Shown here: positions 1-41,888 of the stretch, piece by piece
How positions within the stretch are numbered: position 1 is the stretch's first letter
Layout of the letters: each line of letters starts with the position of its first letter
DNA from: Bacteroidaceae bacterium
GTDB taxonomy: Bacteria > Bacteroidota > Bacteroidia > Bacteroidales > Bacteroidaceae
NCBI GenBank assembly: GCA_017962495.1
Contig: JAGCVH010000084.1
Span: 1-41,888, forward strand
Length of the DNA: 41,888 nucleotides
Direction: 5' to 3'
Position numbers and translations under genes: made by a program
Notes under the pieces: model-generated
Database searches by the model: none
Told to the model about the DNA's origin: nothing
The model's input: the letters and a program-made list of their open reading frames with translations, nothing else

Positions 1-1058
1 ACCTCAGCTGGGGCCGCGTAAGCGATCCCCGCGAAATCGTTGAACTTGACAGCAAGATCAACGTCGTTAGTCTCGACTTTGACAATGAGAAGAAGCGCAT
101 CGCTTTGGGTCTGAAGCAACTGACCCCGCATCCTTGGGATGCTCTCGATCCCAACCTACAGGTTGGCGACCACGTAAAGGGCAAGGTTGTCGTTATGGCC
201 GACTACGGAGCATTCGTAGAAATCGCTCCTGGTGTTGAAGGTCTCATCCATGTTAGTGAGATGAGCTGGAGCCAGCACCTGCGCAGCGCTCAAGACTTCA
301 TGAAGGTTGGTGACGAAGTAGAAGCCGTCATCCTTACCCTGAACCGCGAAGAGCGCAAGATGTCTCTGGGCATCAAGCAGCTGAAGGAAGATCCTTGGTT
401 GAACATCGAGGAGAAATATCCTGTAGGCTCAAAGCACACCGCTCGCGTCCGCAACTTCACCAACTTTGGTATCTTTGTTGAGATTGAAGAAGGCGTCGAT
501 GGACTCATCCACATCAGCGACCTCAGCTGGACCAAGAAGATTAAGCACCCCAGCGAGTTCACCCAGATTGGTGCAGAACTTGAGGTTTGTGTACTGGAGA
601 TTGACAAGGCTAACCGCCGTCTCAGCCTCGGTCACAAGCAACTGGAGGAGAATCCTTGGGATGTATTCGAGACCATCTTTACCGTTGACTCTGTTCACGA
701 AGGCACTATCACCGAGATGCTCGACAAGGGTGCTGTAGTTCAGCTGGAGTACGGTGTTGAAGGCTTTGCCACTCCTAAGCACCTCGTGAAGGAGGATGGC
801 AGTCAGGCTCAACTCAACGAAAAGCTGGAGTTCAAGGTAATTGAGTTCAATAAGGACAACAAGCGCATCATCCTCAGCCACAGCCGCATCTACGAAGATG
901 CACAGCGTGCTGCTGCTCGTGAGGCAAAGAAGGAAAAGGCTCCACGCGTCAAGAAGGCTGCTGAAGCACCTGCTATTCAGAACCAAGCTGCCAGCACCAC
1001 ACTGGGTGACATTGACGCTTTGGCCGAACTCAATGCTAAGATGGAAGGCGAGAACTAA
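1..1058 (+). CDS. rpsA: 30S ribosomal protein S1, 3' part
   Basis: The 5' end lies outside the window; the reading frame is open from base 3 (LSWGRVSDPREIVELD...). The visible part ends one S1 domain and then holds three S1 RNA-binding (OB-fold) domains: about codons 58-127 (AFVEIAPGVEGLIHVSEMSW), 142-211 (FVEIEEGVDGLIHISDLSW) and a more divergent one at 228-297. The repeated EGLIH and DGLIH strand motifs and the repeated spacer (LGLKQL, LGIKQL, LGHKQL, each followed by a PW motif) are typical of the multi-domain ribosomal S1 rather than a single-S1 protein. A Lys/Ala-rich tail follows. S1 binds mRNA leaders on the small subunit, which matters in Bacteroidota because most leaders lack a strong Shine-Dalgarno sequence. 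A hairpin terminator follows at once. Confidence 0.95.
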   Translation, partial: LSWGRVSDPREIVELDSKINVVSLDFDNEKKRIALGLKQLTPHPWDALDPNLQVGDHVKGKVVVMADYGAFVEIAPGVEGLIHVSEMSWSQHLRSAQDFMKVGDEVEAVILTLNREERKMSLGIKQLKEDPWLNIEEKYPVGSKHTARVRNFTNFGIFVEIEEGVDGLIHISDLSWTKKIKHPSEFTQIGAELEVCVLEIDKANRRLSLGHKQLEENPWDVFETIFTVDSVHEGTITEMLDKGAVVQLEYGVEGFATPKHLVKEDGSQAQLNEKLEFKVIEFNKDNKRIILSHSRIYEDAQRAAAREAKKEKAPRVKKAAEAPAIQNQAASTTLGDIDALAELNAKMEGEN

Positions 1059-1078
1059 TCTCCCTAATTTCCTAATGG

Positions 1079-1113
1079 AAAAGGCGCGCAACATCTGCGT
1101 GCCTTTTCTCTTT
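1079..1113 (+). terminator. Intrinsic terminator after rpsA
   Basis: A 12-bp stem pairs AAAAGGCGCGCA (1079-1090) with TGCGTGCCTTTT (1096-1107), one pair being a G-U wobble, with a 5-base loop and a T-rich tail to 1113. It ends only 7 bases before the rnz start codon, so rnz must rely on read-through or on a promoter inside rpsA. Confidence 0.8.
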
Positions 1114-1120
1114 AAAACCC

Positions 1121-2050
1121 ATGGAACCACTCGAACTACATATCATAGGATGCGGCAGTGCCAACCCCACACAACGTCATCGCCCGGCCTGTCAAGTACT
1201 TTCAACCCGCGGTAAGCTATTTATGATTGACTGCGGCGAAGGCACACAGGTGCGCTTTGCCAAACAAGGACTTAGCATGAAGCGTGTGGGGCACATCTTC
1301 ATATCCCATGCTCACGGTGACCATTGTTTGGGACTACCAGGCTTAATCTGCACAATGAGTCTTTTGGGGCGAACCGCTCAACTCCATATACACGGACCAC
1401 AAGAGCTGGAGGCTTTCCTGCAATCTGCTATAGGACTATTTTGTCCGAATCTGGAGTTTGAAGTATTGTTCCATGCCGTTGACACAAAGAAACATCAGAT
1501 TATCTACGAGGACAAAAGCATAGAGGTATGGAGTCTGCCTCTATATCATCGTGTTCCCTGCTGTGGATACCTATTCCGCGAGAAGCCAAGCCTTCCACAC
1601 ATCCGTCGCGACATGATAGACATGTACGAGATACCTGTCAGTCAAATCAACAATATAAAAGCAGGTATGGATTGGACACTTCCCGACGGGACGGTGGTAC
1701 CTAACGAGAATTTGGTTACTCCTCCAACTCCCTCACGAAGCTTTGCTTATTGTAGCGATACTACCCCATTGCCTTCACTCGTCCCAATGATAAAAGATGT
1801 GGATTTACTCTTCCACGAAGCCACATTTGACCAAGAAAATGAATTCAGGGCAAAGCAAACCTATCATAGCACAACATTGGAAGCAGCTGAAATCGCAAAG
1901 GAGGCCCACGTTGGCCAACTTTGTATCGGACACTATTCTTCTCGTATGCGTGATGAAGAGAAAATGCTTCTCGAAGCATGTTCTATTTTCCCAAATACTA
2001 TCCTCGCAGACGAAGGGAAAACCGTTATAATCACCCCTACAACGAGATAA
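1121..2050 (+). CDS. rnz: Ribonuclease Z
   Basis: 309 residues, the usual length of the short RNase Z (ElaC) form. It is a metallo-beta-lactamase-fold endonuclease that matures tRNA 3' ends. The zinc-binding motif HAHGDH is at residues 63-68 within SHAHGDHCLGLPG. Further expected metal ligands lie in the FHEATF region near residue 230 and the IGHYSSR motif near residue 270, and SLPLYHRVPCCGYLF in the middle is family-typical. The ATG at 1121 gives the full N-terminal strand (LHIIGCGSANPT) expected of the family. It follows rpsA with a terminator between them. Its 3' flank holds the promoter of the next operon. Confidence 0.95.
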   Translation: MEPLELHIIGCGSANPTQRHRPACQVLSTRGKLFMIDCGEGTQVRFAKQGLSMKRVGHIFISHAHGDHCLGLPGLICTMSLLGRTAQLHIHGPQELEAFLQSAIGLFCPNLEFEVLFHAVDTKKHQIIYEDKSIEVWSLPLYHRVPCCGYLFREKPSLPHIRRDMIDMYEIPVSQINNIKAGMDWTLPDGTVVPNENLVTPPTPSRSFAYCSDTTPLPSLVPMIKDVDLLFHEATFDQENEFRAKQTYHSTTLEAAEIAKEAHVGQLCIGHYSSRMRDEEKMLLEACSIFPNTILADEGKTVIITPTTR

Positions 2051-2082
2051 TAAGAGAAAAATTGCAATAAATAGCAAAAAAA

Positions 2083-2114
2083 TTTGGAAGGAAAGAAAAA
2101 AACACATATCTTTG
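2083..2114 (+). promoter_or_regulatory. Bacteroidota primary promoter for the 2148-5453 operon
   Basis: TTTG (2083-2086), exactly 20 bases, then TATCTTTG (2107-2114), a full match to the TTTG / TANNTTTG Bacteroidota consensus. Transcription should start near 2121. That makes an ATG at 2127 almost leaderless and favours the ATG at 2148 for the first gene. Confidence 0.75.
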
Positions 2115-2147
2115 CTTCCGTAAACTATGTACTACACATATAAAGAC

Positions 2148-2453
2148 ATGATAAAGAAACTGCAAATAATCGCGCTTAGCCTCCTATTAATAGGTGCTCC
2201 CATCAGTTTGATGGCGCAAAGCGAGCGTGAAGACATCGAAACTGAGATGTCGGCAGTAACTTTATCTGTAAATGGAAGTAAAGTACATATTACAGGGGCT
2301 GAAGGTGAAACGCTTGAAGTATATAACTTGACCGGCGTAAAGGTTGCAACCATTCGTATCGACAGCAATGACAAGACGCTATCGCTGAATCTGCAACGCG
2401 GATGTTATATCATGAAAGTCGGGAAAGTAGTTCGTAAAATTTCCATTCGTTAA
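2148..2453 (+). CDS. Small secreted protein consisting mostly of a T9SS-tail-like domain
   Basis: 101 residues from the ATG at 2148; an in-frame ATG at 2127 exists but lies about 6 bases after the inferred transcription start. A signal peptide (MIKKLQIIALSLLLIGAP, cut near LMAQ) is followed by a short acidic linker. The remaining ~65 residues resemble the C-terminal beta-domain of Bacteroidota secreted proteins: LEVYNLTGVKVATI, then a strand, then QRGCYIMKVGKVVRKI. Normally this module is the tail of a larger protein, where it can serve as a type IX secretion sorting signal; here it has no cargo. It is first in an operon, 12 bases before the L,D-transpeptidase. Function unknown; the similarity is read by eye. 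Confidence 0.7.
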   Translation: MIKKLQIIALSLLLIGAPISLMAQSEREDIETEMSAVTLSVNGSKVHITGAEGETLEVYNLTGVKVATIRIDSNDKTLSLNLQRGCYIMKVGKVVRKISIR

Positions 2454-2465
2454 ATTACGCGCCCC

Positions 2466-4019
2466 ATGCGCCGCGTTTTTTTTCTAATCACATCCTTTTC
2501 CTTATTATTATTTATCTGGGCTTGTGGTCGCAGGTCTGGTGCTTCGCGCATGCTTGATATCGATGACCTGAAGCAATGGATTAAGCCAGAATATGTCATC
2601 AATGCTTCCGCCATCAACAAGGAGGTGCAGAAACAAATAGGGAAAACACCTAACAACATGTATGCCGATGCCTATTCAAAGAAATACTACAACAAAAGTA
2701 ATCCCTTTGTATGGGCCACACGCATGGGCATCAGTCCTGAAGCCGACACCTTATTAAACTATCTTTCGCAAACTGGAGACTTAGGGCTTAGCCACAACGC
2801 ATTTTACGCCGACACAATAGGCCGTTTGCTCCAACAACTGCGTAAGCACGAATTCACGGAAGCAAACGCAAATCAATTGACAGGCAGACTTGAATACTTG
2901 CTTACCCGAGCCTACCTTCGTTATGCCTGCGGACAGCGCTTTGGCTATCTACACCCTCGACACTTGATGAATAATCTGCTTGTTGATGCACCAGAACCTG
3001 GAGAAACAAGGACCTCTGTTATTTACCGACAGATATATGACCAACAATCCGAAGAGGTAAGCGATAGTTTCATACATCATGCACTCGAGCAGGTGCGCCA
3101 CCATCGCCTGTCAGCCTTTCTCGCAGAGATACAACCTACCGACACTCTTTTCCGACGTATGCAATCGGAATACATTCGTGCTAAGCAATTGGGAGATACA
3201 ACTCGTACACGCTTGGCTCGTATCAACATGGAACGTGCCCGTTGGCGTTATCCTCATCCCACTGGTGGACGATACATTTGGGTAAATCTGGCATCACAAG
3301 AACTAACAGCGGTAGATACACAACGTGATACGATGACAACCATGCGCGTTTGTTGTGGCAATGCCTCACACAAGACTCCCCTACTCCATAGCGCCATCAA
3401 GCATGTCGAACTGAATCCATATTGGGTTATTCCGCAAACTATTGTCAGGAAGGAGATTGTGCCTCGCCATGTGGGCGACAGCGCTTATTATGCACGAAAC
3501 AACTACCATGCGATCAACAAGGAAACCAAGCAGGTAGTCAATCCCAGATGGTTGTCTGCAGCCGACCTGCGCAGTGGACGATATACACTAAGGCAGGAAA
3601 GAGGTGCTGGAAACTCTTTGGGACGAATCATCTTTCGTTTTCCCAACAACTTCTCGGTATATCTTCATGACACCAATAACAAAGGAGCTTTCCAGCGTTC
3701 CGACCGCGCTATCAGTCATGGTTGCGTACGCGTAGAGCGGCCACTCGACCTGGCTTTGTTCTTCGTTGACGACCCCACACCGCTCTATGTCGATCGCATC
3801 CGCATGGCTATTGGCCAGCAACCCCTCTCGGAACAAGGCAAAGCATACCAAGAGAACCATCCCGACGAAAAGCCCATGAAGACTATAGGATATTCAAGCC
3901 CAATTCCAGTTTGGCTCGATTACTGGACGCTCTATCCTTCCCCACATGGCACATTGCAATCCTTCTCGGACAAATATGGTTACGACAAGGAATTGGAAAA
4001 AGAATTAAACCGAATATAA
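2466..4019 (+). CDS. L,D-transpeptidase (YkuD-fold) lipoprotein
   Basis: 517 residues. The N-terminus MRRVFFLITSFSLLLFIWAC is a lipoprotein signal with the acylated Cys at about residue 20. The first ~300 residues are a helical scaffold (about 50-250) like that of the large YcbB/LdtD-type enzymes. The catalytic YkuD domain (about 260-450) starts at GGRYIWVNLASQELTAV and carries SHGCVRVERP with the nucleophile Cys at residue 420 and the paired His at 418; the upstream conserved His lies in YLHDTNNKGAF. Enzymes of this family make 3-3 crosslinks in peptidoglycan or attach proteins to it, in the periplasm. A standard peptidoglycan-binding domain could not be recognised. It precedes the ECF sigma gene by 31 bases in the same operon, suggesting an envelope-stress role. 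Confidence 0.9.
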   Translation: MRRVFFLITSFSLLLFIWACGRRSGASRMLDIDDLKQWIKPEYVINASAINKEVQKQIGKTPNNMYADAYSKKYYNKSNPFVWATRMGISPEADTLLNYLSQTGDLGLSHNAFYADTIGRLLQQLRKHEFTEANANQLTGRLEYLLTRAYLRYACGQRFGYLHPRHLMNNLLVDAPEPGETRTSVIYRQIYDQQSEEVSDSFIHHALEQVRHHRLSAFLAEIQPTDTLFRRMQSEYIRAKQLGDTTRTRLARINMERARWRYPHPTGGRYIWVNLASQELTAVDTQRDTMTTMRVCCGNASHKTPLLHSAIKHVELNPYWVIPQTIVRKEIVPRHVGDSAYYARNNYHAINKETKQVVNPRWLSAADLRSGRYTLRQERGAGNSLGRIIFRFPNNFSVYLHDTNNKGAFQRSDRAISHGCVRVERPLDLALFFVDDPTPLYVDRIRMAIGQQPLSEQGKAYQENHPDEKPMKTIGYSSPIPVWLDYWTLYPSPHGTLQSFSDKYGYDKELEKELNRI

Positions 4020-4050
4020 ACCTTTCTTCATTATTCACATCTAATAGAAG

Positions 4051-4596
4051 ATGACTATCATCGACGAGAAACTACTCATTGCACGACTACAAGACGAGAC
4101 GACACGAACAGCCGCCTTTACAACGCTTGTCGATGCATACAAGGAACCCCTATATTGGCAAATCCGTCGCATGGTACTCAATCACGACGATGCCGATGAC
4201 GTGCTACAAAACACATTTATAAAAGTATGGACAGGTTTATCTTCATTCCGAGGCGAAAGCAAACTCAGCACATGGCTCTATCGCATTGCCACGAATGAGA
4301 CCCTGAACTTTCTCGACCGTCAAAAGCGAATGACCGTAAGCATCGATGATGAAAACCATGTAGCGGCAACCCTTCAAAGCGATGAATATTTCGATGGTGA
4401 CGAGACCCAGGCACAACTACAAGAAGCCATAGGAAGACTCCCTGCCAAACAACGTCAAGTCTTCATGCTGAAATACTATGATGAGATGAAATACGAGGAC
4501 ATGAGCCAAATATTGAAAACAAGTGTTGGAGCCCTGAAAGCCTCATACCATCATGCCGTAAAAAAAATATGTGACTTTTTTGAACAAAACGATTAA
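4051..4596 (+). CDS. ECF-type RNA polymerase sigma factor
   Basis: 181 residues, typical ECF size. Region 2 is at about 20-95, with the core-binding and -10 recognition helices (DDADDVLQNTFIKVW, then FRGESKLSTWLYRIATNETL). Region 4 is at about 125-178, with the promoter -35 helix-turn-helix (LPAKQRQVFMLKYYDEMKYE, then SVGALKASYHHAVKKI). There is no region 1 or 3. A purine-rich stretch (agaag) precedes the ATG. It lies between an L,D-transpeptidase and a small single-span membrane protein that is the likely anti-sigma factor, so it probably responds to cell-envelope state. Confidence 0.93.
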   Translation: MTIIDEKLLIARLQDETTRTAAFTTLVDAYKEPLYWQIRRMVLNHDDADDVLQNTFIKVWTGLSSFRGESKLSTWLYRIATNETLNFLDRQKRMTVSIDDENHVAATLQSDEYFDGDETQAQLQEAIGRLPAKQRQVFMLKYYDEMKYEDMSQILKTSVGALKASYHHAVKKICDFFEQND

Positions 4597-4638
4597 ACCA
4601 TTTTTATAACTCTCTATCTAACAATACAAAGGAACACT

Positions 4639-4986
4639 ATGATGACAAAAGAAGAAACAAGGATTCACGAATTGGGAGGACAGCAGAACCCCTTCCGCGT
4701 TCCCGAAGGCTACTTCGAGAACTTCAACGAACGTCTGCTGGCTCGTCTGCCCCAGCAACAGCCCCACAGGGTTGTTCGCCTGATGTCTCGTGTATGGCGC
4801 TATGCCGCCGCCATTGTTGTTGTACTTGGTGTCGGTTCCGCGCTTTACTTAAACCACAAGACCACCGCTCCATCTTACGCTTACTATGATGAGGCAGCAC
4901 AGGAGGAGTACTACAACCAAGTACTCGACTATGCTATGGTTGATGAAATGGAGATTGCTGCCTACCTAACCGAAGCTGATTATTAA
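4639..4986 (+). CDS. Small single-pass membrane protein, probable anti-sigma factor
   Basis: 115 residues. The cytoplasmic N-terminus (about 1-50) holds NPFRVPEGYFENFNERLLARL, a motif common in small Bacteroidota proteins encoded after ECF sigma genes. One membrane span lies at about 54-72 (YAAAIVVVLGVGSALYL), followed by a short acidic, Tyr-rich periplasmic tail (DEAAQEEYYNQVLDYAMVDE). No zinc-binding anti-sigma motif (HxxxCxxC) is present. Position directly after the sigma gene (42 bases) and the topology suggest it holds the sigma factor at the membrane; this is inference. Two ATGs stand in tandem at 4639 and 4642; an AAAGGA site upstream fits either. Confidence 0.75.
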   Translation: MMTKEETRIHELGGQQNPFRVPEGYFENFNERLLARLPQQQPHRVVRLMSRVWRYAAAIVVVLGVGSALYLNHKTTAPSYAYYDEAAQEEYYNQVLDYAMVDEMEIAAYLTEADY

Positions 4987-4991
4987 GAGAT

Positions 4992-5453
4992 ATGAAAAGG
5001 ATTCTGACAAGTCTTGTACTAATTTTGTTTTTGAGCCTGTCCGTACAAGCTCAAGACAACAGGCAACCTCGATTCAACCCCAATGAATTCAAGGTTATGA
5101 TGGAACGCTACATTGCCCAAAAGGCAGGACTCTCACAAAGCGAAAGCGAGAAAGTCTTCCCCATCTTCCACGAGATGAAGGCTAAGCAGCGCGATCTGAT
5201 GTATAAAGAAAACAAACTAAAGCGTAGCATTGGCCTCAACGAGCCAGAGAAGACCTATCAAAATGCCCTCATCAAGATTCTAGACATGCATGAGGAGGCT
5301 GCCGATATTGAGGAAACTTACTATAAGAAGATGTGTAAGGTTATCCCCGCAAAGAAAGTGTATGCCATCATGTATGCCGATGGAGCATTCCACCGCGAGA
5401 TGTTACAACGTTTTACCCGTCCAACAAAAGACAACAGAAACAAAAGGCCCTAA
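4992..5453 (+). CDS. Spy/CpxP-like periplasmic protein
   Basis: 153 residues. Signal peptide MKRILTSLVLILFLSLSVQAQ, then an all-helical, charged mature part (MERYIAQKAGLSQSESEKVF; EMKAKQRDLMYKENKLKRSI; a terminal basic tail). The AGLSQSE... and KQRDLM... layout resembles Spy/CpxP-type periplasmic chaperones and stress sensors, but no LTXXQ signature is obvious, so the family call is tentative. The start is only 5 bases after the stop of the probable anti-sigma gene, so it is translated from the same mRNA. It is the last gene before the terminator at 5632. Confidence 0.75.
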   Translation: MKRILTSLVLILFLSLSVQAQDNRQPRFNPNEFKVMMERYIAQKAGLSQSESEKVFPIFHEMKAKQRDLMYKENKLKRSIGLNEPEKTYQNALIKILDMHEEAADIEETYYKKMCKVIPAKKVYAIMYADGAFHREMLQRFTRPTKDNRNKRP

Positions 5454-5631
5454 ATAGACAGATATATATCCCGTCATGGGAACCTCCCACCTTCCAAAGT
5501 TACTTTTTTTTATATATGTTGCTTTGTTGTATTTCCCGGCTTTGGAGTGGTTTTTAAGGGGGTTCCCTTTTTTATTGGCTAAGCCCTAATAGCTAACGCC
5601 CAAGTATTAGAGAGTAAATATAGACGGAAGA
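5454..5631. other. Intergenic stretch with no recognised element
   Basis: AT-rich spacer with a few homopolymer runs (T8 near 5507). No convincing promoter, ORF or RNA was seen here. The rest of the gap up to mazG holds a terminator (5632-5676) and a repeat array (5712-5777). Confidence 0.5.
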
Positions 5632-5676
5632 CTAAAGACAGAGGATGCCGCTCCTTGTCTTTAGCCTTTCTTTTTT
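5632..5676 (+). terminator. Intrinsic terminator of the envelope operon
   Basis: CTAAAGACA (5632-5640) pairs perfectly with TGTCTTTAG (5656-5664); AGGA/TCCT extends the stem inward after one bulged base. CCTTTCTTTTTT follows. It lies 180 bases after the last stop codon of the operon. Confidence 0.7.
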
Positions 5677-5711
5677 ACCCCTAAGGTCTATGTCTTTTGT
5701 TTATACAATCC

Positions 5712-5777
5712 ACACCGAATGCTTGCTCAACCTTTGTCGAATGCTTGTACAACCTACATCGAACGCTTGTACAACTT
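5712..5777. repeat. Three tandem 22-bp units
   Basis: Units 5712-5733, 5734-5755 and 5756-5777 share the core CGAAtGCTTGtaCAACcT at a fixed 22-bp spacing, with about 14 of 22 positions the same in all three. The array lies in the convergent gap just before the 3' end of mazG. The ATGCTTGTAC core also occurs in the 22-bp array at 16422-16576. Confidence 0.75.
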
Positions 5778-5781
5778 ATGT

Positions 5782-6567
5782 CTATCGTGCTTCATCCTTA
5801 GCCTCGTTCCATAGGGCATCCATCTCTCCCAAAGTCATGTCCTTCAGGCTGCGCCCTTGTTCCTTTGCCTTAGCCTCAACATAGTTGAAGCGACTGATAA
5901 ACTTTTGATTAGTACGTTCGAGTGCATTATCAGGGTTGATGTGATATAGGCGCGCCATGTTTATCAAGCTAAACATGTAATCGCCAAACTCTTCTTCGCT
6001 ATGCTGTTTGTCGCCCTTTACGATCTCGGCACGCAGCTCATTCAACTCCTCCTGCACTTTTTCCCACACATCTTCCTTCTTTTCCCAGTCAAAGCCAACG
6101 TTACAGGCCTTCTCTTGAATGCGTTCTGCCTTTATTACCGATGGCAAGGCAGCAGGGACACCACTAAGCACAGTCTTATTCCCACCCTTTTCTTTCTGCT
6201 TGATAAGTTCCCAGGACTTCAGCACATCCCCAGCTGTTTCAGCCACCGCATCGCCATAGACATGAGGATGGCGGAAGATAAGTTTGTCACACAACTTATG
6301 GCAAACATCGGCTATATCGAACTGTCCCTTCTCATCACCAATCTTAGCATAAAAGCAGACATGCAATAACACATCGCCCAACTCCTTGCAAATGTTCTGA
6401 ACATCATCGTTAATCAAGGCCTCGCAAAGTTCGTAGGTTTCCTCTATTGTATTTGCGCGCAAGGTCTCGTTGGTCTGCTTTCTATCCCAAGGACATTTCT
6501 CTCTCAGTGTGTCAAGGACATCGAGTAATCGCCCGAATGCCTCCATTTTCTCTTCTCTTGTATGCAT
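5782..6567 (-). CDS. mazG: Nucleoside triphosphate pyrophosphohydrolase
   Basis: 261 residues, the usual length of the two-domain MazG. It hydrolyses NTPs to NMP and PPi, acting as a house-cleaning enzyme in the cytoplasm. Domain 1 (about 5-115) carries CPWDRKQTNETL, TIEETYELCEAL (the EExxE metal-binding helix) and KELGDVLLHVCFYAKI. Domain 2 (about 150-250) repeats the pattern with VQEELNELRAEI and EEEFGDYMFSLINMARL. The ATG at 6567 follows a TACTTTTG promoter element by about 28 bases. It is divergent from the phosphatase gene at 6676. Confidence 0.95.
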   Translation of the reverse strand: MHTREEKMEAFGRLLDVLDTLREKCPWDRKQTNETLRANTIEETYELCEALINDDVQNICKELGDVLLHVCFYAKIGDEKGQFDIADVCHKLCDKLIFRHPHVYGDAVAETAGDVLKSWELIKQKEKGGNKTVLSGVPAALPSVIKAERIQEKACNVGFDWEKKEDVWEKVQEELNELRAEIVKGDKQHSEEEFGDYMFSLINMARLYHINPDNALERTNQKFISRFNYVEAKAKEQGRSLKDMTLGEMDALWNEAKDEAR

Positions 6568-6595
6568 AACGATACAGATTCAAATACATTTCCTA

Positions 6596-6603
6596 CAAAA
6601 GTA
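6596..6603 (-). promoter_or_regulatory. Promoter -7 element of mazG
   Basis: On the minus strand TACTTTTG matches TANNTTTG. The -33 TTTG is not recognisable at the expected spacing. It leaves a leader of roughly 20 bases before the mazG start. Confidence 0.55.
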
Positions 6604-6647
6604 CGAAATAATTTTTAATTTCTAATTTTTAATATTGATTTTATATG

Positions 6648-6655
6648 TATCTTTG
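6648..6655 (+). promoter_or_regulatory. Promoter -7 element of the phosphatase gene; decides its start
   Basis: TATCTTTG matches TANNTTTG and overlaps an in-frame GTG at 6655. Because transcription should begin about 7 bases further on, that GTG cannot be the start; the ATG at 6676 is used instead. The -33 element is degenerate. Confidence 0.6.
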
Positions 6656-6675
6656 TGGCAAAACATAAGTCCAAT

Positions 6676-9105
6676 ATGTGGTTCAGGAACAAAAAAAGCA
6701 AATTTGCCCGTCGTCTGGCGTGGCGCGTCATTTTTATAGTCACCTTATGTAATTTACTTGTCATCAGCATAGTGCTACTGATTCTCTTTATAGGCTTTAA
6801 GATACAGGCGGAGATGCACGCTCACGACATGATGAACATCATAAATGGTAAGATGGAAGCCATGGTAACGTCTGTTGAAGTGTCTGCAAAGAATAACGTA
6901 TGCGAAATTGAGGCCAATTTGGATAACCCAGCCAAGGTTTTCGACACGCTGGAGAAGGAATTACAGATGAATCCCCATTATTTGGGTTGCGCTGTGGCAT
7001 TCGAGCCCAACTACTATCCCAGTCAAGGACGTTGGTTTGAGCCGTATGTCTATTATCGCGACAGTACGAATATTGAACGCATTCAGTTAGGGGCAGAGAC
7101 GCATGACTATTTCAGCCAGGAATGGTATGCCGAAGGCATTGAAAGCGATGATGGTTACTGGTCAGAACCCTATCATGACAAGGATGGAGCGAAGACCTTA
7201 TTGTGTACATATGTTCATCCTATCCATGACAAGCAAGGACGCAAGATTGGTGTATTTGGCGTGGATATTCCCTTGGCAGACCTATCGAATCTTGTGCATG
7301 ACCAACTGAAAGGGCAAATGCTTTATATCACTTTCGCCAATAGCGACGACCCCGATGAGGAAATGCTATTCTATAGTTTCATAATTGGCAGAAACGGACA
7401 GTATATCTTGCATCCCAACAAAGAGAAAATACTTAAAGGCAACTATGGGAAAGCCGTCCTTTCAACACCAGATACGCTGGACGATGTCGTATATCGCAAG
7501 ATGCTTGCAGGCGAGAGCTCTATGCTTGAGAAGATTAGGACACCAGACGACACTTTCTACATCAGTTACGCACCAATAGAGCACACCGGTTGGACAATGG
7601 CAGTTGTCCAGAACTGGCTGGTGGTTTATATCTGGGCCATTGCTATCAGTATCTTCATCGTGTTTTTCGTCCTCATTGGCGCACTTATCATCTTCCTAAC
7701 CACTCGCCTCACTATCTGGCGTGCCACAAGGCCGTTAACATATCTCACCGAATCGGTCGATGAAGTCGCACGGGGTAACTTCGACACCCCATTGCCTGTG
7801 ATACGCCAGAACGACGAAATACGTCAACTTCGCGACTCGTTCGATACCATGCAGCATTCACTAACCAACTACGTGGAGGAATTAAAACGGACCACGACCT
7901 CAAAGGTTTCCATAGAAAACGAGTTGAAGATTGCCCACGACATACAGATGTCCATGCTGCCCAAGACCTTCCCCCCCTACCCCGAGCGTTCAGACATCGA
8001 AATCTATGGCAAACTGACTCCTGCCAAAGCCGTTGGTGGAGACCTTTATGACTTCTACATCCGTGATGAGAAGCTCTTCTTCTGTATTGGCGACGTCTCT
8101 GGAAAGGGTGTACCCGCTTCGCTTGTAATGGCAGTGACGAGGTCGCTATTCCGCAACGTCTCGGCACATTCTGCAAATCCAGAGGAGATAGTATCGGCAT
8201 TGAACGATTCACAGAATGAGAGCAATGCCACCTGCATGTTCGTCACTTTGTTTGTAGGTGTGTTGGATCTGCCCACCGGCAACCTTCGCTACTGCAATGC
8301 CGGACACAATGCTCCCTACCTCATTAAGCCCTCATGCTCCAATGAAGGAGAAGGCAAAGCAGATAGCATGAATGATTGTGCTCAACTGCCCGTCCAGAGC
8401 AATCTACCTGTTGGGACTATGCCCGATTTCAAGTACACTTGCCAGAAGATGGTAATCTGTCCGGGCACCGCCATCTTCCTATACACCGATGGACTGGTAG
8501 AGGCTGAAGATATAGGGCAACATCAGTTTGGCACCGAACGCCTGCAACAAACGATAGCCAGATCCTCCATCCACCCAGAGTCACTCGTCAAGACCATGAC
8601 CGACACCGTGCATAGTTTTGTCAATGGCGCAGAGCAGAGTGACGACCTAACTATGATGGCCATTCTCTACACCCATCAGCAACTGGATGTTAAGCTTAAA
8701 CGCCAACTCACATTGCCTAACGACGTGCAGGAAACGCCTCGTTTAGGAACTTTCGTAGAGGAAGTGTGCGAATGTCTTGGTTTCGACAATCAAACCACGA
8801 TGAAGATTAACCTTGCTATCGAGGAAGCAGTCGTTAATGTGATGAACTATGCCTATCCCGAAGGAGAGCAAGGAGAGGTTCGCATATCAGCCGAGGCCAA
8901 TGACCAACGCCTTAAGTTTGTTATCAGCGACGACGGACGTCCCTTCGACCCCACCATACATGGGCAAGTAAACATTTCCCAATCGGCTGAGGAACGTAGT
9001 ATTGGCGGTTTAGGCATTCACTTGATGCGCAGTATCATGGACAGCATCAACTATGAACGCGTAAACGATCAGAACGTCTTCACACTACGCAAGAAACTCC
9101 ATTAA
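6676..9105 (+). CDS. Membrane sensor PP2C/SpoIIE phosphatase fused to an RsbW-like ATPase domain
   Basis: 809 residues from the ATG at 6676. Order: first membrane span (about 15-38, VIFIVTLCNLLVISIVLLIL); extracytoplasmic dCache-like sensor region (about 40-310); second span (about 318-345); HAMP linker (about 347-400, DEVARGNFDTPLPVIRQNDE); a short coiled coil; a PP2C/SpoIIE phosphatase domain (about 435-670) with AVGGDLYDF, GDVSGKGVPASL and FLYTDGLVEA; and a GHKL ATPase domain (about 685-805) with INLAIEEAVVNVMNYAYPEG (N box) and ISDDGRPFDP (G1 box). So one protein joins an RsbU-type phosphatase with an RsbW-type serine kinase or anti-sigma module. The STAS protein at 13100 is the obvious candidate partner; no sigma-B-type factor is nearby. 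Confidence 0.92.
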   Translation: MWFRNKKSKFARRLAWRVIFIVTLCNLLVISIVLLILFIGFKIQAEMHAHDMMNIINGKMEAMVTSVEVSAKNNVCEIEANLDNPAKVFDTLEKELQMNPHYLGCAVAFEPNYYPSQGRWFEPYVYYRDSTNIERIQLGAETHDYFSQEWYAEGIESDDGYWSEPYHDKDGAKTLLCTYVHPIHDKQGRKIGVFGVDIPLADLSNLVHDQLKGQMLYITFANSDDPDEEMLFYSFIIGRNGQYILHPNKEKILKGNYGKAVLSTPDTLDDVVYRKMLAGESSMLEKIRTPDDTFYISYAPIEHTGWTMAVVQNWLVVYIWAIAISIFIVFFVLIGALIIFLTTRLTIWRATRPLTYLTESVDEVARGNFDTPLPVIRQNDEIRQLRDSFDTMQHSLTNYVEELKRTTTSKVSIENELKIAHDIQMSMLPKTFPPYPERSDIEIYGKLTPAKAVGGDLYDFYIRDEKLFFCIGDVSGKGVPASLVMAVTRSLFRNVSAHSANPEEIVSALNDSQNESNATCMFVTLFVGVLDLPTGNLRYCNAGHNAPYLIKPSCSNEGEGKADSMNDCAQLPVQSNLPVGTMPDFKYTCQKMVICPGTAIFLYTDGLVEAEDIGQHQFGTERLQQTIARSSIHPESLVKTMTDTVHSFVNGAEQSDDLTMMAILYTHQQLDVKLKRQLTLPNDVQETPRLGTFVEEVCECLGFDNQTTMKINLAIEEAVVNVMNYAYPEGEQGEVRISAEANDQRLKFVISDDGRPFDPTIHGQVNISQSAEERSIGGLGIHLMRSIMDSINYERVNDQNVFTLRKKLH

Positions 9106-9114
9106 TAAATAATA

Positions 9115-9148
9115 AGTAAGGGGTGAGACAAATGCCTCACCCCTTACT
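9115..9148. terminator. Bidirectional terminator between convergent genes
   Basis: A perfect 13-bp inverted repeat, AGTAAGGGGTGAG (9115-9127) and CTCACCCCTTACT (9136-9148), with an 8-base loop. It lies 10 bases after the phosphatase stop and 18 bases after the stop of the opposite-strand lipoprotein gene. ATTTCTATT follows on the plus side and TTATTATTTATT on the minus side. Confidence 0.8.
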
Positions 9149-9165
9149 ATTTCTATTACCTTATC

Positions 9166-9966
9166 TTACTTGATAAGCTCATTACGTGTTTCAGCCACCT
9201 TTTCCTTGGTCTCCTCAAGTTGTGCTTTCAATTGGTCAACTGTGATGGCATCCAGTGGTTCAAGGGCTTCAGCAACCTTAGCAACGGTCTCGAACTCGGG
9301 ATCATAGCTGGCCAGGCGAGTGGTAGCTTCATTCAGAAGCACGATACGGAATGTAATAGCGGCAGCAGACTCGTCATCGAATACAGTTACAAACTTATCA
9401 CTATTCTGCGATGCTACATAGAACTCTTCGATAAGAGAACCGGCTACCATCTGCCAGAAGTAGTTAATGCGACCGTTAGCATTCATGGCATCATACAGCT
9501 TTTGGCTGGTCTCGTGAATGTTAGCTACATTATCAATCTCCTTAAATGAGGGGTCGTCAATGTCAGCAGCCAACTTGGAAATGGCAGCCTCATACTCGTC
9601 AGTAGGCATGTCATACATGGAAGCAATCTGCTTGTCCACACAAAGTGCTGCCAATGCACGATACTTCTCGGCCAGTGTGGTAGCGTTTTCTGCTACAGAC
9701 GGAGAAAGCAGATAGTCGGGCTTCACCTGCTTTTCCTCTTCTGTCAGTTGCAGACCATTCTCACCCTCCTGCAGGAAGGGAACCTTGTCCAGTCTGCCAA
9801 GTTCAGCAGAAAGGCTGTCGAGCTCCAACTTAATCTTAGCCTCAACCTGCTCCTGCTCAAAGCTCTTCTCCGGAGCTTGCTCTTCAGTGTTCGCACTCTT
9901 GTTGCCTCCACATGCGGCGAAGGTCATGGCTGCCAATGCGACAGCGAAAATCGAAATCTTTTTCAT
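9166..9966 (-). CDS. Lipoprotein of unknown function
   Basis: 266 residues. MKKISIFAVALAAMTFAAC is a lipoprotein signal with the acylated Cys at 19, followed by GGNKSANTEEQAPEKS, an unstructured tether. The mature part is acidic and mostly helical (EAKIKLELDSLSAELGRLDK; a terminal coiled-coil-like KAQLEETKEKVAETRNEL). No domain is recognised. The leader is A-rich (repeated AACAAA) with no clear -7 box, and the gene starts 62 bases after the end of the interrupted ABC transporter frame, so it may be transcribed with it. Confidence 0.8.
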   Translation of the reverse strand: MKKISIFAVALAAMTFAACGGNKSANTEEQAPEKSFEQEQVEAKIKLELDSLSAELGRLDKVPFLQEGENGLQLTEEEKQVKPDYLLSPSVAENATTLAEKYRALAALCVDKQIASMYDMPTDEYEAAISKLAADIDDPSFKEIDNVANIHETSQKLYDAMNANGRINYFWQMVAGSLIEEFYVASQNSDKFVTVFDDESAAAITFRIVLLNEATTRLASYDPEFETVAKVAEALEPLDAITVDQLKAQLEETKEKVAETRNELIK

Positions 9967-10028
9967 TTTGTTTGTTTTGTTTGTTATTAATAAATTGTAT
10001 CAACTGATTATTCTCTCGTCTTAATCTC

Positions 10029-10466
10029 TTACGTTTGTCGTTCTCTCATGTACTTGCCTGGGCAGTCTGTAAGCAATAGCAGTATAGCCACAATCGACAT
10101 ACATAATAGAACACCCAGATTGAACCATAGTGTCTTGATGTGCCACGATCCCAATATTTTCTCGCTACTATAGAACGGAGCGCGTCCTATCTTGCTCTGC
10201 GGAGTCAGATAGACAAAGCCCGTACGCGGAACTATATGGTCATCAATGATATCGAGCAAGCGTTGCTGGTCGGCTCCTGTCACAAACTGTTCCAGTTTTA
10301 TGTTATAATTGTTCTTCTTCAGTTCCAGAAAGGCATCTTTCCCATTTTGCCTAATAAAGGCAGTTATCAGAGCATCTTTCTTCAACGTGGCCTCATTCTC
10401 ACACTTCGACAGCTTTGTTTCAGCTTCTTTCAAATAGTCGTGAAGCGACTGATAAGAATAATCTCC
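10029..10466 (-). pseudogene. C-terminal part of the ABC transporter, beyond an in-frame TAG
   Basis: Reading on in the same frame after the TAG at 10469-10467 gives 145 more codons to the TGA at 10029 (GDYSYQSLHDYLKEAETKLS...). They hold a soluble helical stretch and one strong membrane span near the end (WFNLGVLLCMSIVAILLLL). No ATG begins this stretch before a TTG at 10433, and the same frame runs uninterrupted on both sides, so this is the severed end of the upstream gene and not an independent gene. The span would be the sixth helix of an ABC-2/ABCG-like permease. Alternatives are a sequencing error, stop-codon read-through, or a separately translated piece from the TTG. Confidence 0.75.
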
Positions 10467-12932
10467 CTAATAGGGCTCCATTTTACAGAATGATGCCAAC
10501 ACTGGCAGATTGGTTTTGATGACATTCATGTGAGCGGGAGCAACTGTCTTCTCGCGACGTTCTTCGTCACGCATCGTCTCCAGTTGCGACTGCAGTTCAT
10601 AGAGATAGCCCTTGTTATAGAACTGATGCTCTTGGCGGCTTTTATCGAGTTGGAAGAAGGGACGCTCATACGGGTTATCGGTAAAGGAGGTGACAGCCAG
10701 TGCCTCATAGCTCCATCGTGAGGGGATGACGTCACCAATAAGCGGCACATTGCCCGTCGTGCTCTTGGGTGTTAGGTCAGAGAAACTAACCACAAGTCCA
10801 CAAAGCAATATCTGCGGGATGAGCAAGATAGGAATACTGATATAAATAGCCACAACGGAATTAAGGCATTGCGACAGCAACAACCCCGTGAGATTTGCCA
10901 AGAAAGCTGTAACGAAAAGGACTAGCCACCACACACCGAACAATCCCTGCAGGCCCATAATGGTATTGCCAACAAGGATGAAGAGCAGAGTCTGGATTAG
11001 CGACAAACCTGCCATGAACACTATCTTCGACCAGATGTAACTGCCATGTGAGAGGCGCAGGAATTTCTCGCGTTTCAGCAAGGCACGGTCCTTGATAATC
11101 TCTTCCGCACTACCGCTCATGCCGATAAAGGTGGCAACGATTACCGACATAAAGAAATAGCTCACCAAATTCTTGTTATCCATCACCGTGTAACCGCTTG
11201 GTGGTGCATAGCGAGTAAGCACAGCACATATAATTGCCAGGATGGGTGCCTGCAACAAAGCGATACACAGATATTGCACATTAGTAATCTTTGTCCTAAT
11301 GTTACGCCTAAGGAAGATGGCAAACTGCTGAAGCTTGTTTGGTTTCTGTTGGTGGGTAACGGGTACACTACCAACCTCTACCGCAGGCAACTTGAGTCGC
11401 TTCTCCAAATAGAGTTCATGCCACTCCTGCGGAGCCATCTTTCGGCGTTCAGAAGTCTCACCATTGCTGCTGATTAACTTCTCGTCGATGATGTTAAGTA
11501 CAATCTCCGGAGTAACATTACCACAGGTGGGACAGGCACTTGTCTCGGCATCGGCATAGTTTGCAGCCGTCTTAAAGTAGGTAATGGCATCGATGGGATT
11601 ACCATCAAATACGGGATAGCCTCCTCGGTCGAGCAATAGAAGGCGGTCGAACAATTTGTAAACATCGCTCGAAGGCTGATGTATGTTCACTACCACCAGC
11701 TTGCCCTTGTACGTCTGTTCCTTAAGCAGGTTGATAACATTCTCTGTATCGGCTGAAGATAGTCCCGAAGTAGGCTCGTCAAGGAACAGGACTGCCGGCT
11801 CGCGTATCAGTTCCAGAGCTATGTTAAGGCGCTTGCGCTGTCCACCAGAGATGTATTTATTGATGGCCGAACCCACCTTGAGGTCTTTGGTCGCGTCAAG
11901 TCCTAAATCCTTGAGCGTCTTCAGCACGCGCTCGTTGATTTCGCTTTCCGAGAATGTTGCGAAGCAAAGCCGTGCCGTATAATAAAGATTCTGGTAAACG
12001 GTCAGTTCCTCTATGAGCAGGTCATCCTGCGGCACGAAACCGATGAGGTCACGAATGTTCGGTTCCGAAATATCATGGCCATTGATGGTAATGGTACCAC
12101 TTTGAGGTGCCAAACTGCCATTTAATAAGGAGAGCAACGTGGATTTACCAGTTCCAGAGCCACCCATAACAGCCATCAGTTCACCGCTGTGGAGCGTAAA
12201 ACTCAAGTTATGAATGCCATTGTCACTTTGCGGGAAACGGAAGTTGATGTCGCGTCCGCAGAGTTCCACTTGCTGATAAGTATCCTCTTCGCGTCCCTGT
12301 TGTTTGTTATAAGCAGAGAGAATGGTCGAATAATAGACAGGTTGCCCGCTCTTACCCTTGAGCACACTACTCTGCAACCACACCTGATAGGCTCCGGACA
12401 GAACAGGCACATCATTGAGCAGCACCTTATCGTCGCCAATATAGGTGAAGACAAGTGTTCCGTTAGGTGAAAGCAGTGTCTTCAGACTACCTTCAAAGCC
12501 ATCGGGCTGGAACAGCATGACACGCTCGGAACTGCGACCGCAAACAAAATCAATGAAATCATTGAACAACGATTCGGGGACCTTAAATGCCGAAGCCATA
12601 GTCCTAAACATCGGATGGGGCGATTCGCCATCCTTCAGTCCGCAGAATTCCATGATTCTGAGCAGGAGCATAGTCTCCTCGCTAGCACGTATCCTGCCGT
12701 GCAAACTGTTACAAATGGAGGCGACCACGCTATCGGTATCAATCGTGTCGCTCATCTCATACACAGCTCGCATGTCGCTGTAAAGATCGAGATAGGTGCT
12801 GATGTTTCTAATGCCAAAATGATGCCGAAGATAACTCACGAGCATGTTTCTTGCACGTGTCTCATCTACTTTCTCTTCCTTTCCGAATAGAGCAAACAGG
12901 CTGAGGAAACTGGAAAGTACGATGTCCGTCAT
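10467..12932 (-). CDS. ABC transporter, ATPase fused to ABC-2 type permease (truncated by TAG)
   Basis: 821 residues up to the TAG; 967 codons if the amber codon is ignored. Residues 1-120 form a helical TerB-like region (DIVLSSFLSLFALFGKEEKV...RIRASEETMLLLRIMEFCG). The ATPase at about 220-450 has Walker A GGSGTGKS (257-264), Q-loop FVPQDD, signature SGGQRKR (362-368) and Walker B AVLFLDEP (380-387). A CPTC motif lies near 467-470. The permease follows, with spans at about 553-573, 588-608, 635-657, 667-690 and 692-717. This ATPase-then-permease order is that of ABCG-type half-transporters. The expected sixth span lies after the stop. Substrate unknown. The start at 12932 follows a TACATTTG promoter element. 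Confidence 0.85.
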   Translation of the reverse strand: MTDIVLSSFLSLFALFGKEEKVDETRARNMLVSYLRHHFGIRNISTYLDLYSDMRAVYEMSDTIDTDSVVASICNSLHGRIRASEETMLLLRIMEFCGLKDGESPHPMFRTMASAFKVPESLFNDFIDFVCGRSSERVMLFQPDGFEGSLKTLLSPNGTLVFTYIGDDKVLLNDVPVLSGAYQVWLQSSVLKGKSGQPVYYSTILSAYNKQQGREEDTYQQVELCGRDINFRFPQSDNGIHNLSFTLHSGELMAVMGGSGTGKSTLLSLLNGSLAPQSGTITINGHDISEPNIRDLIGFVPQDDLLIEELTVYQNLYYTARLCFATFSESEINERVLKTLKDLGLDATKDLKVGSAINKYISGGQRKRLNIALELIREPAVLFLDEPTSGLSSADTENVINLLKEQTYKGKLVVVNIHQPSSDVYKLFDRLLLLDRGGYPVFDGNPIDAITYFKTAANYADAETSACPTCGNVTPEIVLNIIDEKLISSNGETSERRKMAPQEWHELYLEKRLKLPAVEVGSVPVTHQQKPNKLQQFAIFLRRNIRTKITNVQYLCIALLQAPILAIICAVLTRYAPPSGYTVMDNKNLVSYFFMSVIVATFIGMSGSAEEIIKDRALLKREKFLRLSHGSYIWSKIVFMAGLSLIQTLLFILVGNTIMGLQGLFGVWWLVLFVTAFLANLTGLLLSQCLNSVVAIYISIPILLIPQILLCGLVVSFSDLTPKSTTGNVPLIGDVIPSRWSYEALAVTSFTDNPYERPFFQLDKSRQEHQFYNKGYLYELQSQLETMRDEERREKTVAPAHMNVIKTNLPVLASFCKMEPY

Positions 12933-12961
12933 TTCGTCATTCTTATGGTATTAATTGGCTA

Positions 12962-12969
12962 CAAATGTA
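12962..12969 (-). promoter_or_regulatory. Promoter -7 element of the ABC transporter
   Basis: Minus-strand TACATTTG matches TANNTTTG, about 30 bases before the start codon. No -33 TTTG at the usual spacing. Confidence 0.5.
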
Positions 12970-13052
12970 CAAAAAATATATCATGTTCAGCCCTACGGAC
13001 TGAAAAAAATATCTTTTTTAGTTAAAATTAAAGGGCGAACCATTTTTTTTCC

Positions 13053-13060
13053 TACCTTTG
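13053..13060 (+). promoter_or_regulatory. Promoter -7 element of the STAS gene
   Basis: TACCTTTG matches TANNTTTG and is followed by GC, as often seen in this group. The leader to the ATG at 13100 would be about 33 bases. The -33 box is weak. Confidence 0.55.
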
Positions 13061-13099
13061 CAGCGAATTTTATCATAAACGAGTTCAAAAGTAGTTTTT

Positions 13100-13402
13100 A
13101 TGAATACTATTATCCAACAAGAAGGGAATGGACTAAGGGTCATTTTCGAAGGTCGCTTAGACACGGCAGCAGCCACAAAGACAGAACAGGACATACAACC
13201 ATTGTTCGACTTCGAAGGAGGTGACATTACGCTCGATTGCGCTAAACTGGAGTACGTCTCGTCAAGTGGACTGCGTTTATTCCTTGCCTTGCTGAAAGTC
13301 ACCAAGGCAAAAAACATCCATCTGTATATTACAGGCATGACCGACGACCTCCGTCAAGTATTTGACATGACTGGGTTCTCAAGCATCTTCGAATTCAAAT
13401 AA
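13100..13402 (+). CDS. STAS-domain anti-sigma factor antagonist
   Basis: 100 residues, a single STAS domain like SpoIIAA and RsbV. The first strands (LRVIFEGRLDTAAATK) and the phospho-acceptor loop (LEYVSSSGLRLFLALLK) are clear; by alignment with SpoIIAA the phosphorylated serine should be Ser55. The residue before it is Ser where SpoIIAA has Asp. Such proteins bind an RsbW-type kinase when unphosphorylated and release its target. The matching kinase/phosphatase fusion is encoded at 6676-9105. It lies 115 bases before valS, with an 8-bp repeat array between them. Confidence 0.92.
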   Translation: MNTIIQQEGNGLRVIFEGRLDTAAATKTEQDIQPLFDFEGGDITLDCAKLEYVSSSGLRLFLALLKVTKAKNIHLYITGMTDDLRQVFDMTGFSSIFEFK

Positions 13403-13414
13403 ACCCATATAACA

Positions 13415-13510
13415 TTAACCGTTAACCCGTTAATCACTCACCCTTAACCCGTTAACCCGTTAACCTGTTAACCCGTTAACCATTTAACCTTTTAACCACT
13501 TAACCATTTA
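13415..13510. repeat. Tandem 8-bp TTAACCCG array
   Basis: From 13444 to 13507 there are eight exact 8-bp steps beginning TTAACC (TTAACCCG, TTAACCCG, TTAACCTG, TTAACCCG, then TTAACCAT, TTAACCTT, TTAACCAC, TTAACCAT). Three looser units lie at 13415-13437. Units degrade toward valS. CGTTAACC junctions contain the palindrome GTTAAC. The array fills nearly all of the space between the STAS gene and valS and ends about 8 bases before the valS ATG. Confidence 0.9.
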
Positions 13511-13517
13511 TTCCAAC

Positions 13518-16286
13518 ATGGAATTAGCAACAAAATACAGCCCTGCCGAAGTCGAAGGCAAGTGGTATCAGTATTGGTTAGACCATAAATTATTTAGTTC
13601 AAAACCCGACGAACGCGAACCCTACACCATAGTCATCCCGCCTCCAAACGTAACAGGAGTGCTGCACATGGGACATGTGCTGAATGAAACCATTCAGGAC
13701 ATACTGGTTCGTCACGCCCGCATGGAAGGAAAGAATGCCTGCTGGGTGCCCGGAACCGACCACGCCAGCATTGCCACCGAGGCAAAGGTGGTCAATCGTC
13801 TGGCAGAACAAGGCATAAAGAAGACCGACCTCACCCGTGAAGAGTTCTTGAAGCACGCCTGGGCTTGGACCGAAGAGCACGGAGGCATTATTCTAAAGCA
13901 GTTGCGCAAGCTCGGTTGCTCTTGCGACTGGGACCGCACCGCCTTCACCATGGACGAGAAGCGTAGCGAAAGCGTAATCAAAGTCTTCTGCGACCTCTAT
14001 CGCAAAGGCCTCATCTATCGTGGCGTACGCATGGTCAACTGGGACCCTAAGGCGTTGACTGCCCTCTCCGATGAAGAAGTTATCTACAAGGAAGAGCACA
14101 CGAAGCTCTACTACATGAAGTACTATGTTTCCAGTCCAGTAGGTTGCGATAATATCGCAACAGACGGCAACGTCATCCACCACGACGAACGCGGTTACTA
14201 TGCCGTAGTAGCAACCACACGCCCTGAGACCATCATGGGCGACGTAGCCATGTGCATCAACCCCAACGACCCCAAGAACCAGTGGTTGAAGGGAAAGAAG
14301 GTAATCGTGCCTCTGGTCAACCGCGTCATCCCCGTTATTGAGGACGAATATGTTGATATTGAGTTTGGTACGGGATGTCTGAAGGTGACGCCTGCCCACG
14401 ATGTCAACGACTATATGCTGGGTGAGAAGTATAATCTGGAAGCCATCGACGTCTTCAACCCCGACGGCACACTTAGCGAAGCGGCTAAGTTGTATGTAGG
14501 CATGGATCGCTTCGACTGCCGCAAGCAGATTTCAAAGGACATGATTGAGAGTGGCCTCATGGAGAAGGTGGAGGACTATGACAACAAGATTGGTTGTTCC
14601 GAGCGTACGGGTGTTCCCATCGAGCCACGTCTTTCGATGCAATGGTTCCTGAAGATGGAGCATCTGGCAGAGATAGCCCTTGCACCTGTTATGAACGACG
14701 ACATCAAGTTCTATCCTACCAAGTACAAGAACACATACCGCCACTGGCTTGAGAACATCAAGGACTGGTGCATCAGTCGCCAGCTCTGGTGGGGACATCG
14801 TATTCCTGCTTACTATATCGAAGCCCCCCTTGTATCCCCCGAGGGGGAAAAAATTCCACGTGGGGCTGTTATCGTAGCAGAAAGCGAAGAGGAAGCTTAT
14901 AAGATTGCAGTGGAACAATATCCCATTCTCAAGACTCTCCCCCCCACGGGGGGAGATGGAGAGGGGCTGGGCTTTACCTTACGCCAGGACGAGGACGCAC
15001 TCGACACTTGGTTCTCCTCATGGCTTTGGCCCATCAGCCTCTTCGACGGCATCAACAACCCAGGCAACGAAGAAATACGCTACTACTACCCCACTGCCGA
15101 CCTCGTAACTGGTCCGGACATCATCTTCTTCTGGGTGGCTCGCATGATTATGGCTGGCTACGAATACGAAGGCAAGATGCCGTTCCGCAACGTATATTTC
15201 ACCGGTATCGTACGCGATAAGCTGGGACGTAAGATGTCTAAGTCACTGGGCAACAGCCCCGACCCGCTTGACCTAATTGCACGTTTCGGTGCTGATGGCG
15301 TGCGCATGGGTATGATGCTGGCAGCTCCTGCCGGCAACGACATTCTCTTTGACGAGGCCCTTTGCGAACAAGGCCGTAACTTCTGCAACAAGATATGGAA
15401 CGCCTTCCGTCTTGTAAAGGGTTGGGAAGTCTCTGAGAACTCCGATAATTCCGAAAACTCTGAGATTAACTCCAGCGCCATCCGTTGGATGAATGCCAAG
15501 ATACGTGAGGTGGGAGCAGAGATAGAAGACTCATTCTCGAAATATCGCCTTAGCGAGGCCCTTATGGCTGCCTTCAAACTCTTTACCGATGAGTTCTCGG
15601 GTTGGTATCTGGAGATGATTAAGCCTGCTTATCAGCAACCCATCGACCGCAAGACGCTGGATGCTACCCTCGACATCTTCGAGACCTTGATGAAGATTAT
15701 CCATCCCTTCATGCCCTTCATCACCGAAGAACTTTGGCAAGCAATGGCCGAAAGGGAAGATGGCGACAGCATCATGGTTCATCCCCTGAAGATGGAAGCC
15801 CTGAGCGAAGACGACAAGCAGTTGCTTGCCCTTTACGAGAAGGCAAAGCAAGTCATCAGTGGTGTCCGTGCCGTTCGCAATTCGAAGAACATCGCACAGA
15901 AGGAAGCACTCGTGCTGGAGGCAGTAAGGCCTGACTCTAATTCTTCACTCTTCACTCTTAATTCTTCATTGATAAAGATGGCCAACCTCAGCGAGATTCG
16001 TTGCGTCGAGAAGAAAGGCGAAGGGTCTCAAAGCTTCTTGGTAGGTACTGAGGAATATGCCGTGCCTCTCGGTAATCTTATTGATACAGAGGCTGAAGTC
16101 CAGAAGGCTGAGGCAGAAATCAAGCGTCTGGAAGGCTTCATGATGGGCATACAGAAGAAACTCTCCAACGAACGCTTCGTGCAGAACGCCCCCGAGCAGG
16201 TTGTTGCCCTCGAGCGCAAGAAGCTGAGCGATGCCGAGAGCAAGATTGCTGCCCTGCAAGAAACGCTCAAGGCCCTTAGGTCTTAA
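13518..16286 (+). CDS. valS: Valyl-tRNA synthetase
   Basis: 922 residues. Class I synthetase charging tRNA-Val in the cytoplasm. The HIGH-type motif is HMGH at 50-53 and the KMSKS motif is KMSKS at 572-576. The editing (CP1) domain lies between them, with [13 protein letters not shown] and [15 protein letters not shown] marking its flanks. An anticodon-binding region follows, and a C-terminal coiled-coil arm (about 850-920, [19 protein letters not shown]...) is typical of ValRS. Four loop positions carry in-frame stretches resembling intergenic repeats (residues about 435-450, 473-485, 639-652 and 806-819). The last codons (ALRS, stop) lie inside a 22-bp-period array. The ATG at 13518 gives the standard N-terminus. 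Confidence 0.97.
14820..14867 (+). repeat. In-frame C/G-rich palindromic stretch in valS (1)
   Basis: Encodes [16 protein letters not shown] between the conserved GHRIPAYYI and [10 protein letters not shown]. The DNA holds TCCCCC-GA-GGGGGA (14835-14848), an inverted repeat. Related CCCCC...GAGGGG DNA occurs inside the gene at the right end of the window. Confidence 0.6.
14934..14972 (+). repeat. In-frame C/G-rich palindromic stretch in valS (2)
   Basis: Encodes [13 protein letters not shown] just before the conserved [14 protein letters not shown]. The DNA has 9-bp arms TCTCCCCCC (14936-14944) and GGGGGGAGA (14948-14956) around three bases. Confidence 0.65.
15432..15473 (+). repeat. In-frame 9-bp tandem repeat in valS
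   Basis: Encodes [41 protein letters not shown], then GAGATTAAC. It sits between the FRLVKGWEV helix and AIRWMNAKI. Confidence 0.65.
15933..15974 (+). repeat. In-frame low-complexity stretch in valS
   Basis: Encodes [14 protein letters not shown] from repeated TCTAATTCTTCA- and CACTCTTAATTCTTCA-like DNA, between [10 protein letters not shown] and [10 protein letters not shown]. Confidence 0.55.
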
Positions 16287-16378
16287 GAAAAAAGGCCTAG
16301 GCCTTATTGCGGAAAGCCTTAGGCCTTATTGCCAAAACCCTTAGGGGTTATTTCGGAAGACCTAAGTCTTATTACTCT
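16269..16378. repeat. 22-bp-period inverted-repeat array A, starting in the valS 3' end
   Basis: Five 22-bp units start at 16269, 16291, 16313, 16335 and 16357. Each has a ~14-base inverted repeat and then a spacer such as ATTGCGG, ATTGCCA or ATTTCGG. Arms: AAGGCC/GGTCTT, AAGGCC/GGCCTT, AAAGCC/GGCCTT, AACCC/GGGTT and AAGAC/GTCTT. Sequence changes on one arm are largely matched on the other. The first unit includes the valS stop codon. Confidence 0.85.
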
Positions 16379-16391
16379 CACAATACTATAT

Positions 16392-16425
16392 CATCGGCCT
16401 CTGCTTAATATAGCGGAGGCCGATG
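16392..16425. other. Strong hairpin between the two 22-bp arrays
   Basis: CATCGGCCTC (16392-16401) pairs perfectly with GAGGCCGATG (16416-16425) around a 14-base loop that has a further GCT/AGC pairing. No T-run follows on either strand, so it is not a standard terminator. It stands between arrays that are oriented oppositely. Confidence 0.75.
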
Positions 16426-16576
16426 CTTGTATATAGCATTGCCTCATGCTTGTACTATCTCCAACACATGCTTGGGCAATACTGAGTCCATACTTCGGCA
16501 ATACCTGCCGCAGGGTTGGGCAATACCCTGCACATGATTGCTACTATCATTGCCGATGGTTGTAAAACAAAATCCC
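16422..16576. repeat. 22-bp-period array B, opposite orientation to A
   Basis: Units start at 16422 (23 bp), 16445, 16467, 16489, 16511, 16533 and 16555. The core is CATGCTTGggCAATA. Read on the minus strand it gives TATTGCCcAA, matching the TATTGCCaAA spacer of array A. Some units are self-complementary (CAGGGT/ACCCTG at 16511-16530; ATGAT/ATCAT; ATGCT/AGCAT). The last unit runs into the terminator of the opposite-strand operon. Confidence 0.8.
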
Positions 16577-16600
16577 CCCCGCATCAGCAGATGCGAGGGG
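16562..16600 (-). terminator. Intrinsic terminator of the sus operon
   Basis: Minus strand: CCCCTCGCATC, loop TGCT, GATGCGGGGGG, then GATTTTGTTTT. One mismatch interrupts the stem. It lies 31 bases beyond the stop codon of the 16631-18505 gene. Confidence 0.75.
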
Positions 16601-16630
16601 ACGATTGTAATTACAAGTCTTACCAACTGA

Positions 16631-18505
16631 TTACTTCAGCGTATCAAATTTGTTGACTTCAGCATTAACAGGGGTCTTTAAACCAACCATCCTCTTAATT
16701 CGTTCACAGGAACGAGTGTGACTTCTTTCGCCACGCAGGCGACGAGCAAACTTAGCAGCCTTGATGCCACTCTCAGAGGCAGCGCCGGGCAGAACCAGTT
16801 TGAAGGCACCATTGGTGTTTGCATAATAACCACCATCATCATCGAAGGCGATAATGCCCTTAACGGGGAAGGTGATGACGCCATCTACCAAACTTCCGAA
16901 TTCGATACCATTTGCCTTAATGGTTTCAATGTCATAGCCAATAGCGAGATAACGAGCTGCATCTGATACAGCCGACATCATGCCATAACCCCAGTCTAAG
17001 CCCAGTTCCTGTTCTTCGAAGTAAACCGATGTAGGATCTGTAGCATCGATTTCCAGGTAATAGTCCATGGATGCATCCCAGTCACCTTCCTCATTATAAG
17101 GATAACCTTCGCCATAAGCATTCTTCAGACGATAGAGTCCCGGATTATCCTTATGTTCAAACACCTCTACCTCATAAGTTACAGGATCTGCCTCGAAGAG
17201 AGGACCTACAATATCATCGGTATAGAGTGCCATGCCGAGACTCTGCCAGGGACTTTCACCCTTAACAAACTCGAATACGCAAGAAGCACTTTCCTGAACC
17301 TCGCCTTCCTCATCGAAGGTAACAACGGTTACGCGATACTTGCCATCTTCCTCCAGAGGTAGATATACGCGAGTATTTTCAGTAATTTCCTCAGCCTCCA
17401 ACTCGCCAGCTACGATAGCGGCAGCAGCCTCTTCTTCGGAAACATCAGCGCTAGTCATAGCATACTTGGCACTAGCAACATCTGCGCCCAAAGTAAGGTC
17501 TACAACACCCTGATAAGTCTCAGCAGGAGTCTTCAAAATTCCAGCATACAATGCATTTGCGGAATAGTCGTATTCAACAAGAGAAGCACCAGGAAGAGCT
17601 ATAGCAAACTTTCCATTTACATTACAATAGTAAAGGCCATCATCCGAGTCTCTCCAACCTAACATGGCTCTTTGAGGCATAGTAATGACACCATTCTCCA
17701 ACTTACCGAACAGGTCGGGACGTGCAGCCTTCACGGCCTCAAGTGAGTTGCCATTTTGCATGAAGTAAGCTACATAGCTTATGAAATTGAAATTACCCTT
17801 ACCCCAGTCTGTACCGGTATTAGATTCCTCAACCCATACGAATTCGGGATCTTCAGCATGAACAACCATATAATAGTCCTTAGATGTATCCCAGTCACCA
17901 GGATCGTTATAGGGATAAGTAGCACCATAAGGATTTACTAGACGATAAAGTCCTTCAACCAAACTATTTTTCTGGATGGGCACCTCATATTCCAAATTGT
18001 CAACACCATACCACGTTGAGATCAAGTCTTCACGATAGATAGCATTGCCCATGTCTTCCCAGGGAGCAAGAGGACCAGCCTGGAAGGTATAACTAGTATC
18101 ACCGTAAGGTGTAGTATAGCTTTCCTCCGCAATAGAGATTGTGATGGGATGAAGCGCATCATACTCCTGTGTAGCAGGGTCGTATGTGATAGTGATATAT
18201 GCAACACTCTCACCATCAGCAAAGGTAACAGAAGAGGGAATGTTGAAAAGGCTTGCCTCATCCTGCTCAACGTTCAATTGCACAGTAAGTTCGCCATCTG
18301 TATTTACACGATTGATGGGAACGACGAAAGATGTACCATCGATAGCGATATCCTGAGTGCTGGGAAGTTCGTTGGAGAAGAACACCTGTGCGTTGGCTAA
18401 CTTCTCAGCAGGGGTATACTTGCCATCATCGTCGCTGCATGCCGTAAGGGCTACCAACATGGGCAGCACCATCAAAACGGATGCTAATTTATTAAATATC
18501 TTCAT
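16631..18505 (-). CDS. Surface lipoprotein with duplicated domain, third gene of the sus operon
   Basis: 624 residues. MKIFNKLASVLMVLPMLVALTAC is a lipoprotein signal (Cys 23) followed by SDDDGK, an acidic stretch of the kind that directs Bacteroidota lipoproteins to the cell surface. Residues ~35-145 look like a Calx-beta/Ig-like sandwich. Two copies of a ~175-residue domain follow at about 150-325 and 425-600: both have GLYRLVNPYG or GLYRLKNAYG, then YPYNDPGDWDTS or YPYNEEGDWDAS, then Asp-Trp-Gly motifs. A fibronectin-like linker lies between them. The position after susD suggests a SusE/F-like ligand-binding role, but the sequence family is not one I recognise. The basic C-terminal tail (about 590-624) differs in composition from the rest. 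Confidence 0.82.
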   Translation of the reverse strand: MKIFNKLASVLMVLPMLVALTACSDDDGKYTPAEKLANAQVFFSNELPSTQDIAIDGTSFVVPINRVNTDGELTVQLNVEQDEASLFNIPSSVTFADGESVAYITITYDPATQEYDALHPITISIAEESYTTPYGDTSYTFQAGPLAPWEDMGNAIYREDLISTWYGVDNLEYEVPIQKNSLVEGLYRLVNPYGATYPYNDPGDWDTSKDYYMVVHAEDPEFVWVEESNTGTDWGKGNFNFISYVAYFMQNGNSLEAVKAARPDLFGKLENGVITMPQRAMLGWRDSDDGLYYCNVNGKFAIALPGASLVEYDYSANALYAGILKTPAETYQGVVDLTLGADVASAKYAMTSADVSEEEAAAAIVAGELEAEEITENTRVYLPLEEDGKYRVTVVTFDEEGEVQESASCVFEFVKGESPWQSLGMALYTDDIVGPLFEADPVTYEVEVFEHKDNPGLYRLKNAYGEGYPYNEEGDWDASMDYYLEIDATDPTSVYFEEQELGLDWGYGMMSAVSDAARYLAIGYDIETIKANGIEFGSLVDGVITFPVKGIIAFDDDGGYYANTNGAFKLVLPGAASESGIKAAKFARRLRGERSHTRSCERIKRMVGLKTPVNAEVNKFDTLK

Positions 18506-18540
18506 ATTTATACTCTTAATTTATCGTTAAACACTTATTA

Positions 18541-20148
18541 TTACTCGTCTTCTACAGGATCGGGTATCTTTGGATCAGGATTGTTATCCTTATCACCATC
18601 GATAAGCTTATTAGCTTCGTACTCAATCTGAGGAATCTTGAAGATAAGAATACCATCTTCTGGGGCAATGTTGTAAACATAGGCTGTCTCGAAACCTGCA
18701 CCACGACGGTCAATACCTTTCTTCAAGCGTAGGATGTCCCAATAAGACAATCCCTCACCCCAAAGTTCGAGGCGACGCTGGTTCCATACAGCTTCCTGAA
18801 CAGACTTAGAGTCAGAAGCTGTTGTCATATAACTAGGATTACGATAGGACTGGACAAAGCTTTCCAGAACACTCTTACCGGCACCTGCATCACCAGCCAT
18901 AGCCGTAGACTCAGCCAAAATAAGATACATCTCCTCGATACGCATCAAAGGAATGTCATTGGCGTTGGTGGAAGTATAAATCTCATCCTTGTAAGGAGCG
19001 AACTTCACCTGAACATACGCAGGGATTTCAGATTCATCAACATAAGCTTGCTGAGCTTCATTCAGGTTTGCACTCTTACTGTCTCCATTGAGCCACCAAC
19101 CCTTACGAGCATCGGTGTCAGGAATAGAGTTGTAGAGTTTCTTGCTGATGAAGCGCCAGGCACCTACGCTGGCATAACCATAGTTCAGCGATCCCATGTG
19201 ACTGGGCCAGTTTACAATACCTGAAGTAACCACGCGATCTTCCTCTGAAATCTTTATACCCCACATCCAGTTGGGTTCTGTCATATCCTTAAAGGTAGGC
19301 TTAGAAACCTCCTCAAAGGTAGCGGGACGTGCATCGCTCAAATCAATAGCAGCCTGAGCGTCGTCACGAGCTGCTTCCCAGTCGTTCATAACCATCTCTA
19401 CACGAGCACGGATACCATGAGCAACTGCTGCATCAACATAACGACGGTCAGCACGTTTCACGTTCGAAGCTTCCAGCATGGTAACAGCATCGTTCAAGTC
19501 GTTCATGATTAATTCATAAACCTGGCGAACACTGCTACGGGGGCAACCATCAACAGCTGCGACATCGGCATTCTCCTCAGTGATAATAGGCACGCAAGCC
19601 ATATCCTCGTGGCCTACATAGGTCTGCTGATACTGCTGAGCCAAATGGAAGTAGTCGAAAGCACGCATAGCCAGTGCCTGAGCCAGATAGAACTGCAAGG
19701 TGGGATCTGCATCTTCACCCAGTTGGGTTTCACGATCAAGAGAACCGGTCACAGCATTAGCAGCAAAGATTTGGTTGTACAGGGTCTCCCAAGTCATTAC
19801 ATTTGAAACACTATTGATATTCCAGTCACCTGTCATGGCAACAGGATAAGAGAACCAGTTGTAACCGATGTTCTGACTTACAAGGTCCGTACCACGAGAA
19901 TCAGCTAACAACATGAGTGCTGAATAACCAAAGTCGTTGTGGTAATCACCTACAGTATTCTGATAGACACTGAACAACGTAGGAATAGCATTCACACCAG
20001 CAGCAACACGCTCGGGATTGTTTTCCACTGTCCCCTCCTTCTGATCAGAGGTGATAGTGCTTCCCAGAGGTTCGGTGTCCAAATCGGCACATCCAACCAG
20101 CGTGAGACTGGCCAGTGCCATAATGAAGATTTTCTTATTTATTTTCAT
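18541..20148 (-). CDS. RagB/SusD family outer-membrane lipoprotein
   Basis: 535 residues. Lipoprotein signal ending LTLVGC, then ADLDTEPLGS. The helical TPR-like SusD fold is visible in the family motifs FYLAQALAMRAFDYFHLAQ, DAAVAHGIRARVEMVMNDWE and IPLMRIEEMYLILAESTAMAG, plus the terminal WNQRRLELWGEGLSYWDILR. SusD proteins cap the SusC channel on the cell surface and capture ligand. It starts 22 bases after the susC stop and the next lipoprotein gene follows after 35 bases, so the three form one operon. The substrate cannot be read from the sequence. Confidence 0.95.
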   Translation of the reverse strand: MKINKKIFIMALASLTLVGCADLDTEPLGSTITSDQKEGTVENNPERVAAGVNAIPTLFSVYQNTVGDYHNDFGYSALMLLADSRGTDLVSQNIGYNWFSYPVAMTGDWNINSVSNVMTWETLYNQIFAANAVTGSLDRETQLGEDADPTLQFYLAQALAMRAFDYFHLAQQYQQTYVGHEDMACVPIITEENADVAAVDGCPRSSVRQVYELIMNDLNDAVTMLEASNVKRADRRYVDAAVAHGIRARVEMVMNDWEAARDDAQAAIDLSDARPATFEEVSKPTFKDMTEPNWMWGIKISEEDRVVTSGIVNWPSHMGSLNYGYASVGAWRFISKKLYNSIPDTDARKGWWLNGDSKSANLNEAQQAYVDESEIPAYVQVKFAPYKDEIYTSTNANDIPLMRIEEMYLILAESTAMAGDAGAGKSVLESFVQSYRNPSYMTTASDSKSVQEAVWNQRRLELWGEGLSYWDILRLKKGIDRRGAGFETAYVYNIAPEDGILIFKIPQIEYEANKLIDGDKDNNPDPKIPDPVEDE

Positions 20149-20170
20149 AGTTTTCTATGTCTTTAAAAGA

Positions 20171-23100
20171 TTAGAACGAAGCCTTAATACCAAACGAGAT
20201 GGTACGCAGGGCAGTGTAGTACGAACCCGAGACAGTTGCTGTATAGCTTGTGCGAGGATCGAAGCCCTTACGTGCACTGAAGAGGAATACATTGTCAGCA
20301 GCACCATAGATGCGGATGCTTTCAATGTGAGCCTTACGAGTAAGTGTGCGAGGCAGTGTGTAACCGAGGGTGATGTTATTGATAGCAAGATAGTTGCTCT
20401 TAGTCATCCAGCGGTCGCTCTGAGAATTGGTGTACAAATCCTTCTCAGCAGCCAAACGAGGAATGTCGCTGTTAGCGTTCTCAGGTGTCCAAGCATTCAA
20501 AATATCCTTGTGCCATGTCTCACCAATCGAATAAGCGTCAAGACCATGCATAAGTCTCATGTAGCCTTGATCGAGAATCTTACCACCCAACTGATAAGCA
20601 CATTGTACACTCAGGTCGAAGCCCTTAAACTTAAACTCGGTGCTGAGACCACCATAGAAGGAAGGCATGATATTACCCGTGCTCTTGCGGTTGGTGTTAT
20701 AGGCTGTCGAACGGTTGGTTGTAGCATACTCTTCACCAGGAGCCACTGCTTTACCGTAAGCATCAACAACGTCAACTGCGTTGCCATCCTCGTCAACACT
20801 AACAGGAACGCCATTGGCATCAGTGATAACATTGCCTTCTGCATCATACGCATTACTATAAGTGTTCTTGGCTTGATACAAAGCCAGACCGTTCTTGCTC
20901 TGGTCTGCACCTTCAGCAGTGTTGTTCAGTACGCCTAAATAATGAGGCAAGTAAAGCTGGTAAACTGATTCACCCTCACGATAGATACGGGCACCGTCAA
21001 TAAGTTCACCTTCCAAGTCTGGATGAAGTTTCAGTACCTTGTTCTTCAGATAAGTACCATTTACACTTACATTCCAAGAGAAATCACTGGTCTCAATAAT
21101 ATTTGAACTCAGTTCAATTTCTACACCTTGGTTGCGCATGTCACCAATGTTCATGGGGAAGCTACCATATCCCAGAGAGGGAGCTGTGGGCTTATTGTAA
21201 AGCATGTCCTTGGTGGTACGGTTAAAGTACTCAATGCTACCACTCAAACGACTATGCCAGAAATTGAAATCGACACCAGCGTTAAAAGCATTGCTCTTTT
21301 CCCAAGTGATATCGTAATTACCCTTGTATGCAAGCGTACCATCAGAGAAGACTCCTTCGCTACCTGTTACCGTATATTGGTCGAGGTAAGCATAATTGTT
21401 ACCCAAACCGTCGTTACCTTGCTGACCAAAGCTTGCCTTCACCTTCAACATGTCAATCCAACGGGCATTGGCAAGGAACTTCTCCTTAGCCAACTCCCAA
21501 GCGGCACTGGCACTCCAGAAGTTACCCCAACGATGCTCGGGTGCGAAGCGGCTGGAAGCATCACGGCGGTAGCTAACACTACCAAAATACTGCTCGTTGT
21601 AGTTATAATTAGCACGAGAGAGGATACCCTTGGTTACATATTCGCTTTTGGCACCATAGCCACGACGCTGGTCGATAGTATTATTAATAGTGTAGTCACC
21701 TTCCTTATAGAGGTTCTGTCCATAAGCCTCACTCCACTCGTTGTTATAGTCGTCACTTTCGTAACCGGCCAAAAGGTCGATGTTGTGCAGACCGAACGAG
21801 CGATTATAGTTGGCTAAATACTGTTGGTTGAGGTCATAAGTACGGCTGTGGTACTGCATAGCCTCACCACCATAGGATGCACTTTGGCCATAGAGAGTGC
21901 TGCTGACGAAATTCTCACGAGTGTTGTCAACAAACAAACCACAAGTTCCAGTAAACTTCAAACCCTTAATGGGACTGATTTCAGCAAACATTTTACCATT
22001 CAAGACATCCATGAGGTATCTATCGCTCTGGTAGCGCAGGTCACCTATGGGGTTAGAGATAGTCATGAAAGTACGAGTGAAGTTGGTAGAATTACCATCA
22101 CCATAGTCGTAAACGGGGTACTTACCATTACGTATCACCTGTCCATTGATATCACGAACATACATGGGGTAAACAGGAGCCATGTTGTTGGCAATGTAGA
22201 ACACATTAGCAGAACTGAGGTTACTACCCGTATCCTGATCACTAGGATAGTTACTGGTACTATTGGAGTAGGCAACGTTTGTACCTACCTTCAGCCACTT
22301 CTTGGCCTGATAGTCCACATTCAAACGGGTAGAGATACGGTCGAAACCGGAACCTACGATAACACCCTCATCACTCAAGTAACCGGCACTCAGATAGTAG
22401 TTAATCTTATCACTACCACCCTGAATGGATGCAACGTACTCCTGACGCAGGCCATTGTGGAAGCTTTCCTTTTCCCAGTCATCAGCAGTATACATGTAAG
22501 TTCCATCAACGTAGCCCGTTGTTGCACCGGGATTCAACTTACCATTGCGACCAATCAGATACTGACCTTCGGGAATATTGTAAATTTGGTAACCCGTCAG
22601 ATTTGCCAAGCCATTGTTAGCATACTGATAAGCACGATCGGCATTATAACCCAAATTGTACATAGCCTCGTTGTAGCGAGCTGTGTACATGGTCTCATAA
22701 TACTGAGCGGTGTTTTTGATTACATCATAGTTCTTCACACCACGACTGTTAGCACCCCAACGACCCTCAACAGTAACCTTGGCTTCACCTGTGCGACCCT
22801 TCTTGGTCGTAATCAGGATGACACCATTGGCACCACGTGCGCCATAAAGGGCAGCTGCGGCAGCGTCCTTCAGGACAGTCATTTGATCGATGTCCTGAGG
22901 ATTAATGGCAGAAATGTCACCATAGTAAGGTGCTCCATCAACCACATATAAGGGGCTGTTACTGGCGGCCATAGAGCCAATACCACGGATGCGAACCGTG
23001 CTACTTGTACCAGGCTGACCATTTGACTTTAGGGTCTGCACACCGGCAACGGCACCACTCAGGGCGTTCGTTACGTCGCTGACCAGACGGCCTTCAATGT

Positions 23101-23479
23101 CCTTACTGTCAATCACAGCAGCCGAACCCGTAAACGATGCACGAGTAGCCGTGCCATAAGCAACGACCATCACTTCGTCCAGGGCCTTGTTGTCGGTCTG
23201 AAGTTCCACGTTTACAACGGGCTTCACGCGAACCAACTGCTTAATCATACCTGCACAGCTCACTTCCAGACGCTTGACCTCGGAAGGAACTATCAGTGTG
23301 AACTTACCGTCCGCATTGGTCACAACACCTGTCTTGGTGCCTTCCAGCAATACGGAAGCTCCTGGGATAGGCTCACCGTCCTCAACGCTGACGACAGTAC
23401 CTGTCACCTTCATTTGTTGGGCGAAAGCCAGACTTGCCATCATAAAGCAAGCCAAGAAAAGCGCAATTCTCTTTCTCAT
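20171..23479 (-). CDS. SusC/RagA family TonB-linked outer-membrane protein
   Basis: 1102 residues. Signal peptide MRKRIALFLACFMMASLAFAQ. A carboxypeptidase-regulatory-like domain (about 24-100, VTGTVVSVEDGEPIPGASVL) comes first. The TonB-box region (DEVMVVAYGTATRASFTGSA) and plug domain (about 105-225, SGAVAGVQTLKSNGQPG; NSPLYVVDGAPYYGDISAIN; LKDAAAAALYGARGANGVIL) follow, then the 22-strand barrel, ending with the aromatic-type terminus (ALRTISFGIKASF). It imports ligand with its SusD partner using TonB energy. The promoter at 23596 implies a leader of about 110 bases. No sensor or anti-sigma gene is adjacent. Confidence 0.96.
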   Translation of the reverse strand: MRKRIALFLACFMMASLAFAQQMKVTGTVVSVEDGEPIPGASVLLEGTKTGVVTNADGKFTLIVPSEVKRLEVSCAGMIKQLVRVKPVVNVELQTDNKALDEVMVVAYGTATRASFTGSAAVIDSKDIEGRLVSDVTNALSGAVAGVQTLKSNGQPGTSSTVRIRGIGSMAASNSPLYVVDGAPYYGDISAINPQDIDQMTVLKDAAAAALYGARGANGVILITTKKGRTGEAKVTVEGRWGANSRGVKNYDVIKNTAQYYETMYTARYNEAMYNLGYNADRAYQYANNGLANLTGYQIYNIPEGQYLIGRNGKLNPGATTGYVDGTYMYTADDWEKESFHNGLRQEYVASIQGGSDKINYYLSAGYLSDEGVIVGSGFDRISTRLNVDYQAKKWLKVGTNVAYSNSTSNYPSDQDTGSNLSSANVFYIANNMAPVYPMYVRDINGQVIRNGKYPVYDYGDGNSTNFTRTFMTISNPIGDLRYQSDRYLMDVLNGKMFAEISPIKGLKFTGTCGLFVDNTRENFVSSTLYGQSASYGGEAMQYHSRTYDLNQQYLANYNRSFGLHNIDLLAGYESDDYNNEWSEAYGQNLYKEGDYTINNTIDQRRGYGAKSEYVTKGILSRANYNYNEQYFGSVSYRRDASSRFAPEHRWGNFWSASAAWELAKEKFLANARWIDMLKVKASFGQQGNDGLGNNYAYLDQYTVTGSEGVFSDGTLAYKGNYDITWEKSNAFNAGVDFNFWHSRLSGSIEYFNRTTKDMLYNKPTAPSLGYGSFPMNIGDMRNQGVEIELSSNIIETSDFSWNVSVNGTYLKNKVLKLHPDLEGELIDGARIYREGESVYQLYLPHYLGVLNNTAEGADQSKNGLALYQAKNTYSNAYDAEGNVITDANGVPVSVDEDGNAVDVVDAYGKAVAPGEEYATTNRSTAYNTNRKSTGNIMPSFYGGLSTEFKFKGFDLSVQCAYQLGGKILDQGYMRLMHGLDAYSIGETWHKDILNAWTPENANSDIPRLAAEKDLYTNSQSDRWMTKSNYLAINNITLGYTLPRTLTRKAHIESIRIYGAADNVFLFSARKGFDPRTSYTATVSGSYYTALRTISFGIKASF

Positions 23480-23595
23480 AGAATACTCTTTTACTTTTTT
23501 TAGTTAAACATTAATTAATTAATTGATTTTACTTTTGGTTTTCTTTTTACCTTTATTGTTAGTCAATTTGTAGTCGTAAGTAACTATACAAGGTG

Positions 23596-23603
23596 CAAAG
23601 ATA
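23596..23603 (-). promoter_or_regulatory. Promoter -7 element of the susC operon
   Basis: Minus-strand TATCTTTG, followed by CACC, matches TANNTTTG. TGTG stands at the -33 position where TTTG is expected (one mismatch). Confidence 0.6.
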
Positions 23604-23793
23604 GTACTTTTTTTTGATTTATTCACATTTCAAGGGGGCAAATATTAAAAAAACTTGAAAAAATGTGAATAATTGTTAGAAAAAGCAACCAAAAGCGTTG
23701 TTTTATGTAACGTTTTACAAATACGCGCGCAAGTGCGCACACGTATAATAATAAGGTAATATATATGGGATTTCACCTCTAATCTTAACGAAG

Positions 23794-23825
23794 AAGGCAG
23801 CATTCCGCATCTGGAATGCCGCCTT
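23794..23825. terminator. Hairpin downstream of the M6 protease gene
   Basis: AAGGC-A-GCATTCC (23794-23806) pairs with GGAATGC-C-GCCTT (23813-23825), 12 pairs with one mismatch, loop of 6. It lies 27 bases past the stop codon. The following sequence on the minus strand is CTTCGTT, only moderately T-rich. Confidence 0.65.
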
Positions 23826-23851
23826 AATATCAAATCGTAACCCAAAAACTC

Positions 23852-26371
23852 TTAACGAACCAAGAACTTCTTACCGTCACGAACATAAATGCCTGGACGC
23901 AGGTTCCGACTATCTACCTGACGGCCATCGAGCATATAGGTCTTACCCGTCGGCGCCATCGGAGTCTCTGCACTAACTGACTGGATGGCATTGTCGAGGT
24001 CGACAAAGATCTCTTCACTCCATGGCGAATTGCCCTTGTCCGTGGTCACACGCACCTTATAATAATAGGATGCGGGCTCAAGGTCCTTAAAGTCATAGTG
24101 AGTCTGCGTGGTCTCGTAAGTGGTAATGGTCTCCTTCTTAGCGCGACGAGGTTGCGATGCAACTTGCTTGGGTGCTTTTCCATCAGGAGTATTCCATACA
24201 AGTGCCTCCGGGTCAATATCAAAGCGCTTCATTGAAGGCTTAGCGCTAAGCCCAGGTGCAGAGCTGGAACTGGGGAAGTCGTCCCAACTGTACTGGCCAT
24301 CAAAGACACCCAGATAATTCATGTAAACACCAGAGCCTGCTGTACAAATACCAATACGGAAAGGACCGTAGGGCCAACTCTCCAAAGACATGAGCCATGT
24401 GGAACCTTCTTTATCAGAACCGATAATGGGAATACCAGTTAGTTCGCCAGAGGCATACTGAGTGGTGTCTTCTGCCAGCATAATACGCAGTTCAAGCGAA
24501 CCTTCAGACTTGATGGAACCACTAAGGGGCGTAATCATGATGGAAAGTGCCTCCTGAGAGGGAGCCTCAAGCACGGGGGTGACAAGGCGACCTGGCTTGG
24601 ATGCCTTACCTACACGCAGACGATTGGGCGAAACATAGAGGTTCTCGCCTTCCCATCCTGCTCGATAGGTGTATTCATCGAGGTTGGGGCTAACGTCTGT
24701 TGTACCTACAACTTCACTTTCGAACTTCTCGAACTTCTCGCCCAGCATCAGGAAACTCCAAGGGTCTTCGCTGGCAATAACCTGACGAAGGCTAACGGTG
24801 TACTTCTGTGCTCCTGCATAAGAAGCCCAATTAGCAGTGAAGCTATAGTTGTCGAGATTGACATTGGAAGCCGCACGAGCCACTGGTGGCTCAATGGCAA
24901 TGCCACCCATGAAGTTAAAGGTAATCAGGCCGTTGGTCTCATCAATATCTGTAATGGGTTTGCCCATCAGTTTCTCGCCGGACGCATTTTCGTTGTATAG
25001 TGTTGCCTTAGGTGTGCTTTCATCCGTCAAGGCAGTAGAATTACTGCTTCCAGGGAATGGGTCGCCTGCCAAACTTCGGGTTGAAGCGGAACGTGAATTA
25101 TCGGCAGGGATGATGGTCATGCGCTCGTGTCCGCTTACATTGTTAACGGTATTACCCGTCCATGCCGAAGCTTTATAGTCAACATGCAACACCAACAGAC
25201 CATGACCATACTGAGCTTCATCGAAGCCCTTCTGCTGGTGGTTAGCCAACAGATAGTATTCGTCCTTATTGGCATCGTTATAAATCACGTAAGCCACAGG
25301 CTGCTCCTCGATGGCGGGCATATCAGTAATCTGCTGACTGGAATAGAGTTCCGTAGGAGTAAGCCAACCTGCGAACCAGCGTTCATAGGCCGTATAGGCA
25401 CTGGGGCAATGACCATTATCCTCGCCATTGTAGCACCCATAGTCCATGAGGTCCCATACATTCATACCAAAGTTTGTGCCGCCGTCACGAGTGTCGTAGA
25501 AGTCAGGCAAACCAAGGCAATGACTGAACTCGTGGCAAGAAGTACCTACGCCATCAATCTTGCTTCCAATAGCACCCATCAACTCACACGATATTCCATA
25601 GGTGTCAATCTTCGGGCCATCCTGGGTTTGATACTGGCTACCACTACCACGAACAGACCACTCATGGGGCCAGATAGTACCATCAGCACCCTGTGCAGCA
25701 CCATAACCGGCATAAATAACATAGACTTGGTCAACCACGCCATCACTATCCCAGTCATACTTATTGAAGTCCACTTCACTATCCACCTGTTTGCAAACGT
25801 TGTTCACCAAAGTGGCTACACGGGCATTGTCCGTGGAATAGTAATAAGCATTATGACCTGCAGCAACAGGACCTACGATGTCGAACTCCAAATCGAACTG
25901 ACCATAGGATTGCTCCAGAAAATAGTCATGAACCGAGCCATGAATGCCTTGCAAGTTAAAGCCAACCTTATTGAAGTAGTCGTTGAAAGTGGCCTTGTCA
26001 TATGTAAATGACACATCGTTGAACTCAACCAATATGACCAAACCCTTTTTCTGACCATGATAGCCACCTTCGGGTGCAGTACCTGCACGACGACGTGCGG
26101 CACGAACCTGATTGCGTGCTTGTATGCGCTGAGCACGAAGCTGATTGAGGGAGTCGATATTGACAAACTGATACCTCTCTCCTACCAGTTGCAGTGCCTT
26201 GCCATCGGAAGTCTTATAATAATTAACATGTTCGTCACCGGTCAGTGTTGCCTCAACACGGCTTCCGTCATTTAATGTCAAAGTTTTCTTTATTCCGCGC
26301 TTAGCAGGAACTGCCATTGCAGCAGCTGCCAACAGCGTGAAAACCATGATTAGAAGTAATGATTTCTTCAT
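23852..26371 (-). CDS. Secreted M6-family metalloprotease with C-terminal sorting-like tail
   Basis: 839 residues. Signal peptide MKKSLLLIMVFTLLAAAAMA; an N-terminal pro-like region to about 115; then the M6 catalytic domain (about 108-480). The zinc motif HEFSHCLGLPD is at 280-290 (ligands His280 and His284, catalytic Glu281, third-ligand Asp290). YSTDNARVATLVNNV and MNVWDLMDYGCYN are family-typical. A beta-sandwich region and a fibronectin-like domain follow, and the final ~40 residues (KTYMLDGRQVDSRNLRPGI, then YVRDGKKFLVR) resemble a type IX secretion tail. It probably degrades proteins outside the cell. It has its own promoter and lies upstream of the sus operon on the same strand. Confidence 0.93.
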   Translation of the reverse strand: MKKSLLLIMVFTLLAAAAMAVPAKRGIKKTLTLNDGSRVEATLTGDEHVNYYKTSDGKALQLVGERYQFVNIDSLNQLRAQRIQARNQVRAARRRAGTAPEGGYHGQKKGLVILVEFNDVSFTYDKATFNDYFNKVGFNLQGIHGSVHDYFLEQSYGQFDLEFDIVGPVAAGHNAYYYSTDNARVATLVNNVCKQVDSEVDFNKYDWDSDGVVDQVYVIYAGYGAAQGADGTIWPHEWSVRGSGSQYQTQDGPKIDTYGISCELMGAIGSKIDGVGTSCHEFSHCLGLPDFYDTRDGGTNFGMNVWDLMDYGCYNGEDNGHCPSAYTAYERWFAGWLTPTELYSSQQITDMPAIEEQPVAYVIYNDANKDEYYLLANHQQKGFDEAQYGHGLLVLHVDYKASAWTGNTVNNVSGHERMTIIPADNSRSASTRSLAGDPFPGSSNSTALTDESTPKATLYNENASGEKLMGKPITDIDETNGLITFNFMGGIAIEPPVARAASNVNLDNYSFTANWASYAGAQKYTVSLRQVIASEDPWSFLMLGEKFEKFESEVVGTTDVSPNLDEYTYRAGWEGENLYVSPNRLRVGKASKPGRLVTPVLEAPSQEALSIMITPLSGSIKSEGSLELRIMLAEDTTQYASGELTGIPIIGSDKEGSTWLMSLESWPYGPFRIGICTAGSGVYMNYLGVFDGQYSWDDFPSSSSAPGLSAKPSMKRFDIDPEALVWNTPDGKAPKQVASQPRRAKKETITTYETTQTHYDFKDLEPASYYYKVRVTTDKGNSPWSEEIFVDLDNAIQSVSAETPMAPTGKTYMLDGRQVDSRNLRPGIYVRDGKKFLVR

Positions 26372-26412
26372 CTTTTTATCTTATTTCTTTTTATTTATTG
26401 CAATTGAGCGCA

Positions 26413-26420
26413 CAAAGGTA
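26413..26420 (-). promoter_or_regulatory. Promoter -7 element of the M6 protease gene
   Basis: Minus-strand TACCTTTG, followed by TGCGC, 42 bases before the start codon. No TTTG at the -33 position. Confidence 0.55.
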
Positions 26421-26470
26421 CGAAAAATAAACGAAAAATCCTTCTTTTGACTACACATTCTAATTATTTA

Positions 26471-26519
26471 ACACAAAAAAAGGAATTCCAACACAGTTCT
26501 ACCATGCCAGAATTCCTTT
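26471..26519 (-). terminator. Intrinsic terminator after the 26539 gene
   Basis: Perfect 10-bp stem AAAGGAATTC / GAATTCCTTT (26479-26488 and 26510-26519) with a 21-base loop. On the minus strand it runs into TTTTTTTGTGTT. Confidence 0.8.
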
Positions 26520-26538
26520 ATATATGCAACAGGACTGC

Positions 26539-26976
26539 TTACTTCAGCAAATCATTCAAGAACTGGTCGAGTTCTTCATCCAATCCTTCAAGGAGCGTGG
26601 TATTTAGGATGACGGTATCATCATCGACAAGATAAAGGTCGCGTAATGTTTCTCCGTCTTCATCCACCAATGTGAAGGAGAAGGGATGCATGACTGTCAT
26701 CTGCTCGATTGTGGAATCACGCATCTGTTCCAGACAATGACACAACTGCGAAGCGGCTTCCTCATAGAAGTCATCGTCCTGAGCTTCAATCCATTGTTCC
26801 ACCACAACGCGGGTGAGTTCTTCATCATTGTCGTCATAGGCGAGCAGTTCACCTGATGAAGGTTTAACTTGCAAGTGAATGTCGGTAAGGACTGCATCCC
26901 GTCCGACTGGGAAGTTCTCTGCCACCCTGCGGATGGCCCTTTCTATCTGCTGATAGGTCTGTGGTGTTGCAATCAT
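26539..26976 (-). CDS. Conserved-looking acidic protein of unknown function
   Basis: 145 residues, no signal peptide or membrane span, strongly acidic. Alternating helix and strand patterns: an N-terminal helix (TYQQIERAIRRVAENF), then DIHLQVKPSSGELLAYDDND, a helical middle (FYEEAASQLCHCLEQMRD) and a C-terminal strand-helix (DTVILNTTLLEGLDEELDQF). It was not recognised. It follows secA on the same strand after an 80-base gap that contains one copy of a dispersed repeat, and ends at a strong terminator, so it may be the last gene of the secA transcript. Confidence 0.75.
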   Translation of the reverse strand: MIATPQTYQQIERAIRRVAENFPVGRDAVLTDIHLQVKPSSGELLAYDDNDEELTRVVVEQWIEAQDDDFYEEAASQLCHCLEQMRDSTIEQMTVMHPFSFTLVDEDGETLRDLYLVDDDTVILNTTLLEGLDEELDQFLNDLLK

Positions 26977-27017
26977 AGTATAATTTGAATTATGCGCTCG
27001 GCATCTGCGAAGCTATG

Positions 27018-27045
27018 ACGCTTGCGTAGAGCATCGGAGCAAGAA
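27018..27045 (-). repeat. Dispersed TTCTTGCTCC / CTACGCAAGCGT element, copy 1
   Basis: Minus strand: TTCTTGCTCC, 6 bases, CTACGCAAGCGT. Three more copies lie at 33700, 33747 and 34189 on the plus strand. Confidence 0.7.
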
Positions 27046-27055
27046 TTATGAATTT

Positions 27056-30000
27056 CTAAAGATTACGTCCGTGACAGTTCTTGAATTTCTTTCCACTTCC
27101 GCAAGGACATGGGTCGTTGCGTCCGGGCAGTTTCTCAGCAGTGATAGGCTGAACAGGACCTTGCTGTTCACGAGTATCACGACCGGCAGCAGCACGCTGT
27201 GCAGGATCGGTTAGGTCTTGACGACTTTCCGTATATTGCTGACGCTGACGAGGTTGCTGGTTAGGCATAGGCGCTTGAGCCATCTGCAAGTCAACATCGG
27301 GTACCTGACCGCGCATGAGGATGCTTATGGTCTTGTTATTGATGCGGTTAACCATATCATCGAACAGCTTCACACTCTCGAGTTTGAAGATGAGCAACGG
27401 GTCTTTCTGCTCATACGATGCATTCTGCACGGAATGTTTCAGTTCATCGAGCAAACGCAGGTTTTCCTTCCATGCCTCATCTATGGTATGAAGCAGAATG
27501 GCTTTCTCGAAAGCCTTTACCAAAGCCTGAGACTGAGTCTCATAAGCTTCCTTCAACCCGACAGCAATCTGATAGACATGGCGTCCATCGAGAACAGGCA
27601 CTCGAATTTGCTCATACATCTGTCCCTGTGGACCTTCATAGACGCGCTTGATAACCTTATGGGCATTACCTGCCATCAGGTTGGTCTTCTCCTTGAAGCG
27701 ATCCATCACCTTCTGATAAACCTCTTCTGCGATATCGTCAAGTTTTCCACCTTCCAAGCGGTCCTGCGGAACGGGGAAGTCCATGGCAAAGATTTCGAGG
27801 AAGCGCTCACGGCAACCTGCATAGTCATTGTTCTCAAGGATATTACATACGCGGTCCCATATCATATCAGCAATGTCCATGCCAATGCGCTCTCCCATCA
27901 AGGCGTGACGACGTTTTTCATAGATGACAGTACGCTGTTTGTTCATCACATCGTCATACTCCAGCAAGCGCTTACGAACGCCGAAGTGGTTCTCCTCCAC
28001 CTTCTTCTGAGCTCGCTCGATGCTCTTCGAAATCATGGGATGTTCAATCATCTCACCATCCTCGAAGCCCAAGCGGTCCATAACCTTGGCTATGCGCTCA
28101 GAGGCAAAGAGTCGCATCAGCTTATCCTCAAGCGAAACAAAGAAGACACTCGAACCTGGGTCTCCCTGACGTCCTGAACGACCACGCAACTGACGGTCGA
28201 CACGACGGCTCTCGTGACGTTCCGTACCGATAATAGCCAAACCACCAGCCTGACGAACGGGTTCACTAAGCTTGATATCGGTACCACGACCAGCCATGTT
28301 CGTTGCAATCGTTACTGCACCCAGGAGACGCTGTTCATCACGGGCATCAGCCACATTGATGTTGGCATATTTCGAATCGCTGGCTGCCAACTCCTCATTA
28401 TGGCGCACGGCAGACTGTTTGTCACAATAGGGACGTCCGTCGGCAGACAGATATACGGTTCCCATGCTTGACTGACCAGCCTGAGCCACGATATCGGCTT
28501 CCTTCTGGTGGAGCTTAGCATTCAGCACCTGATGAGGAATCCTGCGCATCTGCAGCATCTTCGACAGCATTTCACTGATTTCCACACTCGTCGTACCGAC
28601 CAAAGTGGGGCGACCAGTGTTACGCATGCGCTCGATTTCCTGAATGACAGCCTTATACTTCTCACGCTGAGTCTTATAGACGCGGTCGTCCATATCATCG
28701 CGAGCAATGGGACGGTTGGTAGGAATCTCAACAACGTCCAACTTGTAGATATCCCAGAATTCACCAGCCTCGGTAATGGCAGTACCTGTCATACCAGCCA
28801 GCTTATGGTACATACGGAAGTAATTCTGCAAGGTGATGGTAGCAAAGGTCTGCGTGGCAGCCTGGATCTGCACGTGTTCCTTGGCCTCAACAGCCTGATG
28901 CAGTCCGTCACTCCAACGACGACCTTCCATGATACGACCCGTTTGTTCATCGACAATCTTAACCTCGCCGTCGATAATAACGTACTCTTCGTTAAGATTG
29001 AACATTGCATAAGCCTTCAGCAACTGCTGAATGGTGTGCATGCGTTCACTCTTGATGGCATAGTCGGTGTAAAGTTGGTCCTTCTTTTCTATGCGTTCTT
29101 CCTCAGGCAGATTATCGAGTTCTGCCATCTGCATAGCCAAGTCAGGCAGGACGAAGAGGTCCTTGTCATTGACTTGCTCGGCCAACCAAGCATGACCCTT
29201 ATCAGTCAAGTCTGCACTATTTTGCTTCTCATCCACTACGAAGTACAAAGGTTCCACGCACTCAGGCATGCGCTTGTTATTGTTCTCCATGTAGATTTCT
29301 TCCGTAGCCAGCATACCTGATTTGATGCCTGGTTCAGAAAGGAACTTGATGAGGGGCTTATTCTTGGGCAGAGCCTTATGGCTTCGATATAAAGCCAGGA
29401 AACCTTGCGCCAGCACTTCCTTGTCGCCCGACTCCTGACCTTTAGCAATAAGGTTCTTAGCCTCTGCCAGGAATTGTGTAGCCAACTGGCGCTGCACGTT
29501 GACAAGGCGCTCCACCAGAGGTTGATATTGCTCGAACTGCTGGTCCTCGCCCTTAGGCACAGGACCTGAAATAATCAGGGGAGTACGAGCATCGTCAATC
29601 AGCACGGAGTCCACCTCATCGACGATAGCATAGTTGTGACTGCGCTGTACGAGGTCAGCCGGGTCAGTAGCCATATTGTCACGAAGGTAGTCGAAACCAA
29701 ATTCGTTGTTTGTACCAAAGGTGATGTCGGCCAGATAAGCCTTACGACGGGCTTCGCTATTGGGCTGATGCTTATCGATACAATCGACGCTGAGTCCATG
29801 GAACATATAGAGCGGTCCCATCCACTCCGAGTCACGCTTTGCCAGATAATCGTTGACGGTTACCACGTGTACTCCATTGCCAGTCAAGGCATTAAGGAAT
29901 ACAGGCAGGGTAGCCACGAGGGTCTTACCTTCACCCGTTGCCATTTCCGCAATCTTACCTTGATGCAGGACCGTACCACCAAAGAGCTGCACGTCGTAGT

Positions 30001-30511
30001 GGATCATGTTCCACAACGTTTCGTTACCGCCTGCAACCCAGTGATTGTGATAGACGGCCTTGTCGCCCTCGATATCCACGAAATCGTGGCGGGCAGCCAG
30101 TTCACGGTCGAAGTCAGTAGCAGTCACCTCAATATTCTCATTATTCGTGAAGCGCTCGGCAGTGCTCTTCATAATGGCAAAGGCGATGGGACGCACCTCT
30201 TCAAGGGCTTTTTCCAGCACATCTAAGACTTCTTTCTCTAACTTATCGATTTGCGCGAATATGGGCGCACGATCTTGAATCTCGGTTTCCTCAATCTTTG
30301 CCTTCAGGTCGGCAATCTGTTGGCGCAAGTCAGCAGGAGCACTCTGCACTTGTTGTTTTATCTCCAGCGAACGAGCACGCAACTCGTCGTTCGACAAAGC
30401 TTGAATTTCAGGATAAATAGCCTTTACTTGGTCCACCATGGGCTGAATAGCCTTCATGTCACGCTGGGCCTTGTTGCCAAATATACTACTAAGAAAATCT
30501 ATAAATTTCAT
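27056..30511 (-). CDS. secA: Protein translocase ATPase SecA
   Basis: 1151 residues, the long form usual in Bacteroidota. SecA drives preprotein export through SecYEG. Walker A is MATGEGKT within [18 protein letters not shown]; the DEAD-like box is [20 protein letters not shown]; the second ATPase half has [15 protein letters not shown] and [20 protein letters not shown] ~110-residue insert in the first ATPase fold (around 320-440) accounts for much of the extra length. The C-terminus carries a SEC-C zinc motif ([17 protein letters not shown]) after a Gln/Pro/Arg-rich linker. The start [18 protein letters not shown] is the expected one. The 116 bases upstream are very AT-rich, with repeated TACAATTT-like words and no clear -7 box. 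Confidence 0.98.
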
Positions 30512-30627
30512 ATTTATAATTTACAATTTGACAATTTACTATTTATGTACTATTTAGTTAATGTACAATTTAATGTTTTCAATTCTTTATTGATATATCG
30601 GATTATTTAGATTACTCAGAAATTATC

Positions 30628-32223
30628 TCATTGAATGCTTGTCAAGGGTTCTACCGAGCAGGCGTTTGGTGCACGGATGCGCAAACAACGTGCCAGAGTA
30701 GGCGCGATGTGGTCAACTGTTATCGGCGATTCCACCACCTCGGCCTTCATGTTCAAGCCATAGAGATAGAGGGGGAATCCCATGTAAGTATCGCGTTGCT
30801 GATATCGCTCGTTCGTCTGTTCGTTGACGAGTGTCCACCCTGGTGCCACCTGCACCATGACATCGCCTGAACACTTGGGATTATATGCGTTGCGCAGAGC
30901 CCTGATGCCTGGAATCCATGCTCCTTGAGCCAAGCGTTGCGAAGTGTAAACATCACGAACGCCTTCCAATTGTATCAGGAAATCGGCACTGCGCTCGAGC
31001 AGTTCGCTCAGATTTATGTTTCGTTTTTCAATGTTCTTGAGGTCAAAGTATATTTGATTACCCATTGTTGCTTCCACGTACTGAGCCTGCCCATAAACGG
31101 CAGAAAGATACATGTTGAGCAATAGTTGTGCGCGGGTAATGTTGAACTCGCCTGAAGGGATGCGGTATTGCGCCAGATTGTCGTCGGCCTGTTCTGCATC
31201 GCTGTATCCCGTACTGGTAACCACGAAGAGCACACGTTCGCGACCTACCCTTTCCTCAATCATGTCGATGAGGCGGCCCAACTGGTCATCGAGGCGCACA
31301 TAAGTATCTTGCAGTTCCATTGGACATTCTGCTGCTGTCTTGTGATCGAAGTTTCCAGCATAAAGTCCAACATTAAGGATATCGGTAACAGCATCTTTAC
31401 CCAGCAAGGTGTTTTGGAGGCAATGAGCCACGAAGTCGTTGACCTCCTCATTCACCAAACCACTGGCTTTGAATTGGCGGAAACGACGGTTTCCCTTAAA
31501 CGCATGGCGGAAAGGCGATTTCGTGCCACCCGAAATGAAATAGTTAAACTCCCCTACAAAGTCGTTCGTGGGTTCCCACACCCAATCGGCAATACGCTGA
31601 GACGCATGATTGCTACTATTGAAATAGGAGAGCCAGGAAGGAGCGCGGTAATAGTCCGATGTGGTCCATCGTCCTGTTTCGTCATCCATCCAAAACGCAC
31701 CGTCGGCAGCATGTCCAGCTGCAAGCACGGCACCATCACTATTCGGAGCGATGCTATAGACAAGTCCCTTGCCTTCAGTTGCAACTTTCAGTTCATCGGT
31801 CAGCGTGCTTACCAACAGGCGATTGGGACGTCCCTTATCAACGCAATGAGTGGGTTGAAGTGTCGTACGATCGAGCCACCGCTCTGCCACAATGCCGTTC
31901 TCGTATGGCGAAGCGCCACTCATCAGACAGGCTGTAGCCGATGCGCGATCGGGGGAAGCAAAGGGATATTGTGCTTGATGATATGTGCGTCCCTCAGCAA
32001 GCAATCTTCGGAATCCACGATTGCCGTACAACGGAGAGAACGCATCGAGATAGTCGCTACGCAACTGATCGACAACCACATTCACCACCAAACGGGGCAC
32101 GTCGGGCGCTGTCTGCGCCTCGACACCCATCAGAGCCATCAGCATGGCAAGAGAGGTAAGAATACGGTATTGCGAAGAGTTATGCTTCACGATCTTGTGT
32201 ATTACGGTTCGACGTTGTGTCAC
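30628..32223 (-). CDS. Type I phosphodiesterase / PafA-like protein lacking metal-site residues
   Basis: 531 residues with an N-terminal export signal (SLAMLMALMGVEAQ) after a 22-residue basic extension. The alkaline-phosphatase fold is recognised by RLVVNVVVDQLRSDYLDAF (first Asp, residue 52), the ATACLMSGASPYENGIVAE region, TYVRLDDQLGRLIDMIEE and the terminal VDHIAPTLARCLRI. In active relatives the phrase after the dimer helix is T-A-D-H-G; here it is TSTGYSD, so the Asp-His metal pair is absent. The D...GH...G loop is altered too (NFDHKTAAE). It may therefore be a binding protein or a modified enzyme. It overlaps the upstream DUF4105 gene by 44 bases, implying coupled translation. Confidence 0.8.
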   Translation of the reverse strand: MTQRRTVIHKIVKHNSSQYRILTSLAMLMALMGVEAQTAPDVPRLVVNVVVDQLRSDYLDAFSPLYGNRGFRRLLAEGRTYHQAQYPFASPDRASATACLMSGASPYENGIVAERWLDRTTLQPTHCVDKGRPNRLLVSTLTDELKVATEGKGLVYSIAPNSDGAVLAAGHAADGAFWMDDETGRWTTSDYYRAPSWLSYFNSSNHASQRIADWVWEPTNDFVGEFNYFISGGTKSPFRHAFKGNRRFRQFKASGLVNEEVNDFVAHCLQNTLLGKDAVTDILNVGLYAGNFDHKTAAECPMELQDTYVRLDDQLGRLIDMIEERVGRERVLFVVTSTGYSDAEQADDNLAQYRIPSGEFNITRAQLLLNMYLSAVYGQAQYVEATMGNQIYFDLKNIEKRNINLSELLERSADFLIQLEGVRDVYTSQRLAQGAWIPGIRALRNAYNPKCSGDVMVQVAPGWTLVNEQTNERYQQRDTYMGFPLYLYGLNMKAEVVESPITVDHIAPTLARCLRIRAPNACSVEPLTSIQ

Positions 32224-33394
32224 TATTCCTGTTATAACGAATCAGGTAACTAACAGGACGTGTTAACAAAAGTAATGCCAAAGGCAAAGTCAACGCACTA
32301 AAAGATTGGGGAATCCAAGGCATGAAGACGATGAAAAGGCCTATAGCCAGCAAGTTGAGATAGTGGTAGGCACAAGTGCGTTTCTGTATGGCGCACTTCA
32401 CCACCCAGAAGATGCAGAACAGGGGGATGGGATTCAGCAACCATATCTGCCAGTTCGAGCCTACAGTGGGATGTTTGGAAAAGAGGAACATGAATGTGAG
32501 CAGAATGCCCGCCAAACCCTGAACCAGCATGAACAGGATATCGACACCCCACAACTGACGCCGTATCAGATATTCCAACGCCATAACAAGCAGACCGCAG
32601 GCAACCATTATCAGCCCCATCATGAGGGGAGACAGCGGAAACTCCTCCACAACAGCCTGCGGACGGGCAGCAACCAGTTCCTCGGTCTTAGCCACAAGAG
32701 GCTTGCGGTTGTTCAGTGCATCATACACATGGGCCTGAGCCATATATTGCATAAGTTGTCCGGGCAAGAACTGCGCTGCGCGGTCACTCAACACCGTATC
32801 ACAGCGTGCGCCCAACAACAGGTCGTTACCAACCGTCGTCCAAGGATACTCCTTTGTCATCCGGCGCAACAGTTCGCGATAAGTGGGGTGTTCTTCGCTT
32901 TCCTCATACACCACCTTACCCGAAACGGCCTCTTCTATCTGGTCGCGAGCTTTTGTAGTGCAATTGTTCAGGAGGAAGTTGTAGCGATAGGTCTTGTTCT
33001 CAGGCTGGCAATTGATAATCAGCTGAGCAAACAGCCTATTGGCCTCCTCCTGAGTCAAGTTCAGCGTCTGCTCGATGACCGAAGAACCTCGCCTTTCGTA
33101 CTCTTCCATGAAAGCTGCAAAGGGGTAGCCTGCCACCTCGTAGTCACATTCGCCAAGGACAAAGTGCCAGGTAAAATGAGGACGGCGGAAGTCGAAGATG
33201 CCGTAGTTGAACACCACGTCCATGCCTTGCGTCACATTTCTTACGCGCAAACCGGTGTGTCCATAAAGCGAATAGGATTTTGTCCCAGGCGAACAAGTCA
33301 ACAGCGAGGCAACGATGGAGTCGCCCGCATTCTGTCCTTTTATCCCCATACAAGAGGAAAGAAGGAGAAAAATACCAAATAATAACTTCTTCAT
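32180..33394 (-). CDS. DUF4105 (Lnb N-terminal-like) membrane protein
   Basis: 404 residues. Signal peptide MKKLLFGIFLLLSSCMGIKG. The periplasmic DUF4105 domain (about 25-180) contains SYSLYGHTGLRV, VFNYGIFDF and RYNFLLNNCTTKARD. The His of YGHTG and the Cys of NNCTT form the papain-like pair seen in this family. The last ~150 residues have about five membrane spans (LMMGLIMVACGLLVMAL; ILFMLVQGLAGILLTFMFLF; LFCIFWVVKC; LLAIGLFIVFMPWI; LTLPLALLLL). The Gram-positive relative Lnb moves acyl chains within lipoproteins; whether this is true here is unknown. A full-consensus promoter lies just upstream. Confidence 0.88.
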   Translation of the reverse strand: MKKLLFGIFLLLSSCMGIKGQNAGDSIVASLLTCSPGTKSYSLYGHTGLRVRNVTQGMDVVFNYGIFDFRRPHFTWHFVLGECDYEVAGYPFAAFMEEYERRGSSVIEQTLNLTQEEANRLFAQLIINCQPENKTYRYNFLLNNCTTKARDQIEEAVSGKVVYEESEEHPTYRELLRRMTKEYPWTTVGNDLLLGARCDTVLSDRAAQFLPGQLMQYMAQAHVYDALNNRKPLVAKTEELVAARPQAVVEEFPLSPLMMGLIMVACGLLVMALEYLIRRQLWGVDILFMLVQGLAGILLTFMFLFSKHPTVGSNWQIWLLNPIPLFCIFWVVKCAIQKRTCAYHYLNLLAIGLFIVFMPWIPQSFSALTLPLALLLLTRPVSYLIRYNRNSDTTSNRNTQDREA

Positions 33395-33421
33395 TTACTT
33401 ATTCGCGCGCAAAATCGCGTG

Positions 33422-33453
33422 CAAAAGTAGTGAAAATCGAGCGCAATGCCAAA
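33422..33453 (-). promoter_or_regulatory. Bacteroidota primary promoter of the DUF4105 gene
   Basis: Minus strand: TTTG (33453-33450), exactly 20 bases, TACTTTTG (33429-33422). Leader of about 20 bases to the ATG at 33394. Confidence 0.75.
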
Positions 33454-33593
33454 TAAAATGGGTGAAAAATCCGCCTATGTGGCAGAAATACATGGAAAGC
33501 ATGATATTTATGGCAAATAGGTGGGATGAATGGCAAAGCCATCAACAGCATAGCTGTCACCCATTTTATATTGAAATTGCCGAGATGCCTCCT

Positions 33594-33647
33594 ACTTTCG
33601 ACGTAGTCAGAGATAGTGAAACTTTCGACGAAGTGCAAAGCACTGTT
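33594..33647. repeat. 27-bp repeat, first pair
   Basis: ACTTTCGACG recurs at 33594 and 33621, followed by TAGTCAGAG and AAGTGCAAAG. The 27-bp spacing is the same as in the second pair. Confidence 0.65.
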
Positions 33648-33699
33648 CTTTCTTTGTTTGGTACTACTGAGGTGCATCTTATTTTCTTGCTCCATTTTA

Positions 33700-33729
33700 T
33701 TCTTGCTCCTCTGCGCTACGCAAGCGTAG
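33700..33729 (+). repeat. Dispersed TTCTTGCTCC / CTACGCAAGCGT element, copy 2
   Basis: TTCTTGCTCC, 6 bases, then CTACGC-AA-GCGTAG, which is itself a 6-bp inverted repeat. Confidence 0.7.
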
Positions 33730-33746
33730 GACTTCGTCCGTCCGAT

Positions 33747-33776
33747 TACTTGCTCCGTTTCACTACGCAAGCGTCC
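33747..33776 (+). repeat. Dispersed element, copy 3
   Basis: TACTTGCTCC, 6 bases, CTACGCAAGCGTCC. A partial further copy (TTCGCAAGCGTC) follows at 33787. Confidence 0.7.
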
Positions 33777-33813
33777 TAAGGCCGAGTTCGCAAGCGTCAC
33801 CCTTCGGGATGCC

Positions 33814-33860
33814 GAGCGCGACGAAGTCAAAGGTAGTGAAACTTTCGACGTAGTCAAAGG
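33814..33860. repeat. 27-bp repeat, second pair
   Basis: GACGAAGTCAAAGGTAGTGA in the first unit, then ACTTTCGACGTAGTCAAAGG in the second, in step with 33594-33647. Confidence 0.65.
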
Positions 33861-33872
33861 TTCATTCACTTG

Positions 33873-33982
33873 AGGGTCTAAGGGGTTATTCAATAAGGCC
33901 TATTATCTTATGCCTGTATCACCTGTGTTACTCTCTCGTATCATTAATGTTACTTTTGCGTAACACCTTTGATACCCCATCC
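33873..33982. repeat. 22-bp-period array, third locus
   Basis: Units at 33873, 33895, 33917, 33939 and 33961, each 22 bp. The last three begin TATCACC, TATCATT and TAACACC, with GTTAC, GTTAC and GATAC at the same offset. The first two resemble array A units: GGGGTTATT, then AAGGCCTAT and TCTTAT, against GGGGTTATT, AAGACCTAA and TCTTAT. Confidence 0.7.
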
Positions 33983-34099
33983 CGCTCTTAGGCGCTCTTG
34001 GAGAGACTTACTATTACTCTTGCATACATGTTAGGAAGACAAACACATAGAGACGCTTTTTAAGGTGATATGTTCGTGACTTCCGCCTGTTTTTACCTA

Positions 34100-34142
34100 A
34101 AATCAGCTGATTTGCAGTAGATTTGAAAACGAATCTACTGCA
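34100..34142. repeat. 14-bp palindrome abutting an 11-bp-stem hairpin
   Basis: AAATCAGCTGATTT (34100-34113) is a perfect palindrome. It shares its last base with TGCAGTAGATT (34113-34123), which pairs perfectly with AATCTACTGCA (34132-34142). A third copy of TGCAGTAGATT stands at 34180-34190. There is no T-run, so it is unlikely to be a simple terminator. Confidence 0.75.
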
Positions 34143-34188
34143 TTGTATATTGGTGGCAATCAATTGTTTAACCCCCTATTGCAGTAGA

Positions 34189-34220
34189 TTCTTGCTCCAT
34201 ATATAATTACGCAAGCGTAC
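34189..34220 (+). repeat. Dispersed element, copy 4
   Basis: TTCTTGCTCC, 8 bases, TTACGCAAGCGTAC. It overlaps the third TGCAGTAGATT copy. Confidence 0.6.
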
Positions 34221-34366
34221 TAAAGAAACGATTATAGTTGATTTTTGAAAAATAATACGCGTGCGCGCGTGAAACCACACATCAATATAAAGCCTGATTT
34301 GGGTTTGTTAATGCTCAATGGCAAAAAGTTAAACATTAAACCATTAAACTTTTAAACTTTTATCAT

Positions 34367-34374
34367 TAACTTTG
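34367..34374 (+). promoter_or_regulatory. Possible promoter -7 element before the second ECF sigma operon
   Basis: TAACTTTG, followed by CA, matches TANNTTTG; -33 is not clear. If used, it gives a leader of about 220 bases to the sigma gene, including the hairpin at 34381 and the small ORF at 34433. Confidence 0.45.
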
Positions 34375-34380
34375 CAATAA

Positions 34381-34406
34381 GGATGAGAGGCAGAAGCCTC
34401 AAGTCC
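34381..34406 (+). other. Leader hairpin
   Basis: GAGGC-AGAA-GCCTC (34386-34399) with outer GGA/TCC pairing. It would sit at the very 5' end of the transcript from the promoter at 34367. Confidence 0.5.
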
Positions 34407-34432
34407 TTAAGCAGGAAAATGATATTTAGGCA

Positions 34433-34603
34433 ATGCCTGATGGAGTAAGTTTGGAAGAATGTATATGGGCTAAAAAATCAGTTGATGTTCCGTGGAAGAC
34501 GACGATTACGATCAAAAAAAGATGTAATCTCATAATTTTGTATGATTTTGCGTTACCTTTTCGGTTTATTTGCATATATAACATAGAAACAAACGAGGGA
34601 TGA
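34433..34603 (+). CDS. Possible 56-residue leader ORF overlapping the sigma gene
   Basis: ATG at 34433 reads 56 codons (MPDGVSLEECIWAKKSVDVP...) to a TGA that overlaps the sigma-factor ATG as ATGA at 34600-34603. The same ATGA coupling joins the sigma gene to the next gene. No signal peptide; mixed hydrophobic C-terminal half (NLIILYDFALPFRFICIY). No Shine-Dalgarno sequence, and the composition is AT-rich, so chance is a real possibility. Confidence 0.3.
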   Translation: MPDGVSLEECIWAKKSVDVPWKTTITIKKRCNLIILYDFALPFRFICIYNIETNEG

Positions 34604-35091
34604 CAGAGCAAGAGTTCATCAAGACATCATCGGAAGAGCGCGAGCGACTACTCGCGATAGCCCATGGCTATTTACACGATTGGGATGCAGCCGCCGATGC
34701 CGTACAGGAGACTCTTGCCAGTCTATGGGTATTTCGTTCGCGAGTGGAGCAGACACGCAATGTCGCATCCCTGCTCACTACGATGATTAAGAACGTCTGC
34801 CTGATGCACCTGCGCAAAGAGCGCCCTCTAACAGAACATCTAACAATCAACATTCCCTCATCGGGCAATCCACATTCAGACATGGAGGCGAGAGAGAGAG
34901 CCGAAGTTGTCAAGAAGGCGATGGAGGGGTTGTCTGCCCATCACCGGAGCATTTTGCAAATGTTCTATTCTGCCGAACTCTCGATAAATCAAATCGCCAC
35001 CATACGAAACACCACACCTAATGCCGTAAAACAAATGCTCTTAAGAGCACGCAACGCCCTGAGAGCCGAAATAGAAAGGAGGAACCCATGA
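34600..35091 (+). CDS. ECF-type RNA polymerase sigma factor (second)
   Basis: 163 residues. Region 2: LLAIAHGYLHDWDAAADAVQ, then ETLASLWVFRSRVEQTRNVA. Region 4: LSAHHRSILQMFYSAELSIN, then QIATIRNTTPNAVKQMLLRA, the helix-turn-helix for the -35 box. It is divergent from the sigma factor at 4051, with little identity outside these motifs. Its TGA overlaps the ATG of the anti-sigma gene by four bases (ATGA). It heads an operon with a probable anti-sigma protein, an exported protein and a large MG2-type protein, so it probably controls surface structures, perhaps including itself. Confidence 0.92.
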   Translation: MTEQEFIKTSSEERERLLAIAHGYLHDWDAAADAVQETLASLWVFRSRVEQTRNVASLLTTMIKNVCLMHLRKERPLTEHLTINIPSSGNPHSDMEARERAEVVKKAMEGLSAHHRSILQMFYSAELSINQIATIRNTTPNAVKQMLLRARNALRAEIERRNP

Positions 35092-35567
35092 AACACCCCT
35101 CATTCACCGAAGAACAACTAACCGACGCCTTGCGCTCGCTAAAACCTGACACATCGGACATACTATTCGAAAAGCTCACGTATGAGCCTCCGAAGAAAAG
35201 CCATCGCCCCCTACTGTGGTATAGTTCTGCCGCTGCAGCAGTCGCCGCCATTGTAGCATGCGTTTTCCTGCTCTGGCCTAAAGAACAGAAAGAGCCCCCC
35301 GCTGTTGCCGAAGTAAAACCAGAGACCACGAAAGAGGTGATTGTCACTCCCGACCCCGAGCCTGTTGCCGTTGTCGCAGAGGAACCGAAGCCAAGAAAGA
35401 AAAAGGCGAAACGTGTAACTCACAGCGAACCTACTCCCCAAGCAACAGAATCTGACGAACTGTCGCAATTGCTCGCCCAGGCCGATGCCGAGCAGACGCA
35501 GGCCCAAGAACAACGCGAACAGATGAGCGACATCATTGACCAATTCATCGCCTTTGTAGAACCATAG
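35088..35567 (+). CDS. Probable membrane anti-sigma factor with TonB-like Pro/Lys linker
   Basis: 159 residues. The N-terminal cytoplasmic part (1-43: FTEEQLTDALRSLKPDTSDI) is followed by one span (about 44-63, WYSSAAAAVAAIVACVFLLW), then a long periplasmic Pro/Glu/Val/Lys-rich stretch (PPAVAEVKPETTKEV...EEPKPRKKKAKR) and a C-terminal helix (QAQEQREQMSDIIDQFIAFV). The topology and the 4-base overlap with the sigma gene make an anti-sigma role likely; no zinc motif is present. The periplasmic part could sense an envelope or outer-membrane partner. Inference from context. Confidence 0.78.
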   Translation: MKHPSFTEEQLTDALRSLKPDTSDILFEKLTYEPPKKSHRPLLWYSSAAAAVAAIVACVFLLWPKEQKEPPAVAEVKPETTKEVIVTPDPEPVAVVAEEPKPRKKKAKRVTHSEPTPQATESDELSQLLAQADAEQTQAQEQREQMSDIIDQFIAFVEP

Positions 35568-35580
35568 CATACGTGCCGTT

Positions 35581-36105
35581 ATGAAAAGAATTATCACATT
35601 ACTCATCCTCATCTGCATAACAGGCCTGTTGCATGCACAATGCCCCCTGTTCCAGATGAAGCCCATGCTGGAAGAACGCTGTCCCCAGTTCACCACTGAC
35701 ACCACGTCGCTACACAGCACCCTAAAGGCTGAGAACGGATATGAATACAGCATGAACTACCGTGCCTTGCGACTGAACGCCCCACGGAAGGAGATTCCCG
35801 TAGAGGTCGTGCGAGAGCTGAAGGAGAAGTTCCTGCAGAACATGGCTGTGGCTCACCGAGCCAACCACTACGAGTCGCATCAGGACGGACGCGATACCAT
35901 CAGCTTCACCCTGACGCATGGCGACCTGAAGGGTCTGATTCGTAGCATAGACAAACAAGTCTACTCACGCGACACCATGTGGAGTGCCTCACTCCTCATC
36001 ACGGCCGACTCCGTCCGATTCCTGACGCTTTCCACCTGGAACGCTCGTGTGAAAAGCATACCCCTAAGTGAAGAACAAATCCGACAACTACGTAACTCCC
36101 AATAA
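35581..36105 (+). CDS. Exported protein of unknown function
   Basis: 174 residues. Signal peptide MKRIITLLILICITGLLHAQ, then CPLFQMKPMLEERCPQF, with Cys directly after the predicted cut. The body mixes a helix (EVVRELKEKFLQNMAVAHRA) with strands (TISFTLTHGDLKGLIRSID; ASLLITADSVRFLTLSTW). Not recognised. It follows the anti-sigma gene by 13 bases and ends one base before the MG2 protein start, so it is firmly part of that operon. Confidence 0.8.
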   Translation: MKRIITLLILICITGLLHAQCPLFQMKPMLEERCPQFTTDTTSLHSTLKAENGYEYSMNYRALRLNAPRKEIPVEVVRELKEKFLQNMAVAHRANHYESHQDGRDTISFTLTHGDLKGLIRSIDKQVYSRDTMWSASLLITADSVRFLTLSTWNARVKSIPLSEEQIRQLRNSQ

Positions 36106-36106
36106 C

Positions 36107-39100
36107 ATGCGACATATATTATTGACATTTTGGCTTTGCCTTGTTGCCGCAACGGCGCAAGCGCAAATCGACAACCTTTTTATCACACCCAACGAAACTG
36201 ACCACGAGTCCATACCCACAACCCTCGAGGGATGGGCAAAGCGACTAAACACCTTTGGTCATTACGTACCGCAGGAAAAGGTGTATGTACACATGGACAA
36301 CACCTGTTACTTCCTAGGCGACACCATTTGGTATGCCGTCTATACCCGCCGTACCGACAGCGATGTGCCTAGCCAAATCAGTCGGGTGTTGTATGTGGAA
36401 CTTTTTAACCAGGACGGTTATCTGGTGGAACGACAGATATTGGAGATGAAAAACGGAAAAGGCTGGGGTAGCTTTGCCCTACCCGACACGCTATATGCTG
36501 GGTTCTATGAACTTAGGGCTTACACCCGTTGGCAACTCAACTGGGGACAGTATGAACACGAACACACATATACCGAGGAAGAACTTTTCTACACAATGGC
36601 TATGGCAAAGGAATACTTCCGTGACTACGATAAACTCTACTCTCGTGTCTTCCCTGTCTATGACAAACCCCAAGAGGCTGGAATCTATAGTCACGACATG
36701 ACCCTGCGACCTTTGCAACGCTACTTCAAGGACGACCTACCGCGTCCCAAGTTCCACCTTACCCTCTATCCTGAAGGCGGTACGCTGGTTGCCGATGCGC
36801 CCTGCCGCATGGCCTTTGAGGTAAGCAACGAACAAGGAGAAACCAGCAACGGAAGGTGCGAGATCCTTGACTCAAAGAAGCAATTGGTAGCCCAAGCCAA
36901 CGTTGTAAACCGAGGACGAGGATTGTTGATGTTCACTCCCAAAGCGAATGAGAACTATCAGGCCGTATTCTATTCCGACTCGCTAAATCGCAGAGGCAAA
37001 AACATACAGGTAAAAGCGAACATCAGCAATATCCCAACTGAAGGAATAGCACTTATGCTGAATCTGCGGGAAGAAACGCTAGAAATGGAGATTAATGCAC
37101 GAGGAACTCTTGCTCAGAAAGAATTTGGATACACCATCATGCACGAGGGCGTTGTGGAAGAATTTGGTAGGTTAGAAGGCCGTAGTTCCAATGTCACGAT
37201 TCCGCGCAATGCCCTTCGGCCTGGTGTGAATCAGATGACTCTCTTCGACGATGAAGGACGCATCTATGCCGACCGTCTATTCTTCGTTTCCTCACCAAAC
37301 TTTATGCAACCCACCGTCAGCATATCGGGAATGAAGGAACAATACCAACCCTACGAACAGATAATCCTGAACGTGGAAGCAAACGACTGCTCGGAAGAAT
37401 CGCCAAGCGTGAGCATGGCTATCCGCGACGCCACTTATGCCGACGAACTCTACGACAATGCCAATATTCTGGTAGAAATGTTGCTCTCGTCCGAAATCAA
37501 GGGCTTTGTTCCCAATCCCAGATGGTACTTCGAGAAAGACGACGAAGAACATCGCCTTGCCCTCGACCTGCTAATGCTTACCCAAGGCTGGCGTCGATTC
37601 GACTGGCGAGAAATGGCAACACCAGGCAGCTTCATGATTACTCACCCCTCGGAATACAGCCAGATATTGGAGGGTTCAGTGCATAAATACAGCAGTTATA
37701 CGCGTGAAGACTATTTCGAAATGGAGCAACTTGCCAACCAATTAGCCATTTCGAACTACAACCGAGACGAAGTATACGAACAACTACGCATGGAATATGG
37801 TTGGCAAGCCGACCTTAGCTTCCTTGATAATGAACAATGGAAACAACGATGGGACGAGATGGCCAAACACAACCAGTATTCACCCCTCGACCGCCTACAC
37901 TCCGATGCACGACGTGCTAATATACCTTTTGGCATCGATAGTCGAAGGGGAATAATATTCAGTAGTCGACGAACTGATTTCGCCTCGCAACAGGTTTATA
38001 AGGGAGGTAAGGCTCCACTTTACAATCGCCAACGTACCGATAGACCTTCGTGGCAACGTATCATCAGCAACAGTAGCCGTTGGCGTCACGAACCATTCGT
38101 CCATTCTGAATTTCTGAAACCTAACGCTAGTCCTCTTATCAGCGAAACCACCACACACAACGGTTTGTTCCGCCTAAAAGTTCCTGATATAGATGGCTAT
38201 TGTTGGCTTTATCTCGGTGCATCAGACCAACGAAAGTGGAAACATGGACGTCAACCAGAATGGAATGAGTTGCAACCCGATAACCCGTATAGTGATAACG
38301 ACAACTGGTATCCAGAATACTACGTACGGTTATCCTTTCCATACCCTCGTTTTGTAAAGCCTTATAGTTGGTATCAATGTCACTTGGCCCCCAAACCCAT
38401 CAACCTCAGCAAAGTAACAGGCACGGAATTATCGCCCTTCGAAGCTGAAATGGAGGGGCGCATGCATGAGGTCGTTATCCACACTCGTCATGGAGGACTT
38501 CGTCGTTTCCATATGACCAAGCCTGCTTTCGTCGTAGATGCTTACGAAGCCTTCAACGCTACCATTGACGCTGGTTTCAACTATGGTCGCTTTGGTTACG
38601 GTTTTATCTACGACCTTGCTCATACTTATCTTAGCGACATGAATATGCCACGTCACTATAAAGTAGAAGAACGTCGCGATGGACTTCACGACTCTCGCAA
38701 TCAGTCAGTTTACGAGTACCATCAGTACCACATGCTCTGTAACCTCGATAAAGTGTATGTCTATACCGACTATGCCCCTCGCCTCGAAGGAAGCAGCAGA
38801 TATAGTCAGAGCAACCAACCCAACGTGACCGTAGATCTGCGGAAGTATGTCGATGGTACTCAACGTGCGCACTTTATCAATCGTTACATTCTGCTGCAAG
38901 GCTTTAATTACCCCGATGAGTTCTATCATGTCGATTATTCCCATCGTGTGCCTTCGGCCGACGAGGCTAAAGACTATAGGCGAACGCTGTACTGGAATCC
39001 CGACCTACAGCTCGACAAACAAGGGAAAGCCACCGTCACACTCTACAACAACGCCCGGCACACCTCTATCAAAACATCCGTGGCTGGTCAAACCTCCAAC

Positions 39101-39118
39101 GGAACACTATTATACTGA
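36107..39118 (+). CDS. Large MG2-type surface/periplasmic protein
   Basis: 1003 residues from the ATG at 36107, one base after the previous stop; an upstream in-frame ATG at 36068 lies inside the preceding gene and would bury the signal peptide. Signal peptide MRHILLTFWLCLVAATAQAQ. The MG2-like beta-sandwich (about 54-150) contains PQEKVYVHMDNTCYFLGDTI, the phrase seen in alpha-2-macroglobulin-like domains of Bacteroidota proteins. More sandwich domains follow to about residue 560 (LYPEGGTLVADAPCRMAFEV; RPGVNQMTLFDDEGRIYADR), then a Trp/Tyr/Arg-rich C-terminal half that looks unlike MG domains, ending in NNARHTSIKTSVAG. No thioester (CxEQ) or bait region is seen. Paralogue of the next gene. 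Function unknown; surface or periplasmic. Confidence 0.82.
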   Translation: MRHILLTFWLCLVAATAQAQIDNLFITPNETDHESIPTTLEGWAKRLNTFGHYVPQEKVYVHMDNTCYFLGDTIWYAVYTRRTDSDVPSQISRVLYVELFNQDGYLVERQILEMKNGKGWGSFALPDTLYAGFYELRAYTRWQLNWGQYEHEHTYTEEELFYTMAMAKEYFRDYDKLYSRVFPVYDKPQEAGIYSHDMTLRPLQRYFKDDLPRPKFHLTLYPEGGTLVADAPCRMAFEVSNEQGETSNGRCEILDSKKQLVAQANVVNRGRGLLMFTPKANENYQAVFYSDSLNRRGKNIQVKANISNIPTEGIALMLNLREETLEMEINARGTLAQKEFGYTIMHEGVVEEFGRLEGRSSNVTIPRNALRPGVNQMTLFDDEGRIYADRLFFVSSPNFMQPTVSISGMKEQYQPYEQIILNVEANDCSEESPSVSMAIRDATYADELYDNANILVEMLLSSEIKGFVPNPRWYFEKDDEEHRLALDLLMLTQGWRRFDWREMATPGSFMITHPSEYSQILEGSVHKYSSYTREDYFEMEQLANQLAISNYNRDEVYEQLRMEYGWQADLSFLDNEQWKQRWDEMAKHNQYSPLDRLHSDARRANIPFGIDSRRGIIFSSRRTDFASQQVYKGGKAPLYNRQRTDRPSWQRIISNSSRWRHEPFVHSEFLKPNASPLISETTTHNGLFRLKVPDIDGYCWLYLGASDQRKWKHGRQPEWNELQPDNPYSDNDNWYPEYYVRLSFPYPRFVKPYSWYQCHLAPKPINLSKVTGTELSPFEAEMEGRMHEVVIHTRHGGLRRFHMTKPAFVVDAYEAFNATIDAGFNYGRFGYGFIYDLAHTYLSDMNMPRHYKVEERRDGLHDSRNQSVYEYHQYHMLCNLDKVYVYTDYAPRLEGSSRYSQSNQPNVTVDLRKYVDGTQRAHFINRYILLQGFNYPDEFYHVDYSHRVPSADEAKDYRRTLYWNPDLQLDKQGKATVTLYNNARHTSIKTSVAGQTSNGTLLY

Positions 39119-39161
39119 AAACGCATGCTTAGTTAAAATTTGGTTAGAAAGCACGTGCAAA

Positions 39162-39195
39162 CCCTCGCTGCCAGTGATGGTCGCGAGGGCCCTTT
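39162..39195 (+). terminator. Probable terminator after the MG2 operon
   Basis: CCCTCGC (39162-39168) pairs with GCGAGGG (39183-39189), loop of 14, followed by CCCTTT. Short T-tract, so moderate strength. Confidence 0.55.
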
Positions 39196-39294
39196 AGAAA
39201 TTACAAGAAAACAGCAATACACGACTACTATGAAGCCCTATTTCGCACAAATTTGCCTCCAGTCAATTTTTGTCAATTTTTAGTTGCTAAATAA

Positions 39295-39326
39295 TTTGGA
39301 GCATAATTCCCTAATTCCTAACTTTG
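39295..39326 (+). promoter_or_regulatory. Bacteroidota primary promoter of the second MG2 gene
   Basis: TTTG (39295-39298), exactly 20 bases, TAACTTTG (39319-39326), then CC. The leader to the ATG at 39360 is about 27 bases. So this paralogue is transcribed independently of the sigma operon. Confidence 0.8.
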
Positions 39327-39359
39327 CCTGAAAGAATATTCTATTAAAGTAATACCATC

Positions 39360-41888
39360 ATGAACCGAGCAAGTATTTTCCTGTTATTCATTATTTTCAC
39401 TGCATTCATGAGAGCACAGGAAAGTACTTACTGTGCCAAAGTGCTGGATGCTGACACGGGGGAACCCATGCCCTGTGTCGGCATTCGCGTTTCGAATGAG
39501 AATACCACACTGACCAACTTCGACGGGGAGTTCTGCATCAAGGCTTTGCCTGCCGACACCATCCGACTGAGTTTCATTGGCTATGAGACGCAGTACCTGC
39601 GTGCCGACCAGAGGCCACGGCAAGTCGAGATGCATGCTGCGGAAAGACGACTGGCAGAGGTAACCGTACAGGGATGGGAAAGGCTGATGACGAAAATCTC
39701 GAAGAAAGCGGTAAGGGTATATGAGAGGAAAAGGAGTCAACGCTCACAATATTTCTTCCGACAGACCATAATTGTCCCGCAGAAGCAGGATATCGTGGAG
39801 GCTTTCATCGATGCACGTTCAGCCGTGAACCTGCGCAACATACGATTCGTAACGGGAAGGCATGGAGCACAGACACAAGAACTTTGGGAGAAATCGAGTA
39901 TCGGCAACATGAACCTGCATCATGTGCTGGAACTGGCTCCCATGATTATGAACAATGTGTTCTGGTTTGACTTGACAACACCACTTTCTGAGGACAGAAG
40001 CATCAAGGAATACCTGAAAACCTACTCCATCGAGGTCGAGGAACTGGTCAGCGACGGAAGGGACATCTATAAGATAGACCTATCACCCGCAGAAGGAGTT
40101 CCTGCATCTACAAGAATACTGACAGGATCACTATACGTCGACAAATCCGACCTGAGACTGCTGGCCTTCGACGGGGATGCGAAAAACATGTGGCTTGATA
40201 TCAGCAATCAGGATAATCCTTTGCAGAGCGGCGTCAGCATTCCGCTAACCCTGAATGTCCACATCGATTACAGTTACGATAAAGGCTACCCAGAGGTGAC
40301 GAACCTGACCATGCGCACTGATTGTGCGGATTTCCATACACGCGCCATGATGTTTAGCATGGGGAAATCTGGAAAGAACAGGCCAAAGGGGAGCAAGATG
40401 AACAGCGATGACAACATGCTCTCTACCATTGAAGTGGCGGGCTATGACAGCACCTTCTGGGAGAATAATGAGGTCATCAAGCGCACGGAGGAGGAACAAC
40501 GCATCGCCGAGGGTATTATCAGCGAGGATAAAGCACGGAATGACTCCATACAATCTTTGCGCGAAAACCTCCCCCCATTGGAAAAGTTTGCCGAACGGGC
40601 GCGGCTCATAGGCGAGCGCATCCCGCAGGAGAAGGTGTTCGTGCAGATGGATAATACTTGCTACTTCCTGGGCGATACGATTTGGTTCTCGGCATTTACC
40701 CGACGGACGAACAGTGGTAGGCCGAGCAAGATCAGCCGCGTGCTGTACGCCGAGCTGTGGAACCACGACGGGTTCTTGGTAGAGCGCAAACTGGTGGAGA
40801 TGCGCGACGGAAGGGGAAGCGGGTTCTTTGCCTTGCCTGATACACTGTATTCAGGATATTTCGAGCTTCGGGCCTATACCCGCTGGCAACTCAACTGGGG
40901 ACAGACGGAGCACCCGCACAACAAGTACTCGGAACTCTGGTTCTACAACAAGGCGATGGCGAAGGATTTCTTCCGCGACTATGAGAAGCTTTACAGCCGT
41001 GTGTTCCCCGTCTATGACAAGCCAAAGGTGGAAGGGGAATATAACCGGGACATGACGCTCCGCCCCTTGCGCCGATATTTCAAGAACGACCCCGAACCGC
41101 CAAAACTGCTGCTCTCGCTCTTCCCCGAAGGCGGAAACATGGTGGCAGGAATGCCTTGCAGAGTGGCCTTCGAGGCGGCACTGGAGGATGGGGAATACTG
41201 CGAAGGGACGGTGTCCCTTCTAATGAAAAATGAAAAATTAAAAATTAACGATGAGAAGGGTGAGGAGGCGACCGAGGGAGTGACGGAGAACCGAGGCCGA
41301 GGGTCCTTCACTTTCACGCCAGAGGAAGGGAAGTCGTATGAAGCAGTATTCACTTCAACGGACGGAAAGACGGCCAAACAGAAGATAAAGGACTTAGAGA
41401 AAGAGGGAGTGAGTCTGCAAGTCAGTCAGCAAGGCGACGAATGGGTGCTCGACATTCACACGAACCTCGACAAGCCGCTGGGAATGACGATTATGCATGA
41501 AGGAGTTGTTCAGCGCTATGAAGACCTCTCCCCATCCCTCTCCTCAAGAGAGGGGGCTTCTCATTCCCTCATTCTCTCATTTTCTCAATCTCAATTAAAG
41601 GCTGGAATTAATCAGGTTACCATCTTCGACGAGGAAGGTCGCGTGTGGGCCGACCGCCTGTTCTTCGTAACAAAGCCGGAACTGACAAAACCCACCATTG
41701 CCGTCACAGGACTCAAAGAAGAGTATGGACCATTCGAGCCCGTCGAGCTCGATGTCAAATGTCATATGTCAAATGGAAATGCCCCCTTCGAGGGGACGGG
41801 GGTGAGTCTTGCCGTCCGCGACGCCGTCCGTCAGGACAACACCTTCGACTCGGGAAACATCATGACCGAAATGCTATTGGCATCGGAG
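39360..41888 (+). CDS. Carboxypeptidase-regulatory-like plus MG2-type surface protein, 3' end missing
   Basis: Open from the ATG at 39360 to the window end (843 codons). Signal peptide MNRASIFLLFIIFTAFMRAQ; a carboxypeptidase-regulatory/CNA-B-like domain (about 23-105, KVLDADTGEPMPCVGIRV; FDGEFCIKALPADTIRLSF) as in SusC-type and surface proteins; a ~270-residue middle region of its own (about 110-400); then, from about residue 415, a region paralogous to the 36107 protein (EKVFVQMDNTCYFLGDTIWF; YTRWQLNWGQ; KLYSRVFPVYDKP; MTLRPL). Three places inside the paralogous part hold repeat-like insertions absent from the first copy. The rest of the gene lies to the right. Confidence 0.85.
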   Translation, partial: MNRASIFLLFIIFTAFMRAQESTYCAKVLDADTGEPMPCVGIRVSNENTTLTNFDGEFCIKALPADTIRLSFIGYETQYLRADQRPRQVEMHAAERRLAEVTVQGWERLMTKISKKAVRVYERKRSQRSQYFFRQTIIVPQKQDIVEAFIDARSAVNLRNIRFVTGRHGAQTQELWEKSSIGNMNLHHVLELAPMIMNNVFWFDLTTPLSEDRSIKEYLKTYSIEVEELVSDGRDIYKIDLSPAEGVPASTRILTGSLYVDKSDLRLLAFDGDAKNMWLDISNQDNPLQSGVSIPLTLNVHIDYSYDKGYPEVTNLTMRTDCADFHTRAMMFSMGKSGKNRPKGSKMNSDDNMLSTIEVAGYDSTFWENNEVIKRTEEEQRIAEGIISEDKARNDSIQSLRENLPPLEKFAERARLIGERIPQEKVFVQMDNTCYFLGDTIWFSAFTRRTNSGRPSKISRVLYAELWNHDGFLVERKLVEMRDGRGSGFFALPDTLYSGYFELRAYTRWQLNWGQTEHPHNKYSELWFYNKAMAKDFFRDYEKLYSRVFPVYDKPKVEGEYNRDMTLRPLRRYFKNDPEPPKLLLSLFPEGGNMVAGMPCRVAFEAALEDGEYCEGTVSLLMKNEKLKINDEKGEEATEGVTENRGRGSFTFTPEEGKSYEAVFTSTDGKTAKQKIKDLEKEGVSLQVSQQGDEWVLDIHTNLDKPLGMTIMHEGVVQRYEDLSPSLSSREGASHSLILSFSQSQLKAGINQVTIFDEEGRVWADRLFFVTKPELTKPTIAVTGLKEEYGPFEPVELDVKCHMSNGNAPFEGTGVSLAVRDAVRQDNTFDSGNIMTEMLLASE
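41220..41261 (+). repeat. In-frame AT-rich repeat in the MG2 paralogue (1)
   Basis: DNA of the AATGAAAAATTAAAAATTAA type, here translated as LMKNEKLKINDEKG. The first paralogue has an ordinary strand (CEILDSKKQLVAQ) at this place. Confidence 0.65.
41526..41594 (+). repeat. In-frame CCCTCTC / GAGAGGG repeat in the MG2 paralogue (2)
   Basis: Contains CCCTCTC-CTCAA-GAGAGGG and then TCATTCCCTCATTCTCTCAT-like tandem DNA, translated as a Ser/Leu-rich segment (LSPSLSSREGASHSLILSFS). The first paralogue has a shorter stretch (GRLEGRSSNVTIPRNA) between the same flanks. Confidence 0.7.
41757..41804 (+). repeat. In-frame repeat in the MG2 paralogue (3)
   Basis: AAATGTCATATGTCAAATG followed by CCCC-CTTCG-AGGGG and ACGGGGGTG, translated as KCHMSNGNAPFEGTGV. 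The first paralogue has EANDCSEESPSV at this place. Confidence 0.65.

Follow-up and report, generated by a model that had tools for sequence, protein, structure and literature searches.

Palindromic arrays with a 22-bp step form a dispersed repeat family in a Bacteroidaceae genome and recur with other letters in its relatives

The tandem palindromes that cross the stop codon of valS in the genome of a Bacteroidaceae bacterium (G000) are not a feature of that gene; they are one copy of a family of palindromic repeats dispersed throughout the genome, often within gene 3' flanks. Among the arrays that we tested in this genome and its relatives, the species have in common the architecture, with dyads of about 14-17 bp repeated every 22 ± 1 bp, and not the letters. 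The sequence types are largely, not wholly, particular to each species. This near-constant step with differing letters hints at a spacing rule rather than at a conserved sequence. Scores and counts throughout rest on small samples of incomplete genomes, with the assemblies of G000 and of its sister species G002 standing at 85% and 76%, respectively.

Results

Palindromic arrays in the analyzed window

The window, that is, the whole stretch of DNA analyzed (41,888 nucleotides), contains five palindromic units across the valS stop codon, at 16269-16378, with a step of exactly 22 bp. This step was first proposed from a sequence-only reading, whose coordinates and sequence proved correct. Tandem Repeats Finder likewise reports a period of 22 (3.1 copies, 16291-16358). 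The features of the locus, together with a further array elsewhere in the window, are as follows:

13518 to 16286, + strand: valS (valyl-tRNA synthetase), ORF of 922 aa with Pfam matches tRNA-synt_1, Anticodon_1 and Val_tRNA-synt_C
16269 to 16290, + strand: unit 1, over the last valS codons and the stop; imperfect palindrome, partly coding
16291 to 16312, + strand: unit 2, AAGGCCTAGGCCTT palindrome and spacer
16313 to 16334, + strand: unit 3, AAGCCTTAGGCCTT, with one mismatched arm position
16335 to 16356, + strand: unit 4, AACCCTTAGGGGTT
16357 to 16378, + strand: unit 5, AAGACCTAAGTCTT; partner of unit 1 in the predicted + strand fold
16392 to 16425, + strand: hairpin of 14 bp, strong and terminator-like (consensus scan), located between the valS array and the second array
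about 16439 to 16541, + strand: second array with a 22-bp step, of another sequence type (CATGCTTGNNCAATAC)
16574 to 16601, - strand: second strong hairpin, terminator-like (consensus scan), on the same strand as the convergent neighbor
16631 to 18505, - strand: convergent neighbor of valS, ORF of 624 aa, no Pfam match at E 0.001
about 5696 to 5803, + strand: third array with a 22-bp step, in the gap between two convergent ORFs; the orthologous gap in the relative G017 has no array

The repeated feature is thus larger than first described, with a second and a third 22-bp array in the same window. Units 2-5 of the valS array, which start at 16291, 16313, 16335 and 16357, are 14-nt palindromes (one with a mismatch) followed by an 8-nt spacer. 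Over the detected stretch, 16291-16366, which leaves out unit 1, 0.86 of the consensus arm pairs are complementary, compared with 0.59 in a column-shuffle null (P=0.003). The units had been described as inverted repeats whose arm changes compensate one another; the palindromes are real, but the arms of units 1 and 3 are mismatched, and the tests of compensation described below are weak or mixed. Unit 1, which starts at 16269, does hold the last valS codons and the stop, as had been noted (K-A-L-R-S-stop). It is the weakest unit because these codons match ordinary ValS C-termini, with which they align except for the final Ser (16 of 30 rows inspected).

The consensus scan found no intrinsic terminator within the valS array on the valS strand and two weak ones on the other strand. 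The window gave no Rfam match at the gathering score, and a tRNA search was negative. The suggestion that all units lie on one face of the DNA holds approximately: 22 bp make two turns at 11 bp per turn, whereas at 10.5 bp per turn successive units drift by about 34 degrees.

A dispersed family in the source genome

A DNA search of G000 with its own valS array returned 38 match rows, among them the window's own match and a few that overlap one another. All 20 stretches taken around the best other matches contain stretches with a 22-bp period. By eye, we named four half-site types in these arrays, AAGNCCT, TCGAACCT, TTTGCACCT and AAGGTTGT, which are sometimes mixed within one array and even, again by eye, within one unit.

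We also analyzed a 442-kb sample of G000, made up of the window plus twenty 20-kb stretches chosen independently of these matches. Here, 22 is the commonest degenerate tandem period, with 23 segments; every other period from 10 to 43 has 0-10 segments, the runner-up being period 21 with 10, and period 44, a multiple of 22, has 16. One first-order Markov shuffle of the sample yielded no segment at any tested period from 10 to 71, so the arrays do exceed what shuffled DNA contains, one of the comparisons on which the sequence-only reading had staked its proposal. The sample holds 25 arrays of period 21-23 outside ORFs (3 of them at sequence edges), which projects to ~167 per genome.

The same step with other letters in relatives

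The comparison set consisted of sequence stretches from 20 further genus genomes, together with 80 named loci around valS whose titles place nearly all of them in Bacteroidales. Period 22 is the commonest in the named loci (26 segments, with 22 at period 21) and in the set formed by genomes G012 and G024 (11 segments). In the remaining genus genomes, period 21 is ahead with 10 segments, compared with 7 at period 22, and G017 has just 2 segments at period 22.

Significant consensus palindromes (P<=0.02) were found in 38 of 102 arrays at period 21-23 and in 0 of 49 at other periods (Fisher 3e-8). The palindromic arrays are spread over all three sets, with 9/27 in G000, 11/33 in the genus and 18/42 in the named loci; arrays flagged for a short period were excluded from the period counts (6/42, 15/68 and 14/76). 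Three of four other settings of the test again give no palindromic array at other periods; the fourth, with 8-bp arms, also passes 2 of the 16 named-set arrays of other periods. Position follows the same division: 88 of the 103 intergenic or edge arrays from these three sets have a period of 21-23 and 15 have others, compared with 7 and 9, respectively, for arrays outside ORFs in the controls. Other-period arrays are located mostly in ORFs.

The palindromes look unrelated between most genomes, as illustrated by GTCCGAAGGCTTCGGAC in locus L096, TCCCACTATAGTGGGA in L101 and AAGTACTATAGTACTT in L098. Some letters are nevertheless shared, in line with sequence types that are not wholly species-bound. 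The valS array matches G017 (4 rows) and G019 (1 row), that is, 3 of 41 genomes counting its own, and one G017 array matches G000, G001 and G004. Outside the order, there is a single weak match to the valS array, in G054 (E 4e-4).

The controls, 0.99 Mb in all, contain no palindromic array at P<=0.02. They comprise 258 kb from other Bacteroidales families, 337 kb from other orders, 346 kb from other classes and 50 kb from E. coli (one stretch), with each genome sampled from the beginning of its first one or two contigs; the 258-kb set includes one same-family genome (G072), which was excluded in the test with alternative settings. The taxonomic range is soft, since two control arrays of period 22, at P=0.083 and 0.053, come close to the cutoff. 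Behind the valS gene of G136 there is a 30-bp array whose arms are palindromic but which does not reach significance (P=0.10), and one exact two-unit pattern gave no match in viral contigs.

Spacing between cores

Adjacent CCTNAGG cores lying 12-34 bp apart in G000 are spaced at 22 bp in 64 of 68 pairs and at 21 bp in the other 4, with 10 further neighbors at 43-129 bp; shuffled sequence contains no CCTNAGG pair. When even-centered cores are included, 28 G000 pairs have flanks less than 45% identical, and of these 20 are at 22, 6 at 21.5 and 2 at 21. All 79 CCTAGG pairs of G002 are at 22 bp, with flanks less than 45% identical in just 4. G017 is less regular, with 6 of its 9 CCTNAGG pairs at 22, 1 at 15 and 2 at 30.

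This constant spacing suggests selection on spacing. It does not prove it, because adjacent units have cores in common and recombination may swap halves between them. Once homologous pairs are removed, the dyads have no clear phase at 22 bp: per lag, there are 2.1 homology-free dyads on the 22 grid and 1.6 off it in G000, and 2.8 and 2.6, respectively, in other genomes. The spacing could therefore be inherited through recombination between units. The homology-free dyads of the other genomes do show a peak at lag 11, with 19 pairs compared with 4 in shuffles, which is expected from two dyad axes per 22-bp unit.

Pairing, covariation and folding

Selection on pairing within each unit, as the sequence-only reading had it, is weakly favored in G000, where own-arm pairing modestly exceeds that obtained by swapping arms within arrays (z 2.7 for 26 arrays, z 3.9 for 22 arrays). 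It fails elsewhere (z -0.7 for 57 arrays, z 0.2 for 34 palindromic arrays), and compensating change within units is rejected as a general rule. The flanks of CCTNAGG cores covary at positions 1 and 3 of 6 (z 5.0 and 4.5) in 125 units, with 100 of the 225 cores kept apart as isolated. Pairing in G000 does not differ between linker-centered and core-centered axes (3.20 and 3.25 of 7 pairs, control 2.87); per array, p is 0.065 and 0.001 against the control.

G002 carries a four-core element at 36 distinct places, counted from 73 match rows; it has no match in the 13 sister genomes searched. We aligned 22 copies (25 elements in 26 loci, with the mixed L259, L273 and L276 omitted), which have a mean pairwise identity of 0.85. 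One copy folds as a single hairpin at -61.5 kcal/mol (z -11.4). Across the 22 copies, linkers 1 and 3 covary, at a score reached by 0 of 500 shuffles; a second test gave z 3.25 (p=0.0014), and with 19 copies the score was reached by 0 of 2000 permutations. Single linkers pair internally no more than expected by chance, or less (linker 2, z -3.1); in this species the covariation lies between linkers 1 and 3, and not within the unit as had been supposed. Neither the outer arms nor linker 2 covary with their partners, paired cells are not in excess over the whole G002 hairpin (435 of 500 shuffles are as high), and mismatches stand at columns 34/49 in 22 of 22 copies and at columns 27/56 in 14. 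Hairpin formation thus has covariation support in the sister species G002 only.

Mirror symmetry over whole arrays is not general, with Stouffer z of -2.7 and -1.5 in G000 and 1.9 and 0.3 in other genomes. As RNA, many arrays fold better than shuffled sequence, with a median z of -3.7 in other genomes and -1.4 in G000. Mismatches on co-directional transcripts are about equally G-U (68) and A-C (60), which gives no sign of RNA wobble. In divergent gaps, where orientation is arbitrary, there are 22 G-U and 5 A-C mismatches.

Genomic position and turnover

Gene contexts were assigned by simple ORF rules rather than annotation, and the counts shift with the rule. Arrays lie in convergent gaps in 9 of 22 cases in the unbiased set, compared with 21 of 113 gaps (p=0.046), in 17 of 25 in the hit loci (p=3e-6), which were selected by similarity to the valS array, and in 16 of 34 in other genomes, compared with 108 of 476 gaps (p=0.003). 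Divergent gaps are significantly depleted in the hit loci only (0/25 compared with 25/113, p=0.008), and not in the unbiased set (2/22, p=0.24) or in other genomes (9/34 compared with 111/476, p=0.68). For arrays that adjoin the 3' end of a gene, the median distance to that end is 42 bp in G000 and 63 bp elsewhere.

The presence and copy number of arrays differ between close relatives. Seven G000 array loci were aligned to G017, a subset of the arrays that align beside G017 sequence; five have no array there and two have other copy numbers. At L021, the array sits between two reading frames that, by eye, are two bases apart in G017. The flanks of the array-free sites in G017 are too diverged for exact joints, at which terminal repeats or a target-site duplication would be sought. 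Many G002 copies end in AAGCCCC/GGGGCTT or ATCCCC/GGGGAT, and some have mixed or other ends.

We found valS in 57 of the 61 genus genomes searched and compared the best 30 of these loci over a span that begins 60 bp ahead of the stop codon and ends 420 bp behind it. An array with a period of 21-23 bp was detected near valS in five of them (G000, G001, G126, G118 and G012), and by eye the arrays differ in sequence between genomes. No array is present at valS of G017 or G021, whose valS genes are the two best matches. In two relatives, similar arrays were seen by eye beyond a terminator-like hairpin at valS. One more array near valS was seen by eye in G008. The idea that the array shapes the valS 3' end is therefore unsupported, as arrays are absent from valS of G017 and G021 and unrelated or absent in the others; the gene probably just tolerates the array as a passenger in its 3' flank.

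Discussion

We tentatively favor, at somewhat under an even chance, a reading in which the arrays are dispersed tandem palindromic sites acting at the DNA level, packed two helical turns apart for a symmetric protein. Each dyad would be the site of a candidate protein with two-fold symmetry, and the two-turn step would pack adjacent dimers in a fixed arrangement, such that core and spacing would be retained while the arms drift. By analogy with REP/BIME elements, the sites might spread to new places and grow in tandem, by way of some other enzyme or of recombination. This reading draws on the family of matches in G000, the mixing of sequence types at one step, the period spectrum, the confinement of palindromes mostly to period 21-23, the constant core spacing in G000 and G002, the turnover relative to G017, the excess in convergent gaps and the absence of RNA wobble. 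Against it, the symmetric protein of each species would have to follow changing sites, some sequence types are nevertheless common to several species, the dyads are not clearly phased once homologous pairs are removed, G017 core pairs also occur at 15 and 30 bp, and the avoidance of divergent gaps is significant in the hit loci only. The RNA folding scores and the G002 covariation, moreover, fit a rival hairpin reading.

The arrays could instead be imperfect hairpins, formed either in RNA, where they would stabilize the 3' end or terminate transcription in both directions, or in DNA that is single-stranded while being copied, with units pairing along the array. We regard this as possible but doubtful. 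The single hairpin of the G002 copy, the covariation of its linkers 1 and 3, the RNA z-scores and the preference of arrays for convergent gaps are all consistent with it. However, paired cells are not enriched over the G002 hairpin as a whole, covariation with their partners is lacking in its outer arms and linker 2, whole-array mirror symmetry is not general and co-directional transcripts show no preference for G-U. A hairpin also leaves the step of 22 unexplained, and the valS array has no terminator-like site on the valS strand, while the arrays of two relatives lie beyond a terminator-like hairpin.

A functionless minisatellite, spread by recombination and slippage with a step set by a common seed element or a mutational bias, is rather less likely. 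It would account for the differences in array presence and copy number between relatives, for the similarity of the G002 copies, for the lack of clear homology-free phasing and for the sequence types common to several species. It accounts less well for the rarity of spacing changes (4/68) despite diverged flanks, and for the single step common to palindromic arrays of mostly unrelated sequence. Spread as REP/BIME elements by a RAYT (Y1) transposase would give the same look, namely dispersed, tandem, intergenic and largely species-specific palindromes, and is very improbable, given that neither G000 nor G002, both incomplete, has a PF01797 match and that GTAG/CGTC tags are not enriched. A regulatory 3' structure specific to valS, suggested by the position of the array across the valS stop codon, is less credible still and is contradicted by the comparison, with no array at valS of G017 and G021, arrays of different sequence at 5 of 30 loci and the family present at many other places.

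Returning to sites packed at a two-turn step, we can envisage, as a speculation on which we place limited weight, that Bacteroidaceae/Prevotellaceae and close kin have an unrecognized system with a fixed 22-bp ruler, against which palindromic DNA is built or read in letters that vary with the species. Such a ruler may consist of symmetric protein dimers set in a lattice at two-turn intervals, or of an enzyme by which palindromic units are copied at this step. Should this rule be correct, the geometry of bacterial intergenic repeats can be conserved while their sequence is free, and similarity searches would consequently miss them. The function of REP-like arrays also becomes directly testable by varying the step while keeping the letters. 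As a caution, tandem hairpins behind a gene need not be that gene's terminator.

Comparison with known repeat systems

In the open-licence literature, no title or abstract opening reports 22-bp palindromic arrays across Bacteroidaceae. Two further systems share part of their geometry. Plasmid iterons are direct repeats at about two helical turns in fixed phase, which serve as replication-origin sites beside rep genes; the 22-bp arrays share this two-turn phase and are instead scattered over the genome. CRISPR arrays consist of regular, partly palindromic repeats, with a constant repeat and unique spacers, whereas in the 22-bp arrays the whole unit drifts and no constant repeat alternates with unique spacers.

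GTAG- and CGTC-tagged palindromic repeats are described as self-complementary, dispersed elements of 20-40 bp, the CGTC type also occurring in Bacteroidetes (PMC3733652). Unlike these, the 22-bp arrays are enriched in neither tag, with 6 GTAG and 16 CGTC in the 6787 bp of 53 G000 arrays.

The nearest described element is BrickBuilt of Porphyromonas gingivalis (Bacteroidales), a 23-nt intergenic minisatellite/MITE with predicted long stem-loops, reported at 19 places in one genome, with tRNA synthetase genes among its neighbors, a strain-variable repeat number, and a leader and tail with IS5-like terminal repeats (PMC4596501). Both are dispersed intergenic tandem repeats, with a step of about 23 nt there and 22 bp here. 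Unlike BrickBuilt, the 22-bp arrays mostly keep a step of 22 and mix several sequence types per array. The IS5-like terminal repeats have one match of at least 11 of 12 positions within 300 bp of the 53 G000 arrays, and 9 matches in the window compared with a chance mean of 6.6.

REP/BIME and REPIN elements are described as short, high-copy, intergenic palindromes that form tandem composites, are species-specific and are associated with RAYT transposases (PMC2817692, PMC3116915), with inter-REP segments that vary in length in the BIMEs described (PMC2817692). The 22-bp arrays resemble them as dispersed, high-copy, tandem extragenic palindromes and differ in their fixed 22-bp packing, in the lack of GTAG enrichment and in that no RAYT was found in G000 or G002: there is no PF01797 match at E 0.001 in either assembly (incomplete, 85% and 76%). 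Such a match is present in 5 of the 19 genus genomes searched and is strong in G013 only. Set apart from BrickBuilt and REP/BIME because they are without the IS5-like terminal repeats, a Y1 match in G000 or G002 and GTAG enrichment, the arrays are dispersed palindromic repeats of the REP/BIME and BrickBuilt kind, without a detected RAYT transposase and built on a 22-bp step.

Composition and pairing of the arrays

CTAG is roughly ten times denser inside the repeat arrays of the window's own genome than across a 442-kb sample of that genome chosen without regard to matches, with 22 occurrences in the 6787 bp of its 53 arrays versus 146 in the sample. In the sister species G002, whose element has four cores at a 22-bp step, the predicted long hairpin carries a mismatch at the same place (columns 34/49 of alignment A1) in all 22 aligned copies, as if perfect pairing were avoided. 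By eye, this mismatch is C-C or G-G.

Other repeats at valS and elsewhere

At locus L294 of the genus relative G136, the valS stop codon is immediately followed by an array that has a step of 30 bp and arms resembling CTGGCG..CGCCAG. A record of an uncultured Parabacteroides holds a 23-bp array made up of ten copies (L108, 10141-10378).

Within the valS coding frame of the window, a TCTTCAC-type repeat has a period of 7 bp (15942-15968), and the stretch holding it also differs in length between relatives. Upstream of valS, between divergent genes, TTAACC repeats recur with periods of 8, 16, and 24 bp (13388-13530); judged by eye, these repeats do not belong to the 22-bp palindromic type.

Finally, inspection by eye showed a motif of about CTCCGTTTCYCTACGCAAGCGTAGCTTCGCGTCC common to two array-bearing loci of the window's own genome, L023 (1343-1386) and L026 (1172-1215), adjoining the arrays in each. 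This motif perhaps represents a second repeat family.
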